From: a virus
Strand: one strand, 5' to 3'
IMG/VR virus record: IMGVR_UViG_3300034104_003485
Coordinates: 1-52,444 of that record
DNA length: 52,444 nucleotides
The notes below the pieces were generated by a model, which saw only the letters and a list, made by a program, of their open reading frames with translations, ran no database searches and was not told where the DNA came from. The position numbers and the translations under genes were made by a program. Positions 1-52,444 of the stretch are shown piece by piece (position 1 is the first letter of the stretch; each line of letters starts with the position of its first letter).

Positions 1-17
1 GTGTCCCATTTAGTCAT
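1..17 (-). CDS. Start of a leftward gene cut by the window edge
   Basis: Only the first codons (M T K W D) are visible on the minus strand. The start overlaps the stop of the next upstream gene (TAATG), and an AGGGG motif lies 7 nt before the ATG, so translational coupling in a leftward operon is likely. Nothing can be said about function. Confidence 0.45.
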
Positions 18-187
18 TAGTTAGCCCCTACCTTGATGTCCATTACATTAGCGGTAAATTTCTTACCCTTGCCTAGTTCGCTATCGTTAAGCGAGTTGAT
101 TAAGTGGTCAATAGCCTTGACCTCATGTGCAACATTATTAACCGAGATTAGTTTAGAGCCTTGCCAGATTGAGTAAGTGATAGTCAT
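17..187 (-). CDS. Small hypothetical protein, 56 aa
   Basis: I do not recognise this protein. The minus strand gives an uninterrupted 56-codon frame beginning MTITYSIWQG and ending KVGAN, with mixed polar and hydrophobic composition and no membrane segment. The ribosome site is weak (AAGAAG about 8 nt upstream). It lies between the 60-aa Cys-containing gene at 263-445 and the gene cut at position 17, all leftward, and its stop overlaps the next start. That arrangement suggests a small early or regulatory operon reading away from the structural genes. Base composition looks richer in G+C than the rest of the window. Confidence 0.55.
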   Translation of the reverse strand: MTITYSIWQGSKLISVNNVAHEVKAIDHLINSLNDSELGKGKKFTANVMDIKVGAN

Positions 188-262
188 TGTCTGTTCTTCT
201 TTCGTTAGTAGTTATAGTAGGAATTGTAGCGTATAGCGGTGACAAATTGGGGAGACACGCCG

Positions 263-445
263 TTAGGCGATTGGGTTTCCCCAAATGTCTCTACCGCAAG
301 CGGTATGTAGGCAAGTGCCATTTGGTAGGCAAATGTCGTGAATTGTAGCGGGGGCTAAAACAACCTGTCCGCATTGACAAAGGTTCATTAACCCTTGTGG
401 ATAGTTGCTAAGAGTTGCTACTCTTGCAAAGTTTGAGTTAGTCAT
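263..445 (-). CDS. Small Cys-rich protein, 60 aa
   Basis: I do not recognise the family. I chose the ATG at 445 because AGAAAGGAG lies 7 nt upstream; an in-frame ATG at 469 has no such site. The protein contains a CxC pair (NLCQCGQ, near residue 23) and later ICLPNGTC and HTACGRD segments, giving five cysteines and two histidines that could bind zinc. Such small zinc-ribbon-like proteins are common among phage early genes, but a function cannot be assigned. G+C content is clearly higher than in the tail genes. It is the first gene of the leftward group and is probably driven from the control region at 446-714. Confidence 0.6.
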   Translation of the reverse strand: MTNSNFARVATLSNYPQGLMNLCQCGQVVLAPATIHDICLPNGTCLHTACGRDIWGNPIA

Positions 446-702
446 TTCTAACTCCTTTCTGTTAATCACCTTGATTAACCTTATGTCTTAAGACTATACT
501 AAGCCACTGACAAATTCAAATCGAAAATGGGTTCAATTCGGACATTTCTAAAAAAAGGTATGTGATAAGGGTCACAAAGACTGGTCATATGGTCGCACTA
601 TCGGACAATTCGGACATTCTAAATGGTGTGTATCATACAAGAAAAATATATATTAACATTTTATGAGATCTGATATTGTAGTCGACTAGGATTATACGCT
701 GG
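446..702. promoter_or_regulatory. Divergent control region with a direct repeat
   Basis: No gene is visible between the leftward gene at 263-445 and the rightward gene at 715. The 13-nt sequence CAATTCGGACATT occurs at 534-546 and again at 606-618, and in both copies it is followed by T-rich sequence and CTAAA. Copies 72 bp apart, both in one orientation, suggest an operator for a phage regulator. A leftward promoter may lie near 490-515 (TTGTCA with TATAGT-like sequence), but this is weak. Confidence 0.4.
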
Positions 703-714
703 TATAATTAGAGT
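703..714 (+). promoter_or_regulatory. Extended -10 promoter for leaderless mRNA
   Basis: TATAAT at 703-708 is preceded by TGG (extended -10) and followed by exactly 6 nt before the ATG at 715. With the usual -10 to +1 distance the transcript should begin at the A of the start codon. No Shine-Dalgarno sequence is present. Confidence 0.75.
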
Positions 715-1389
715 ATGAGAAATGTTGCGATAGTTGGTGATTGTCATACATCTAGAATATTTGAGCATTATAAAAAAGATCAAACTAAATTAGATATACA
801 TTTTTGGGGACTAGCTGGATATAGAGCTCATGCTCTAGATTATAAAAAAACGGCGGAGCTAAAAGTAAGATCTTCTGGAATGGAATTACCACCAGATGGA
901 CAAGATCATTCAATTGAATTTAATGAACTTCCAAAATGTGATCTAGTTATTCCTTGGATTGGATATGTAGACATTAGAACCTATTTAACTAGGTATGATA
1001 ATGCAGATGAAATTGCCAGGACATATGTAGATATTACAGTCGACTACTTTAAAGATAGCAATATTCTATTTGCTGAACCATTACCACAGTTTAAACAAAT
1101 GCTGTTAAAATTTCCTGGAATATCTGCAGAGTATACATATGAAGATAGACAAAATCAGAACAAATTATTTTTGGCGGGGATGAATAATAGAATTGAGGAA
1201 TTAGGCTTATCAAAGCCAATATCTCAAGAAGAAATCCTTGCTTCACTTGGTGTAAATGAATTAGATGAATCAATGACAAGAAATATAGCTCCACATCCAA
1301 TGGATGGTCTTGATGATATATATAATGAAAAAATTATGGATCTATTTGTAGCAAAAGCAGAAAACTTTTTTAATACTCTTGACCTGTAA
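715..1389 (+). CDS. SGNH/WcbI-like hypothetical protein, 224 aa
   Basis: The N-terminus shows a short beta strand followed by GDCHTSRIF (residues 8-16). This resembles the first block of SGNH/GDSL esterase-like folds, or the G-x-C motif of WcbI-like polysaccharide proteins, with Cys where SGNH enzymes have Ser. A second strand, CDLVIPWIGYVDIR (near residue 75), and a late PHPMDGLDD motif (near residue 193) fit the central and C-terminal blocks of such folds. If active it could modify a sugar or polymer, but substrate and chemistry are unknown. The gene is leaderless and alone on its strand until the tRNAs. Assignment rests on motif resemblance only. Confidence 0.5.
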   Translation: MRNVAIVGDCHTSRIFEHYKKDQTKLDIHFWGLAGYRAHALDYKKTAELKVRSSGMELPPDGQDHSIEFNELPKCDLVIPWIGYVDIRTYLTRYDNADEIARTYVDITVDYFKDSNILFAEPLPQFKQMLLKFPGISAEYTYEDRQNQNKLFLAGMNNRIEELGLSKPISQEEILASLGVNELDESMTRNIAPHPMDGLDDIYNEKIMDLFVAKAENFFNTLDL

Positions 1390-1408
1390 AAATCTCCCAT
1401 GTTATACT
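1379..1408 (+). promoter_or_regulatory. Promoter reading into a gene-free region
   Basis: TTGACC (1379-1384), an 18-nt spacer ending in TGT, and TATACT (1403-1408) form a good -35/extended -10 pair. It overlaps the end of the gene at 715-1389 and has no convincing protein gene downstream on its strand. The same TTGACC-N18 layout occurs at 17164-17193. Confidence 0.6.
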
Positions 1409-1414
1409 AATCAC

Positions 1415-1560
1415 CTTGGACAGTTTTCGGAGATAATATCAAGGGGTTAAACTCCAAGTGCGATAATGACGGAAGTGTATTATATACTTCTAGATTATGC
1501 AATCCTGGCTTTGGGCGTTCCCGCCCAAGTTCAACCGATGAATTGCTATCTTATAAATGG
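1415..1560 (+). ncRNA. Candidate structured non-coding RNA
   Basis: The predicted start near 1415 follows a good promoter. The first bases (CTTGGA, 1415-1420) can pair with TCCAAG (1453-1458). A second hairpin, TTGGGCG-TTCC-CGCCCAA (1511-1528), has a tight 4-nt loop. The only plus-strand reading frame (ATG at 1466, about 41 codons) has no ribosome site and unusual composition. The whole gap 1390-1748 otherwise holds no gene I can support. The 3' end is not defined by an obvious terminator. It does not look like a tRNA or tmRNA, and its identity is unknown. Confidence 0.35.
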
Positions 1561-1748
1561 ACAATTTCGGGGTTCTCTTTTAAAAACATAAAAGGGGTAT
1601 AGGGGTTGTATGCTCTAAATCTGGAAGTATCATTATAAAGATAAAAGCAAAGAATAAAGAGTAAGTATAAGTGTGTACACTCCACATTAAATAAAAAATA
1701 TGGTTCTTCTACCGCCGACGCACTTTTTTCGCACTATTTAATGCAATA

Positions 1749-2555
1749 TTATAAAGATTTATTCCATACTGTATCAACAGGAGTAGGGGCACCAACACCA
1801 AACTTAGCTTTATGTGTTTCGGTTGTTAGAGCTACTCCAGTAAGTGGATTAACTTCTCCAAGAGGTGTCATCCATAGTCCAGGATCAGATCTACGTGCTA
1901 ATTCTTCTTCAGAACCAGGAACTGGAAATGTTCCAGGATTCTCATGTGAGAAAACAGAGAAGTTTGAGTAGCAATATCTTATTCCAGATTTTACTTCACG
2001 CACTCCATGTTCCCAAGGGTGTGTAGAACCGTGTATAACAAGATCTCCAGGCTTTGCAGCATATGTTAGGCAGTTTGGGTCAGTGTCATGGTCAATGAGT
2101 GTTGAACCGTCTTCTGCGCTGATATTTGGATAGTAGATCTCTCCACCTTCGTAATCGCCAAAGTAAACACAAACACCATATTCAATAATGCAGCATGTGT
2201 TCCATCTATCTGGTTGAGTAAGATCTTCTTCCATGTCTCTTCCAGGTGAATCTGAGTGAACAAACATTGTGTCGCCTGGGCGCATCGCTAGTAAAGATAA
2301 ATTTGGGTGAATGCAATGTTCAGGAGCTAGTAGCTCTGTAATCATGTCCCATACAGGGAATAACTCTGGAGTAAGCTTACTGCTTTTCTCTGAGTACCAA
2401 TTAATAGCAACTTCACCATTTTGAATTTTATAGTCTTCAAGTTCGTATGTGGCCATTTTGTCATTAATTGTTTTAACTAATTCTGCTGGTACAAAGTTTC
2501 TGTATACAAAAACGTTTGTACCGATTTGCTCTATATTAGGGTTATCTTTAAACAT
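1749..2555 (-). CDS. 2OG-Fe(II) oxygenase (prolyl hydroxylase-like), 268 aa
   Basis: This is a double-stranded beta-helix dioxygenase of the prolyl-4-hydroxylase type, which uses oxygen and 2-oxoglutarate to hydroxylate a substrate. The iron triad is visible as H100-x-D102 (VHSDSPG) and H183 (WEHGV), and R193 (SGIRYCYSNF) should bind 2-oxoglutarate. The strand YFGDYEGGEIYYP is the hallmark seen in all relatives in this window. A C-terminal tail of about 65 residues extends past the core. It is read leftward from a leaderless promoter, opposite to the tRNAs. It resembles the gene at 3966-4568 closely in layout, but that copy has lost the metal ligands. Substrate is unknown. Confidence 0.85.
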   Translation of the reverse strand: MFKDNPNIEQIGTNVFVYRNFVPAELVKTINDKMATYELEDYKIQNGEVAINWYSEKSSKLTPELFPVWDMITELLAPEHCIHPNLSLLAMRPGDTMFVHSDSPGRDMEEDLTQPDRWNTCCIIEYGVCVYFGDYEGGEIYYPNISAEDGSTLIDHDTDPNCLTYAAKPGDLVIHGSTHPWEHGVREVKSGIRYCYSNFSVFSHENPGTFPVPGSEEELARRSDPGLWMTPLGEVNPLTGVALTTETHKAKFGVGAPTPVDTVWNKSL

Positions 2556-2567
2556 AGGTTAATTATA
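2556..2567 (-). promoter_or_regulatory. Leaderless extended -10 promoter, leftward
   Basis: On the minus strand TGG-TATAAT (hexamer at 2562-2567) is followed by 6 nt and the ATG at 2555. It is arranged exactly as at 703-714 and 4709-4720. Confidence 0.75.
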
Positions 2568-2572
2568 CCATA

Positions 2573-2602
2573 TTGACATATTTGGGCAGGTCAAGATATA
2601 AT
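2573..2602 (+). promoter_or_regulatory. Consensus promoter for the tRNA pair
   Basis: TTGACA (2573-2578), an 18-nt spacer and TATAAT (2597-2602) make a near-perfect sigma-70-type promoter, starting about 35 nt before tRNA-Ile. It overlaps the divergent leaderless promoter of the oxygenase at 1749-2555. Confidence 0.75.
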
Positions 2603-2642
2603 CATTGTATGATGCATTTACGAATACGCTAACTCTCATTTT

Positions 2643-2717
2643 GGGAGTATAGCTTAATTTGGTTAAAGCATTTGTCTTATATACAAACGACTGTGAGTTC
2701 AAATCTCACTACTCCTA
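2643..2717 (+). tRNA. tRNA-Ile with UAU anticodon
   Basis: A full cloverleaf can be drawn. The acceptor stem is GGGAGTA with TACTCCT, the D stem GCTT/AAGC, the anticodon stem TTTGT/ACAAA around loop CTTATAT, and the T stem GTGAG/CTCAC around TTCAAAT. The anticodon is TAT, which reads AUA directly. Most bacteria instead read AUA with a CAU-anticodon tRNA modified to lysidine. CCA is not encoded. AUA is frequent in this phage's genes, so the tRNA plausibly supplements a host with little AUA-decoding capacity. Confidence 0.9.
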
Positions 2718-2722
2718 CTTCC

Positions 2723-2795
2723 GTCCCTATAGCTCAGTCGGTAGAGCAACAGACTTTTAATCTGTGGGTCCTTGGTTCAAGCCCAAGTGGGGACA
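2723..2795 (+). tRNA. tRNA-Lys with UUU anticodon
   Basis: The acceptor stem is GTCCCTA with TGGGGAC (one G-T pair). The anticodon stem ACAGA/TCTGT surrounds loop CTTTTAA, and the T stem CTTGG/CCAAG surrounds TTCAAGC. The anticodon TTT reads AAA, the dominant Lys codon here. CCA is not encoded. It lies 5 nt after tRNA-Ile, and both should come from one transcript. Confidence 0.93.
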
Positions 2796-2796
2796 C

Positions 2797-2883
2797 ATGA
2801 AAACTATATTTAAAGTAATTCTAGTTGCAGTAATAACAATGATTTTAGGTTTAATATTGCAAATATATACAGCTGCACTATAA
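2797..2883 (+). CDS. 28-aa single-span membrane peptide
   Basis: An ATG 1 nt after the tRNA-Lys discriminator base opens a 28-codon frame. After MKTIFK it is almost entirely hydrophobic (VILVAVITMILGLILQIY), enough for one membrane span with a positive N-terminus. There is no clear ribosome site, and the tRNA processing event would leave it nearly leaderless. It may be a small membrane peptide, or chance. The following gene has its own promoter. Confidence 0.35.
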   Translation: MKTIFKVILVAVITMILGLILQIYTAAL

Positions 2884-2897
2884 AATATCTATTATAG

Positions 2898-2909
2898 TAT
2901 AATGGACAT
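2898..2909 (+). promoter_or_regulatory. Leaderless -10 promoter
   Basis: TATAAT (2898-2903) plus 6 nt leads directly to the ATG at 2910. The base triplet before it is TAG, not the TGn of most others. No Shine-Dalgarno sequence is present. Confidence 0.7.
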
Positions 2910-3830
2910 ATGAAACCAATCATACTATCTAAAGACGTATTTCTATTTAAAAATGTGTTAAAGGACCCTCAAGCTGCCACCGCTTTTATTCGTAAAGAAA
3001 AAGAGATAAAGCAGGACAAGTGGTTTGGTCAATGGCAAGATTGGAGACCCTGGGGAGAATACGCAAAAGCATATCCAGCAGACGATGATTCATTTTTAAA
3101 TGACACAAGCGAAGGGGCTGAATTGCTAAAAGAGTGCCTAGATGTTTTTTGGGATATTCTTTCAGTTTACAAAAAAGATCATTTAAATAAAGAGTACTTT
3201 GATTCATTGGGTTTAAGCTATGACTTTCCAACTTCTTATGAAGAGCTAATTGCTAATAGAACTAGACCAAATGTATGGGATAGGTGGGGAATTGCAGATG
3301 TTGTAGTATTAGAGTCAACAGATACATCTGCAGAAAAAAATCTTTCAATGGAATATCATCAAGATAGAAGACCTTGGTTTGGCGGATCTCCGCATATTTT
3401 TAATTGCAATATTTATATAAACGATGATTACGAAGGCGGAGAAATAATATTTGCAGACCTAGAAACTGCAGAAAAAGCTGTTACGGTTTATGATGGCAAA
3501 GAACTTGAATATTTTTTGATTGATAGACCAATAGAGTATAAGATGGAAGCTGGAGACGCTTTAATATTTAGAACAGATCGTTTTCACGCAGTAAAGCCTG
3601 TAAAAGGAAATAAGTTTTATATAAGACAGTTTCTGTCTTCAGCATGGAGCAAGGATTTTGTAGATGCAAGAGACAGCATGGATCCAGAAGACTTTAAAGA
3701 GTTTCTTAAAGTAAAAGAAAAAGAAGGATTTGCGGCTAAAAAATTTGAAATGAGAGTATATGAAAATGAAAGCGAAATATCAAATGTTATGCCAGGACAA
3801 AATATTTGTGTTATTAAGCCAGGCCAATGA
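2910..3830 (+). CDS. 2OG-Fe(II) oxygenase, 306 aa
   Basis: This is a larger member of the prolyl hydroxylase-like family. The iron ligands are H150-x-D152 (EYHQDRRPW) and H226 (DRFHAV). K235 or nearby R239 (KGNKFYIRQF) stands where relatives bind 2-oxoglutarate. The core strand is YINDDYEGGEIIF. The first 130 residues form an extra Trp-rich helical region (WFGQWQDWRPWGEY) that could recognise a substrate; a similar Trp-rich segment is seen in the protein at 21505. A charged C-terminal tail follows the core. The stop overlaps the next small gene (ATGA). Substrate is unknown. Confidence 0.85.
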   Translation: MKPIILSKDVFLFKNVLKDPQAATAFIRKEKEIKQDKWFGQWQDWRPWGEYAKAYPADDDSFLNDTSEGAELLKECLDVFWDILSVYKKDHLNKEYFDSLGLSYDFPTSYEELIANRTRPNVWDRWGIADVVVLESTDTSAEKNLSMEYHQDRRPWFGGSPHIFNCNIYINDDYEGGEIIFADLETAEKAVTVYDGKELEYFLIDRPIEYKMEAGDALIFRTDRFHAVKPVKGNKFYIRQFLSSAWSKDFVDARDSMDPEDFKEFLKVKEKEGFAAKKFEMRVYENESEISNVMPGQNICVIKPGQ

Positions 3831-3973
3831 AAAATAAATTTTTTACAACTATATTATGCTTTTTAGCATCAATTGCTTCTGGATATGCTCTTTATCAATT
3901 GTTAAAAAGAATTGGTCTCGGAGACTCGTTTGACTTTAATTTATTTGAAGATATAGATTTAGAAAATGAGTAA
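3827..3973 (+). CDS. 48-aa membrane-anchored small protein
   Basis: The frame starts inside the stop of the preceding oxygenase (ATGA) and overlaps the next gene by 8 nt, which strongly suggests translational coupling. Residues 5-25 (FFTTILCFLASIASGYALYQL) are one hydrophobic membrane span. The C-terminus is acidic (FDFNLFEDIDLENE). No family is recognised. Its position between two oxygenase-family genes suggests it is part of the same unit, perhaps as a membrane tether. Confidence 0.6.
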   Translation: MKNKFFTTILCFLASIASGYALYQLLKRIGLGDSFDFNLFEDIDLENE

Positions 3974-4568
3974 AGATTTAATTAGATATTTAGATCCAAA
4001 ATTTAAAAATCATAAAGATGTAATTAAATTAGATGATGAAATATACCTTTATAAAAATTTCTTTAAAAAAGATTTAATAGATTTAATTTTGGAAGGGCTA
4101 GCTCCATTTGATTTAAATCAGTCAAAAAAAGAGCATTTTAATTATGAAGAAGGAGACATTTCACATTTATTTACTTATGGAAGAATATCTCATGATATTG
4201 GATTTTATTTATTAGGTTTTCATGATAATATAGTTAATTTGATAGCTCCAGAGTACTGGACAAATAAAATGAATTCTTTAATAAGAATGCTGCCAGGAGA
4301 TCTTCATGAGCCAACCTACACAAATTTTACTCCAGTAGAAGAAGTTGAAATAAAAATAGAATATAAAATATGTGCCTTTTTTGGAGACTTTACTGGAGGG
4401 GAAATTTATTTTCCAGACAGACAAATTGAGTATAAGCCAAATTCTGGTGATTTAATAATATTTTCATCTAATCCAGAGTATAGAAATGGTGTGAAAAAAA
4501 TCTTATCTGGAGTAAGATATTCATATATGGATTTTATGTACCAGTATCCAGGTTTATTTATTGCTTAA
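3966..4568 (+). CDS. Degenerate 2OG-oxygenase fold lacking iron ligands, 200 aa
   Basis: The fold signature is clear: RMLPGD, then CAFFGDFTGGEIYFP, then SGVRYSYMDF. It aligns with the protein at 1749-2555. At the aligned positions the HxD motif is replaced by T117-x-T119 and the distal His by N174 (YRNGV). Only R184, the 2-oxoglutarate contact, remains. Unless the true ligands are displaced (H114 is nearby but has no Asp partner), this protein cannot hold iron in the usual way. It may be a pseudoenzyme with a binding or scaffolding role, or a decaying copy. The intact reading frame argues for retention. Confidence 0.75.
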   Translation: MSKDLIRYLDPKFKNHKDVIKLDDEIYLYKNFFKKDLIDLILEGLAPFDLNQSKKEHFNYEEGDISHLFTYGRISHDIGFYLLGFHDNIVNLIAPEYWTNKMNSLIRMLPGDLHEPTYTNFTPVEEVEIKIEYKICAFFGDFTGGEIYFPDRQIEYKPNSGDLIIFSSNPEYRNGVKKILSGVRYSYMDFMYQYPGLFIA

Positions 4569-4573
4569 ATATA

Positions 4574-4708
4574 TTATTTCTTTTTAAAAAAGTTTATAAA
4601 AAAGTTTTCACATTTACATCTAATGCATTTACATTCAATTAATTCTTGGTTTTCAGAATACTGAAAGTAAGGGCTTCTCATTGTTCTTGCAAAGTGATCT
4701 CTTGGCAT
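4574..4708 (-). CDS. 44-aa Cys-rich small protein
   Basis: A 44-codon frame on the minus strand begins MPRDHFARTM and carries IECKCIRCKCENFF near the C-terminus: four cysteines in a CxC-x2-CxC arrangement that could bind a metal. It ends in a basic FFKKK tail. It starts on a perfect TGGTATAAT box 6 nt upstream, the same leaderless signal used by larger genes, and this is the main reason to believe it. It is convergent with the degenerate oxygenase ending at 4568. Function is unknown. Confidence 0.6.
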   Translation of the reverse strand: MPRDHFARTMRSPYFQYSENQELIECKCIRCKCENFFINFFKKK

Positions 4709-4720
4709 AAATTAATTATA
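4709..4720 (-). promoter_or_regulatory. Leaderless extended -10 promoter, leftward
   Basis: On the minus strand TGG-TATAAT (hexamer 4715-4720) is followed by 6 nt and the ATG at 4708. Confidence 0.7.
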
Positions 4721-4737
4721 CCACTTTTAGATATATA

Positions 4738-4773
4738 AAAACCCCAATTGGAGGCGGATCCAATTGGGGTTTT
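4738..4773. terminator. Strong terminator, probably bidirectional
   Basis: A perfect 15-bp inverted repeat (4738-4752 with 4759-4773) encloses a 6-nt loop GGCGGA. The arms read AAAACCCCAATTGGA and TCCAATTGGGGTTTT, so a U-run ends the RNA in either direction. It ends the leftward operon 4863-6025 just before the leaderless gene at 4574-4708. The 90 nt from 4774 to 4862 hold no feature I can support. Confidence 0.85.
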
Positions 4774-4862
4774 GTACTATAAGTAGTACATTGTATTAGG
4801 AACGAATAAACGCTTCAACTAACACAATTCTATTGTATTAGTGTATTTATTTAAAGTCAATG

Positions 4863-5051
4863 TTAGCTTTTAAAAAATTCTTTTTCAATAATAAAGTCAT
4901 GTAGGTTAGCTAATAGATATATTAAGCTAGGCTGGTTTTTTATGATCTGCTGTTCAATTTCCATAAGATCAATTCCATTTTGCACACCCATTGCTCTTGT
5001 ATCATTGTTGATTTTTTCTAGCATTGACATTACAATTTTTTCTTTATCCAT
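4863..5051 (-). CDS. Small hypothetical protein, 62 aa
   Basis: I chose the ATG at 5051 (MDKEKIVMSM) over one at 5063 because GAGG lies 6 nt before it. The start overlaps the stop of the upstream gene. The protein is helical and charged (MLEKINNDTRAMG, then MEIEQQIIKNQPSLIYLLANLHDFIIEKEFF), with no Cys cluster or membrane segment. It is the last gene of a four-gene leftward operon headed by the exported lysozyme-like protein. Function is unknown. Confidence 0.65.
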   Translation of the reverse strand: MDKEKIVMSMLEKINNDTRAMGVQNGIDLMEIEQQIIKNQPSLIYLLANLHDFIIEKEFFKS

Positions 5052-5262
5052 TTTTTTCCTCATTTTCGTCTATACCAGCGTTATAAGATGGCGCTGGTCC
5101 CAAAAGGTATCCGCTTTCATGATATTCTACCATTTTATTAACTTCATCGCCACCAACCACTTTATTTGCAATCAGTGTAAGCATGTCGTATATTCTGTGA
5201 AGCATTATATAGTTAACCATAGGTAGGTTTTCTTCTATAGACTTCTCTTCATTATTTTCCAT
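5044..5262 (-). CDS. Small hypothetical protein, 72 aa
   Basis: It starts 11 nt inside the upstream gene (GGTGG before the ATG) and overlaps the downstream start, so the operon is translationally coupled. The sequence has an acidic N-terminus (MENNEEKSIEENL), a helical middle (YIMLHRIYDMLTLIANKVV) and an acidic tail (IDENEEKNG). The middle is amphipathic rather than clearly transmembrane. No family is recognised. The companion genes suggest an accessory role, but this is not shown by sequence. Confidence 0.65.
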   Translation of the reverse strand: MENNEEKSIEENLPMVNYIMLHRIYDMLTLIANKVVGGDEVNKMVEYHESGYLLGPAPSYNAGIDENEEKNG

Positions 5263-5467
5263 ATTTTTCCACCGCCTTAATTATTTCATCGTAAAACCCA
5301 AACCCTATAAATTTTTTATAATCACAAGATAAGCAATATAAGTAAACCTCATCAAGATCCGTTTGGTTAGAAAAAAGAAGACCTTGATCTAGTGGACATT
5401 CCAGTCTAGGTACAAGGCCTTCTTCAGAAAGTGCTATGTATTTAGATACATGCTGTATCTTACGCAT
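5252..5467 (-). CDS. Small zinc-ribbon-like protein, 71 aa
   Basis: GTAGGAG lies just before the ATG at 5467. Cysteines occur as LECPLDQG near residue 24 and YLYCLSCDYKKF near residue 45, a C-x(n)-CxxC pattern that could bind one zinc with a further ligand. The N-terminus is basic (MRKIQHVSKY). Phage proteins of this size with such patterns are often regulatory or of unknown role. It follows the lysozyme-like gene by a few bases and overlaps the next gene. Confidence 0.65.
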   Translation of the reverse strand: MRKIQHVSKYIALSEEGLVPRLECPLDQGLLFSNQTDLDEVYLYCLSCDYKKFIGFGFYDEIIKAVEKYGK

Positions 5468-5473
5468 TTTCTC

Positions 5474-6025
5474 CTACTTCTGTGTAGTTGGGAATTTTAA
5501 GTAAAACTCCTTTGCTCTTGGGGTTAATCCCTTCCAAGCCGACCAATTTAAACCGCCATTAGTCATGTAGTACGTTATCTCTGCATTTATTACTGGATCA
5601 AATAATAGTACATTTGATCTCAGGTCAAATTTTTCTTTACGAGCAACACCAAGGTTTCCCAACATGTTGATCTGAAAAATTCCATAGGAACTGTCTCCAG
5701 TATTCCTGTTGCCATTGTATGCTAATGGGCGTCCACTGGACTCCGTCTTAGCAATGGCCCAAGCCGTTCTAAGGGCTTTTCCTTCAAAACCTACTGCTGC
5801 CAGTAGCTCTTTCAACTCGTAGTCTGAAAGCTTTTCCGAAGGCTTGTAAACAGTATTGCTGTACTTTTCTAAGGTTTCTTTCTTAAGTTGTACTTCTGTC
5901 TTTGGTTGTACTTTCAAAGCTTGAGCGGGAATCACAGTATTGTTTGTAAATAGAAATAATGTTATCATTACTACTACAGTCATACTATGAGCAAAATCGC
6001 TCAGCTTTTGTTTTATATTCTCCAT
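5474..6025 (-). CDS. Exported lysozyme/transglycosylase-like endolysin, 183 aa
   Basis: The protein probably cleaves peptidoglycan glycan strands. Residues 85-125 carry the soluble lytic transglycosylase signature: AIAKTESSGRP with catalytic-type E95, then a Gly/Asn-rich stretch and SYGIFQINM (GIFQIN 115-120). Residues 15-30 (MTVVVMITLFLF) with an upstream Lys form a signal peptide or anchor ending near AQA (34-36). I chose the ATG at 6025 because AAAGGAGG lies 8 nt before it; the ATG at 6031 is only 2 nt from that site. It heads the leftward operon with its own consensus promoter. It may be the lysis enzyme, or act with the holin candidate at 9190. Confidence 0.8.
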   Translation of the reverse strand: MENIKQKLSDFAHSMTVVVMITLFLFTNNTVIPAQALKVQPKTEVQLKKETLEKYSNTVYKPSEKLSDYELKELLAAVGFEGKALRTAWAIAKTESSGRPLAYNGNRNTGDSSYGIFQINMLGNLGVARKEKFDLRSNVLLFDPVINAEITYYMTNGGLNWSAWKGLTPRAKEFYLKFPTTQK

Positions 6026-6060
6026 TGGCATTTCCTCCTTTAGAGAGATAACGAACTATA

Positions 6061-6090
6061 ATAATAACATCTACTAGCAAGTAGTGTCAA
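6061..6090 (-). promoter_or_regulatory. Promoter of the leftward lysis-type operon
   Basis: On the minus strand TTGACA (6085-6090), an 18-nt spacer ending in TGT, and TATTAT (6061-6066) form a strong -35/extended -10 promoter about 35 nt before the start at 6025. A plus-strand TATAAT at 6057-6062 overlaps it and may serve the divergent glycosyltransferase. Confidence 0.7.
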
Positions 6091-6112
6091 GCCAGTCAAC
6101 TAGGAAGGTTTT

Positions 6113-7117
6113 ATGCAAATATCGTTTTCAACACCAACTATTAATATGAAAAATAATAATGGGTACGGTTATGCAGGATTAAATATAGTTGAATCTTTAA
6201 TTAATTTAGGACACACAGTTCCATTTCAAAGTCCAAAGGCTCAAGTTCAGTTAAATTTTTCTCAACCAGATCATTTTAAAATGCATAGAAACCAATATCA
6301 AATTTCTTATACCCCCTGGGAGTCTACCGTAATCCCTTCTATATGGAAACCAAATTTAGAGGTTGTAGATGAAATTTGGACAACTTCGGATTGGTGCGCT
6401 AACGTATTTGAATCAAACGGCTACTCTGATATTAAAGTTTTTCCTCATGGAATATCTTCTGCGTGGGTTCCAAAAAGAAGAAGCGATGACGGAGTAATTA
6501 AATTTTTACATATAGGAGAACCAGCACCAAGAAAAGCTGGGCAAATGGTGTTGGATGCGTTTCTTTCCTTGTTTGCAGATAATCCAAATTATTCATTAAC
6601 AATAAAAGCATATGGTGTAAATACTACTAGAGTTTATAATAATTACATAGATAAAAACATAATTGGTCTTCCTCAAAATTTATATCAAAATGTAAAGGTT
6701 ATAACAGATAATTTAAATGAAGAAGATTTAGTAAAGCTTTATCATGATCATGATGTTTTAGTTTATCCAAGCTATGGAGAAGGATTTGGATTTATTCCGC
6801 TTCAAGCTCTTGCAACTGGAATGCCAACAATATGTACAGCATCCTGGGCTCACTATAAAAAGTATCTTGGGCCATTAAAGTTAAAGTCAGAGTTAATTGA
6901 TTCCCCATGGCAATTCCCACATGAAGGAAAAGTCTTTGAACCTAACCGTCAACATCTAGTTGAGCTTATGAGAGAAGTATCAATTAATTTTAATGCCTAC
7001 TCTGGTTATTACTATTCTCAGGCAACTAAGATTCATGAAGAATACAATTGGAATCAGTTAACTAATAATGCTTTTTCAGACATATTTAAAAAATTTTCTA
7101 ATCCCTTCCCCCAGTAA
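6113..7117 (+). CDS. GT-B fold glycosyltransferase (GT4-like), 334 aa
   Basis: The protein should transfer a sugar from a nucleotide-sugar donor. The C-terminal Rossmann half is typical of family GT4: FLHIGEPAPRKAGQ (RK at 140-141), DVLVYPSYGEGFGFIPLQALATG (residues 214-236) and MPTI. The E-x7-E pair that contacts the donor is E223 with Q231 in the second position, a mild deviation. PHGI (111-114) is the usual interdomain segment. A good AGGAAGG site precedes the ATG. The target is unknown: phage DNA, tail fibres or host surface glycans. It is divergent from the lysozyme gene and upstream of nrdJ. Confidence 0.8.
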   Translation: MQISFSTPTINMKNNNGYGYAGLNIVESLINLGHTVPFQSPKAQVQLNFSQPDHFKMHRNQYQISYTPWESTVIPSIWKPNLEVVDEIWTTSDWCANVFESNGYSDIKVFPHGISSAWVPKRRSDDGVIKFLHIGEPAPRKAGQMVLDAFLSLFADNPNYSLTIKAYGVNTTRVYNNYIDKNIIGLPQNLYQNVKVITDNLNEEDLVKLYHDHDVLVYPSYGEGFGFIPLQALATGMPTICTASWAHYKKYLGPLKLKSELIDSPWQFPHEGKVFEPNRQHLVELMREVSINFNAYSGYYYSQATKIHEEYNWNQLTNNAFSDIFKKFSNPFPQ

Positions 7118-7188
7118 ATAAAGTTTGATACACTTAGGGACTAATCAAAATTTAACAACCGCAAGGCGGAGAAAAGGTAGACTCACAA

Positions 7189-9123
7189 ATGTCAAAAACT
7201 ATTAAAAACCCATACGAAAATTTTATTGCTTTATCAAGATATGCAAAATGGGTTGAATCAGAAGGTCGCAGAGAAACATGGCAGGAGACTGTAGATAGAT
7301 ACTTTGCATTTATGACAAACCACCTGAAGGAAAATCACAACTATGTTCCAAGCGATAGTTTAGTATCGGAATTAAAAAGTTTTGTTTTTGAAAGAAACGT
7401 TATGCCGTCTATGAGATCAGTTATGACTTCAGGGGCTGCTTTAGAAAGAGATAATGTTGCTGGATACAATTGTGCCTTTCTTCCAGTAGACTCACCAAGA
7501 TCTTTTGATGAAACGATGTATGTTTTAATGTGTGGAACTGGTGTAGGATTTTCAGTAGAGTATAAGTACATAAATAAGCTTCCTCCAGTTCCAGAAAAGC
7601 TAGAAAAGTCAGATACCGTGATTGTTGTAGAAGATTCAAAGCAGGGTTGGGCTAAAGCGTACCGTGAACTTCTCGCATTATTATGGACTGGCCATATACC
7701 AGCAATTGATGTTACAAAAGTTAGACCATCTGGTGCAAGACTAAAAACTATGGGTGGCCGTTCATCTGGACCACAGCCGCTAGTAAATCTTTTTGACTTT
7801 ACAATTGCTAAATTTAAAAATGCAGCAGGAAGAAATCTCAAGCCAATTGAATGTCACGACATTATGTGTAAAATTGGTGAAGTCGTAGTTGTTGGCGGAG
7901 TTAGACGTTCCGCAATGATTTCATTGTCTAACATTAATGATATTGAAATGGCACAGGCAAAATCTGGTAGCTGGTGGGAGCAAAGCCCACAGCGTGCTTT
8001 GTCAAATAACTCTGTTGCGTATTCACGCAAGCCAGAGATGGAGCAGTTTATTGCAGAATGGAAATCTCTTTATGATTCAAAGTCTGGAGAGCGTGGAATC
8101 TACAATGTTGCAGCGGCGCAAGCACAAGCAGCAAAGTTCGGAAGAAGAGATCCAGATATACACTACGGAACTAACCCATGCTCAGAAATTATTTTACGTC
8201 CTTATCAGTTTTGTAATCTTTCAGAAGTCGTATTACGTGAAAATGATACAAAGAAAGATATCAAAAGAAAAGTAGAGTTAGCGACAATACTTGGAACATG
8301 GCAGTCAACTTTAACTGACTTTAAGTACTTAAGAAAAATTTGGAAAGACAATACAGAAGAAGAAAGACTACTTGGAGTTTCATTAACTGGACAATTTGGA
8401 CATAAGTTTATGTCAGGCAAAGAAGACATTGTAGCCCTGGAAGCATTCTTGATGTCAATGCGTGACAGAGCAAGAGAAGTAAATAAAGAAGAGGCAGGGA
8501 AAATTGGGATTCCTGAGTCTGCTGCTATTACATGTGTAAAGCCTTCTGGAACAGTGTCTCAATTGGTCGGGGTATCTTCAGGAATGCACCCATGGCATTC
8601 AGAGTATTACATTCGTACAGTACGTGGTTCAAAAGGGGATCCAATTTCTACATTTCTAAAGGAAGTTGGAATTCCAACAGAAGATGATGTTATGAAGCCA
8701 AATGACACATATGTATTTTCATTTCCAGTAAAAGCACCAGAAGGTGCAATTGTTAGAAATGATTTGACAGCTATTGATCATTTAAATATTTGGCTTGTTT
8801 ATCAGCGTGCATGGTGTGAGCATAAACCATCTATTACTGTTTCTGTAAAAGAAGAAGAGTGGATGGAAGTCGGTGCCTGGGTTTATAAGAATTTTGATGA
8901 AGTATCTGGAATTTCGTTCCTTCCGCATTCAGATCACACTTACAAGCAGGCCCCATATCAAGAAGTAACAAAAGAAGAGTATGAATCGTTGCTTGCAAAG
9001 ATGCCAGAGAACATTCGATGGGAAGATCTTTCATTTTATGAGACAGAAGATGGAACTTCTCCAAGTGCAACCCTAGCCTGTAGCTCAGATGGAAACTGTG
9101 AGCTTGTAGATATATCTGCATAG
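7189..9123 (+). CDS. nrdJ: Class II (adenosylcobalamin) ribonucleotide reductase, 644 aa
   Basis: This enzyme reduces ribonucleotides, probably triphosphates, to deoxyribonucleotides with a cobalamin-generated thiyl radical, feeding phage DNA synthesis. NPCSEI (C331, E333) and QFCNLSE (C342) match the radical Cys and its partner; their 11-residue spacing equals C408/C419 of the Lactobacillus leichmannii enzyme. C95 (GYNCAF) is the N-terminal disulfide partner. A C-terminal CSSDGNC (C631, C637) is the swinging redox pair. GTGVGFSVE and the late VKPSGTVSQLVG loop are also family hallmarks. At 644 residues it is shorter than the 739-residue bacterial prototype. It needs host or imported B12. No small subunit or activase is near, as expected for class II. 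Confidence 0.93.
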   Translation: MSKTIKNPYENFIALSRYAKWVESEGRRETWQETVDRYFAFMTNHLKENHNYVPSDSLVSELKSFVFERNVMPSMRSVMTSGAALERDNVAGYNCAFLPVDSPRSFDETMYVLMCGTGVGFSVEYKYINKLPPVPEKLEKSDTVIVVEDSKQGWAKAYRELLALLWTGHIPAIDVTKVRPSGARLKTMGGRSSGPQPLVNLFDFTIAKFKNAAGRNLKPIECHDIMCKIGEVVVVGGVRRSAMISLSNINDIEMAQAKSGSWWEQSPQRALSNNSVAYSRKPEMEQFIAEWKSLYDSKSGERGIYNVAAAQAQAAKFGRRDPDIHYGTNPCSEIILRPYQFCNLSEVVLRENDTKKDIKRKVELATILGTWQSTLTDFKYLRKIWKDNTEEERLLGVSLTGQFGHKFMSGKEDIVALEAFLMSMRDRAREVNKEEAGKIGIPESAAITCVKPSGTVSQLVGVSSGMHPWHSEYYIRTVRGSKGDPISTFLKEVGIPTEDDVMKPNDTYVFSFPVKAPEGAIVRNDLTAIDHLNIWLVYQRAWCEHKPSITVSVKEEEWMEVGAWVYKNFDEVSGISFLPHSDHTYKQAPYQEVTKEEYESLLAKMPENIRWEDLSFYETEDGTSPSATLACSSDGNCELVDISA

Positions 9124-9134
9124 TGGTAGAATAA

Positions 9135-9140
9135 TATAAT
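9135..9140 (+). promoter_or_regulatory. Possible -10 box before the holin candidate
   Basis: TATAAT lies 12 nt after the nrdJ stop and 50 nt before the next ATG. Two short stem-loops follow: TTGGG-GAAA-CCCAA and TGGGC-ACACC-GCCCA. There is no clear -35. Confidence 0.4.
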
Positions 9141-9189
9141 TGGGGAAACCCAAAATTCTGGGCACACCGCCCAAAATGGAGATGATAAA

Positions 9190-9429
9190 ATGAGTAAATT
9201 CGATAAAGCGGATTTAAACAAAGACGGAAAGGTAACAATGACAGAACAATTATTAGCAGCTTTAGGAACATACGCAAGAGCATTCTTATCTGCAGCAATT
9301 GCATTATATATGACTGGAAACACAAATCCAAGAGATCTTCTCATGGGTGGAGTTGCAGCGGTAGCTCCAGTTATCCTAAAGGCACTGAGCCCAAGCAACC
9401 AAGAATTTGGTTTTAAAAGCCCAAAGTAA
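9190..9429 (+). CDS. Holin candidate with EF-hand-like N-terminus, 79 aa
   Basis: The N-terminus DKADLNKDGKVTMTE (residues 5-19) fits a calcium-binding EF-hand or dockerin loop (D-x-N-x-D-G-x-V-x-x-x-E). It is followed by two hydrophobic segments: YARAFLSAAIALYMTG (about 28-43) and LLMGGVAAVAPVILKAL (about 50-66). Two spans in 79 residues fit a class II holin, which would make membrane lesions for lysis. GGAG lies 8 nt before the ATG. The lysozyme-like gene is not adjacent (5474-6025), which weakens the call. An alternative is another small membrane protein. A hairpin terminator follows. Confidence 0.55.
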   Translation: MSKFDKADLNKDGKVTMTEQLLAALGTYARAFLSAAIALYMTGNTNPRDLLMGGVAAVAPVILKALSPSNQEFGFKSPK

Positions 9430-9442
9430 ATAGTTGATTAGA

Positions 9443-9476
9443 AATACTCCTGTGCTAAAATTGGTACAGGAGTATT
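9443..9476 (+). terminator. Hairpin with a promoter in its loop
   Basis: AATACTCCTGT (9443-9453) pairs perfectly with ACAGGAGTATT (9466-9476) over a 12-nt loop. The loop holds TAAAAT (9456-9461) preceded by TGC, with TTGATT at 9434-9439, 16 nt upstream. RNA from upstream would form the hairpin, while RNA starting near 9468 would not. No long U-run follows, so it may attenuate only partly. It separates the holin from the tail-fibre block. Confidence 0.55.
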
Positions 9477-9498
9477 CCTATTTAGGAGACTATGGCAA

Positions 9499-9849
9499 AT
9501 GGCAGTATCAAAAAACTTTGAAGTAGATCAAAATGCTACATTCATTTTTGAAGTTCAATACACTTTGGAAGATGAAGTAACGCCTATTGATATTACTGGT
9601 GCATCCGCAAAGATGCAGGTTCGTGACACCCAAGGTGGATCGAAGTTAGCTTTTACATTAACTTCACCAAGCGGGGGAATTACAATAGATGGTCCAGAAG
9701 GAACATTAACTGTAAAAATGACACCAACTCAAACTAATAAGCTGTTCTATCCAAAATCTTCTTATGACATTATGATAATTGATTCTAATGGGAATAAAAT
9801 AAAACTCCTTGAGGGTTTTATGACGCTCAGTAGATCGGTTACCATCTAA
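9499..9849 (+). CDS. Beta-sandwich tail or baseplate protein, 116 aa
   Basis: Alternating strands (FEVDQNATFIFEVQYTL, IDITGASAKMQVRD, GGITIDGPEGTLTVKM, YDIMIIDSNGNKIKLLEGFMTL) suggest an all-beta domain like the N-terminal domain of lactococcal baseplate protein BppU and similar upper-baseplate proteins. In those, this domain attaches receptor-binding proteins to the tail. AGGAG lies 9 nt before the chosen ATG; an ATG 7 nt earlier is out of frame and closes quickly. It is the first gene of the fibre block, and its stop overlaps the next start (TAATG). Confidence 0.6.
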   Translation: MAVSKNFEVDQNATFIFEVQYTLEDEVTPIDITGASAKMQVRDTQGGSKLAFTLTSPSGGITIDGPEGTLTVKMTPTQTNKLFYPKSSYDIMIIDSNGNKIKLLEGFMTLSRSVTI

Positions 9850-10304
9850 TGGCTGAAAAAGTAATAGTAAAAGAAACCAAAAACAAAGTAATAATTTCAA
9901 CTCCTGGCCCACAAGGACCAAGAGGTAGAACTATTTTAAGTGGTACTGGTGCACCTGCTAACAACCTAGGCCTTCAAGGTGATTTTTATTACAACACATC
10001 GACAACAGATTTTTATGGGCCAAAAGTATCTGATACAACTTGGTCTGAAGCAACAATAATAAAATTTATTCAAGAAGGTGCAGACTATGCTTATACAACA
10101 AGCTGGGAGCTTACTCAAGTTCAAAATGACGCCATTAATAACTTTTACTATGTAAACATAACACACAACTTAGGATTCTATCCAAATGCTACAATTAAAG
10201 ACAGCGCAGGAGATTTAGTAGAAACTGGAATAGACTATATCAATACAAATACAATAAAGCTGACAATGGCTCAACCATTTTCAGGGACAGCATACCTGTC
10301 ATAA
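9849..10304 (+). CDS. Tail fibre protein with collagen-like start, 151 aa
   Basis: Residues 19-27 (PGPQGPRGR) are a minimal collagen-like Gly-x-y run. A module found in many phage fibres follows (GAPANNLGLQGDFYYNTSTTDFYGPK), then a beta-rich C-terminus (YVNITHNLGFYPNATIKDS, DYINTNTIKLTMAQPFSGTAYLS). It is probably a trimeric fibre segment. The gene is coupled to the previous one by a TAATG overlap. The short Pro/Gly run could be a target for the oxygenases, but it is far shorter than the array at 16924. Confidence 0.65.
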   Translation: MAEKVIVKETKNKVIISTPGPQGPRGRTILSGTGAPANNLGLQGDFYYNTSTTDFYGPKVSDTTWSEATIIKFIQEGADYAYTTSWELTQVQNDAINNFYYVNITHNLGFYPNATIKDSAGDLVETGIDYINTNTIKLTMAQPFSGTAYLS

Positions 10305-10317
10305 AGGAGAATAAAAA

Positions 10318-11250
10318 ATGGCAAGAAAATTTTTAGTTAGTTTAGACCTCAATAAAAATGAGTTACTAAATGCTAGATTACAAAACCTGGCCTCCGACCC
10401 ATCTTCACCAGTGGCAGGTCAGATTTACTTTAATACTCAAGAAAATGTAACAAAGTTCTACGATGGTTCTCAGTGGATTTCAGGAGGCTCAACTAAGTTT
10501 GGTATTCAGTCTGCAAGACCGTCCGCTTCAAAGGCAGGCACGCTATTTGCCGCAACAGACACAAGTACTTTATTTTTAGACAATGGAACATCCTGGATTC
10601 AAATATCTGTTAATCCACAAGATTTAGCAGATGCACTAGAAGAAGCAAAAGATTATACTGATACTCGTGAAATTGCAATCACATCTGCTTATGAGTCATA
10701 TGCAGACCAGGCTGAAGTAGATGCAAAAGCATATACAGACGTTCGTGAAACAGCAATTACGACTGCTTATCAACTATATACAGATACAGCAATCAATAAT
10801 CTTGTTGACGGAGCTCCAGGTTTATTAAATACTTTAAATGAAATTGCAGCAGCAATCAATGACGATGCAAATTATTTTACAACAATAACAAATTCAATTA
10901 ATACCAAGCAGGACGCACTAACACCAGGTAACGGTATTGAAATTGATGGAAGCGAAAATATAACAGTAAAGTTAGGAACAGGACTAGACTTTGATGGATC
11001 TGGAAATATTGTTCCTTCCAGTGGATATGGTGTAAGAAAGTATGCAACTTCTGTTGGAGACGCAACTGCAACATCATTTCAAGTTGACCACGTCTTTGGT
11101 ACAAAAGACGTTACAGTTCAGGTATTTCAAAATGCCGCAGACTATGGACAGGTTGAGGTAGATGTAGAGCATACAAATATTGACTATGTAACTGTTAAGT
11201 TTGCCGCAGCACCATCTCTTAATGAGTTTAGAGTAGTAGTCATAGGCTAA
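10318..11250 (+). CDS. Modular tail fibre protein, 310 aa
   Basis: The N-terminal module ([22 protein letters not shown], then DGSQW) is shared in form with the next gene. Then come two helical repeats with [16 protein letters not shown] and [16 protein letters not shown], a segment [18 protein letters not shown] that also occurs in the proteins at 12260 and 14221, and a beta-rich tail. Such heptad-rich stretches form trimeric coiled coils in fibres. AAAGGAG precedes the ATG. The receptor is unknown. Confidence 0.75.
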
Positions 11251-11251
11251 C

Positions 11252-11623
11252 ATGTCTAGAAAATTTAAGTCTTTACTTAATTTATTAACACTCCCTTCCG
11301 ACCCAATTGGGTCGGAGGGCGATGTGTTTTTTAATACAACAGATAAAGCCTTAAAGATTCACAATGGAATAACCTGGGTCACTATTTCACAAAATACAGA
11401 CCCAATCCCATTCTATATGCACACCCACACTTACGATGGAGATGTTCATACAATTGATTTAAAAAATCCAGTTTTATTTACAAACATTAATAACGAAGAG
11501 CCATCAACCGTAATAGAAGAGCTTCCAATAGTCGATTCTATTGAAGGTGGAACACCAGCTTCACTACAAGATGAAACACCAACATTATTTGAGTTAAGTT
11601 TGTTTGATGGCGGCGCACCATAA
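11252..11623 (+). CDS. Small fibre-associated protein, 123 aa
   Basis: The N-terminus repeats the module of the previous gene (LPSDPIGSEGDVFFNTTDKA, then HNGITW). The rest is acidic with little predicted structure (EEPSTVIEELPIVDSIEGGTPASLQDETPTLF cut by turns). There is no evident ribosome site, only 1 nt after the preceding stop, so it may depend on translation from upstream. A perfect 20-bp palindrome lies near its 5' end. It is probably a short fibre component or adaptor. Confidence 0.6.
   Translation: MSRKFKSLLNLLTLPSDPIGSEGDVFFNTTDKALKIHNGITWVTISQNTDPIPFYMHTHTYDGDVHTIDLKNPVLFTNINNEEPSTVIEELPIVDSIEGGTPASLQDETPTLFELSLFDGGAP
11297..11316. repeat. Perfect 20-bp palindrome inside a coding region
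   Basis: TCCGACCCAATTGGGTCGGA is self-complementary over all 20 bases and lies 46 nt into the gene at 11252. In RNA it would form a tight hairpin. As DNA it could be a dimer binding site. It encodes part of the conserved fibre module. Confidence 0.6.
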
Positions 11624-11634
11624 ATAAAATACGA

Positions 11635-11640
11635 TATAAT
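11635..11640 (+). promoter_or_regulatory. Possible -10 box
   Basis: TATAAT lies 35 nt before the ATG at 11675 in a short gene-free stretch. It is followed by GCCT-GG-AGGC, which includes the GGAGG ribosome site. There is no TGn extension and no -35. Confidence 0.4.
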
Positions 11641-11674
11641 TAGTTAATAAGCACCACTGCCTGGAGGCAAAAAA

Positions 11675-12238
11675 ATGGCAATAGATTTCCCAGTAGATTT
11701 AGATGTATTAATCAATCCAACATCTACAAACAAATTATCAGCACCATCTCATTCTCAACAGCACGCAGATGCAAATGATGCTATTGAAGCATTGCAAGCA
11801 AAGGTTGGAATTGATGGGTCTACAGATCCAGATTCATTAGACTATAAAATTGCAACAGTAGAAGATCAGATAGCAAACTTAGGCTCAAGTAACGCTACAA
11901 CGGTAGAGTTACTTGGATTAGAGGGAAACAACGATACTTCTTCAACTGTTTGTGATATTGAAAATCCAACAACCTTGGATACATTTACAGCAAATGCTTG
12001 GGCAACAGTCAAGTATACTTTGCAAATTACAAGAGGATCAGAAATGTATGCCTCAGAGATACTTCTTCTAAATGATGGAAGCAACATCAATGTATCAGAA
12101 TCAAACATTATCTCAAACACAGATAATGACCTATTTACTTATACTTTTGAATTAAATTCAGGTATAATTAGTTTAAAGATAGCCCCTGTAAGTACTGCTG
12201 TTACAGCAAGATATTACAGAACAGCAGTTAAAAAATAA
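11675..12238 (+). CDS. Tail fibre/neck-type protein, 187 aa
   Basis: The segment PSHSQQHADANDAIEALQAK followed by VGIDGS and LDYKI (residues 24-58) is a widespread phage fibre motif. The C-terminal half is beta-rich (TVKYTLQITRGSEMYASEI, ISLKIAPVSTAVTARYYRTA). It resembles the C-terminus of the next protein in length and pattern, ending in the same short sandwich. GGAGGC precedes the ATG. It is probably a trimeric fibre part; the attachment partner is unknown. Confidence 0.65.
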   Translation: MAIDFPVDLDVLINPTSTNKLSAPSHSQQHADANDAIEALQAKVGIDGSTDPDSLDYKIATVEDQIANLGSSNATTVELLGLEGNNDTSSTVCDIENPTTLDTFTANAWATVKYTLQITRGSEMYASEILLLNDGSNINVSESNIISNTDNDLFTYTFELNSGIISLKIAPVSTAVTARYYRTAVKK

Positions 12239-12259
12239 GCAGTAAAAGGAGTCATATAG

Positions 12260-13735
12260 ATGGCAACAGTAAATAAGAACTTTAGAATTAAACATGGACT
12301 CATTGTTGAGGGTGCTACAGGTACAATCAATGGTCAAAATATACTTACAGAGACAGGCGGAGATTCCTATATCCTCAACCTTGTCGGTGGAGCCACTCTT
12401 GTAAAATCGGTAGAGGCTACACAGCTTGAAGTAAGCGGCGCTGGAAAGTTATCTATAAAGTCTGGAGTATTTGATCCAGCAGGTTCAGCAGCATCGGCAC
12501 AAACAGCAGCAGAAGCAACTGCATCAGCAGACGCAACATCAAAGGCTAACGCAGCCCAAGCAGCAGCAGAAGCAACTGCATCAGCAGATGCAACATCAAA
12601 GGCTAACGCAGCCCAAGCAGCAGCAGAAGCAACTGCATCAGCAGATGCAACATCAAAGGCTAACGCAGCCCAAGCAGCAGCAGAAGCAACAGCAGCAGCA
12701 GATGCAACATCAAAGGCTAACGCAGCCCAAGCAGCAGCAGAAGCAACAGCATCAGCAGATGCAACATCAAAGGCTAACGCAGCCCAAGCAGCAGCAGAAG
12801 CAACTGCATCAGCAGATGCAACATCAAAGGCTAACGCAGCCCAAGCAGCAGCAGAAGCAACAGCAGCAGCAGCGCTTACATCTGCAATTTCAACAGAGGT
12901 TTCAAATAGAAACACAGCAATTTCAACAGCTGTAGATAATCTTGTTGATGGTGCACCAGCACTTCTTAACACATTAAATGAATTAGCAGCAGCAATAAAT
13001 GACGACGCTAACTATACAACAACTATTACAACAGCTCTTGGAACAAAAGCCCCATTAGCTTCTCCAGATTTAACTGGAACACCAACTGCACCAACTGCAG
13101 CCGCAAATACAAATACAACACAGATTGCAACTACAGCATTTGCTAAGGCAGAAGCAGACGCAGCTCAAGCAGCAGCAGAAGCAACAGCAGCAGCAGATGC
13201 AACATCAAAGGCTAACGCAGCCCAAGCAGCAGCAGAAGCAACTGCATCAGCAGATGCAACATCAAAGGCTAACGCAGCCCAAGCAGCAGCAGAAGCAACT
13301 GCATCAGCAGATGCAACATCAAAGGCTAACGCAGCCCAAGCAGCAGCAGAAGCAACTGCAGCAACAGCTAATACAGCTCAGCAAGCAGGAACAACAGCAT
13401 TCACAGCATTAAATGTTAACGATCAGGCTAAGCAAATTGCAGCTTCATCTTCTGGAACAGCAACAGTTGCTGGAACAGCTTATGAGTGGGCAAAGGCTGA
13501 CTATCGTTCAGGTAAGTTCCTTGTTAAAATTGACAATGCAACTCACAATGAAATATCAGAAATTCTAGTAACACTAGATTCATCAGACAACGTGGCAGTT
13601 ACAGAATATGCAATTGTCGGAACTAATGGATCAAGAGGAACTATTACAGCTGATGTATCAGGTTCAAACGTAAGAATACGAGTTACTCCAGTAAATGACT
13701 CAACAGTTAAAGTATCTGGAACACTGATTAAATAA
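12260..13735 (+). CDS. Ala/Thr/Ser-rich repeat tail fibre, 491 aa
   Basis: The N-terminus MATVNKNFRIKHGLIVEG is a fibre module repeated in the gene at 13804. Two arrays of a 19-residue unit (AAQAAAEATASADATSKAN) follow. Between them lie [18 protein letters not shown] and a PTAPTAAANTNTTQIATTAFA segment, both common in fibres. The C-terminus is a beta domain (GKFLVKIDNATHNEISEILVT). The Ala-rich units should form a long, thin coiled coil whose length can change by recombination without a frame shift. GGAG lies 8 nt before the ATG. A terminator-like hairpin follows the stop. Confidence 0.8.
   Translation: MATVNKNFRIKHGLIVEGATGTINGQNILTETGGDSYILNLVGGATLVKSVEATQLEVSGAGKLSIKSGVFDPAGSAASAQTAAEATASADATSKANAAQAAAEATASADATSKANAAQAAAEATASADATSKANAAQAAAEATAAADATSKANAAQAAAEATASADATSKANAAQAAAEATASADATSKANAAQAAAEATAAAALTSAISTEVSNRNTAISTAVDNLVDGAPALLNTLNELAAAINDDANYTTTITTALGTKAPLASPDLTGTPTAPTAAANTNTTQIATTAFAKAEADAAQAAAEATAAADATSKANAAQAAAEATASADATSKANAAQAAAEATASADATSKANAAQAAAEATAATANTAQQAGTTAFTALNVNDQAKQIAASSSGTATVAGTAYEWAKADYRSGKFLVKIDNATHNEISEILVTLDSSDNVAVTEYAIVGTNGSRGTITADVSGSNVRIRVTPVNDSTVKVSGTLIK
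12494..12892 (+). repeat. 57-bp tandem repeat array, first block
   Basis: Six nearly identical 57-bp units (19 codons) run from 12494 to 12835, and a diverged seventh ends at 12892. Units differ mainly at a single codon (TCA or GCA) and at synonymous ACT/ACA. High identity at the DNA level implies recent expansion or gene conversion. Confidence 0.9.
13160..13387 (+). repeat. 57-bp tandem repeat array, second block
   Basis: Three full units of the same 57-bp repeat run from 13160 to 13330, with a diverged fourth to about 13387. It is separated from the first block by about 270 bp of non-repeat fibre sequence in the same gene. Confidence 0.88.
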
Positions 13736-13749
13736 TTAAATAAAGGTTT

Positions 13750-13774
13750 TGGGGGATTCCTTAAAAATCCCCCA
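13750..13774. terminator. Terminator-like hairpin between fibre genes
   Basis: TGGGGGATT (13750-13758) pairs with AATCCCCCA (13766-13774) over loop CCTTAAA. The sequence after it on the plus strand is an A-run, not a T-run, so rightward termination may be partial. Confidence 0.5.
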
Positions 13775-13803
13775 CAAAAAAATTAGGGGATATGTGAACT
13801 TAA

Positions 13804-14160
13804 ATGGCAACAGTAGATAAAAATTTTAGAGTAAAAAATGGATTAAATGTGGCTGGCACAGCAACATTTAATACAGACATTGTAATAGGAACTACCCCTA
13901 TATCTTTTGATACAAACACTGGGAGACTAAAAATCCAAATTAATGGAAATTGGTCTCCTGTCGCATTTGTAGGAGATATTCCAGATCCAAATGAAACAAT
14001 TAGCTTTATGGATATTGGACTAGCAGTTGATTATGATGGTCAACCATCATATATTGTTCAGGCTAACGGAGTTACTCCGTCTGCACTAAGTAAGTTTGCC
14101 GATGGAGGCTCACCAACATCAAATGCATGGAGCATGTACTTTGATTCAGGTAACATCTAA
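13804..14160 (+). CDS. Short tail fibre protein, 118 aa
   Basis: It begins with MATVDKNFRVKNGLNVAGT, nearly the same module as at 12260, then a beta segment with SFDTNTGRLKIQINGNW. The C-terminus is short and polar (FADGGSPTSNAWSMYFDSGNI). Its brevity suggests an adaptor or a remnant of a larger fibre that kept its attachment domain. GGGG lies 13 nt before the ATG, a weak site. Confidence 0.65.
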   Translation: MATVDKNFRVKNGLNVAGTATFNTDIVIGTTPISFDTNTGRLKIQINGNWSPVAFVGDIPDPNETISFMDIGLAVDYDGQPSYIVQANGVTPSALSKFADGGSPTSNAWSMYFDSGNI

Positions 14161-14189
14161 TTGGTTTTGCAAGTCAATAATGCTATAAT
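14161..14189 (+). promoter_or_regulatory. Extended -10 promoter before a large fibre gene
   Basis: TTGGTT (14161-14166), a 17-nt spacer ending in TGC, and TATAAT (14184-14189). The ATG is about 30 nt downstream and has a ribosome site, so this is a leadered promoter. Confidence 0.65.
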
Positions 14190-14220
14190 AGCAAATATAA
14201 AATAATAAGGGGTGGCAAAA

Positions 14221-16317
14221 ATGTCAACAGTAAGAATTCAGCTTAGAAGAGGTTTAGCATCAGAGTGGGCAACCGCAGATGCAATTGGCGACGGAGTAGT
14301 ATTAGCGCCAGGTGAAGTAGGTTTTATCACAGACGAAAATACATTTAAAGTAGGTAACGGAGACGACAAGTTCGGAGATCTTCCATACATTCTAGAGTCT
14401 TCATTGGGAGATTACATTCCAATGTCACAGTTTGGAACACCTTCAGGTGTTGCAACTCTTGATTCAAATGGTATATTAAGCACATCACAGCTACCAGCAC
14501 TTGCTAAGGTTACAGTTGCTTCAGCAGCAAACCAATCAGCAAGACTTGCTCTAACAGCAGAGCCTGGAGATATTGCTATTCAAGCAGATAATGGACAGTC
14601 ATACGTTCTTAAGGCAACACCAGCCTCAACAGATTCAAACTGGCAGGCATTAGTTGGCTCAGAAGCTGTAGTAGATACAGTAGAAGCAGCACTAGTTGCT
14701 GGAACAGGATTAGACAAGACATACAATGATACAGATGGAACAATTACAATCGATATTGATTCAACAGTAGCAACAAAGACATACGCAGACAATTCAGTAA
14801 ATAGCGGAATTTCAACACATAATTCAGATATAACAAATGTTCACGGAATTGAAGATACATCAGCTTTAGCAACAAAGGCCTATGCTGATAATGCAGTAAC
14901 AGTTGCAGTTGCAGGAATTGTTAGCACAGCTCCTGAAACTTTAAATACTTTAAATGAAATCGCAACAGCATTAGGAAATGATGCTAATTACTCTGCATCA
15001 GTTACAGCAGCACTTGGCGGCAAGCTTGCAAAGGCTGGTGGAGAAATGCAAGGAGCCATTGATATGGGCTCATCAAACAAGATTATAAGATTAGCAACAC
15101 CAACTGACCTGTACGACGCAGCTACCAAAAAGTATGTTGATGATCAAGGTGCAAATTATGATATTAATGGTGCAGCTTCACAAGCAAGAATTGATGCAGA
15201 ACTTACAGCATCAGGAGCACTTACAGCTCACAATGATGACACAATGGGTGTTCACGGTATAGCAAATACTGCAGCACTAACTACATCTGACCAGGTTTCA
15301 GCATCAATTGAATCTGCAATCGGAACACACAATTCTGACTCTACAAACGTACACGGTGTTGGAGATATGACAGCTTTAGCTACAAGAACATATGCAGATG
15401 ATGCTGTAGAGACAGCAATTGATGCAGAAGTAATAGCAAGAGATGCAGCAATTACAACAGCAATTGGAACTGAGGCAAATGATAGAAATACAGCAATTGG
15501 TACAGCTGTAACAGCTCATAACGATGACACAACAAACGTTCATGGTATTGCAGATACTTCAGCCCTTGCAACAAAGTCTTATGCAGACACAGCAGAAGCA
15601 GATGCAATTACAGCAGCAGGTTCAGCAGCTGATACAAAAATTTCAACAGCAATAGCAGCACTTACAAAGTCCTCAGTAGGACTTGGAAATGTTGATAATA
15701 CATCAGACGAATCTAAGCCAGTTTCAACAGCACAGGCTACAGCAATTGCAACTGCTAAATCAGAAGCTATTGCAGATGCAACAGCTCAGGTAAATGCAGT
15801 AATTGCATCAGCTCCAGCAGCACTCAATACACTTGATGAACTTGCAGCAGCATTGGGTGACGATGCAAACTTTGCAACAACCGTTACTAACGGTCTTGCA
15901 GCAAAAGCACCAATCAATGCCCCAACATTTACAGGTCTTGTAACCGTTGCAGCATCTGGAGTAGCATTTACAGATGGAACTCAAACAAAAGAAGGAGTTC
16001 CTTCACGGACAGTAATTGGAACAACAATTGCTGGTGCTTACAACCTATCAACAGGTGGATTAGCGCTTAGAGATCAGTTAATACCAGTTTCAGGAACACA
16101 TGCAATTACAGTTCCTACAAATGCAACAACCGCTTATCCAATAGGAACTTCAATAAGCTTCTACCAGTCAGCTGGAACAGACGCAAGCTTTGTGGAAGCA
16201 TCTGGAGTTACAATTTTAAGAACTCCAGGACTAAAGTTAAGAGCAACATCTTCATCAGCAACAATAACAAAGGTCGCAACAGATACTTGGTTACTTGCTG
16301 GAGACTTGAAAGCATAA
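14221..16317 (+). CDS. Large tail fibre with Mtd-type N-terminal domain, 698 aa
   Basis: The first 60 residues (VRIQLRRGLASEWATAD, LAPGEVGFITDENTFKVGNG, LPYI) match the N-terminal domain of the Bordetella phage major tropism determinant and many phage fibres. A long helical, Ala-rich stalk follows with several THNSDITNVHGI and AHNDDTTNVHGI repeats, [17 protein letters not shown], and a beta cap near residues 600-698 (GTHAITVPTNATTAYPIG, SGVTILRTPGLKLRA). I chose ATG 14221 over GTG 14212 because AAGGGG lies 8 nt upstream of it. The His-containing repeats may bind metal along the fibre axis. No C-type lectin end or reverse transcriptase is seen. Confidence 0.8.
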   Translation: MSTVRIQLRRGLASEWATADAIGDGVVLAPGEVGFITDENTFKVGNGDDKFGDLPYILESSLGDYIPMSQFGTPSGVATLDSNGILSTSQLPALAKVTVASAANQSARLALTAEPGDIAIQADNGQSYVLKATPASTDSNWQALVGSEAVVDTVEAALVAGTGLDKTYNDTDGTITIDIDSTVATKTYADNSVNSGISTHNSDITNVHGIEDTSALATKAYADNAVTVAVAGIVSTAPETLNTLNEIATALGNDANYSASVTAALGGKLAKAGGEMQGAIDMGSSNKIIRLATPTDLYDAATKKYVDDQGANYDINGAASQARIDAELTASGALTAHNDDTMGVHGIANTAALTTSDQVSASIESAIGTHNSDSTNVHGVGDMTALATRTYADDAVETAIDAEVIARDAAITTAIGTEANDRNTAIGTAVTAHNDDTTNVHGIADTSALATKSYADTAEADAITAAGSAADTKISTAIAALTKSSVGLGNVDNTSDESKPVSTAQATAIATAKSEAIADATAQVNAVIASAPAALNTLDELAAALGDDANFATTVTNGLAAKAPINAPTFTGLVTVAASGVAFTDGTQTKEGVPSRTVIGTTIAGAYNLSTGGLALRDQLIPVSGTHAITVPTNATTAYPIGTSISFYQSAGTDASFVEASGVTILRTPGLKLRATSSSATITKVATDTWLLAGDLKA

Positions 16318-16338
16318 TTAGGGAAATAGGAGAATAAA

Positions 16339-17160
16339 ATGACAAAAAATATAGGTAGAAAATCTTCAGCCCAAGATAACTTTATTGGACCAAATCCAGT
16401 TACAGGACTTTCTGCAACTGATGTAGGAACAGGTCGGCCTTATGATAACGGCGCTGTAACACTTTACTGGACAGCTCCAGTTGGTTCTAATACTCCAACT
16501 GGATACTATGTTAAAGATGGTGGAACAACTGTTGCCACAGTAGCTTTCGGAACAAATACCGCAACTATTCAAAACTTAGCAACATCAGCAGTTAAGACAT
16601 ATACTGTTACTGCATATGATCTTTATAAAGAATCTACAGCCGTATCAGCAAATTCAGTAACAGTAACAACTGTTCCAGACAGACCAATATCAGTTTCAGC
16701 AACATCTACTGTTAACGCACAAGATGTACTTTCATGGCAAGAGCCAAGAAATGGTGGAAAGGCAATAACATCTCGCAGATGGACGTCTTCTGATAGTAAA
16801 AATGGTTCTGGAACAAGCCCACAAACAATTGCACAAGAAGCTGGAACAGCACAGACATATACAGTTTTCCTAAGCAATGCAAACGGAGAAGGACTAGGAC
16901 AAACTTCTAGCTCAGTAACAACATTCTTTAGCCCACCTTCTTTCTTTAGTCCACCAGCGTTCTTCGCACCTCCAGGGTTCTTCGCACCTCCAGGGTTCTT
17001 CGCACCTCCAGGGTTCTTCGCACCTCCAGGGTTCTTCGCACCTCCAGGGTTCTTTAGTCCGCCAGCGTTCTTCGCACCTCCAGGGTTCTTCGCACCTCCA
17101 GGGTTCTTTAGTCCGCCAGCGTTCTTCGGCCCTCCAGGATTTACAGTTTATTCTATTTAA
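16339..17160 (+). CDS. Two-FN3 tail protein with FF-x-PP-x repeat tail, 273 aa
   Basis: Residues about 18-110 and 111-193 look like two fibronectin type III domains (VTLYWTAPVGSNTPTGYYV and DVLSWQEPRNGGKAITSRRW). The C-terminus is a run of twelve six-residue units FF-(A/S/G)-PP-(G/A/S), ending FTVYSI. FN3 domains are common on phage virions and bind surfaces weakly. The repeat tail is hydrophobic and stiff, with Pro-Pro-Gly in eight units, so it could be a prolyl hydroxylase substrate or a stacking or assembly element. AGGAG precedes the ATG. The next genes downstream include five prolyl hydroxylase-like enzymes. Confidence 0.75.
   Translation: MTKNIGRKSSAQDNFIGPNPVTGLSATDVGTGRPYDNGAVTLYWTAPVGSNTPTGYYVKDGGTTVATVAFGTNTATIQNLATSAVKTYTVTAYDLYKESTAVSANSVTVTTVPDRPISVSATSTVNAQDVLSWQEPRNGGKAITSRRWTSSDSKNGSGTSPQTIAQEAGTAQTYTVFLSNANGEGLGQTSSSVTTFFSPPSFFSPPAFFAPPGFFAPPGFFAPPGFFAPPGFFAPPGFFSPPAFFAPPGFFAPPGFFSPPAFFGPPGFTVYSI
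16924..17142 (+). repeat. Twelve tandem 18-bp units encoding FFxPPx
   Basis: Twelve in-frame 18-bp units run from 16924 to 17139, followed by TTT. Most read TTCTTCGCACCTCCAGGG; TTCTTTAGTCCGCCAGCG-type units are interspersed in the order S,S,A,A,A,A,A,S,A,A,S,G at the third residue. Identity between units is very high, implying recent expansion. Confidence 0.92.
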
Positions 17161-17163
17161 AGA

Positions 17164-17213
17164 TTGACCACTCTCCCCATGCTATGTTATAATATTAATC
17201 TAGCGTGGGGAGA
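17164..17213 (+). promoter_or_regulatory. Promoter inside a terminator-like hairpin that carries the RBS
   Basis: TTGACC (17164-17169), 18 nt, and TATAAT (17188-17193, preceded by TGT) form a good promoter. TCTCCCCATGCTA (17172-17184) pairs with TAGCGTGGGGAGA (17201-17213), 13 bp with one G-T. The -10 box sits in the 16-nt loop and the right arm contains GGGGAG, the only ribosome site for the TTG start at 17219. Read-through RNA would hide the site; RNA starting near 17200 lacks the left arm and exposes it. Confidence 0.65.
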
Positions 17214-17218
17214 TTTCT

Positions 17219-17941
17219 TTGAATAAAATAATATTTCACTCAAGCAATCTATACAACAATATTAATTTAAATTCTACACCATCTTTATCAAAAAAACATA
17301 TTCCATATTGGTTTTTAAACGCTAAAAGATATTTAGTAGATCCATTTTCAAATAATTTTATTATAAATGAGCAAGGCGGAAAAGAACTTTCATTTAAAGC
17401 ATGTCCAGCTTTAATGGATATATATGTATCTGGATATATGCTTACAACTCCATGCGACTTAGTTTTTTATAAAGAAAATAATTATATAAATGTAAAAACA
17501 GAAGAAGGCTTTGAAGATTTCTGTGCCAGAAGATCTGTAATGGATGATTTCACACCACCATTTGGATACAGTCGCATACCATTTCATTGGTACCCATCCT
17601 GGGCTCCAGAAGTGCCAGATGGTTACAGTGTACTTTATTTAAGTCCAGTCAATAGGTTTGATCTTCCATTTATAACAGTTGGAGGAATCATAGATAATGA
17701 TAAAATAAATACTCCAGGACTTATGCCATTTTTTATAAGAGAAGGCTTTATTGGCACAATCCCAGCTGGAACCCCATACATTCAGATAATTCCTTTTAAA
17801 AGAGATGAATGGGAGATGAGTAATAAAATGCATACTCAAGAAGAAATAGATAGTAGAAGGAAAAAATCAAAATCTCTTTATAGAATTAAGTCTGGCGGCG
17901 GATATAAAAAGCACACTTGGTCTAAAAAGGTATTTAATTAA
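17219..17941 (+). CDS. Conserved phage protein of unknown function, 240 aa
   Basis: This protein is a clear paralogue of the one at 19381: both share MNKI-x-FHS, the GGK-x-x-SFK-x-CPAL segment, FHWYP-x-WAP, and GT-P-x-GTPY-x-QIIPFKR. The start is TTG at 17219, aligned with the ATG of the paralogue. GTPYIQIIPFKRDEW and the overall pattern also recall the protein at 18690, which resembles the DUF6065 group. The fold is likely all-beta. The role is unknown; it is always next to 2OG oxygenases here, so it might act with them or on the same target. Confidence 0.75.
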   Translation: MNKIIFHSSNLYNNINLNSTPSLSKKHIPYWFLNAKRYLVDPFSNNFIINEQGGKELSFKACPALMDIYVSGYMLTTPCDLVFYKENNYINVKTEEGFEDFCARRSVMDDFTPPFGYSRIPFHWYPSWAPEVPDGYSVLYLSPVNRFDLPFITVGGIIDNDKINTPGLMPFFIREGFIGTIPAGTPYIQIIPFKRDEWEMSNKMHTQEEIDSRRKKSKSLYRIKSGGGYKKHTWSKKVFN

Positions 17942-17952
17942 CAATATATAAA

Positions 17953-17961
17953 TGCTATAAT
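17953..17961 (+). promoter_or_regulatory. Extended -10 box
   Basis: TGC-TATAAT (hexamer 17956-17961) stands about 50 nt before the ATG at 18013. That gene also has a TGAGG ribosome site, so this is a leadered promoter. There is no convincing -35. Confidence 0.55.
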
Positions 17962-18012
17962 GTAATCATAGATATATTAAGCATATATCAATACTAAAAA
18001 AATGAGGCTAAA

Positions 18013-18681
18013 ATGCTTGCAAATAAATTTGAATATCTTTATCCAGGAGTTATTGTTTATAGAGATGTTTTTACAAAAGAGTTAGATCTTATAAATAGGC
18101 TAGAAGGCATACTAGCAAATGAATCTTCAGACAATCAGTGGAAGCAGGCAACAACAGGTTATGCTACATTAGAAAAAAGCTACAGAGATTGCTATGACTT
18201 TAAAATTAAAAAGAATACAGATAGCCCAGATGGTAAAACTGAATCTAAGTTAATGTTAGAAAAAATATGGGAAGATGCAAAGGCCGTTCAGATAGCTCCA
18301 GTAGAACACTACAGAGCAGGATTTGGCTTAGCAGAGCTAAAGTACTGGGAAGCTTTTAATTTTATAAAGTACGGACCAGGACAACATTTTGATGTTCATT
18401 CAGATCATGGGTATTCTTACATATCAACACTTTCATCAGTCGGATACATTAATGATGATTACGAAGGCGGAGAGCTTTTCTTTGATAAAATTAATTTAAA
18501 GATTAAGCCAAGAGCTGGAGATTTATATCTTTTTCCATCTTCATATATTTACTCTCACGCAGCTATGCCAGTAATTTCTGGAATGAAATATTCAATAGTT
18601 ACAATGTTAGATTACCATGAAGCACCACATACCCCTAGATACCGTGAAATTGAAAAAGAATTTTCAGAGGGGTTTCTGTAA
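18013..18681 (+). CDS. 2OG-Fe(II) oxygenase, 222 aa
   Basis: Prolyl hydroxylase-like dioxygenase. Iron ligands are H129-x-D131 (FDVHSDHG) and H182 (YSHAAM). K192 (SGMKYSIVTM) takes the place of the Arg that salt-bridges 2-oxoglutarate in many relatives; Lys is also known in this role. The core strand is YINDDYEGGELFF, followed by PRAGDLYLFPSS. The first 110 residues are helical and would shape the substrate cleft. It is the first of five oxygenases after the PPG-repeat protein and lies between two DUF6065-like genes. Confidence 0.87.
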   Translation: MLANKFEYLYPGVIVYRDVFTKELDLINRLEGILANESSDNQWKQATTGYATLEKSYRDCYDFKIKKNTDSPDGKTESKLMLEKIWEDAKAVQIAPVEHYRAGFGLAELKYWEAFNFIKYGPGQHFDVHSDHGYSYISTLSSVGYINDDYEGGELFFDKINLKIKPRAGDLYLFPSSYIYSHAAMPVISGMKYSIVTMLDYHEAPHTPRYREIEKEFSEGFL

Positions 18682-18689
18682 AATAAATT

Positions 18690-19388
18690 GTGTATAAATT
18701 TTTAGCATATAAAAACTTAAGCCAATCAGGAAATATATCTCAGCTTCAGGTAAAAAGAGATTGGATGGAAGACACTTATGATAGACATGCATATAATTGC
18801 TTTCCAGTTAACTTAACTAATTCTTTAGGTTGGGGTATATCTTTTCCAGAGGATATTGTTTTTGTCTGGGATGGAATATCTGACACAAGCCCAGATCATG
18901 TTAAAATTTTATCAGGAGAAAAATGGTGTCATCCATTTAGATCAAATGCCACAATAAGCTTTAAAACAGGCATTACTTTAAAAACAGATGATGACATTAC
19001 CACCTTAGTTATGCCAGTTCCAAATCAATTTATTGATGGCGCACAATGCTTTACAACATTAATATCGACATCATTTTTTATAGGAGAGATTCAGGTTGCA
19101 TGGAGAATAACCAAGCCTAATGTTCCAATAACTATACCAGCTGGAACACCAGTATGCTCCATAATACCGCTTGGTCTTGCAAATTTAAATAACTCTGAGC
19201 TATTAGTTTTTGATTCATCTAAAATGCCTCCATTAGATTTTAATGGTGAAGAATACGGTATAGAGTCTCAAAGGATTACAAATTCAGGTTCATGGAGTCA
19301 CTTTTATAGAAATGCAACAGACCATAAAGGTAATTCACTAGGCAAGCATGAGGTAAAAACATTAAGGTTAAAAACAATAAATGAATAA
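18690..19388 (+). CDS. DUF6065-like protein, 232 aa
   Basis: It starts with GTG at 18690, and TAAAAT lies 5 nt before it. The segment DRHAYNCFPVNLTNSLGWGI followed by SFPEDIVFVWDG is, as I recall it, characteristic of DUF6065 proteins of phages and bacteria. Later IPAGTPVCSIIPLGL parallels GTPYIQIIPFKR of the proteins at 17219 and 19381, suggesting one superfamily. No catalytic motif is recognised. The stop overlaps the start of the next gene. Function unknown; tight placement among oxygenases suggests a shared pathway. Confidence 0.65.
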   Translation: MYKFLAYKNLSQSGNISQLQVKRDWMEDTYDRHAYNCFPVNLTNSLGWGISFPEDIVFVWDGISDTSPDHVKILSGEKWCHPFRSNATISFKTGITLKTDDDITTLVMPVPNQFIDGAQCFTTLISTSFFIGEIQVAWRITKPNVPITIPAGTPVCSIIPLGLANLNNSELLVFDSSKMPPLDFNGEEYGIESQRITNSGSWSHFYRNATDHKGNSLGKHEVKTLRLKTINE

Positions 19389-20103
19389 AATAACATTTCA
19401 TTCAAACAGGCTATACAATAGGGTAAAAGAAAGCTTTAGACCAATACCTTCTAAATCTTATGTTCCAAAATGGTATTCATCTGCAGATAGATATGAAAAA
19501 ATTCCTGGAACAGAAGACTATTATCTTAACCCAGAAGGTGGCAAGATGTTTTCTTTCAAGGGTTGCCCAGCTTTGCTAGATGTGTTTACTTCTGGCTATC
19601 TGTATGTTACTCCATGTGATATTACTTTTTACAAAGAGGGTGGAATTACAAAAGTTAAAACAGAACAAGGTTTTGAAGATTTTTGTGCATCAAGACCAGC
19701 CACCCCTAACCTTGAAGTTCCAAAAGGATATCAAAAAGAACATTTTCATTGGTATCCAAATTGGGCACCCAGTTTGCCAGAAGGATATAGCGCTCTATAT
19801 GTAAGCCCATTAAATAGATTTGAATTACCCTTCATTACCACTGCTGGTATAATAGATAATGACAAGATGGATACTCCAGGGCTGATGCCTTTCTTTTTAA
19901 GAGATGATTTTGTGGGTACAATACCAGTTGGTACACCCTACGTTCAAATAATTCCCTTTAAAAGAGAAGACTGGGAGATGGACTTTAAATTTTATGAATA
20001 TAATGAGATAATAGAAAGACACGAGTACCAGGCAAAAAAATTTAGGACAAAAAACGGCGGGGCATACAAAGAGCATGTCTGGTCAAAAAAGAAATATAAA
20101 TAA
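19381..20103 (+). CDS. Paralogue of the unknown protein at 17219, 240 aa
   Basis: It is the same length as its paralogue and alignable along its whole length without large gaps (FSFKGCPALLDVFTSGYL versus LSFKACPALMDIYVSGYM; HFHWYPNWAPSLPEGYSALY versus PFHWYPSWAPEVPDGYSVLY). Conserved Trp, Tyr, Pro and the GTPYVQIIPFKRE strand suggest a shared beta fold and binding site. The start overlaps the preceding stop by 8 nt, giving coupled translation. The two copies have diverged well beyond recent duplication, so each is probably maintained by selection. Confidence 0.75.
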   Translation: MNKITFHSNRLYNRVKESFRPIPSKSYVPKWYSSADRYEKIPGTEDYYLNPEGGKMFSFKGCPALLDVFTSGYLYVTPCDITFYKEGGITKVKTEQGFEDFCASRPATPNLEVPKGYQKEHFHWYPNWAPSLPEGYSALYVSPLNRFELPFITTAGIIDNDKMDTPGLMPFFLRDDFVGTIPVGTPYVQIIPFKREDWEMDFKFYEYNEIIERHEYQAKKFRTKNGGAYKEHVWSKKKYK

Positions 20104-20111
20104 GGGGTAAA

Positions 20112-20798
20112 ATGCAAAATTTAAATAATGAAGTTTCAGAGAGAGCTAGGTTTCAAAGAAAATCAATAACTCCTTCAGGTCATTTTGGAGACTCAAAAGA
20201 CAATATCGTAGAGTTGGAAAACTTTATGACAGAAGAAGAGCAGACCTACCTATTAGACTTTGCAAAACAAAATAAGTATTGGGATATCACTGAGTCACAG
20301 TGGAATGAAAACGGAACAATTATTTATGACCACAGAGTTTGGGAAGATAGAGTAGCAACACTCCATACTCTTCAAAAATCTGATCCAGTTGTTATTGAAA
20401 TTTTAAATAAAGTTATCAACAGATTAAGACCAGTAATTGAAGAGTTTTTTAATGTTGAGGTAGAGCCGACATATCCAGCAATTGTTAGATGGCCAGTAGG
20501 CACAATGCAATTCCCACACGCAGATAAAGAGCTTCACGAAGGCCCTGACGCTGGCACCGAAAACGAGTTCCCTTGGTATGATATAGGTACAGTTTTTTAT
20601 TTAAACGACGACTATGTTGGCGGAGAACTTTATTTCCCAAAACAAAATATAATATTCAAAACAAAATCTCGTGGAGCTTATTTTTTCCCAGGAGACATGA
20701 ACTATATTCATGGTGTTAATCAAGTAAAAGAAGGGACCAGGTATACTTGTCCATTTTTCTGGACAGTAACCAGCTTAGAAAGAAATAAAAATGAGTAA
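20112..20798 (+). CDS. 2OG-Fe(II) oxygenase, 228 aa
   Basis: Iron ligands are H136-x-D138 (FPHADKE) and H200 (YIHGV); R210 (EGTRYTCPFFW) should bind 2-oxoglutarate. The core reads FYLNDDYVGGELYFP. Of the set, this one looks most like classical prolyl-4-hydroxylase domains, which have GTR-x-x-x-x-x-FW at the end. AGGGG precedes the ATG, and the stop overlaps the next oxygenase (ATGA region). Substrate unknown; candidates are tail-fibre prolines nearby. Confidence 0.88.
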   Translation: MQNLNNEVSERARFQRKSITPSGHFGDSKDNIVELENFMTEEEQTYLLDFAKQNKYWDITESQWNENGTIIYDHRVWEDRVATLHTLQKSDPVVIEILNKVINRLRPVIEEFFNVEVEPTYPAIVRWPVGTMQFPHADKELHEGPDAGTENEFPWYDIGTVFYLNDDYVGGELYFPKQNIIFKTKSRGAYFFPGDMNYIHGVNQVKEGTRYTCPFFWTVTSLERNKNE

Positions 20799-21504
20799 CG
20801 TAATTAAGCATAAAGAAGACACTTTTATTGTATTAGACTTTATATCTGAAGAAGAATGTCAAAAGATGATAAAGTACCTAGAGTTTTTGGCATCTTCCTA
20901 TAAATTACAATGGAATCAAATTTCTTTTTATGAATCTTATGCTATGGGATTTTGGAAAGTTGACGCAGATCTAATTAAATTTGGTCTACCAGAAGATTAC
21001 TTTACTAAATTAAAAGAAAAAATTAAATCCAAGTCGGAAGAGCTTTTTGGTACAGATCTAACTGAAATTAGTTATCATGCTCAAAAATGGACAACTGGGG
21101 CTTTCGCAAGTTTTCATTCAGACAATACTGATGAGCATGGAAATCCAACAGCATTCATAAGAAGTAAGTTCGCAGCATTTCTTTATTTAAATGAAGATTT
21201 TGAAGGCGGCCTATTAAATTGGAAAAACTATGACATAACTGTTACCCCAAAGATAGGTATGCTTGCCGTATTTGACGGTGGTTTTGGAAATGAACATGAA
21301 GTCACTACAGTAAAATCTGGAACCAGATATACGATTGGGTCATTTTGGGATAGAGCAGATTCTGTATACACCGAAGAGCAGCAACAGTCTTGGGCCGACG
21401 AACTTGCCGTAGTAAGAGCGGAACAAGAAGAGATGTATAAGGAATGGAAAGAGGATAGGGAAAAAGGAATTATCCCTGTATACAAAGGAAAAGGTGAGCA
21501 ATAA
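20791..21504 (+). CDS. 2OG-Fe(II) oxygenase, 237 aa
   Basis: Ligands are H109-x-D111 (SFHSDNTDEHG) and H169 (GNEHEV), with R179 (SGTRYTIGSFW) for 2-oxoglutarate. The core strand FLYLNEDFEGGLLNW differs from the others by replacing the second Glu after GG with Leu, which could reshape the active-site mouth. A charged helical tail (QQQSWADELAVVRAEQEEMY) follows the core. It overlaps the preceding oxygenase by 8 nt and the next begins right after its stop, so these enzymes are made together. Confidence 0.87.
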   Translation: MSNVIKHKEDTFIVLDFISEEECQKMIKYLEFLASSYKLQWNQISFYESYAMGFWKVDADLIKFGLPEDYFTKLKEKIKSKSEELFGTDLTEISYHAQKWTTGAFASFHSDNTDEHGNPTAFIRSKFAAFLYLNEDFEGGLLNWKNYDITVTPKIGMLAVFDGGFGNEHEVTTVKSGTRYTIGSFWDRADSVYTEEQQQSWADELAVVRAEQEEMYKEWKEDREKGIIPVYKGKGEQ

Positions 21505-22302
21505 ATGGAAATTAATATGCAATACACAGAACTTTATCCAAGGGTAGATGTTTATACTGGTTTATTGCCAGATGCAGATGAACTTTATAGCATTATGAAA
21601 GAATCTGAAGAAACTGCAAATGGAAAGTATTACCTTAGAACATGGGATCAATGGTCTGTTTTTGGAACTTATGCTCAGCAAAAACATGATGAGAATGAGC
21701 CAAGAGAGTTTGGCGAAAGATATGATAGAGAGAAGCATCTATCAGATAGAGTGTATGAGGCATACAATTTAGCAATTCGTGATTATATAGCCAGACATAA
21801 CGTAGTTCTTCCAGAAGGATCTGAGCTTATGACTTCATCATTTTCAAAGTACAAGGATGACGTTGATAACATGAAAAATAACATGGCAATGCAATATCAT
21901 ACAGATTTTATAATTAGCGAAAGAGATATGCCAGGAAGAAAATTCCTTTTAACTTGCACAACGTATATTAATGATGACTACGATGGTGGAGATATAGAAT
22001 TTTTTATTGATGGTAAGTCATATAATCATAAGCCAAAAGCTGGAGACATTCTAGTATTTCCATCTCAAGAGCCTTATTTCCATGGAGTTAAAACCATTAG
22101 AAATGGATACAAATATTTTATTAGAAACTTTATAACCTATTCTTACGAAGGCCATGAAGAATGGTTAAGAAATCAAAGGCATTACGGTGCTTATAGATGG
22201 ATGGAAATGGAAAAAGAAAGAATTGAAAGAGAAAGTAAAGATAATATGCTTTACATTTTAGACGGAAAAGCAGTAAGTCATGATGAATACCAAAATCGTT
22301 GA
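21505..22302 (+). CDS. 2OG-Fe(II) oxygenase, 265 aa
   Basis: Ligands are H132-x-D134 (QYHTDFI) and H193 (YFHGV). K203 (NGYKYFIRNF) is the likely 2-oxoglutarate contact. The core reads YINDDYDGGDIEFF. The N-terminal 125 residues include a Trp-rich RTWDQWSVFGTY, similar in style to the protein at 2910, making these two a sub-group. The ATG at 21505 is 6 nt after GGTGAG; an ATG at 21517 is possible. A positively and negatively charged C-terminal tail follows. The next gene starts 23 nt inside its end. Confidence 0.87.
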   Translation: MEINMQYTELYPRVDVYTGLLPDADELYSIMKESEETANGKYYLRTWDQWSVFGTYAQQKHDENEPREFGERYDREKHLSDRVYEAYNLAIRDYIARHNVVLPEGSELMTSSFSKYKDDVDNMKNNMAMQYHTDFIISERDMPGRKFLLTCTTYINDDYDGGDIEFFIDGKSYNHKPKAGDILVFPSQEPYFHGVKTIRNGYKYFIRNFITYSYEGHEEWLRNQRHYGAYRWMEMEKERIERESKDNMLYILDGKAVSHDEYQNR

Positions 22303-22888
22303 AAAAAATATAATTCATTATACTAATTTAATTCCAAATCCTTCTGCATTTATTAAAATGATAGAAGACATAGATCCGCTTTTAAGTGAGTCTTCTCAGG
22401 TATCAAAATGGAAAGACTGGCATTCAAGCACCAGAGAAGAAGTAATTTTTGGTAAACACAAAGATGCTATGTTTACTTCTGCAAACAATACAACCGTAGC
22501 AGACATTAAAGCTCAGTTAATATGCAAAACCATTAAAGATGTGGTAACCCAGTGCGCTAAAGACTATGAAGAAAAAACTGGAATAAAAATTGGTTTTTTG
22601 CCAGATCAATTTACCATTAAAAAGTATCACGAAGAAGCATATATGGGCCCTCACGTAGATTATGAGGGCGAAGGTAGGGCAGATTTTTATCCAACCATAT
22701 CAATGGTTCTTTATTTAAATGATGACTATGAGGGCGGAGAAGTTAATTTTATAGAGCAAGATGTTTCCATAGAACCAGAGGCTGGCAGCCTAATAGTTTT
22801 CCCTTCTCATAAGCCATACTATCATGATCCTAGGCCAGTAACTTCTGGAATAAAGTATATGGTTCCTTTGTTCTGGTTTGATAATTAG
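22280..22888 (+). CDS. 2OG-Fe(II) oxygenase, 202 aa
   Basis: Ligands are H125-x-D127 (GPHVDYEG) and H182 (YYHDPRPV), with K192 (SGIKYMVPLFWF) as probable 2-oxoglutarate contact. The core is LYLNDDYEGGEVNF. It is the last and most compact of the run of four overlapping oxygenase genes and ends at the core without an extra tail. No good ribosome site is seen; the 23-nt overlap with the preceding gene implies coupled re-initiation. A leaderless promoter starts the next gene immediately after its stop. Confidence 0.86.
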   Translation: MMNTKIVEKNIIHYTNLIPNPSAFIKMIEDIDPLLSESSQVSKWKDWHSSTREEVIFGKHKDAMFTSANNTTVADIKAQLICKTIKDVVTQCAKDYEEKTGIKIGFLPDQFTIKKYHEEAYMGPHVDYEGEGRADFYPTISMVLYLNDDYEGGEVNFIEQDVSIEPEAGSLIVFPSHKPYYHDPRPVTSGIKYMVPLFWFDN

Positions 22889-22890
22889 GG

Positions 22891-22902
22891 TATAATAAAT
22901 AT
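22891..22902 (+). promoter_or_regulatory. Leaderless -10 promoter
   Basis: TATAAT (22891-22896) is followed by exactly 6 nt and the ATG at 22903. The triplet before it is GGG. No Shine-Dalgarno sequence. Confidence 0.7.
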
Positions 22903-24660
22903 ATGTCGTATCAACTTCAGGTTATAAAAGACAATCCTATAGCCTTTTGGCCATTGGATGAAACATCTGGAACAACAGCTATTGATATATCTGGTTCTGG
23001 AAATAATGGATCGTATGTAGGATCTTTAACAACAGACATACTCCCATTGGTCTCTGGTGGAGTTTCTGGATCTTTAATTAATAACTTAAACTCAATTGAG
23101 CTTCCAATAGAATACGACTATAACGGAGATGCCGCTCTTGGAGGATTGGCCACTAAATATTTTTCTGATAATGATTTTACATTAGAATGTTGGGTTTATC
23201 CAAAGATATCTTCCACTACACTCACCCCAATTTTTGCAGACGGTGAAAGCGATATAGGTATCTATTACGAAGATGGAAACATTGTTTTTTTGCTAGAAAA
23301 CAAAAGACTAGATTTTAGGCTTCCTTCAATTAATCAGTCCTCGCATGTTTGTGCAACTTATACTCCAACATCAATTAGCTTATTTATAAATGGAGAAAGA
23401 GCTGGCTCAATATTTTATGATAAATATACTTTTACAAACGAATCGTTTTTTCCAAAAATTGGTCCAACATCCAGCTCCGAAGATTCATTTATTGTTGATG
23501 CACCAGCGGTGTATAGATATGCCCTAACTCAAGAAAAAGCTAAATCTCATTTTAATTTATTCAGTGGAATTGCTCCAATACAAATAGCTGGACCAGATGG
23601 AGGAGTTTTATTTACTTTATCAGATAGATCAATTAAAAAAACATTTTCTTACTCTTATCCGTATAATAAAAAATGGAATCAGTTTCAAGCAGAAGGTTTG
23701 TATCATCAGGATACTGAAGATTATATAACTGTTGATACCGATTTAAATGAAGTAGTCTTGTATGATATATTTTCAGTGCCAAGTGCTATATCTTTTATGT
23801 CCTCAAAAGTTGAATGGAGCGGAACAAAAGGTGTATCAGTAGCAATTGGAACAGATGGAATAAATTATGATCCATGCTCTAATGGAGATGCAATTCCAGG
23901 CTATGTATACGGAGATGGATCCTTTGCAGAAGATAGAGTTTTATATGTAAAAATAACTTTAAGCAGCTCGGACATAACAAAGTTTTTTCCAAAGCTTTAT
24001 TCATTGTCTTTTAATTTTTATTCAACCAAGTTATTGTTTGCAGATAATCACGGAGAAGACATTGAGCCAGAAGAGTCAAACCTAGCTTTGTGGGACTACG
24101 ACCTATCTTCAGATGATTACCCAATTTTAATGAGAAATAAAAATAATGGAATTAGGCCATACGACTCTGGTTTCCCTATAAATACATTAATGAGTGTTCA
24201 GACGCTAGAAATGTTCTTTACGCCAATAAGCCTTTCTGCCAACTATCTTTTCTACCACGATTCAGCAAATTACTCATGGAGCAATACTGGAGCGGTTACA
24301 AAAAGCGGAATATCAGCAATATATGTAAATGGAGTAAACAGAACTAGTGCCACTAATATAAATACCTTTATGGATCCAGATGAACTATATCATATTGTTA
24401 TAGTTTTATCCTCAGCAATTTCTACTCAAATATGGTTTAATGTTAAAGTAACTAATGGAACATGGTCAAATTCTGGTCCAAGAAATCTATATAAGAATAT
24501 AGCAATATACCCATCAGCATTTAGCTCAACATTAGCCCTAGATCACTACGCTCTTTATACGGAAAGGCCATCGACTTTGGCAGAAGATACGTCAATATCA
24601 TTGACAGAAAACGCCTATCAAGTGCATGATTATGACTGGATAGTGGTTAAAAGTATTTAA
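22903..24660 (+). CDS. LamG/concanavalin-like tail protein, 585 aa
   Basis: Residues about 10-215 form a LamG/concanavalin A-like jelly roll: NPIAFWPLDETSGTTAIDIS near the start, FTLECWVYPKI, ISLFINGERAGSI and VDAPAVYRYALTQEKAKSHF. A second half has another such set (ETLEMFFTPISLSANYLFYH, LYHIVIVLSSAISTQIWFN and ALDHYALYTERPS), so two lectin-like domains are likely. These bind glycans and are typical of phage adsorption proteins. It follows the oxygenase block and precedes the head genes, and is transcribed from its own leaderless promoter. Confidence 0.75.
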   Translation: MSYQLQVIKDNPIAFWPLDETSGTTAIDISGSGNNGSYVGSLTTDILPLVSGGVSGSLINNLNSIELPIEYDYNGDAALGGLATKYFSDNDFTLECWVYPKISSTTLTPIFADGESDIGIYYEDGNIVFLLENKRLDFRLPSINQSSHVCATYTPTSISLFINGERAGSIFYDKYTFTNESFFPKIGPTSSSEDSFIVDAPAVYRYALTQEKAKSHFNLFSGIAPIQIAGPDGGVLFTLSDRSIKKTFSYSYPYNKKWNQFQAEGLYHQDTEDYITVDTDLNEVVLYDIFSVPSAISFMSSKVEWSGTKGVSVAIGTDGINYDPCSNGDAIPGYVYGDGSFAEDRVLYVKITLSSSDITKFFPKLYSLSFNFYSTKLLFADNHGEDIEPEESNLALWDYDLSSDDYPILMRNKNNGIRPYDSGFPINTLMSVQTLEMFFTPISLSANYLFYHDSANYSWSNTGAVTKSGISAIYVNGVNRTSATNINTFMDPDELYHIVIVLSSAISTQIWFNVKVTNGTWSNSGPRNLYKNIAIYPSAFSSTLALDHYALYTERPSTLAEDTSISLTENAYQVHDYDWIVVKSI

Positions 24661-24706
24661 TTTTGTACAAAGGTGTGACAAAAAGCTGGACTTATGTGCT
24701 AAAGAA

Positions 24707-24715
24707 TGGTAAAAT
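24707..24715 (+). promoter_or_regulatory. Extended -10 box, near-leaderless
   Basis: TGG-TAAAAT (hexamer 24710-24715) stands 9 nt before the ATG at 24725, predicting a leader of about 3 nt. There is no ribosome site. It starts the head gene cluster. Confidence 0.5.
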
Positions 24716-24724
24716 AAAAGTCTT

Positions 24725-25066
24725 ATGGATATCAAAACAATAAACACCAAAATGCTAGAAGAGGAAACTACTCTTGGCATATACGTATGGGAAATGCCAG
24801 ACGGAAGATGGATTGGTGATGACGATGGAAACTTCTTGTCTATTACATCTAAAAAAGGGAATAGATCTAGAATGGATGCCCTGGCAAGAGAGGTTCGTTC
24901 ATATGGAATTCATGAAGGTCAACCTAAGTTTCTTTCTGGAAGACGCAAAATTGATGATGAAGAATTTGAATATCAGAAAAAAAGATTAGACTGGGGATTG
25001 GTTCCAGACCCCCTTGATATTGGTAATCACAAAGATGAAATGAAAAAATTAAGGGGCTTAAGATAA
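24725..25066 (+). CDS. Conserved protein upstream of portal, 113 aa
   Basis: Residues 15-45 (TTLGIYVWEMPDGRWIGDDD, then GNFLSITSKKGNRSRM) form a compact WW-like or beta segment, followed by a charged helix and a C-terminal EFEYQKKRLDWGLVPDPLD. Proteins like this precede the portal gene in several actinobacteriophages, in my recollection; the role is unknown. The stop is 1 nt before the portal start, so the two should be co-expressed. Confidence 0.55.
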   Translation: MDIKTINTKMLEEETTLGIYVWEMPDGRWIGDDDGNFLSITSKKGNRSRMDALAREVRSYGIHEGQPKFLSGRRKIDDEEFEYQKKRLDWGLVPDPLDIGNHKDEMKKLRGLR

Positions 25067-25067
25067 A

Positions 25068-26648
25068 ATGGAATTTATTAATGACGAGACATCTAATAGC
25101 GATATAAATATTTCAAATGCAATGGATTGGGCACTTCTCAACAAAGAAGTTGTAACAAATAACGATCCATTTTCAATAGATGTTGACGCATTAAAAAAGG
25201 TTGGCGGACTAAGCACTTCTTTTAGAAGAAAGATGAATAGAGAGTTTTCTAAAAGATTTGTTGGTCAAGATGGAACTGGAACACAGCAAAACCTTTTAGC
25301 ACAAGCAATTACTGGCTATGCCATGTTCGACTTAATCGAGCCACCGTATAATTTAGATTATCTTTCAAGAGTTTATGAGCTTTCTACATATAATTATTCT
25401 GCGGTAAATGCAAAGGTTTCAAACATTGTAGGCCTAGGCTATGACTTTGTTGAGACAAGAAAAACAAATGAAGCGTTTGATTCAATAACTGATGATAAGC
25501 AATTAGAGCGTGCACGCAAGAAGCTAAATAGATTGCGTCAAGACCTAAACACTTGGCTAGATGAAACAAATGAGGAAGAGCTGTTTATTGAAACTCTAAA
25601 AAAAGCATATACAGATTTAGAAGTAACTGGAAACGGATACATTGAAATTGGAAGAACAACGAGTGGAAACATTGGTTACATTGGTCATATTCCAGCAAAG
25701 ACAATGAGAGTTCGTCGCTTACGTGATGGGTTTATTCAGCTGCTTTACGGCAAGGCTGTATTCTTTAGAAACTTCGGAGACTCAGATACAGAGAACCCAA
25801 TTGCAGGAATTACAGATAGACCAAATGAAGTTATTCATTTAAAGAAATATACTCCAACAAATAATTATTATGGCATACCCGATATTGTGGCAGCAACAAA
25901 TGCCCTTGCGGGTAATGAGTTTGCGGCAAAGTACAACCTTGATTATTTTGAAAATAAAGCGGTTCCAAGATATATAGTGACAGTAAAAGGAGCAAAGCTT
26001 TCTCCTGAAGCAGAAAGAAAACTATTAGAATTTTTTCAGGTCGGATTAAAGGGAAAGAATCACAGATCGCTATATGTCCCACTTCCAGCAGATACTCCAG
26101 ATTCAAAGGTTGAATTTAAAATGGAGCCAGTTGAGGCAAATACTCAAGACTCATCATTTAATAAATATAGACAAGCAAATAGAGATGAAATATTGCTTGC
26201 TCACCGTGTTCCTATTAATAAGCTTGGAACTCCAGAGGGCGTTAATTTAGCCGTAGCCCGTGATGCTGATAAAACATTTAGAGAGCAGGTTTGTGCCCCA
26301 GCACAGATGATTTTAGAGAAAATATTAAATAAAATTATTGAAGAAAAAACAGATGCTTTGTTAATTAAATTTAATCAGCTTACTCTTACGGATGAAGACA
26401 CTCAATCTAAAATTGATGAAAGATATTTAAGAATGAAGGTCATTACCCCAAATGAAGTTAGAATTAGAAAGGGCATGGTTCCCGTTGATGGTGGGGACGA
26501 GATGGTTGATTTAAAGGCTCAAGATACAGCAGAAATTACAGCCCAAGCTACAAATAGCAGAAAAAGAACTCAGGACCGAAGCGCAACTTCCCCAGATAAT
26601 TCGGGAGAAGGCAGAAATGCAAAAGGCGACGGCAGACAGGTTGACTAG
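25068..26648 (+). CDS. Portal protein (PBSX/HK97-type), 526 aa
   Basis: The portal is the dodecameric ring at the capsid vertex through which DNA passes. PPYNLDYLSRVYELSTYNYS followed by AVNAKVSNIVGLGYDFVET (residues 86-127) is the typical N-terminal part of PBSX-family portals. NEVIHLKKYTPTNNYYGIPD (near 255) and an extended helical clip/stem (YNLDYFENKAVPRYIVTVKG) follow. A Ser/Thr/Arg-rich C-terminus ends the protein. It is followed by protease and capsid genes in canonical order. No terminase gene lies just upstream, which is unusual. Confidence 0.88.
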   Translation: MEFINDETSNSDINISNAMDWALLNKEVVTNNDPFSIDVDALKKVGGLSTSFRRKMNREFSKRFVGQDGTGTQQNLLAQAITGYAMFDLIEPPYNLDYLSRVYELSTYNYSAVNAKVSNIVGLGYDFVETRKTNEAFDSITDDKQLERARKKLNRLRQDLNTWLDETNEEELFIETLKKAYTDLEVTGNGYIEIGRTTSGNIGYIGHIPAKTMRVRRLRDGFIQLLYGKAVFFRNFGDSDTENPIAGITDRPNEVIHLKKYTPTNNYYGIPDIVAATNALAGNEFAAKYNLDYFENKAVPRYIVTVKGAKLSPEAERKLLEFFQVGLKGKNHRSLYVPLPADTPDSKVEFKMEPVEANTQDSSFNKYRQANRDEILLAHRVPINKLGTPEGVNLAVARDADKTFREQVCAPAQMILEKILNKIIEEKTDALLIKFNQLTLTDEDTQSKIDERYLRMKVITPNEVRIRKGMVPVDGGDEMVDLKAQDTAEITAQATNSRKRTQDRSATSPDNSGEGRNAKGDGRQVD

Positions 26649-26701
26649 ACCTACTCAACTGTTATTTGCCTTTTGATGCGTACGAGTATAAAATTAAGCA
26701 T

Positions 26702-28006
26702 ATGAATATTGAAAAGTCACATTGGTCTTCCAATGGTGAAAACATACAGCTATCGGTTCCTTTTACAAAGGTAAACCGTGAGAAGAGAACCGTATCAGGT
26801 TTTGCAACACTAGATAACGTAGATCAAACTGGCGATGTAGTTACATCAGAAGCTAGCTTAAAAGCATTTGAAAGTTTCCGTGGAAATATTCGTGAGATGC
26901 ACACACCGCTTGCAGTCGGCAAGATGCTTTCATTTAGACCAGAAACTTATTACGATCCAATCTCAAAGGGCTTCTTTAATGGAATTTATGTAGACGTATA
27001 TGTATCAAAAGGTGCAAATGATACATGGGAAAAATGTTTAGATGGCACACTTACAGGATTTTCAATCGGCGGAAAGATTACAGAATCAGATAATGAAGTT
27101 AACAAAGCAACAGGCCAACAGGTAAGATTCATTAAGGGATATGACTTAATGGAGTTATCAATAGTTGATTCACCAGCAAATGAATTATGCAATGTTCTTT
27201 CAATTTCTAAAATGAACGGGCAGCTTGTATTTAAAGGTATGGCAGCAGAAACCGTAACAGAAAATATTTTTTATTGTGAAGAAAGTGACTCTGTATTTAT
27301 GTCAACAGAGAAGACATTCGACTCTCCAGTTTCTGGAAAGCCAGCAACACTAATTGGTTGGGTCGAAAGTTCAGACGTAAACAAATCAAACGAAATAGAT
27401 AAGATTCTTGATTCATTTAAGAAGTCAAGATTACCGTTGCCTGAAACACAAAAAATTGCAAAACAGGCAAACGTAGAAGGAGGTAATGAAGTGTCAGATG
27501 TACAAAAAGATGTAGTAGCTGCAGAAGCTATTGCCGAAGAAACACTAGTAGTTGCTGAAGAAGCACCTGCTGACGTAGATGCTGCACCAGCAGCAGACGC
27601 TTCTGCCGATTCTCTCGAAAAAGCAGCCGATGTATCAGAAGTTGAGGTTGATGAACCTGATTTTGCAAAGATGATGGGCGATCTAAAAGGCTTTTTCTCA
27701 GAAACTCTAGCTAAAGCTACAGAGTCAAATGCTGCACAGGTGACAGAAATTAAGTCAACTGTTGAAAATTTCAGCAAGGCTGTAGAAGTTAGAATCACAG
27801 AGTTGGCAGAACAACACACAGCATTAAGCAATGCTGTAGCAGATATCAAGAGCACGATTGATGGTGTAACAAAGCGTGTCGATGCAGTAGAATCAGAGAC
27901 TGCAATTAAGAAGTCCTCAGATCTTGGCGGATCTCAGGAAGTAACAATAACAAAATCTAAATGGAACGGTTCTTTCCTCGGTACCGTATCAGATTTAATT
28001 CGATAA
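26702..28006 (+). CDS. Prohead protease fused to scaffold-like tail, 434 aa
   Basis: HK97-type (U35-like) maturation protease that trims capsid proteins during assembly. VSGFATLDNVDQTGDVV begins the domain; H67 (REMHTPLAVGK) and S121 (GFSIGGK) are the catalytic-type residues, and MELSIVDSPANEL follows. After about residue 170 the protein becomes acidic and then coiled-coil (VEVRITELAEQHTALSNAVA), as expected of a scaffold that the protease later removes. I prefer ATG 26702 to the TTG at 26666; neither has a ribosome site, but TAAAAT lies 7 nt before the ATG. Confidence 0.82.
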   Translation: MNIEKSHWSSNGENIQLSVPFTKVNREKRTVSGFATLDNVDQTGDVVTSEASLKAFESFRGNIREMHTPLAVGKMLSFRPETYYDPISKGFFNGIYVDVYVSKGANDTWEKCLDGTLTGFSIGGKITESDNEVNKATGQQVRFIKGYDLMELSIVDSPANELCNVLSISKMNGQLVFKGMAAETVTENIFYCEESDSVFMSTEKTFDSPVSGKPATLIGWVESSDVNKSNEIDKILDSFKKSRLPLPETQKIAKQANVEGGNEVSDVQKDVVAAEAIAEETLVVAEEAPADVDAAPAADASADSLEKAADVSEVEVDEPDFAKMMGDLKGFFSETLAKATESNAAQVTEIKSTVENFSKAVEVRITELAEQHTALSNAVADIKSTIDGVTKRVDAVESETAIKKSSDLGGSQEVTITKSKWNGSFLGTVSDLIR

Positions 28007-28026
28007 TAAGGTAGGTGAAAAATATA

Positions 28027-29076
28027 ATGAGCAATGAAACATTAGAAAAAGCAATTGCAGCAGGCACAACAGCCACTGGCACATTTGCATCCGCTACAGG
28101 CGGAACAGGAATCCACACAGCGTCAGAAGATGGCAACGGTGGTTTACTAAACCCAGAGCAATCAGCTCGCTTCCTCGACTATATGTTCGACGCAACCGTA
28201 ATTGGTAAAGTCGCACGTACTGTTAGAATGAAGTCTGACACAACCGAGATTGATCGTATGTCCGTTGGTGAGAAGCTTATGAAGCTCGCAACAGAAGGAG
28301 ATAACACAGCAGCTAACGCAGCAGTGACATTCTCAAAGATCTCTCTTACAACAAAGAAGCTTCGCTTGGATTGGGAGCTTTCAACAGAGTCTCTAGAAGA
28401 CAACATTGAAGGTCCAGATCTAGAAGATCACATTGCACGCATGATGGCAACACAGGCAGGTAATGACATTGAAGATGTAGTACTTAACGGAAATACATCA
28501 CTATCATCAGATAACCTATACAAGGCATTTGATGGCGTTGTAAAGAAGGCAAAGTCAGATGCACACGTAGTAGACGCAGCAGGTGCTGGTATCTCTCGTG
28601 CAGTATTTAACTCAGCTCTTAAGGCACTCCCACGTAAGTACAAGCAGCGTAGAACAGATCTTCGCTTCCTCTCAGGTTCAAACTTGATTCAGGATTACTT
28701 ATACTCAACATCACAAAACATCCAGAACGTCAACCCACAGGATATTGCTTCAGGCATCATCCGTGGTGAGGTTGCTCCAGTTTCAGGTCCAGCAGGATAT
28801 GTAGCTCCATACGCATTTGGTATTCCAATCGTTGAAGTTCCACTGCTACCAGAGACACAGACTGGTGACTATTCAGCAGCATCAGGTTCACACGGTGATA
28901 TCCACTTAACATTCCCAAATAACGTTGTTATTGGTGTTAAGCGTGACGTAACTGTATACCGATTCTTCTGGCCACGTAAGGACTCAATTGAGTACACAAT
29001 GTATACTCGTGTTGGCGTCCAGATCGAGCAAGCAGATGCTTGGGTTGTAGTTAAGAACGTTAAAGTCGCTTCATAA
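28027..29076 (+). CDS. Major capsid protein (HK97 fold), 349 aa
   Basis: The most abundant head protein, by position after protease and by sequence. LLNPEQSARFLDYMFDATVI resembles the N-arm, TTEIDRMSVGEKLMK and LRLDWELSTESLEDNIEG the E-loop and P-domain, and LTFPNNVVIGVKRDVTVYRF the closing strands of HK97-type capsids. I chose ATG 28027 over GTG 28015: AGGTAGGTG lies about 10 nt upstream. Codons shift here towards C-ending forms (CGC, ATC, AAC), consistent with high expression. A strong terminator follows. Confidence 0.88.
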   Translation: MSNETLEKAIAAGTTATGTFASATGGTGIHTASEDGNGGLLNPEQSARFLDYMFDATVIGKVARTVRMKSDTTEIDRMSVGEKLMKLATEGDNTAANAAVTFSKISLTTKKLRLDWELSTESLEDNIEGPDLEDHIARMMATQAGNDIEDVVLNGNTSLSSDNLYKAFDGVVKKAKSDAHVVDAAGAGISRAVFNSALKALPRKYKQRRTDLRFLSGSNLIQDYLYSTSQNIQNVNPQDIASGIIRGEVAPVSGPAGYVAPYAFGIPIVEVPLLPETQTGDYSAASGSHGDIHLTFPNNVVIGVKRDVTVYRFFWPRKDSIEYTMYTRVGVQIEQADAWVVVKNVKVAS

Positions 29077-29102
29077 TTTAATTTATTAAGAAGACTTGCA
29101 AG

Positions 29103-29132
29103 AAAGGCCCCTAATTAATTTTAGGGGCTTTT
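29103..29132 (+). terminator. Rho-independent terminator after the capsid gene
   Basis: GCCCCTAA (29107-29114) pairs with TTAGGGGC (29121-29128) over a 6-nt loop, extended by A/T and G-T pairs, and is followed by TTTTCATTTT. Confidence 0.85.
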
Positions 29133-29148
29133 CATTTTAATTGACTAA

Positions 29149-29157
29149 TGCTATAAT
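29149..29157 (+). promoter_or_regulatory. Extended -10 promoter after the capsid terminator
   Basis: TGC-TATAAT (hexamer 29152-29157) follows the terminator by 20 nt and precedes a gene with a good AAGGAG site. It restarts transcription for connectors and tail genes. TTGACT at 29141 is too close to act as its -35. Confidence 0.65.
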
Positions 29158-29183
29158 TAAATAACTTAGACTAAGGAGATTTT

Positions 29184-29579
29184 ATGTCATTTGATACATT
29201 AAAGGTATCTGAGTTAAAGAAAATCGCAGAAGATTTCGGCGTTGATACAGAAGGTTTAAAGAATAAGAACGATATAATTGCAGCTTTCACAGAAGAAGGC
29301 GTCACATGGTCAGTGTACCAGAAGACAATTAAAGATATTGAAGAAGATTCAGAAGAGATTGAAGTCTTGCCTAGATTTGATTCAAAGAAAGAACTAGACG
29401 AAGACGACGTGCTTGTTAGAATGACAAGAGCTAACTTCAGATACGATATTCAAGGTCACACATTTACAAAGGAACACCCTTTTGTGGCAATGGATCCAAA
29501 GACAGCACAAGAAATTTTTGATAAGGAGGAGGGTTTTAGATTAGCTACTCCAAAGGAAGTTCAAGAGTACTACAACTAA
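29184..29579 (+). CDS. SAP/HeH-motif protein next to the capsid, 131 aa
   Basis: The N-terminus (LKVSELKKIAEDFGVDTEGL, then KNKNDIIAAF) is a SAP/HeH-type two-helix motif often seen in small phage proteins after the capsid and thought to bind nucleic acid or other virion parts. The C-terminal half is acidic then mixed (VRMTRANFRYDIQGHTFTKE, HPFVAMDPKTAQEIFD) and may bind the head. AAGGAG precedes the ATG. Precise role unknown; head completion or decoration are options. Confidence 0.6.
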   Translation: MSFDTLKVSELKKIAEDFGVDTEGLKNKNDIIAAFTEEGVTWSVYQKTIKDIEEDSEEIEVLPRFDSKKELDEDDVLVRMTRANFRYDIQGHTFTKEHPFVAMDPKTAQEIFDKEEGFRLATPKEVQEYYN

Positions 29580-29591
29580 GCCCTATGTAAT

Positions 29592-30578
29592 ATGGCAGAG
29601 ATTTATGTTAATAGTAATGCACCAATCAAAACTAAAATATTTTGGGCAGGTGAAATTGTAGACCCTGACGGAAATGTTTCCGTTGAAGTCTATGATATTA
29701 CCGAAGACCCATTGGTGTTTCCAGCCATTAACCCAACTAGCCTTCTTCTAAACCTTACAGCCACAAAACTAGAAAATGATTTTGGTACCTACCAGATAGT
29801 ATTGCCAACGGCATACTCTGATAGAAATAGAAAATTTAAAATGGTTTGGAGATATGTGGTTGGTGGAAGCAGCTCTTATCATATATCTTATACGGATGTA
29901 GTTACTCCCTATGCTAATCTTGCAGAAGCAATTGAGGATTTAAATTTTGGAACAGATCAATCTGATCCTGAATATAAAACTTATCATGATCTTCAAATGG
30001 CAGAGAAATACGCTAGAAAAATAATTGAAAATTATTGTGGACAGAAGTTCTATCTTTACAACTCAACAGAAGTTGTTTATGGCTCAGGCTCATACTCTCT
30101 TCCACTTCCAGCAAAAATTAACAGCCTGTATACATTGCATGTAGGAGATTACCTTTTAGTAGACAACATTAATGAAGTAAACAATTGGGGTCTTTCTACA
30201 GTAGTTTCAGAAAGCGGATTTGGAATAAGAGTTGATACCGCTCTTATGACTGACAACACTGTATACACTGCAAATGGAATGGTTCCACCTACGGTAAACG
30301 ATATTTCATTTAATGGAGTATTTAAAAACAACTCAAGGTATAGAGTTTCTGGAAGATTTGGTTGGGCTAGCGTTCCAGATGAAGTTGAGCAAGCATGCAT
30401 ACAGCTTATGGGCCACTTCTTTGACAAGGATAGACATTGGAAAGATCAGTATTTAAAGTCAGTTCAAACATTTGACTGGAAATTTGATTACTCTTCTGAT
30501 ATTCACACTGGAACTGGATGCTCTTATGCAGATAAGCTTTTATCAGATTATGTTATTAATCAGGCAATGGTAATATAA
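29592..30578 (+). CDS. Head-tail connector/adaptor protein, 328 aa
   Basis: The N-terminal 110 residues look like a beta-sandwich domain (KTKIFWAGEIVDPDGNVSVE, FKMVWRYVVGGSSSYHISY). The C-terminal part (AEKYARKIIENYCGQKFYLY and PDEVEQACIQLMGHFFDKDR) is the helical core of gp6-like connectors that sit under the portal. Joining both in one protein is a feature of several actinobacteriophages. No ribosome site is seen just before the ATG. Order portal-protease-capsid-SAP-connector is canonical. Confidence 0.75.
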   Translation: MAEIYVNSNAPIKTKIFWAGEIVDPDGNVSVEVYDITEDPLVFPAINPTSLLLNLTATKLENDFGTYQIVLPTAYSDRNRKFKMVWRYVVGGSSSYHISYTDVVTPYANLAEAIEDLNFGTDQSDPEYKTYHDLQMAEKYARKIIENYCGQKFYLYNSTEVVYGSGSYSLPLPAKINSLYTLHVGDYLLVDNINEVNNWGLSTVVSESGFGIRVDTALMTDNTVYTANGMVPPTVNDISFNGVFKNNSRYRVSGRFGWASVPDEVEQACIQLMGHFFDKDRHWKDQYLKSVQTFDWKFDYSSDIHTGTGCSYADKLLSDYVINQAMVI

Positions 30579-30579
30579 A

Positions 30580-31008
30580 ATGCAAGGAATTATAGACGCA
30601 GTTCTTTTGATGAAATTAGATGTCTACAGACAGTTTGACGAACAAGATCCAGACACTGGGGCTATCAAAAAAGAATGGCATTATTATAAAACACTACAGT
30701 GCCATGCAAAGGGAATCATATCAAACTCAAGCACCTCTAGGTCTGGAGACAAACAGGTGTTTAATAATAAATATTCTAACGAGCAGGTAATACAAATTAG
30801 AACATCTGACAGGCTTACTTCTAGAGAGAAAATAACTAACATTAGGGATAACAAAAATAACCCAATATGGACAGAAATAAATTTCCCTTCTAACACTCCA
30901 ACGGTGTTTGAGATATCTGGCACGACACCTATAACCGACCCATTCGGAAAGGTTATTGGATATAACTCTATGGCTCTAAGGTCGGAGAATCAGACAATTG
31001 GAATCTAA
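30580..31008 (+). CDS. Head-closure-type protein, 142 aa
   Basis: This is called from position and predicted beta content (EWHYYKTLQCHAKGIIS, NEQVIQIRTSDRLTSREKIT). Head-closure proteins of this size follow the adaptor in long-tailed phages and stop DNA leakage. It begins 1 nt after the preceding stop, and its end overlaps the next gene by 11 nt. No specific motif proves the role. Confidence 0.6.
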   Translation: MQGIIDAVLLMKLDVYRQFDEQDPDTGAIKKEWHYYKTLQCHAKGIISNSSTSRSGDKQVFNNKYSNEQVIQIRTSDRLTSREKITNIRDNKNNPIWTEINFPSNTPTVFEISGTTPITDPFGKVIGYNSMALRSENQTIGI

Positions 31009-31786
31009 TGTTGCTTTACTTCAAGCCGCAAGCGGACTAGAAAAATTAATGGTTGGCACTGTAGGTACAAACTTACAAGATACAACTGTTGCACAAATAT
31101 CTGCTGCTTTATATTATCAATCAAATGTAATAGCAAAGCTTATGAGCAATACTGGATTTAAGAATAAATTTCAAACAATGATCTATAATCAGATAGATAA
31201 AGATTTTGGTAATTATATAGATGCTAAGGCAAGAACAAAGCCCAAGTCCTTTCACCATGTTTATGAATGGAAAAAAACAGGGCAAGAGTCTGCAAGACTA
31301 TTTAAATTAAATAGAATGGGTTCAGACGGACTATCCTTTAGAATAGGATATGATTTTAAGCTTTCAAAAACTAAAGTCCCTAAAGATAAAAGATCTAAGA
31401 ACTCCTATGTATTTGCAAACAAAGCTTCTGTAATGGAACTAGGAAACCCCATAACAATCTCTCCAAAGGCTTCTAAGCGCCTTGTATTTGAGGTTAACGG
31501 TTATACCGTCTTTATGCCCAAAGGGGCCTCAGTGGTCGTCAGAAGGCCTGGAGGGGCTGCTACAACTGGATCCTTTAAGATGGCATATGCACATTTTTTT
31601 AAAAGCGATTTAGTTAATTTATCAATTAAAAAATCTGGCTTTCAAAATATATTTAATGGTGCAATGTCAAAAGCACTTGGAATTCCATCAAATATTAAAA
31701 AGGTTCAATATTCATTTTCGCCAAATGCTGTCAGGGCACAAGCAGACGTTGCATTGGCTTCATCATTTGGAGGTTCAATGCTATGA
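30998..31786 (+). CDS. Neck or tail-completion protein, 262 aa
   Basis: The frame opens with TTG at 30998, with CGGAG 10 nt upstream; a nearby ATG at 31008 is in another frame. The protein is basic (KTKVPKDKRSKNSYVFANKA) with a beta segment RLVFEVNGYTVFMPKGASVV and a C-terminal helix. HK97 gp10-like neck proteins occupy this position but are usually shorter (about 130-150 residues), so this is an extended version. It overlaps both neighbours. Confidence 0.6.
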   Translation: MESNVALLQAASGLEKLMVGTVGTNLQDTTVAQISAALYYQSNVIAKLMSNTGFKNKFQTMIYNQIDKDFGNYIDAKARTKPKSFHHVYEWKKTGQESARLFKLNRMGSDGLSFRIGYDFKLSKTKVPKDKRSKNSYVFANKASVMELGNPITISPKASKRLVFEVNGYTVFMPKGASVVVRRPGGAATTGSFKMAYAHFFKSDLVNLSIKKSGFQNIFNGAMSKALGIPSNIKKVQYSFSPNAVRAQADVALASSFGGSML

Positions 31787-32295
31787 CGGCAAATTATAAA
31801 TTAGATGCATCATCTGAGATAAGAAAGTTTTTATGGTCTCAGCTTTTAAACTACGAGATATTTGATGCCAGTGACTATTATTCAGACAATATAGGTAAAG
31901 AGATTATTCCTATAATTCCAGTACAGCAGTCGGCGGAATTAAATCAATTCTTGAGCGGCAAGAAGCATATAGTCTATGACAAGATAGGAATGTCCTATGA
32001 GGACAATTGGCTAATATGCTGCGAACAAATTTTATTTACCATATATTCAACAGACATATCAGAGATTAATGAGATAAGAAACTTCATGATTGATGAGTTT
32101 AGGAGAATGGATGAATCAGCAAGGGATGTCAGAAACTCAGACCTAGTATCAGACCTATTTAAGTTCCATAACATATTTGTTGCTGACATATCCCCAACAT
32201 CACCCTCTGAGGAAATTCAGGGATTTTTGTCTTCAGACGTAATCCTAGAAATAAAGTATTCCAGAATAACAGATAATTCTGGTCGATTCATTTAG
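31783..32295 (+). CDS. Tail terminator-type protein, 170 aa
   Basis: Its position directly before the tail tube gene, and its alpha/beta pattern (EIRKFLWSQLLNYEIF, WLICCEQILFTIYSTDIS, EIRNFMIDEFRRMDES, SSDVILEIKYSRI), fit the hexameric tail terminator that caps the tube and sets its end. The start overlaps the preceding stop (ATGA). It is followed by a 110-nt gene-free stretch containing CACTAAAAT, a possible -10 box, before the tail tube gene. Confidence 0.65.
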   Translation: MTANYKLDASSEIRKFLWSQLLNYEIFDASDYYSDNIGKEIIPIIPVQQSAELNQFLSGKKHIVYDKIGMSYEDNWLICCEQILFTIYSTDISEINEIRNFMIDEFRRMDESARDVRNSDLVSDLFKFHNIFVADISPTSPSEEIQGFLSSDVILEIKYSRITDNSGRFI

Positions 32296-32406
32296 TTTGC
32301 CTTTTGGGGCATTATACACTAAAATTGGATCTAGAGGAATTGGCCTAGCCAGCCAAATTATGTTTTACAATTTAATATTGATATTATAAACAGGAGGTTT
32401 TAAATT

Positions 32407-33129
32407 ATGGCACAAAACACAGGTAATGCCAAGAATATTCTAGTTGGTGCTTCACCACTATTTCTTTCAGTAGACGACTCAACAGCAGCAGGTTATGTAG
32501 ATAACATGGAGCCAGGAGTTGCAAGAGCAGGAACAGCTGCAAATGGCGCAGTCAAGCCATCTACAAAGGTACCAGCTTTCAACACAGGTACATCATATAT
32601 TCCAACACTGAATGCATTAGATACTAATGCAGCAGGTGGAACAGATGCAGCAGCATACCGTAACGTAGGTTACACAAACAATGGTCTTCAGATTACTTAC
32701 AACCCATCATACGGTTCAGTAACAGTAGATCAGCTTCTTGACACAGCAAAGCTGTTCAAGGAGTCAATGGAAGTTATGATTGCAACAGAAATGGCAGAAG
32801 GTACTCTAGAAAATATTCTAGTTGTATTCGGCCAAGGAAAGTCAACACTAAATGGTGGAGTTCTAGGACTTGAGGCAGGTGCTCTTGGATCAGCTCCAAC
32901 AGAGCGCCAGCTTATTGCAGTAGGCCAAGCACCAACTACAACAAGCGCAACTTCAGAGCGTGTTTATTATGCACGTAGAGTTTTGTCTGTACAGCAGTCA
33001 CAATTCTCACTTGCTCGTAACGCAGCATCAACATTCCCAGTAACATTCCGCCTTCTCCCATCAGGAGATTCTGCATACGCAGGACAGGAATACGGTAAGA
33101 TTATTGACCGTACTTGGACACTAGCATAA
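32407..33129 (+). CDS. Major tail tube protein, 240 aa
   Basis: The tube protein polymerises around the tape measure. Ala/Thr/Gly/Ser-rich composition, a strand such as VGYTNNGLQITYNPSYGSVT, and a long helix LDTAKLFKESMEVMIATEMA match tail tube subunits. The ribosome site AGGAGG is among the strongest in the window, and codon use shifts to C-ending forms as in the capsid gene; both signal high expression. A tight terminator follows immediately, then the chaperones and tape measure, in invariant order. Confidence 0.82.
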   Translation: MAQNTGNAKNILVGASPLFLSVDDSTAAGYVDNMEPGVARAGTAANGAVKPSTKVPAFNTGTSYIPTLNALDTNAAGGTDAAAYRNVGYTNNGLQITYNPSYGSVTVDQLLDTAKLFKESMEVMIATEMAEGTLENILVVFGQGKSTLNGGVLGLEAGALGSAPTERQLIAVGQAPTTTSATSERVYYARRVLSVQQSQFSLARNAASTFPVTFRLLPSGDSAYAGQEYGKIIDRTWTLA

Positions 33130-33155
33130 TAATTTAATTAATTTAAATTAATTGG

Positions 33156-33179
33156 AAGGCCCCCAGAAATGGGGGCTTT
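33156..33179 (+). terminator. Terminator after the tail tube gene
   Basis: GCCCCCA (33159-33165) pairs with TGGGGGC (33170-33176) across a GAAA tetraloop, extended by A-T and G-T pairs and followed by TTTC. The stem is compact and very stable. Confidence 0.82.
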
Positions 33180-33183
33180 CTGC

Positions 33184-33212
33184 TTGTATTAGTAAAGGTG
33201 TTTTGTTATAAT
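33184..33212 (+). promoter_or_regulatory. Promoter for chaperones and tape measure
   Basis: TTGTAT (33184-33189), a 17-nt spacer ending in TGT, and TATAAT (33207-33212) follow the tube terminator by a few bases. The first gene is 27 nt downstream with an AGGAGG site. Confidence 0.7.
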
Positions 33213-33238
33213 AATTAAGACAATCCTAGGAGGATAAA

Positions 33239-33571
33239 TTGGCAACTACAATCTATGACGTAGAAGAAATTCAACTACAAAATGGCGCAACCGTAAAGCT
33301 AAAGCCTTTAACAATTAAAGAGCTTCGCAAGTTTATGATCGCTATTCAAAAAACAGCAAATACAACATCAGAAGATGAGACATTAGACATCCTTATTGAT
33401 GCATGTGCAGTAGCATTAGAAAAGCAGTTACCAGAGTTGGTAGCAGATAGAGATGCACTAGAAGATGCATTAGATGTTCCTACAATTAATCGTATTCTAG
33501 AAGTATGTGGTGGGATAAAGATGGATGACCCAAACCTTCTAGCGGCAGCGGTTCTGGCTGGTCAGAACTAG
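33239..33571 (+). CDS. Tail assembly chaperone, short form, 110 aa
   Basis: The short (G-like) chaperone binds the tape measure before tube assembly. The start is TTG, 5 nt after CTAGGAGG. The sequence (IYDVEEIQLQNGATVKLKPL, TIKELRKFMIAIQKTAN) resembles the N-terminal fold of such chaperones. Translation in this frame ends at TAG 33569-33571, inside the RNA structure that promotes the frameshift. Most ribosomes should make this form. Confidence 0.8.
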   Translation: MATTIYDVEEIQLQNGATVKLKPLTIKELRKFMIAIQKTANTTSEDETLDILIDACAVALEKQLPELVADRDALEDALDVPTINRILEVCGGIKMDDPNLLAAAVLAGQN

Positions 33572-33897
33572 ATTTAGCCGCTTTACTTGGAGAGGTTTTT
33601 CTTCTAGGTCATTGGAAAAACTATGAGCAGCTAGAAGAAAACCTTTCAATGCCAGAACTTATTCAAACCTTGCAATCAATGAATAAGAAAGAAGAAAAAG
33701 AAAGAAAATTCTTAGCAGGACTTCAAGGCATCAACCTTGAATCCGAAGAAGAAAAAGAAGGCCCAACTTTTGAAGATATTCAAAGAAGAGCTCTAGGAAT
33801 AAATGCAAGTGGTGACGATGTTGTTTCACTACAAGGATCAATTGCCGCAGAGAATGGATTTGGAATCGGAGCAGGTTTGGGATACGAAGTGGGGTAA
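33239..33897 (+). CDS. Tail assembly chaperone, frameshifted long form, 219 aa
   Basis: A -1 shift at CCCAAAC (33529-33535) after 99 codons continues in the frame open from 33529 to TAA 33895-33897, adding 120 residues: a Ser/Gly linker, then LDLAALLGEVFLLGHWKNYE and an acidic helix (KKEEKERKFLAGLQGIN). This long (GT-like) form recruits the tube protein through its added part. The minus-one frame has stops just before the slip (TGA at 33526), so no separate start upstream could give this product; an isolated start at 33649 would yield only the last 82 residues. Confidence 0.82.
33529..33582 (+). other. Programmed -1 frameshift signal
   Basis: The heptamer C-CCA-AAC fits X-XXY-YYZ in the zero frame. 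After a 5-nt spacer, AGCGGC (33541-33546) pairs with GCCGCT (33577-33582), and inside it GTTCTG (33551-33556) pairs with CAGAAC (33563-33568). The zero-frame stop lies within this structure. Spacing and nested stems match known stimulators. Confidence 0.85.
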
Positions 33898-33907
33898 CAT
33901 ATAATAT

Positions 33908-36900
33908 ATGGCCAATGAGACAATAGTTACGAATATAGTAGCTAATGCTAATTTCTCAAGTCTTATTGCTAATGTGCAAAAGGCTACGGCAGAGCTCGCT
34001 CAATTAAAAGGTGCTTTAGCAACAACGAACAAAGCACTTGCGATGGATGCAGCAAAGATACAGCAAGGCTTTTCAGCAACACTTAGAAGCACTGGTCAGT
34101 TCTCAACCCACTTCGTAAGTCTTTCTTCTGATGTAGAAAAATTTGGTAAAAACTTAGATCAGGGAAGACTTAAGCTTAAAGATTACTATAGAACATTCCA
34201 AGATCACACTAGAACTTCTGGTGGAATGATTAGGGAGTTAGCAAGACAGCAAGTTCAATTACAAAATGCAATACTTCAGCCCCTAGGTAGAAATGCCGAA
34301 GGCTTAATGCAGTTTAACGTTCAGATACCAAGAGGTCTGGATGCTACTAAAAATAGAACAGCTCTTCTCAAGCAAGAGATGCAGATATTTAATAAAGTTA
34401 TTCAAGATGGCGGAGTCCAACTAATTAACTGGGGTAAAAATACTCAGTGGGCAGGACGCCAGTTAACTGTAGGACTAACCGTACCAATAACAGCTTTTGG
34501 GATTGCTGCATCAAAAGCATTTAGAGAAGCAGACGAGCAACTTGTAAGATTAACAAAAGTTTATGGTGGGGTAGCACAAACTTCTGCAACAGAGTTAGCA
34601 AAAGTAAGAAAAGAAGTTTCTGCCACAGCAAGAGAATTAGCAGCTGCTTACGGAGCTTCTTACAAAGAAACAATCGCACTAGCTGCGGATATTGCTGCAA
34701 CAGGAAAGCAGGGAGATGATCTAATCAGATCAACTCAAGAAACTACAAGACTTTCCATACTTGGTGAAGTTGATAGGCAAGAAGCAATGAAAGCCACACT
34801 TGCAATTCAGACAGCTTTTAAGCAAAATACAACAGAACTTTCTGAATCAATTAACTTTTTAAACGCAGTTGAAAACCAGACATCCACATCTCTTGCAGAT
34901 TTAGTAGAAGCGATTCCAAAAGCAGGACCAGTAATTCAAAGTCTTGGCGGATCAGTCCAAGATTTAGCATTATATTTAACTGCAATGAAAGAGGGCGGAG
35001 TAAATGCATCTGAAGGTGCAAATGCAATCAAGTCCTCATTAGCATCCCTTATTAACCCAACCAAGGTAGCTAAAGAAATGTTCCAAGGATTTGGAATAGA
35101 TCTTGAAAATATAGTTACTTCAAATGCTGGCAATTTAACTGGAATGATGTTAGAGCTTCAATCTGCTCTAGACAAACTTGACCCATTAAGTAAATCAAAG
35201 GCGATTGAGCAGCTTTTTGGAAAATTTCAGTTTGCAAGACTATCTGCCTTATTTGAAAACTTAGGTAAAGAAGGAAGTCAGACATTACAAGTACTAGACT
35301 TAATGAAAACTAGTACACAAGATTTAGCCAATATTGCTAACCGAGAATTAACTCAGATTACAGAGTCTGCATCTGGTAAATATAAGAGAGCGCTAGAATC
35401 TTTAAAGGCCAGCTTAGCTGGAGTAGGAGAGCAGTTCTTAAACATCGGAACATTTTTTATAAATATTATCGACAAGGTAGTTCAATTTGCTAACAAGCTG
35501 CCAGACCCAATCAAAAAACTATTAACATTTGCGGCAGGATTTACAGCATTAACTGGCCCAATAATTATGTTAACTGGTGTGCTTGCAAACTTCCTTGGGT
35601 ATGTTGTTAAAGGTGCTGCACACTTTAGAGCGTTATTTAAAGGCGGAGAAGGATGGAAATTATTAACTCCAGAAATTTTAGCTGCCAACAAAGCTGGTAA
35701 CCTATTAGAAACAACATTCTATAGTGATGCAAAAGCAGCTACGGTTTTATCTACAGCACTACATAACTTAAATGAAGAATTTAGAATATTGCAGGCAAGA
35801 GCAAATTCTGGCGTAAGCGCAGCTCCTACAATTTCAACTGTTGCTGGTCAAGTTGTTATGACTGGCACAGCTATAAGAGAAGTAGATCCTACAAGTAGAT
35901 ACATCTCTCCAAGGGATACAAGAGCTTATTCTCACCCAAATCCTGTTTCAGCTATGACCCCAGCTGAAAGAGAAGCCCAGACTATATTTGGAATTGTTCC
36001 AGGAGCACCTAAAGTAAACAATGCGATTAGCAATAATCCGCAGATGTACATGAGCTCAGACCTGCCAAAGGTTGCTGGAGTATCTGCAATAAAGGGTGTT
36101 TCTACTGGAATAGTTGCAGGAGAAGCAGCAAAGTGGCACGCAATGACTGGCGCACTTGCAATGCAGTCGGAAGCAGAAATTGCTTTACTAAAGCGTGAAG
36201 TTGCAGCAACTGGATTAATTACAACTTCATTATCAGATTCATATCAAGCCCTTCTTCCTCAAATGTCAAGAATAACAACTTTAGCTGCAACAGAATCTGC
36301 TGAAATTGTTGCACAGCTGCAAGCATCAAAAATAACTGTTGATCAAGCAAGAGCAAGAGTTGTTGCTTTAAATAGACAGATTGAAATGATGATGGGGCAG
36401 GCAGCAACAGAAGTTGCTACTGCACAAGGAAGAACAATAAACTTAACACAGCTACCCCTCGTAGACCAACCAGCGTTTGATCCTGTTACTGGTAAGGCAA
36501 ACATGAAAGAGCTTACTCGTCCAGGAAGAACAAGAACATTATTTAATTCCATTGCCAGAGTGCTTGGAGTTAAAACATATGGTGCTCCTTATAGTATTGA
36601 AACAACAAGACCAAAAAGATTTAATGTCGGTGGAGACATTGAGAGCTTTGGGCCAAATAAGACAGTAGTATCAGGTCCGTCATCTATTAACTATGACGAT
36701 AGGTTTGGAAATGTTCCGTTAAACGGATATGTTTTAAATCAACAAGCTTCGCTAGATCCACGCAATAAAGATTTAGTAGATGCTGCACCTTCAACATTTA
36801 GTAATAGCGGATCTACAATGAAGGCTATGCTAACTCCAAAAGAAACTATTTTTGGCCCAGGTATACATAGAGATCCAGAACTGTATGCTGCAGTTGACGC

Positions 36901-39900
36901 AGCTAATAATGGATACGCATTCGGTGGAGATGTATCTAGAAATAAAAAGAACTACGGTCTAAATCCAGCATCTTTAATCGCCAACTATTTAGCTAGATCT
37001 TCCATGATAGGAGGAGGTAGATCTCCAGGAACAAGATACTGGAGAGCTAGCAGAAATAGATGGGATACAACTGGTTCTAATACACAATCTGTTTCAGAGC
37101 CAGGATCAGGTTCTATACAATATTCTTCAGCACGTTCAAGATCTAGTGCAATTTATTCTGATGAGACTAATAAGAGATATGGAATTACTCCAACAAAAAG
37201 GGGAGATGTATTAGTTCATGCTTTTCCTCCTGCATTTGTAAGAAGACTTGAATCTTTAGGGTACGGTCCAGAAGATCAGATTCCAGTATCAGTACTAAGA
37301 TCTTTAGGCGTATCAGTACCTCAAGGCAGTAAATTATCAACACTTACTGCATTGTCAACGACATGGGTAAAAAACACTTCAAAATTTAATCAAAGAATTA
37401 AGGGCGACGGATCTCCAGCAAGAACTTCAGATGGAAAAGGCTGGAAAGATTCATGGAGAGAAGTAGGCTGGCAAGACATGCAAAGTCTTTTAGGAAAACT
37501 AAAAGATATTGGTGTTCCAGAGGCTCAAGCACAACAAGTTGCAGAGCTCGCAGCTAGCAGACTAAATGCTCTCGTAGAAAGAAGAAATGGCTTAATGAAT
37601 GAAGCCATGTGGGGACAACTAGTAAACTCTGCAGAAATTGGAGCAATGACCAGATTCTCCAGAAATTCATCATCCACACCGTTTGCTGCAAATCTTGGAG
37701 GAATGATTCCAGGAGGCAATATACAAAGAGGAAGATACGGTTATGGAGTTCCATCATTAGCATCTAGTGCAATTGCCAGATTAACTGCAAGGTGGAAGCC
37801 ACAAGAACGCTTTAGAATGCCAGGGTATCAATACACATTAGGAAATCAAGATCCACTTCATGGTCCACTTCAAATTGGTAGAACCATGGTTCCAAAAGAT
37901 AGACAAGATGATTATGAGTGGACAAGAGAAGTAATTTATCAAGACGATAGATTCGCAAGACAAAATGTTATGCGACAGTTCCCAATTGGATCTGAAGAAG
38001 AGCGTGGGAAGTATATACTTCGTCAATACATGGCTGGTAACTATGGAATATTACAGACTCCAGGCGCTACAGAATTAATGAAGAAGTTGTCTAGAAAGTT
38101 TAGCGGAACTCTTTATAGAGGATTAAAACTAAGCAAAAATAGAGCAAACCCTCTTCCTCAAAATATTATAGAGGCAATTGATCAGGCAAGATTAAGTGGA
38201 GATCCATCTGGACTTATTGGTCAAGAATTTATTATGCGCCGTTCATCATGGAGTAAAAATAGAGATATTGCTTCCCTATTTGCGCCAGGACACGGAGCAT
38301 CCGCAGATGGGTCATCAATACTTATAGAGGCATCTGTAAAAAATAGAAATGTTGTTCCAGCTTCTGACATATTCCCAGATGCAAAATTCTCAGCTCCATT
38401 TGGACAAAAGGTAGCTGGACATAACTCAAGATCCGAACAAGAATCTATTTTTGGTGGAAAGTTTAGAGTAGTTGGATATGAAAATGGAACATTAAAATTA
38501 GAAACAGTTGTTGACGGTACACGTGCCATGGGTGGTCCAGTTAATGCAAACAGACCTTACCTTGTTGGAGAAAACGGACCAGAAATATTTGTTCCTAGAA
38601 ATTCAGGCGGAATAATTCCAGGAGGAGATATTGTTAAGAACAGAACAGGATATGGACTTCCTGCTATTCCTACTATGCCTGGATACGAAACTCCTTTAGC
38701 AACTCAAATGGGAATGACTCCAATAACAAAAGGTTCGTCAGGGATAAATCCATACGGAGCTAAAGCTCAAGTATTTAGCATGGCAACAGCAGTTGGCGGA
38801 GGCGTGGCTGGACAAGCTATGGGTGGAAACACGGGCTTTATGATTGGCTCTATGTTAGGACAAGTAGCATCAATTTTGCCATTTTTAATAAAAGGAACAC
38901 TTACATTATCAAAAGTTATGAAGTTTGCTGGGTTTGGATTAGCAGTAACATCTGCAATAGCTTTAGGAAAAGTATTATTAGATCTAAAGAAAAAGTATGA
39001 AGATGCTGGTAAGGCAAATAGACTAGCATTTGGAGCTAATGAAAAAACTTTAGGAGAGGCGGGTCTTTCTGGAAAGTACAAAGACCTATCTACTAGATTA
39101 AAAGATATAAATGCCCAGTTAGATTTGCAGCGTGCTAAAGCAAGTGCATCGTATGACTCAAATACAAAAACTGGTATAAGTGGATTAACTTTTACAATTA
39201 AAGAATTAAGAGAAGAAACTGCTAGAGTTAAAAAAGAAATGCCAGAAACTTTAGCAGCGTTTAATAATATAGATTCATCTAAGGTTAATCAATTAGCTAC
39301 ATCGCTTAAGTCTCAATATGTATCTATGGGAATGTCTGTGCAACAAGCAACAAATAAAATTTATGCTTTAATTGCTGCATCAAATAAATCAGGTCAGTCA
39401 GTTTCAGCAATATCTTCTGATTCATTTAAACAAATTACAGACAGGGCATCCGCAGCAGCCGCATCAGTTAAAATGGTTTCAAATGCAATAGTAGCAATGA
39501 ATGGTAGCACAAGTAAGGGATTCTTAGAAGAGCTAAATACTGGTGTAGAGAATATGATTAATGTTCTTTCTACCTACCAAGATTCTTTGGTTGGATCAAA
39601 AGGCGGAGAAGATGGGAAAACACAATTAACAGAAGCTGATGCACTTAAGCAGACATTAGATGAAATAGGAAAAATAAAAGGCGCAACAAATGAAATAGAT
39701 AAAAAAACTCTAGATGGTCTTAAACAACAAAATTTAGTTTATGCAACTATATTAAAAAATGGAGAAACCCTTCAAAGTATTTATGCAAAAACAGCGATAT
39801 ACGCAGCTGGTTTAGCAGATAAGATAAATATTGCAGCTATGACTGGAAAACAAGCTGTAGACTTTGCTAGACAACTTGCTGCATATCAGGGCGCTTTGAA

Positions 39901-42900
39901 TGAAGTAACTTCATCAACAGATTCAAATAACCCCCTCTCTGCTTTAGCAAAACTTTATGATGCAGCAAAGAAAGCCTCTGAAAATGCAATTAAGGCTCAA
40001 AAGGCTGCTGCAAAGTTTGATGCCGATTATTACAAGGATAAAATAAAAGCAATCCAGAAGGTTATAGATCAGTTAGAAAAAGAAAGAAATGCTAGATTAA
40101 AGCTTTTGGATGTTCAACAGGCCGAAGCCGATTTTGCTAAATCTTTAAAGGAAGAGCAGATAAGATACCAGGAGTTCTTGGCTGCTGGAGATCTTGCGGC
40201 TGCCGCTCAATCTCAACTTAACATTAAAAAGCTGCAAGAAGATAGACAGAGACAGATTACAAGAGAATCAATTTCAAATGATTATGAAAAGCGTATTGAG
40301 CAACAGAATAAAGAAATTGAAAGATTGCAAAAAATATTAGAAGATGCAGAAAAAAATAACTCCACAGCAAGTTCAACAGCTGCTAAAAAGTCTGCAGACC
40401 TTGCCACTATTGCTGACTTTAGAGCAAGAATAAATGATATTGTAACAAGAAATCCAGGAGGCAACTTCTCTAAGTCAGACGAAAAGCTTCTAATTCAAAT
40501 CTTTAATGAAATGAGAGAGGCTGGCGGATCAATTAAAAAAGCTGCAGATGAAATGCTTAGCAACTATCCTGCAATTAACCAGCCTCCTTCACAAGCTGGT
40601 GGCAAGCCAGTTGCTATGTCTCCAGAACTTCAGCTTGCACAGGCTTTAGCAAAGGCAGTAAATGATAATAAAAATGTAGCATTTGCATCAGCTGTAGATA
40701 AGTTTATTCTTGCAGTAGATAAATTTGCTGGAGCGACATCAGGAACTGGAAGTGGAACAAAAGAGGATCCATTTAAGGTTAACACCGCAACTCTTCCTAA
40801 AGTTGCACCAGGGGGAACAACTGCCGCAGAAGCAGCACCACTAAAGTCTAAAGATGGAACAATAACTAAAGCAGGGCTGACATATATTATTGAGACAAAT
40901 AAATATCAAAAGGGTAAATATTTTGAAGTTGATGGAGTTAAATATGTTGTTGAGTCTGGACACGATGCGATTATTCGCCCTTCAAGAGCAAGAAAGCTTG
41001 CAATGGGCGGCTATGCAACTAATTATGATGGCGGAGGAAATGTAAGTGGTCCAGGAACTTCAACATCTGATTCAATTCCTGCAATGCTTTCAGACGGTGA
41101 GTGGGTAATAAAAGCAGACTCAGTTAAAAAAGCTGAAAAAGAATTTGGTCCATCATTCCTTCATGATTTAAATGCTGGTAGATTTGCAAATGGCGGTAAA
41201 GTAAGTAAGATGAGAGGCGGAAAAGAAAGCACTCTAGGCACAGTAGACTCAATGATTAAAGCAGCTGAGTCTATGCTTGGATATAAAGAAGGAAAGAACA
41301 ACGACACTATATTTGGTAGATTTGCACAAAAGGCTTATGATCTGCAGAGCAGATACATAGCATGGTGCGGAGCATTCATAAATTGGGCAGCAAAAAATGC
41401 TGGGGTAGATTTAGCAAGCATGATTTGGACTCCTGGTGGAGCTCAGTCATTTATGAAGAGTGGCAAATGGACAAAAATGAATCCAAAGCGTGGAGATCTA
41501 GCTTTCATGGATTTCCCAGGAGATGGCGTTAATAGAATTTCTCACGTAGGGCTAGTAAGAAATGTTTTAAGCAGTAATGCAGTTTCAACTATAGAAGGAA
41601 ATACATCAGGTTCTGGAAGTCAGAGAAGCGGCGGCGGAGTACATGCAAAAGTAAGACAATACAATATGAAGAATGCTCCAATTGTAGGATTTGGAAGACC
41701 TTCATATAAGCCAGTAGACAACATCAAGTATGGATATGGCACACAAGAATACTATAGCGCAGATGATGCTAAGTCAGATTATGAAAATTCTAGATACACT
41801 GTAAATAGAGGAGACACGCTCTCTGGCATTGCTGCAAAGTATGGAATTACTGTTAAGCAATTAATGGCAATGAATCCTCAGCTAAATGATCCAAAGTACA
41901 TGGGCGGATCAAGAATTTTTTCAGGTACAAAGGTAAACATAAAGAAGTTTGCAGAAGGTGGAAAAGTTGTAAACAGCTTAACTGATTCTGGAAATTGGAT
42001 TAAGGGTCCACTAACAGTACCAAGACAAAGAAAGCCAGGTGTTCCTTACTCTAGATCTGGAAGACCTATAGGTAATCCTTTCGGTCAATATTGGGGAGAA
42101 CTTTCAAGATTTATTGGGCCACGCAGCCCAGGCATGGATATTTGGGGCGGAACAGAAATACCAGGACTTAAATTTAGCGGTTCGGTCCCACAGCATTCAG
42201 ACTACATGCATCAGATGCTTGAGCAGCCACGCAAGCCATTTGCAAGCCCAGGAATGGGCATAGACAGAGACCCTATGCGTCTTGCAGGCTCTGGCGCCTC
42301 TACGGGTGGCATTGGTAATGGTGCTTACGGTTTAGGACCGCTAATGTTCCATGCTGGCGGACCAGTAGGACATACTCATTCAGGCGCCCCACATAGTTTA
42401 GGAATGTCATCAATGGGCTCTGTATCAGCTGCCCTAAAACAAAAAATGGAATCTTCATCAGATAGAAGATCAGGCCGCAGACGTTTGCCTGCTGGACACA
42501 TGGCAAGTAATTATAAAGCTCCAAAATCTGTTGCTCAAAAAATTTATGACAACTTTTTATTTCCAGCGATATTATCTTTAGACAGAGTACAAGCAGCCTT
42601 TACTGGTACAAACCCAATTGCTTCTACAAACATAGAAGGATTAAAATCACAACAAGAAAAAATAAAACAACAAGGAGTTAAGTCTGTACTTCCAGAAATT
42701 GCTGCACAAGTTGGATTAGATTTTGGTTCATTCTTATTGCCAGCAGCAGCTGGAAACGCTTCGATAAGAGGACTAGCTGAAGGATATGGATTGTCAAAAG
42801 GACTTCCTGGATTAGGCTCTCTTCTTCCAAAGGGTTCTATACCATATGCAACATCAGCAGTTCCAAAATTTACATCTAATGCTATAACTGCAGCAATCAT

Positions 42901-45145
42901 CGGCGCATCAAGACCATTTGCCGAAAATAAAATATCTTCAATGATTCAAAAACCACAAGTAAAAATTTCTTCAGATGATTTTAAGCCAAATAACGTTTAC
43001 CCGCCATTTGTAATTCATGAAGGGAAAAATGTACCAGTGCATTCAGGAAGCGGTTTTGGAAATGACGCAGTTGTTTTTCAAGGTCGTACTGAAAATTTAA
43101 GCTCATTATTAGCAAGCCATCAGGTAACTGATATTATTCCTACAACACCAGAAGGAATCCTATCCTATATTTTGAAAAAAGATCCAAACCATACAAAAGC
43201 TAGAAGATTATTAGATAAAATGGATTCAGGATACCAATGGGGCGATAGAGAAGTAAAAGAATTTTTAATGAATATGCTAGCATCAGGTAGCATAAATTTA
43301 AAAAAGGTTGATCCACAAGATTTAGCATCCCCACATCTTTTTGGCCTTAGAAGGCCAGAGCTTTCAGAGTCACTAGATCCAGCAGGGCTTGCACAATTAA
43401 TTTCTGCAATGCGTGGCAATACAAGAGATGATGTTGCTATTAAAACTAAAACAAAAGCAATTTCACCACTACTTACAAAAATGGTTCAGGAATATATAGA
43501 AAATGTCAGACTACAACAAGAAGCGGTAGCTGCCAATATTGCACGACAAGGCGGTCCAAGAGGTGGCTTGCATGGGGTGCGTGGAGAAAAGCCTTTAACT
43601 AAAAAAGAAATTGCAGACCTGAAAGCAAGAGGCTGGGATCCTTCTTACACTCCTTTAACACCAAGAGATATTCCTATGATAAGAATATTTAATGACGATT
43701 TCCCATCAACAGATGGCAAGGGAGATCTTTTTGAAAAAGATGCAGCGACCCACATACTTTCTAGATTTTTTGGTCCAAAAGGCCTCCCTGAAGGAACTGT
43801 CGGCACTCTAGAACAATTAGCCGCAGCTAGAACATCAAGACACTTTGGAATTTATGACGCAGTTCAATCACATATGCAGGGTGAATGGAAGCCAGATAGA
43901 CCATTTATAGTAAGCACACTTTCTAATTTAATGAAGTACAATGGAAAACCAGAACAGCTTCATTCAGTAGACAGTTATTTCTTGCAAAGATTTGGAAAGC
44001 CTTTTCACTACAGTAAAAAAGAAGGAGAGCTAAGCTCAGGCTTTCCACTTGAAGAATCTGATTATATAGCAAAATTAAAAGAACTTAATTTGTATAAAGA
44101 TGGAGAAGAACCTCCAATAATTGCAGAAGATTTTTCAGCAAAAGAAATATTTTATTTAGCAAAAGAAAAATATTCTCAATCAGAGCTTGCTCAAATATTA
44201 CAAGCAGTTAACGAAAATGGTAATTTAAAACCTATAGCACGTACAGACAATGCTATGGGAGGTAGTCACTCAGAAGAATTTTACATGCCAGCACGAAGCA
44301 ATTATGAATCTGATGAGTATTTAAGCGCTTCAAGAATTTTGCAAATACTAGCAATAGATAAAGCAAAGAAACAAATTGGAATAGATGAAAAATACAGGTA
44401 TGCCGTTAGAGGAGAATTTAGCTCTTTAAACAAAGAAGAGATAGCAGAAATGGCTGCGAATCTTGGAGTCAGGTTTGATGGCGGACATAATGCTAGCGAC
44501 ATAGACAACTTAGCTCATGGCTCAGGACACAACCCATTTGAATATATTTTAAATGCACAAAGAGCTCAAACAGGAGATATAGGTGTTGGAATAAGTGATA
44601 CGCAAAAAGCTTTAGGCGCACTTTTAATGTTTACACGTTTTGGCAAATATACAAGTGGAAAAACTTATGCAGATGAAAAAGATCTTTTAGCAGTTCAAAA
44701 ATCAGCTGTAGGTCTATATGCTAGGGGAGCTTTATCTGAAAAAGATTTTATGTCAATAATTTCTGATATCAAAGAACAGCTAAAAAATGTGGAAGAAGCA
44801 GCAGGCGGGGGATTTGTTAACAATGGCAAAATACAAATTCCTAAATTTGCCAATGGGGGAATTGTAAACACCTCATTTAATCCAAAAATGTCTATACCAG
44901 GATTTGCCAACGGAGGAATGGCTTCTCCTACATATAATATTCCAACAAGCACGGTAGGCATTGCTAGCAATCAAGTTCCAGGGTATAATAAAGGTGGATC
45001 AATTCACCACTATAATGCTGGAGGAATTGTTGTTAATGGCGCACAGGGACAAGATGTTAAAGAGCTTGCAAACCATATAGTTAATATAATGGATGCCCGT
45101 GGAGCAAGAAGACAGAGCATGACTGGTGGAGGAATTACAGTATGA
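33908..45145 (+). CDS. Giant tape measure with ART, CHAP-like and LysM domains, 3745 aa
   Basis: The tape measure sets tail length and is ejected ahead of DNA. Residues about 204-450 match the TP901 core (AFREADEQLVRLTKVYGG to GKFQFARLSALFENLG). Hydrophobic stretches occur near 535-570 and 1643-1690. Around 1400-1530 lies a probable ADP-ribosyltransferase: R1404 (LYRGL), S1446-S1447-W-S1449, and E1510-Q-E1512. A charged coiled coil spans about 2037-2150. A CHAP/NlpC-like peptidase follows (C2487 in WCGAFINW, H2546 in ISHVGLV), then LysM at 2629-2680 (YTVNRGDTLSGIAAKYGIT). Residues about 3040-3600 are an unrecognised domain. GG-rich NGG linkers and ENGPEIFVP-type motifs recur. At about 0.15 nm per residue the tail could reach roughly 560 nm, less if processed. 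Confidence 0.88.
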   Translation: MANETIVTNIVANANFSSLIANVQKATAELAQLKGALATTNKALAMDAAKIQQGFSATLRSTGQFSTHFVSLSSDVEKFGKNLDQGRLKLKDYYRTFQDHTRTSGGMIRELARQQVQLQNAILQPLGRNAEGLMQFNVQIPRGLDATKNRTALLKQEMQIFNKVIQDGGVQLINWGKNTQWAGRQLTVGLTVPITAFGIAASKAFREADEQLVRLTKVYGGVAQTSATELAKVRKEVSATARELAAAYGASYKETIALAADIAATGKQGDDLIRSTQETTRLSILGEVDRQEAMKATLAIQTAFKQNTTELSESINFLNAVENQTSTSLADLVEAIPKAGPVIQSLGGSVQDLALYLTAMKEGGVNASEGANAIKSSLASLINPTKVAKEMFQGFGIDLENIVTSNAGNLTGMMLELQSALDKLDPLSKSKAIEQLFGKFQFARLSALFENLGKEGSQTLQVLDLMKTSTQDLANIANRELTQITESASGKYKRALESLKASLAGVGEQFLNIGTFFINIIDKVVQFANKLPDPIKKLLTFAAGFTALTGPIIMLTGVLANFLGYVVKGAAHFRALFKGGEGWKLLTPEILAANKAGNLLETTFYSDAKAATVLSTALHNLNEEFRILQARANSGVSAAPTISTVAGQVVMTGTAIREVDPTSRYISPRDTRAYSHPNPVSAMTPAEREAQTIFGIVPGAPKVNNAISNNPQMYMSSDLPKVAGVSAIKGVSTGIVAGEAAKWHAMTGALAMQSEAEIALLKREVAATGLITTSLSDSYQALLPQMSRITTLAATESAEIVAQLQASKITVDQARARVVALNRQIEMMMGQAATEVATAQGRTINLTQLPLVDQPAFDPVTGKANMKELTRPGRTRTLFNSIARVLGVKTYGAPYSIETTRPKRFNVGGDIESFGPNKTVVSGPSSINYDDRFGNVPLNGYVLNQQASLDPRNKDLVDAAPSTFSNSGSTMKAMLTPKETIFGPGIHRDPELYAAVDAANNGYAFGGDVSRNKKNYGLNPASLIANYLARSSMIGGGRSPGTRYWRASRNRWDTTGSNTQSVSEPGSGSIQYSSARSRSSAIYSDETNKRYGITPTKRGDVLVHAFPPAFVRRLESLGYGPEDQIPVSVLRSLGVSVPQGSKLSTLTALSTTWVKNTSKFNQRIKGDGSPARTSDGKGWKDSWREVGWQDMQSLLGKLKDIGVPEAQAQQVAELAASRLNALVERRNGLMNEAMWGQLVNSAEIGAMTRFSRNSSSTPFAANLGGMIPGGNIQRGRYGYGVPSLASSAIARLTARWKPQERFRMPGYQYTLGNQDPLHGPLQIGRTMVPKDRQDDYEWTREVIYQDDRFARQNVMRQFPIGSEEERGKYILRQYMAGNYGILQTPGATELMKKLSRKFSGTLYRGLKLSKNRANPLPQNIIEAIDQARLSGDPSGLIGQEFIMRRSSWSKNRDIASLFAPGHGASADGSSILIEASVKNRNVVPASDIFPDAKFSAPFGQKVAGHNSRSEQESIFGGKFRVVGYENGTLKLETVVDGTRAMGGPVNANRPYLVGENGPEIFVPRNSGGIIPGGDIVKNRTGYGLPAIPTMPGYETPLATQMGMTPITKGSSGINPYGAKAQVFSMATAVGGGVAGQAMGGNTGFMIGSMLGQVASILPFLIKGTLTLSKVMKFAGFGLAVTSAIALGKVLLDLKKKYEDAGKANRLAFGANEKTLGEAGLSGKYKDLSTRLKDINAQLDLQRAKASASYDSNTKTGISGLTFTIKELREETARVKKEMPETLAAFNNIDSSKVNQLATSLKSQYVSMGMSVQQATNKIYALIAASNKSGQSVSAISSDSFKQITDRASAAAASVKMVSNAIVAMNGSTSKGFLEELNTGVENMINVLSTYQDSLVGSKGGEDGKTQLTEADALKQTLDEIGKIKGATNEIDKKTLDGLKQQNLVYATILKNGETLQSIYAKTAIYAAGLADKINIAAMTGKQAVDFARQLAAYQGALNEVTSSTDSNNPLSALAKLYDAAKKASENAIKAQKAAAKFDADYYKDKIKAIQKVIDQLEKERNARLKLLDVQQAEADFAKSLKEEQIRYQEFLAAGDLAAAAQSQLNIKKLQEDRQRQITRESISNDYEKRIEQQNKEIERLQKILEDAEKNNSTASSTAAKKSADLATIADFRARINDIVTRNPGGNFSKSDEKLLIQIFNEMREAGGSIKKAADEMLSNYPAINQPPSQAGGKPVAMSPELQLAQALAKAVNDNKNVAFASAVDKFILAVDKFAGATSGTGSGTKEDPFKVNTATLPKVAPGGTTAAEAAPLKSKDGTITKAGLTYIIETNKYQKGKYFEVDGVKYVVESGHDAIIRPSRARKLAMGGYATNYDGGGNVSGPGTSTSDSIPAMLSDGEWVIKADSVKKAEKEFGPSFLHDLNAGRFANGGKVSKMRGGKESTLGTVDSMIKAAESMLGYKEGKNNDTIFGRFAQKAYDLQSRYIAWCGAFINWAAKNAGVDLASMIWTPGGAQSFMKSGKWTKMNPKRGDLAFMDFPGDGVNRISHVGLVRNVLSSNAVSTIEGNTSGSGSQRSGGGVHAKVRQYNMKNAPIVGFGRPSYKPVDNIKYGYGTQEYYSADDAKSDYENSRYTVNRGDTLSGIAAKYGITVKQLMAMNPQLNDPKYMGGSRIFSGTKVNIKKFAEGGKVVNSLTDSGNWIKGPLTVPRQRKPGVPYSRSGRPIGNPFGQYWGELSRFIGPRSPGMDIWGGTEIPGLKFSGSVPQHSDYMHQMLEQPRKPFASPGMGIDRDPMRLAGSGASTGGIGNGAYGLGPLMFHAGGPVGHTHSGAPHSLGMSSMGSVSAALKQKMESSSDRRSGRRRLPAGHMASNYKAPKSVAQKIYDNFLFPAILSLDRVQAAFTGTNPIASTNIEGLKSQQEKIKQQGVKSVLPEIAAQVGLDFGSFLLPAAAGNASIRGLAEGYGLSKGLPGLGSLLPKGSIPYATSAVPKFTSNAITAAIIGASRPFAENKISSMIQKPQVKISSDDFKPNNVYPPFVIHEGKNVPVHSGSGFGNDAVVFQGRTENLSSLLASHQVTDIIPTTPEGILSYILKKDPNHTKARRLLDKMDSGYQWGDREVKEFLMNMLASGSINLKKVDPQDLASPHLFGLRRPELSESLDPAGLAQLISAMRGNTRDDVAIKTKTKAISPLLTKMVQEYIENVRLQQEAVAANIARQGGPRGGLHGVRGEKPLTKKEIADLKARGWDPSYTPLTPRDIPMIRIFNDDFPSTDGKGDLFEKDAATHILSRFFGPKGLPEGTVGTLEQLAAARTSRHFGIYDAVQSHMQGEWKPDRPFIVSTLSNLMKYNGKPEQLHSVDSYFLQRFGKPFHYSKKEGELSSGFPLEESDYIAKLKELNLYKDGEEPPIIAEDFSAKEIFYLAKEKYSQSELAQILQAVNENGNLKPIARTDNAMGGSHSEEFYMPARSNYESDEYLSASRILQILAIDKAKKQIGIDEKYRYAVRGEFSSLNKEEIAEMAANLGVRFDGGHNASDIDNLAHGSGHNPFEYILNAQRAQTGDIGVGISDTQKALGALLMFTRFGKYTSGKTYADEKDLLAVQKSAVGLYARGALSEKDFMSIISDIKEQLKNVEEAAGGGFVNNGKIQIPKFANGGIVNTSFNPKMSIPGFANGGMASPTYNIPTSTVGIASNQVPGYNKGGSIHHYNAGGIVVNGAQGQDVKELANHIVNIMDARGARRQSMTGGGITV

Positions 45146-45609
45146 GCATGATGATGCCAAGAGGCTCAATATTATTAATTGAAGCTAAAGATTTATTAGC
45201 AACTCCAGCTGGAACTTCATTAGCTTGGAACAAAGTTACAGAGCACAATAGATCAGAATTTACAATTGGAACACAAAGAATTGAATCTAAAAGAAGAATG
45301 TCAAATGGTACTTTAAGAAAGTACCATGTTGCAGATAAGAAATCATTTAATCTAAGTTGGGAAATGCTTCCTTCATATAGAACTTTAACCGTTGATGGTG
45401 CATGGGGAGCAGAAGATTTAAGAGAATTTTATAAAAATGGCGGAACGGGAACCTTTAAAATAAGAGTAAATATGGCAAAGACTGGAACAAGCCAAGAGTC
45501 ATCTGGTTATGAAGAATATAATGTTTCATGTACAGAAGCAACTTTTACAATTGTAAAGCGTGGTATTCAGCCTCATTGGAATGTGTCTTTATCTCTGGAA
45601 GAGGTTTAA
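45142..45609 (+). CDS. Distal tail protein-like, 155 aa
   Basis: It overlaps the tape measure stop (ATGA) and is followed at once by the large hub-type protein, so it occupies the distal tail (Dit) slot. Pattern: RGSILLIEAKDLLATPAG, FTIGTQRIESKRRMSNGTLR, KSFNLSWEMLPSYRTL and a closing VKRGIQPHWNVSLSLEEV, which are beta strands of a small barrel. In relatives this ring joins tube and baseplate. There is no carbohydrate-binding extension, since it is shorter than many Dit proteins. Confidence 0.6.
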   Translation: MSMMMPRGSILLIEAKDLLATPAGTSLAWNKVTEHNRSEFTIGTQRIESKRRMSNGTLRKYHVADKKSFNLSWEMLPSYRTLTVDGAWGAEDLREFYKNGGTGTFKIRVNMAKTGTSQESSGYEEYNVSCTEATFTIVKRGIQPHWNVSLSLEEV

Positions 45610-48600
45610 ATGATTCCCGCCTCAGATGCATTAAAAAAAGTATTGAAAACAAACCATGCAATAAAAATAAATGCGGGTTGTTTAATAGAATATAATCTTA
45701 ACTCTATGGTTAACAATATAGTTGTTACTGGAGCAGAGTATAAAACAATTAATAATGCTAAGCCATTTCAAAAGCTTTTCCCAGTAGATACAATTGTAAA
45801 GCCAATTAGACCAGAACTTGCAGGAATTAAATATTATATAAACGGAGATGTTAATTCTCAAGAATGGGCTAAACCAACAGATGTTTCTTATCCAAAAGAC
45901 TATAGAGTTTATGTTCCAGGAGCAGGAACATACTATAAATATTTTATAACACCAATAGGGCAAAACTCTAATCTATCTATTGAATACCCAAAGACTATAT
46001 TTGTAAATAAGATAGTTGTTAAGTTTGAGATATCACACTCTTTTCCTACCTCTTGGACAATTTCAGCAACAGTACCTGGAGGCACAAGCCAGACGCTTGT
46101 TTCTGGAACAGCATCAGACATTAAGCCATTTAAAACAGGTGGAACAAAAAACTATGACGCTGGATCTCTAACAATATACTATACAGGAACTGGTTGGTCA
46201 AAGAATGAGGCAGACCTAAATACATCAGCACGTGTTTCAATTAATAAAGTTGGGCTATCTGTAAATGTTTCTTCTGGAGAATATGTTGGAATAATTGAAG
46301 TTGCACCAAAATATGTTATTGATATATCTAACGATGTAGAATCTTTTGACATACTAAAAGAAAGTTCATCTTCATCTAGAGATACATTACCAGTAGGATA
46401 TATATCTGCAAACTCATTGTCTCTTCAACTTAATAGATACAATAGTGAATCTATTAAATCTATGTCTTATATAAAATCAACCACGGAGTTTCAAGATGGG
46501 ATAATATATTTTTATAAGCTGGCTGAAGTTAAACCGCACTTTAAGGTCTATCATGCAGATGGAGCATATGGTTCGTCTGAAAAGTATGACATTATTAATC
46601 AGGGTAAATTCTTTATGGATAGCTGGTCAATATCTGAATATGGAAATGTAAGTGCAGAATGTTTAGACGGTGCAAAAATATTACAGGAGATCGTTTGCCC
46701 AGATATATTTTGTGAGGGATATTCTGTTCCAGCTATCATTAGAAGGCTCCTAGATAATATTGGATTTACTAATTACAATATTAATACTCACCCAGACTTA
46801 AGTTTAGAGGAAAGTATTATAACTCCAGCATATTGGTGGACAGATGACTCTACAACAGTCTGGGAAACCCTGCAACAAATATGCAGAGATACTCAGATGA
46901 CTGCGGTATTCGATGAGAATAATGTTTTGCAATTTTATACTAGAGATTTTTTATACAGAGATAGGGATGTTGATTGGAAAGCAACCTACAACGATTTACA
47001 AGAAGGTGCCTCTCCTAATGTAATTACAATTCTTCCTAATATAGTTTCTATGTCAAAACAGGATCTTCCTTCTGCCAACAAAGTTATTGTAAGATGGCAA
47101 AGCGCACTTACATCAAATTACATTCAAGATAGCGGACCGATATGGAAGTCCCCAGTCACTTACCTTGGAGCCATGTCTTTAGATGAATCTCTTTTAAGCT
47201 CCCAGGCGGCTGGAGAAAATAGCTGGGTAAAGTTAAGCCCAATTGTTACAGATGATAATACAAATATACAGTCTTTGTTTTCATTTAGCGGATACCTTTT
47301 AATTAATTCTGAAATAATAGAATATGACGCAATAGAATATGAATATCTTCCTCTAGAAGCTGAGCTTCCATACAGTCCATCAAAGTATGTCAAGGTTGTA
47401 ATTAAGAATGAGAGTGATGTTTTTAAATACAGAGCCTTAGCAAAAGCTGGAGCAGAAGATTATACAAAACCACAAACAGCATTTTTTAGGCCAAGCGGAA
47501 GATATAGAATTAAAGCACGACAAGCTTTTTCAACACCATTAGGCAACCATATAAAAGATCCAAAGGATATAATATCTTCCTGGACTACCATAGACAAAGA
47601 GTGGGATGGTACTGGAACATCAACAGCATCAAATAATTCATCAATAAAGTATGGGTCTCCAGGTGCAGTAAATACAAATACAATTGAGGGTATAAACGCT
47701 GCAAGCGGGTATTTGCAAAAGGGCGTACTAAATAATAAAAATAGTGTATCTTCGGCTAGATCTCTTTTTTGCATTACAAATAACTCTATTTCAAAAACCG
47801 ATTATTCTATAGCATATAAAGCCTTACAGTCTTTACCAACGAATGGGACGGACCAATACTACTCATTTGGAACAACCTTATTTATGGAAAATAATATGAA
47901 TGATCCAATTGCTGGCGGGGCTTTCGGATTCTTTATGTCTCAAAATGCTAGCTCTGGATATATAGTGAAAATTGATACTAGCGCAAAGTCTTCAGCCATA
48001 TCTTCAAAACAAGAATTATCAATACTTAAAGTTCAAAATAATACAATTAAGCCACTAGATGATAGCCAAACAAACGAAGTAAAGCTATCTGGTGTCTATG
48101 GTGGAGATGCTTATAGAATGGATATAAGGGTTAAGTCAACCGAACTTGCAAATACTATAACTGTTTACGTAAATGGATATATGGTTGAGGTCACAGATAC
48201 AAAGACTACAGAAAATTCTATACTATCTCCTACAAATGTTGTTGCCATGATATCAACAACTGGAACAACTAAATTTGATTATGTTTATGGAATAAAAACT
48301 ACCCCACAGCAATATAATGAAAAGTATACATACAATTTGTATGGTGGAAGATTCTCAACAAACTCTCTTAAGTTTTTATATGGAGAAAGGGTTTTAAGCC
48401 AGTCAAGCGCCACGGAGCCAGTAAACGGCGAAGTAGAAGAATTTGGCATTGTTGCAAGAGAAATAAGAAAGGTTGATATTAAATATAGTAGCAGACCTTC
48501 CTACCCACTTTGGCCATCAACTGGAGCAAATCAGTTTGCCACAGTAATTGGATCACAAACAAGTCCATTTTCTGCAGAGGCCTATGTTTTAAATAATTCT

Positions 48601-48987
48601 GGTACATATGTCCCACTAGACGATGGAGATAAATATTCCTTCTATGTAGGCGGAAAGAGCATATCAAGATCTGGTGTGTTAGAGTATGTAGATGATTCTT
48701 CAAATGAATTTACATCAGAAGAGCCAGTCATATTTTCTTCTCAATGGCTACAGAACAATTCAGATGTTATTAACTTGGCTAAATGGATTAAGACACAGTG
48801 GGCAAAAAAACAAATGGTATCTTCTTTGGAGATGTTTGGGAACCCGCTTATATCAGTCGGAGATGTAATATCTATAAAGTATGACTATCATGGCCTAGAC
48901 GGAACATCCCAAAAATTTATAGTTACAAATGTAGATCATTCATATTCAGAGGGGCTATCGACTTCAGTTGTGTGTAGAACACTGTAG
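45610..48987 (+). CDS. Baseplate hub / tail-associated protein, 1125 aa
   Basis: Position after the Dit-like gene and size fit the tail hub (Tal/gp27-like) or central minor tail protein. The middle (ECLDGAKILQEIVCPDIF, IIRRLLDNIGFTNYNI, WETLQQICRDTQMTAVFDEN, VLQFYTRDFLYRD) resembles the hub core that interacts with the tape measure tip. An inserted beta-rich region (residues about 600-900) includes a jelly-roll-like block, and the C-terminus (GNPLISVGDVISIKYDYHGL) closes the hub. No peptidase motif is clear. AGAGG precedes the ATG. Confidence 0.65.
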   Translation: MIPASDALKKVLKTNHAIKINAGCLIEYNLNSMVNNIVVTGAEYKTINNAKPFQKLFPVDTIVKPIRPELAGIKYYINGDVNSQEWAKPTDVSYPKDYRVYVPGAGTYYKYFITPIGQNSNLSIEYPKTIFVNKIVVKFEISHSFPTSWTISATVPGGTSQTLVSGTASDIKPFKTGGTKNYDAGSLTIYYTGTGWSKNEADLNTSARVSINKVGLSVNVSSGEYVGIIEVAPKYVIDISNDVESFDILKESSSSSRDTLPVGYISANSLSLQLNRYNSESIKSMSYIKSTTEFQDGIIYFYKLAEVKPHFKVYHADGAYGSSEKYDIINQGKFFMDSWSISEYGNVSAECLDGAKILQEIVCPDIFCEGYSVPAIIRRLLDNIGFTNYNINTHPDLSLEESIITPAYWWTDDSTTVWETLQQICRDTQMTAVFDENNVLQFYTRDFLYRDRDVDWKATYNDLQEGASPNVITILPNIVSMSKQDLPSANKVIVRWQSALTSNYIQDSGPIWKSPVTYLGAMSLDESLLSSQAAGENSWVKLSPIVTDDNTNIQSLFSFSGYLLINSEIIEYDAIEYEYLPLEAELPYSPSKYVKVVIKNESDVFKYRALAKAGAEDYTKPQTAFFRPSGRYRIKARQAFSTPLGNHIKDPKDIISSWTTIDKEWDGTGTSTASNNSSIKYGSPGAVNTNTIEGINAASGYLQKGVLNNKNSVSSARSLFCITNNSISKTDYSIAYKALQSLPTNGTDQYYSFGTTLFMENNMNDPIAGGAFGFFMSQNASSGYIVKIDTSAKSSAISSKQELSILKVQNNTIKPLDDSQTNEVKLSGVYGGDAYRMDIRVKSTELANTITVYVNGYMVEVTDTKTTENSILSPTNVVAMISTTGTTKFDYVYGIKTTPQQYNEKYTYNLYGGRFSTNSLKFLYGERVLSQSSATEPVNGEVEEFGIVAREIRKVDIKYSSRPSYPLWPSTGANQFATVIGSQTSPFSAEAYVLNNSGTYVPLDDGDKYSFYVGGKSISRSGVLEYVDDSSNEFTSEEPVIFSSQWLQNNSDVINLAKWIKTQWAKKQMVSSLEMFGNPLISVGDVISIKYDYHGLDGTSQKFIVTNVDHSYSEGLSTSVVCRTL

Positions 48988-48995
48988 TTGATAAA

Positions 48996-49010
48996 TGGTA
49001 TAATAAATAA
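48996..49010 (+). promoter_or_regulatory. Leaderless extended -10 promoter
   Basis: TGG-TATAAT (hexamer 48999-49004), then 6 nt, then ATG 49011. This is one of six sites with identical spacing in the window. Confidence 0.75.
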
Positions 49011-49361
49011 ATGGCAAGCACACCAAGAATAAGCAACTTAGATGTAACGCAAAACTCTGAACCAGTAATTTCACCAGGGACTGCTGATTCATATTTTATG
49101 AACCCTAAGTTTATTAGGTATGCTCCAAAGCCAACTTCTTTATCACTAGATGGACTCTCAGATTTACCAGGTGGCCCAGGAACTCCAAACGATGTGCCCC
49201 AGTTGTCAGATATAGAGTATGTAGAAAAAAGTGTTTATGTGGATACAAAAACTAATAAAACAAAAGCTAAATTAGTTATTAGAATTAGAAATAGTAGTGG
49301 CAAGGTTTTGTCTGGAATAGATGCAAGAATTGCAGTTCCAACAGGAAGCGGTGGAGAATAA
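49011..49361 (+). CDS. Small tail-region protein, 116 aa
   Basis: I do not recognise the family. The N-terminus is Pro/Ser-rich and probably extended (RISNLDVTQNSEPVISPGTA, PGGPGTPNDVPQLSDIEYV). The C-terminus has beta-forming VYVDTKTNKTKAKLVIRIRN followed by a Gly-rich end. It starts on a leaderless promoter, and its stop overlaps the next start by 1 nt. It may be a linker between the hub and the following minor tail proteins. Confidence 0.6.
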   Translation: MASTPRISNLDVTQNSEPVISPGTADSYFMNPKFIRYAPKPTSLSLDGLSDLPGGPGTPNDVPQLSDIEYVEKSVYVDTKTNKTKAKLVIRIRNSSGKVLSGIDARIAVPTGSGGE

Positions 49362-50314
49362 TGATAAAGGGCACATATATATTTTATGAAGATGGCAAAG
49401 AAGTTTACCGTTCAGAAAATGTAATAACAAAGTTTGGTAAAAGATTCTTAACTAACTATATTGCTGGAAACGTGGCATTCGATTCTAAAGATATGGCCCT
49501 GGGAATAGCAAGCAATTTAGACTATGCAATATCTGCCAGCAACAGCAGACTTGGATTTGAATTTTATAGACTACCAGTTTCATATGGTGGAATAGATATA
49601 CAGTCTGATGGATCAGGAGGATTTAATTATTCTGTTATTTATAAAACAACCATTCCTCAAGATGTGGCTGGAACCGTAAAGGAAGTCGGTATATACCCAG
49701 GACTTAGGTCATCAGTAAATAATTATGATGATAAGTTTCTTACAGACTTTGAAGATAATACATTATGGACTTTATCTTCAGATGGAGTAACATTCCCACC
49801 AATAGTAACATCTAATAATCCAAGAATTGGAAAGTATTTAGTTCAGATGTCCACGTCTGGTTCATCGTCTTCGATCCAATACAATACATCTGTAAACAAT
49901 TTAGATTTATCTGGATACAGCGTAAACGATACTTTATCGTTTGCATTTTATGAAGCAGATTCCAATCTTGCAAATATTAAAATTAGATTTTACAGTTCAG
50001 CAACAGATTATTACGAAGCTCAGGTTTCTGGAGATGGCTCTGCAGGAAATAGAATTAAATCAGTTGCTCTAGGAACAATGTTAAATAATCCTATCAATAA
50101 TCCAGACGCAAAAGCAATATCTAAAATTGGAATAGTTGTTACATCAGATTCAGGCGGAGCAACTTCTGCATATTTCGATGGAATTAGAATTAATGATGAG
50201 GACACATTTGATCCTTCATATGGATTGATAAGCAGATCATCTCTTACAACACCATTAAATAAATTAGCTGGAAGACAAGTCGACATAGAGTATAGATTGG
50301 ATCTATCCTTCTAA
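49361..50314 (+). CDS. Minor tail protein, 317 aa
   Basis: The N-terminus (KGTYIFYEDGKEVYRSENVI, TKFGKRFLTNYIAGN, MALGIASNLDYAISA) and IIPQD-like strand KTTIPQDVAGTVKEVGIYPG resemble phage tail proteins found near tail fibres. The second half (KFLTDFEDNTLWTLSSDGVT, SYSVNDTLSFAFYEADSN, TSAYFDGIRINDE) is a galactose-binding/jelly-roll-like sandwich that may touch host glycans. GGAG precedes the ATG, and the stop overlaps the next start (TAATG). Confidence 0.65.
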   Translation: MIKGTYIFYEDGKEVYRSENVITKFGKRFLTNYIAGNVAFDSKDMALGIASNLDYAISASNSRLGFEFYRLPVSYGGIDIQSDGSGGFNYSVIYKTTIPQDVAGTVKEVGIYPGLRSSVNNYDDKFLTDFEDNTLWTLSSDGVTFPPIVTSNNPRIGKYLVQMSTSGSSSSIQYNTSVNNLDLSGYSVNDTLSFAFYEADSNLANIKIRFYSSATDYYEAQVSGDGSAGNRIKSVALGTMLNNPINNPDAKAISKIGIVVTSDSGGATSAYFDGIRINDEDTFDPSYGLISRSSLTTPLNKLAGRQVDIEYRLDLSF

Positions 50315-52326
50315 TGGCAAACCCAATCGTTAAGAATGGAGGTGCGGGATATGTTCCGCCAGACCTCTTAAATGATGTTAGTCAAATTCAAGACGATAAA
50401 GATTATATTGACGTAGTATTAACTGACTTAAACCTAGACACTGATTACAAGATGCAATTTGCATGGGTGTATGAAGATAAAACTATAAGCGATTATTCTG
50501 CTGTGTTTGAAGTTACAACACCTGGAGTCTCAGTACCAAATGTTGCAAATATATCTAGTGAGTGGAAAGGCAACACTTTATTTATAAGTTTTGACAGGCC
50601 AGAAGAATTAGTAAATGGAGTATTATCAAACAGAGCTAAAAGCTTTGAGATATCTTTATCTGCTTTAAATGGTAGCAGCGTTTTGACTACTGGTAAATTT
50701 ACTCAGAATGTAGATCCTTCTCAAACTAGACAAAAATTTGAATTAACAGAAGCAAGAATGGACACGTGGAGAAGTTCTGGAAACTCAAAGCATGTTCCTA
50801 AAGCTTTTTCTGGAGTTATTAAAACAGTAAATGATGACGGTGTTAGCTCAGGATTATCTTTTACAACAGCGTCTAATGGAAGTACATTAACTGATAAAGC
50901 AATTGATGACGCTTCATGGAATCTATCAGCAAGACTAGATGGCTACTTTGTTTACGTAAATCCATTTACAGATCCAGGTGAATTAGAATCATATCTTTAT
51001 ACAGAAGTTTATCAATCCACAACTCTCGGCGGTACCTACTCATTAATGACTTACGGACAAAGCCCAATAAGTGCATATTATGTTTCTGATTTAAATACAA
51101 AGTATGTAAAAATAAGACATAAGGTAAAAGATGGAACATACTCTTTATACTCTAATGTAAAATCTGTTGCATCACTAAGCCCAAGCGGTTACGATGCGAC
51201 TGCTCCATCAAATGGTAGCGCAATAACTGCTGGCACACCGTCAGTTGATGGCGACGGGCTCTTTGACTTTAACTATAAAATTCCTTTTACATGGACTCAA
51301 AATTCTGATACCACAACCCTTGGATATAAAATAAGATTTAGAATAAATGGAAGTTCTGGTGGGTATACATTTATGTCTATTCCAGGAAGAACAACTACGT
51401 CTACATTTTTATACGGAGTTCTTGCGGGACAAACATATGAAGTTGGATTATCTGTTTACGATGAATACGATAATGTTTCTCCTACTTGGTCTAATACAAC
51501 AGTAACTGTACCATCATTTACGGGATCAATAACTGGAACAAAGGCTTTAACTGCTGGAGACATGAAGCTTGGTTATGGAATTGGCGGAAACAGTGTTAAC
51601 AAGGGCTTATATTTAAGTACAAATAACTATTGGTATGTATCTGGTAATACCGTAGCAGACAATGCTGCTGTAATAAAAATTGGTAGCGCAACAGATAATC
51701 TATCATGGAATGGCACAACTTTATCAGTAACTGGAACTATTAATGCTAAAGCGGGTAACTTTACTGGAGCAATAAGTGTTGGTTCACCAACAGTTACTGG
51801 ACAGCTCAGAGTTATCAAAAGTTATGCAGTAGATGGAGTAACTCCAAACGCTGCAGTTGAAATTGGAGCATTTTCCTCAGCGGTAACAGCTGGCGGAGTT
51901 ACATCTACACATGGTATTTATGCATATGACACAACTGGTAAATATGTTTTAATCAATGCATCAGATGCTTCTATTAGGGCAAATAATATTATTGCATCTG
52001 GTTCATTTTCAGCAATTGGATCGCCAGGTGCATACTCTGATAACACGATAACTATTAGCGGTGGAAAGATATCTGCTGATAAAAGTATTTACATGGAAAC
52101 AGCAGGATATGTAGATATAACTGCACTAAACGGCGTCATGATAGACTCATCTTTAAGGGTTACTGGAAACCTAACTCTTTCTGGTACAAATAATTCTGTT
52201 AACATAGATACAGAAGTAGGCGGAACTTCAACAAAAAATATTAGAAATATATGGATTAGAAATACATTAATCGGAGCCACCTCTGGTACTGGTAACATAG
52301 GAGATGTTTGGCTGCAATATGCTTAG
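50314..52326 (+). CDS. FN3-containing tail tip/fibre protein, 670 aa
   Basis: At least three FN3-like domains are suggested by repeated patterns such as LDTDYKMQFAWVYEDKTISD, GNTLFISFDRPEELVNG and YKIRFRINGSSGGYTFMSI. The later part (NGTTLSVTGTINAKAGNFTG, then AISVGSPTVTGQL) is the beta-helix motif usual in central fibre proteins attached to hubs, and the C-terminus (VTGNLTLSGTNNSVNID, NIRNIWIRNTLIGATSGTGN) is a further beta stalk. It is probably the central tail-tip spike or fibre of the virion. Confidence 0.75.
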   Translation: MANPIVKNGGAGYVPPDLLNDVSQIQDDKDYIDVVLTDLNLDTDYKMQFAWVYEDKTISDYSAVFEVTTPGVSVPNVANISSEWKGNTLFISFDRPEELVNGVLSNRAKSFEISLSALNGSSVLTTGKFTQNVDPSQTRQKFELTEARMDTWRSSGNSKHVPKAFSGVIKTVNDDGVSSGLSFTTASNGSTLTDKAIDDASWNLSARLDGYFVYVNPFTDPGELESYLYTEVYQSTTLGGTYSLMTYGQSPISAYYVSDLNTKYVKIRHKVKDGTYSLYSNVKSVASLSPSGYDATAPSNGSAITAGTPSVDGDGLFDFNYKIPFTWTQNSDTTTLGYKIRFRINGSSGGYTFMSIPGRTTTSTFLYGVLAGQTYEVGLSVYDEYDNVSPTWSNTTVTVPSFTGSITGTKALTAGDMKLGYGIGGNSVNKGLYLSTNNYWYVSGNTVADNAAVIKIGSATDNLSWNGTTLSVTGTINAKAGNFTGAISVGSPTVTGQLRVIKSYAVDGVTPNAAVEIGAFSSAVTAGGVTSTHGIYAYDTTGKYVLINASDASIRANNIIASGSFSAIGSPGAYSDNTITISGGKISADKSIYMETAGYVDITALNGVMIDSSLRVTGNLTLSGTNNSVNIDTEVGGTSTKNIRNIWIRNTLIGATSGTGNIGDVWLQYA

Positions 52327-52335
52327 GTTAAATAT

Positions 52336-52444
52336 ATGCCGATAAGAGTTAAAACTGGATCTTCTACTTGGGCTAATGTCACTGAGCTAAGAGTTAAAAC
52401 TGCTATAAGCACATGGTCAGATGTAATAAAGGGAAGAGTAAAGA
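52336..52444 (+). CDS. Start of a tail protein cut by the window edge
   Basis: The first 36 residues are visible (MPIRVKTGSSTWANV, then TELRVKTAISTWSDV). The motif R-V-K-T-x-x-STW-x-x-V occurs twice in tandem, as in phage tip proteins built from short GTW repeats. It follows the FN3 protein by 9 nt with no clear ribosome site. The rest lies outside the window. Confidence 0.65.
   Translation, partial: MPIRVKTGSSTWANVTELRVKTAISTWSDVIKGRVK

Follow-up and report, generated by a model that had tools for sequence, protein, structure and literature searches.

An FFxPPx repeat array and an adjoining operon of prolyl-hydroxylase-like 2OG-Fe(II) oxygenases change together in phages

The P4H enzymes of B. 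anthracis (PDB codes 3itq and 5hv0) and P. putida (PDB code 4iw3) are single chromosomal enzymes whose solved entries include an EF-Tu complex, and we know of no array partner for either. In animals, procollagen hydroxylases of several types, among them prolyl 3-hydroxylase 1 (P3H1) and LH3, act on one repetitive proline-rich protein. A virus-encoded P4H is already known from the chlorella virus PBCV-1 (structure 5c5t), where it is quoted in PMC9301287 and PMC7019647 as acting sequence-specifically on proline-containing peptides (Eriksson et al., 1999). Phage 2OG oxygenases are also known, with their function described as uninvestigated (PMC9602691), and many of them resemble human EGLN3 according to a structural survey (PMC12774648). 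Cyanophages and Rhizobium phages have distant 2OG genes without FFxPPx, and a search of six cyanophage-type 2OG records did not find this repeat. In the cultured Synechococcus phage S-SCSM1, the short tail fibre SSCSM1_245 carries [FY]RxP hexads rich in Pro and Arg and is encoded between two groups of 2OG genes; the repeat differs from FFxPPx, and the phage offers a cultured system for comparable work.

The window analysed here is a 52,444-nucleotide stretch of viral DNA from IMG/VR. PBCV-1 is a eukaryotic algal virus with a single small P4H, to which the cited literature assigns no role in virus replication, whereas the present system belongs to bacteriophages and comprises a multi-enzyme operon beside one array gene; it is this pairing that appears to be new. 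The earlier note on this DNA knew of no phage system of such form, and none was found in the open-access literature, which gave no description of the FFxPPx array, of its pairing with a hydroxylase operon or of a role for DUF6065, and no match to FFAPPG, FFSPPG, FFGPPG or FFAPPS. The module is apparently both widespread and undescribed. Its features in the window are as follows.

16339..17160, + strand: array protein, 273 residues, with an FN3-like N-terminal part, a C-terminal FFxPPx array and the end GFTVYSI
16924..17139, + strand: FF-x-PP-x array of 12 units, eight of them FFxPPG (translation and TRF)
17172..17213, + strand: strong hairpin lying between array gene and cassette (17150-17225: -31.2 kcal/mol, z -7.1)
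17219..17941, + strand: phrog_7084 paralogue 1, DUF6065-related (phrog_7084 7e-30; profile link to DUF6065)
18013..18681, + strand: ox1, P4H-like 2OG-Fe(II) oxygenase, cassette core (Pfam 1e-12; P4H relatives)
18690..19388, + strand: DUF6065 (PF19541) protein, second core component (89.6 bits, cut-off 26.6)
19381..20103, + strand: phrog_7084 paralogue 2 (phrog_7084 1e-31)
20112..20798, + strand: ox2, 2OG oxygenase (phrog_61 3e-14; nearest solved relative P3H1)
20791..21504, + strand: ox3, 2OG oxygenase (Pfam; nearest solved relative P3H1)
21505..22302, + strand: ox4, 2OG oxygenase (Pfam; family alignment)
22280..22888, + strand: ox5, 2OG oxygenase (Pfam; relatives a PKHD-type hydroxylase, B. 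anthracis P4H and PBCV-1 P4H)
22903: LamG-like gene, next after the cassette (Pfam 1.9e-13)
25068: portal gene, after the LamG-like gene (60% identical to the portal of Streptomyces phage StarPlatinum)

Translation of 16339-17160 bears out the 12 repeat units, eight with PPG, that had been reported for this protein; they start at 16924, 16942 and so on to 17122 with a period of 18 nt, and TRF independently detected an 18/54-nt tandem array at 16942-17138. As to the description of the product as an FN3 tail protein, the window protein itself lies below threshold with no Pfam hit, though homologues score as fn3 (L010 and L048 above the cut-off, L026 below it). Genes upstream of the array gene match tail-fibre PHROGs. 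Lysine and arginine are absent from the final ~120 residues of the array protein, so that routine tryptic virion proteomics could overlook the module. The hairpin behind the gene is possibly an attenuator or a terminator.

The gene run at 17219-22888 is operon-like, since its members share one strand and several of them overlap. Five 2OG-Fe(II) oxygenases with complete H-x-D...H sets had been listed here within 5.8 kb of the array, and all five ORFs do carry intact catalytic residues, with the distal histidine 53-64 residues on and Lys/Arg at +10; the distance from the end of the array at 17139 to the last stop codon at 22888 is 5.75 kb. That gene list was right about the oxygenases but missed the three DUF6065/phrog_7084 genes within the run, DUF6065 being the conserved partner. 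Three more divergent 2OG-like genes are found elsewhere in the window, at 1.7-4.6 kb.

Against PF13640 (2OG-FeII_Oxy_3; cut-off 27 bits), ox1, ox3, ox4 and ox5 score 49.2, 35.1, 37.7 and 47.2 bits; ox2 remains under the cut-off (23.8 bits) but matches phrog_61 (3e-14), and the motif is invariant in its family. When all of the array-near oxygenases were clustered, the five enzymes of the window represented the five largest subfamilies; these are conserved, differ in their N-terminal regions and in family alignments show an invariant HxD...H triad and basic 2OG-binding residue (H129, D131, H182 and K192 in ox1). Profile comparison with PDB sequences related ox1 to B. anthracis P4H (3itq/5hv0; 4.5e-8), the lysyl hydroxylase LH3 and PBCV-1 P4H (6.7e-4), ox2 to P3H1 (1.8e-7) and also to B. 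anthracis P4H, ox3 to P3H1 (4e-11), ox4 to P3H1 (0.0036), and ox5 first to PKHD (1.2e-7), then to B. anthracis P4H (2.7e-7) and PBCV-1 P4H (3.5e-6). The model of ox1 (pLDDT 91.5), the one oxygenase covered by the fold search, has prolyl hydroxylases as its top fold matches, namely P. putida P4H (4iw3), an algal P4H bound to (Ser-Pro)5, PHD2 and PBCV-1 P4H. Among solved bacterial proteins, ox1 is thus closest to B. anthracis P4H in sequence and to P. putida P4H in fold, and both have the same HxD...H and lysine motif. The cyanophage oxygenases (phrog_61; S-H9-1 and S-SCSM1) belong to the same superfamily and likewise come from aquatic phages but share no more than 26-41% identity, over part of the protein or its full length. 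Judged by their nearest characterized relatives, and bearing in mind that the contents of the PDB favour matches to prolyl hydroxylases, the five are prolyl-hydroxylase-like enzymes of the P4H/P3H type, for which peptidyl-proline hydroxylation is predicted.

The proteins encoded from 17219 and 19381 have no Pfam hit and are profile-related to DUF6065 (Prob 91). The model of the DUF6065 protein (pLDDT 86) matches dUTPases with an E value of 1.5e-4 and a TM-score by query length of 0.39 at low coverage, and a core with a dUTPase-like beta-clip fold is predicted; a part in chaperoning or presenting the substrate would be our guess. PF19541 scores above its cut-off in 35 of 36 array records and in five of 50 controls, these five being the four array-bearing portal relatives described below and G058, whose contig has a 2OG and the DUF6065 gene right at its beginning. 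HF2-type haloarchaeal viruses also have phrog_7084 members, but no 2OG gene is annotated beside the phrog_7084 gene of HF2.

Scanning IMG/VR with a back-translated two-unit pattern showed FFxPPx arrays to be common in phages among the matches listed, whereas none of 120 random loci held one. In 94 arrays with 1197 units, the unit is defined by F1, F2, P4 and P5; a small residue occupies position 3 (A 544, S 417, G 179), and position 6 is Gly in about half of the units, with S, A, R, L, V, N or others in the rest. FF.PP is broken in one of 1110 in-register units; we rely on this count since the zero amino-acid change at FF/PP in the comparison between units arises partly by construction. Synonymous differences between neighbouring units are common at the codon level. 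The scan, the random loci and the in-register count together argue that the array is not a product of chance. Genes bearing it are diverse, with N-termini that do or do not include FN3 and C-termini that are Hint-like, of the S74 type or lacking such a domain. The same cassette lies behind PPG-free arrays of the FFPP, PPS, PPL and PPV types, and the same core cassette behind FFPP and HFPP arrays; taken with the in-register count, this identifies FF and PP as the constant, and PPG as a recognition rule is not supported. The FF-[A/S/G]-PP-x unit has a period of six, and about half of the units have Gly at one position; the FFPP variants have a period of four. In contrast to the collagen substrate of P3H1 and LH3, FF is invariant here and Gly does not recur at every third residue; a collagen-like (Gly-X-Y)n triple helix was rejected on this periodicity, the four-residue variants ruling out a strict triplet. 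A spacing of three may place the small residues on one face of a polyproline-II helix.

The search of related phages for array and oxygenases together, as proposed with the original suggestion, gave a near-absolute association. PF13640 genes are present in all 36 array records searched in full (each at least 25 kb), nearly all with 3-15 such genes, compared with nine of 25 portal relatives and one of 29 random (14-mer) contigs. Among 50 controls (25 portal relatives and 25 random records), the array pattern occurs only in four portal relatives with 5-8 oxygenases; five portal relatives with a single oxygenase have no array. The 6 kb downstream of 113 array ORFs hold 0.5-1.2 oxygenases per kb, upstream there is none within the first 2 kb and one within the first 5 kb, and 303 of 316 oxygenases share the strand of the array. 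The order of the genes is fixed as array, ox1, DUF6065, phrog_7084, ox2, ox3/ox4 and ox5. Sixty-nine distinct arrays are followed by 6 kb of sequence or more, and a cassette lies behind 64 of them; ox1 is immediately followed by DUF6065 in 63 of these 64 cassettes, and ox2 comes directly after phrog_7084 or DUF6065 in 58. Viral arrays with no nearby cassette number four in the fetched stretches (L038, L113, L096 and L110).

These array-based samples were selected for arrays; those based on the portal, ox2 and DUF6065 were not. All 76 DUF6065-selected loci have a 2OG gene just upstream, and 45 of 46 have the array, the exception (L172) being a stretch that starts inside the cassette. Related phages do not routinely carry the oxygenases without repeats: the 51 ox2-type loci of 12 kb or longer comprise 40 with FFxPPx arrays, seven with FFPP/HFPP-type arrays, three cut by the contig end and one (L200) that is a true case of oxygenases without an array. 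The portal family is present in 24 of the 36 array records, with several large records lacking it, which places the module on at least two phage backbones. To judge by the resemblance of the portal to those of Streptomyces phages, the hosts are probably actinobacteria. INPHARED yielded no cultured phage that has the module: ox2 gave only distant cyanophage and marine matches there and DUF6065 none; the absence of a tblastn match to the array protein carries little weight, as the filter masks repeats. A three-unit pattern searched in cellular genomes of 84,980 species gave 11 matches, several of them other tandem repeats and none beside a 2OG gene, and the module is therefore treated as viral.

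Array and cassette also switch together on a common backbone. Seven of 38 portal-selected loci have the array with 5-6 oxygenases and 31 have neither (Fisher 8e-8), the LamG gene being in place in all 38. The portals of L205 and L206 are 94-95% identical to that of the window, yet array and cassette are both present in L206 and both missing from L205; glycine-rich proteins fill the slot in L208 and L211. On a tree of 70 distinct portals, built partly from array-, ox2- and DUF6065-selected samples, 44 have both parts and 26 have neither, and each of the two parts changes eight times or more, never without the other; four portals with oxygenases and no array, whose stretches appear to begin inside the cassette, are omitted from it. 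Supported branches yield five independent pairs, all concordant, a number with which a formal sign test cannot reach 0.05. Such co-inheritance is linkage and does not show the array to be the substrate.

The idea that these phages hydroxylate their own adhesin repeat draws strong support, at its core, from co-occurrence, position, the order of the operon and the affinities of the enzymes; its PPG rule is not supported. We give a probability of about 0.7 to the reading that the locus pairs a swappable adhesin array with a dedicated hydroxylase operon whose enzymes hydroxylate the array, most likely on prolines, during infection. A tail-adhesin protein of aquatic tailed phages would display the low-complexity FF-x-PP-x array, and the operon directly behind it would supply around five P4H/P3H-type 2OG-Fe(II) hydroxylases and one or more DUF6065-type proteins, as several hydroxylases serve one repetitive substrate in animals. 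Hydroxylation would take place in the infected cell, before or during virion assembly, and different enzymes would probably take different positions or chemistries (ox1 resembling P4H, ox2 and ox3 P3H). We infer that the modification would act on fibre mechanics or adsorption: it may rigidify or hydrate a very hydrophobic Phe/Pro rod, make the host-contact surface, or both.

Hydroxylation mainly off proline is unlikely, whether at the Phe pairs or at variable position 6, and so is hydroxylation at residues that differ from enzyme to enzyme. FF is as invariant as PP and five different enzymes are many for proline alone in a six-residue unit, but prolyl hydroxylases make up most of the nearest solved relatives of ox1, ox2, ox3 and ox5, and position 6 varies freely while the core cassette stays constant. 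The only link between single enzyme subfamilies and a particular repeat residue is a weak one, in which the presence of ox4 or ox5 tracks a higher Gly fraction at position 6 (0.62 versus 0.37 and 0.65 versus 0.38; p ~0.003 each, uncorrected for relatedness and confounded by it). It is also improbable that the cassette merely travels with the receptor-binding slot and has its targets elsewhere, in other tail proteins or in molecules of the host surface, with superinfection block or decoration as possible purposes. Some cassettes have extra enzymes and cassette-free portal relatives hold other gene sets in the slot (glycine-rich proteins, or in L205 a CxxxCxxC radical-SAM-like protein); against this, the array is what the diverse cassette-bearing genes share, and the core enzymes are unchanged where the array is altered (FFPP and HFPP).

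A role as auxiliary metabolic genes acting on the 2-oxoglutarate or nitrogen metabolism of the host, which has been proposed for cyanophages (PMC9602691), seems very improbable here: 2OG genes are common in aquatic phages, with 24 reported in S-SCSM1 by the same paper, but such a role leaves unexplained the fixed adjacency, orientation and co-switching with the array and the five conserved subfamilies with different N-terminal regions. Hardly any probability attaches to the array as an EF-P-dependent translation-pausing element with unrelated enzymes downstream, which would leave the enzyme linkage unexplained. PPG is a strong ribosome-stalling motif, but PPG-free arrays (PPL, PPV and FFPP) have the same cassette, and stalling was rejected on this ground.

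It is about an even bet that the locus exemplifies a general class of hydroxylated receptor-binding rods (FFxPPx, FFPP/HFPP), each with a five-enzyme operon and a DUF6065 helper, which swaps as a whole with adhesins of other types and is the phage analogue of hydroxyproline-rich extracellular proteins; similar designs, among them the hexads of S-SCSM1, may then explain many 2OG oxygenases of aquatic phages. The module points to a type of repeat-based adhesin for which no description was found in the open-access literature. Few unexplained genes are as common in aquatic phages as those for 2OG-Fe(II) oxygenases, which here have a specific candidate substrate next to them. If the proposal is true, it would provide the first concrete job for a phage enzyme class without an assigned role and would make peptidyl hydroxylation a step in host recognition by phages.

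A Hint/intein-like domain lies behind the FF-x-PP-x array of the tail adhesin in about 69 of 123 distinct arrays (fetched loci L006–L124 and related array ORFs), with the motif C[IL]xxDTxVxTxxGxxxAKDIxVGDxV ... and an end often near HN. The Pfam match to this domain is weak (Intein_splicing, E = 0.0012 in L010). The domain suggests, at the sequence level, that the array-bearing adhesin may undergo autoprocessing.

Further features of the window are as follows.

1752–2555 (−): divergent 2OG-oxygenase-like gene (local profile E 7e-20)
2910–3827 (+): divergent 2OG-oxygenase-like gene (local profile E 7e-26)
3966–4565 (+): divergent 2OG-oxygenase-like gene (local profile E 2e-17)
12500–12872 and 13158–13367: 57-bp tandem repeats, unit AAAEATASADATSKANAAQ, tail-fibre gene upstream of the array
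17172–17213: hairpin (13-bp perfect plus inner helix; z −7.1) between the array gene and the oxygenase cassette

The hairpin encloses a TATAAT-like box and could possibly act as an attenuator that sets the ratio of substrate to enzyme. Both blocks of the tail-fibre gene are built from a single shared 57-bp unit. The three divergent oxygenase-like genes, additional to the cassette, surround a tRNA pair.

The families phrog_2297, phrog_274 and phrog_3531 are labelled as DNA endonuclease or ferrochelatase and match plain 2OG oxygenases here; the ferrochelatase label is also carried by the same genes in cyanophage records, and these labels are likely to be propagated misannotations. The phrog_7084 family is not exclusive to the array and cassette, being found without 2OG neighbours in L208 (1365–2087, adjoining a possible glycosyltransferase), L259, L276 and the haloarchaeal virus HF2 (L428), where it sits in the tail region.

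In the cultured Synechococcus phage S-SCSM1 (L430), 2OG oxygenase genes flank both sides of a short tail fibre with [FY]RxP hexad repeats (213879–215144 of that record). Those of S-SCSM2R (L435) adjoin sugar genes, among them one for a family 25 glycosyltransferase, a gene set reminiscent of the hydroxylation-then-glycosylation of collagen.

The slot upstream of the LamG-like and portal genes, which holds the array and cassette in the window, is filled by glycine-rich (GGX) proteins in the array-free relatives L208 and L211, and thus looks like an adhesin exchange site.
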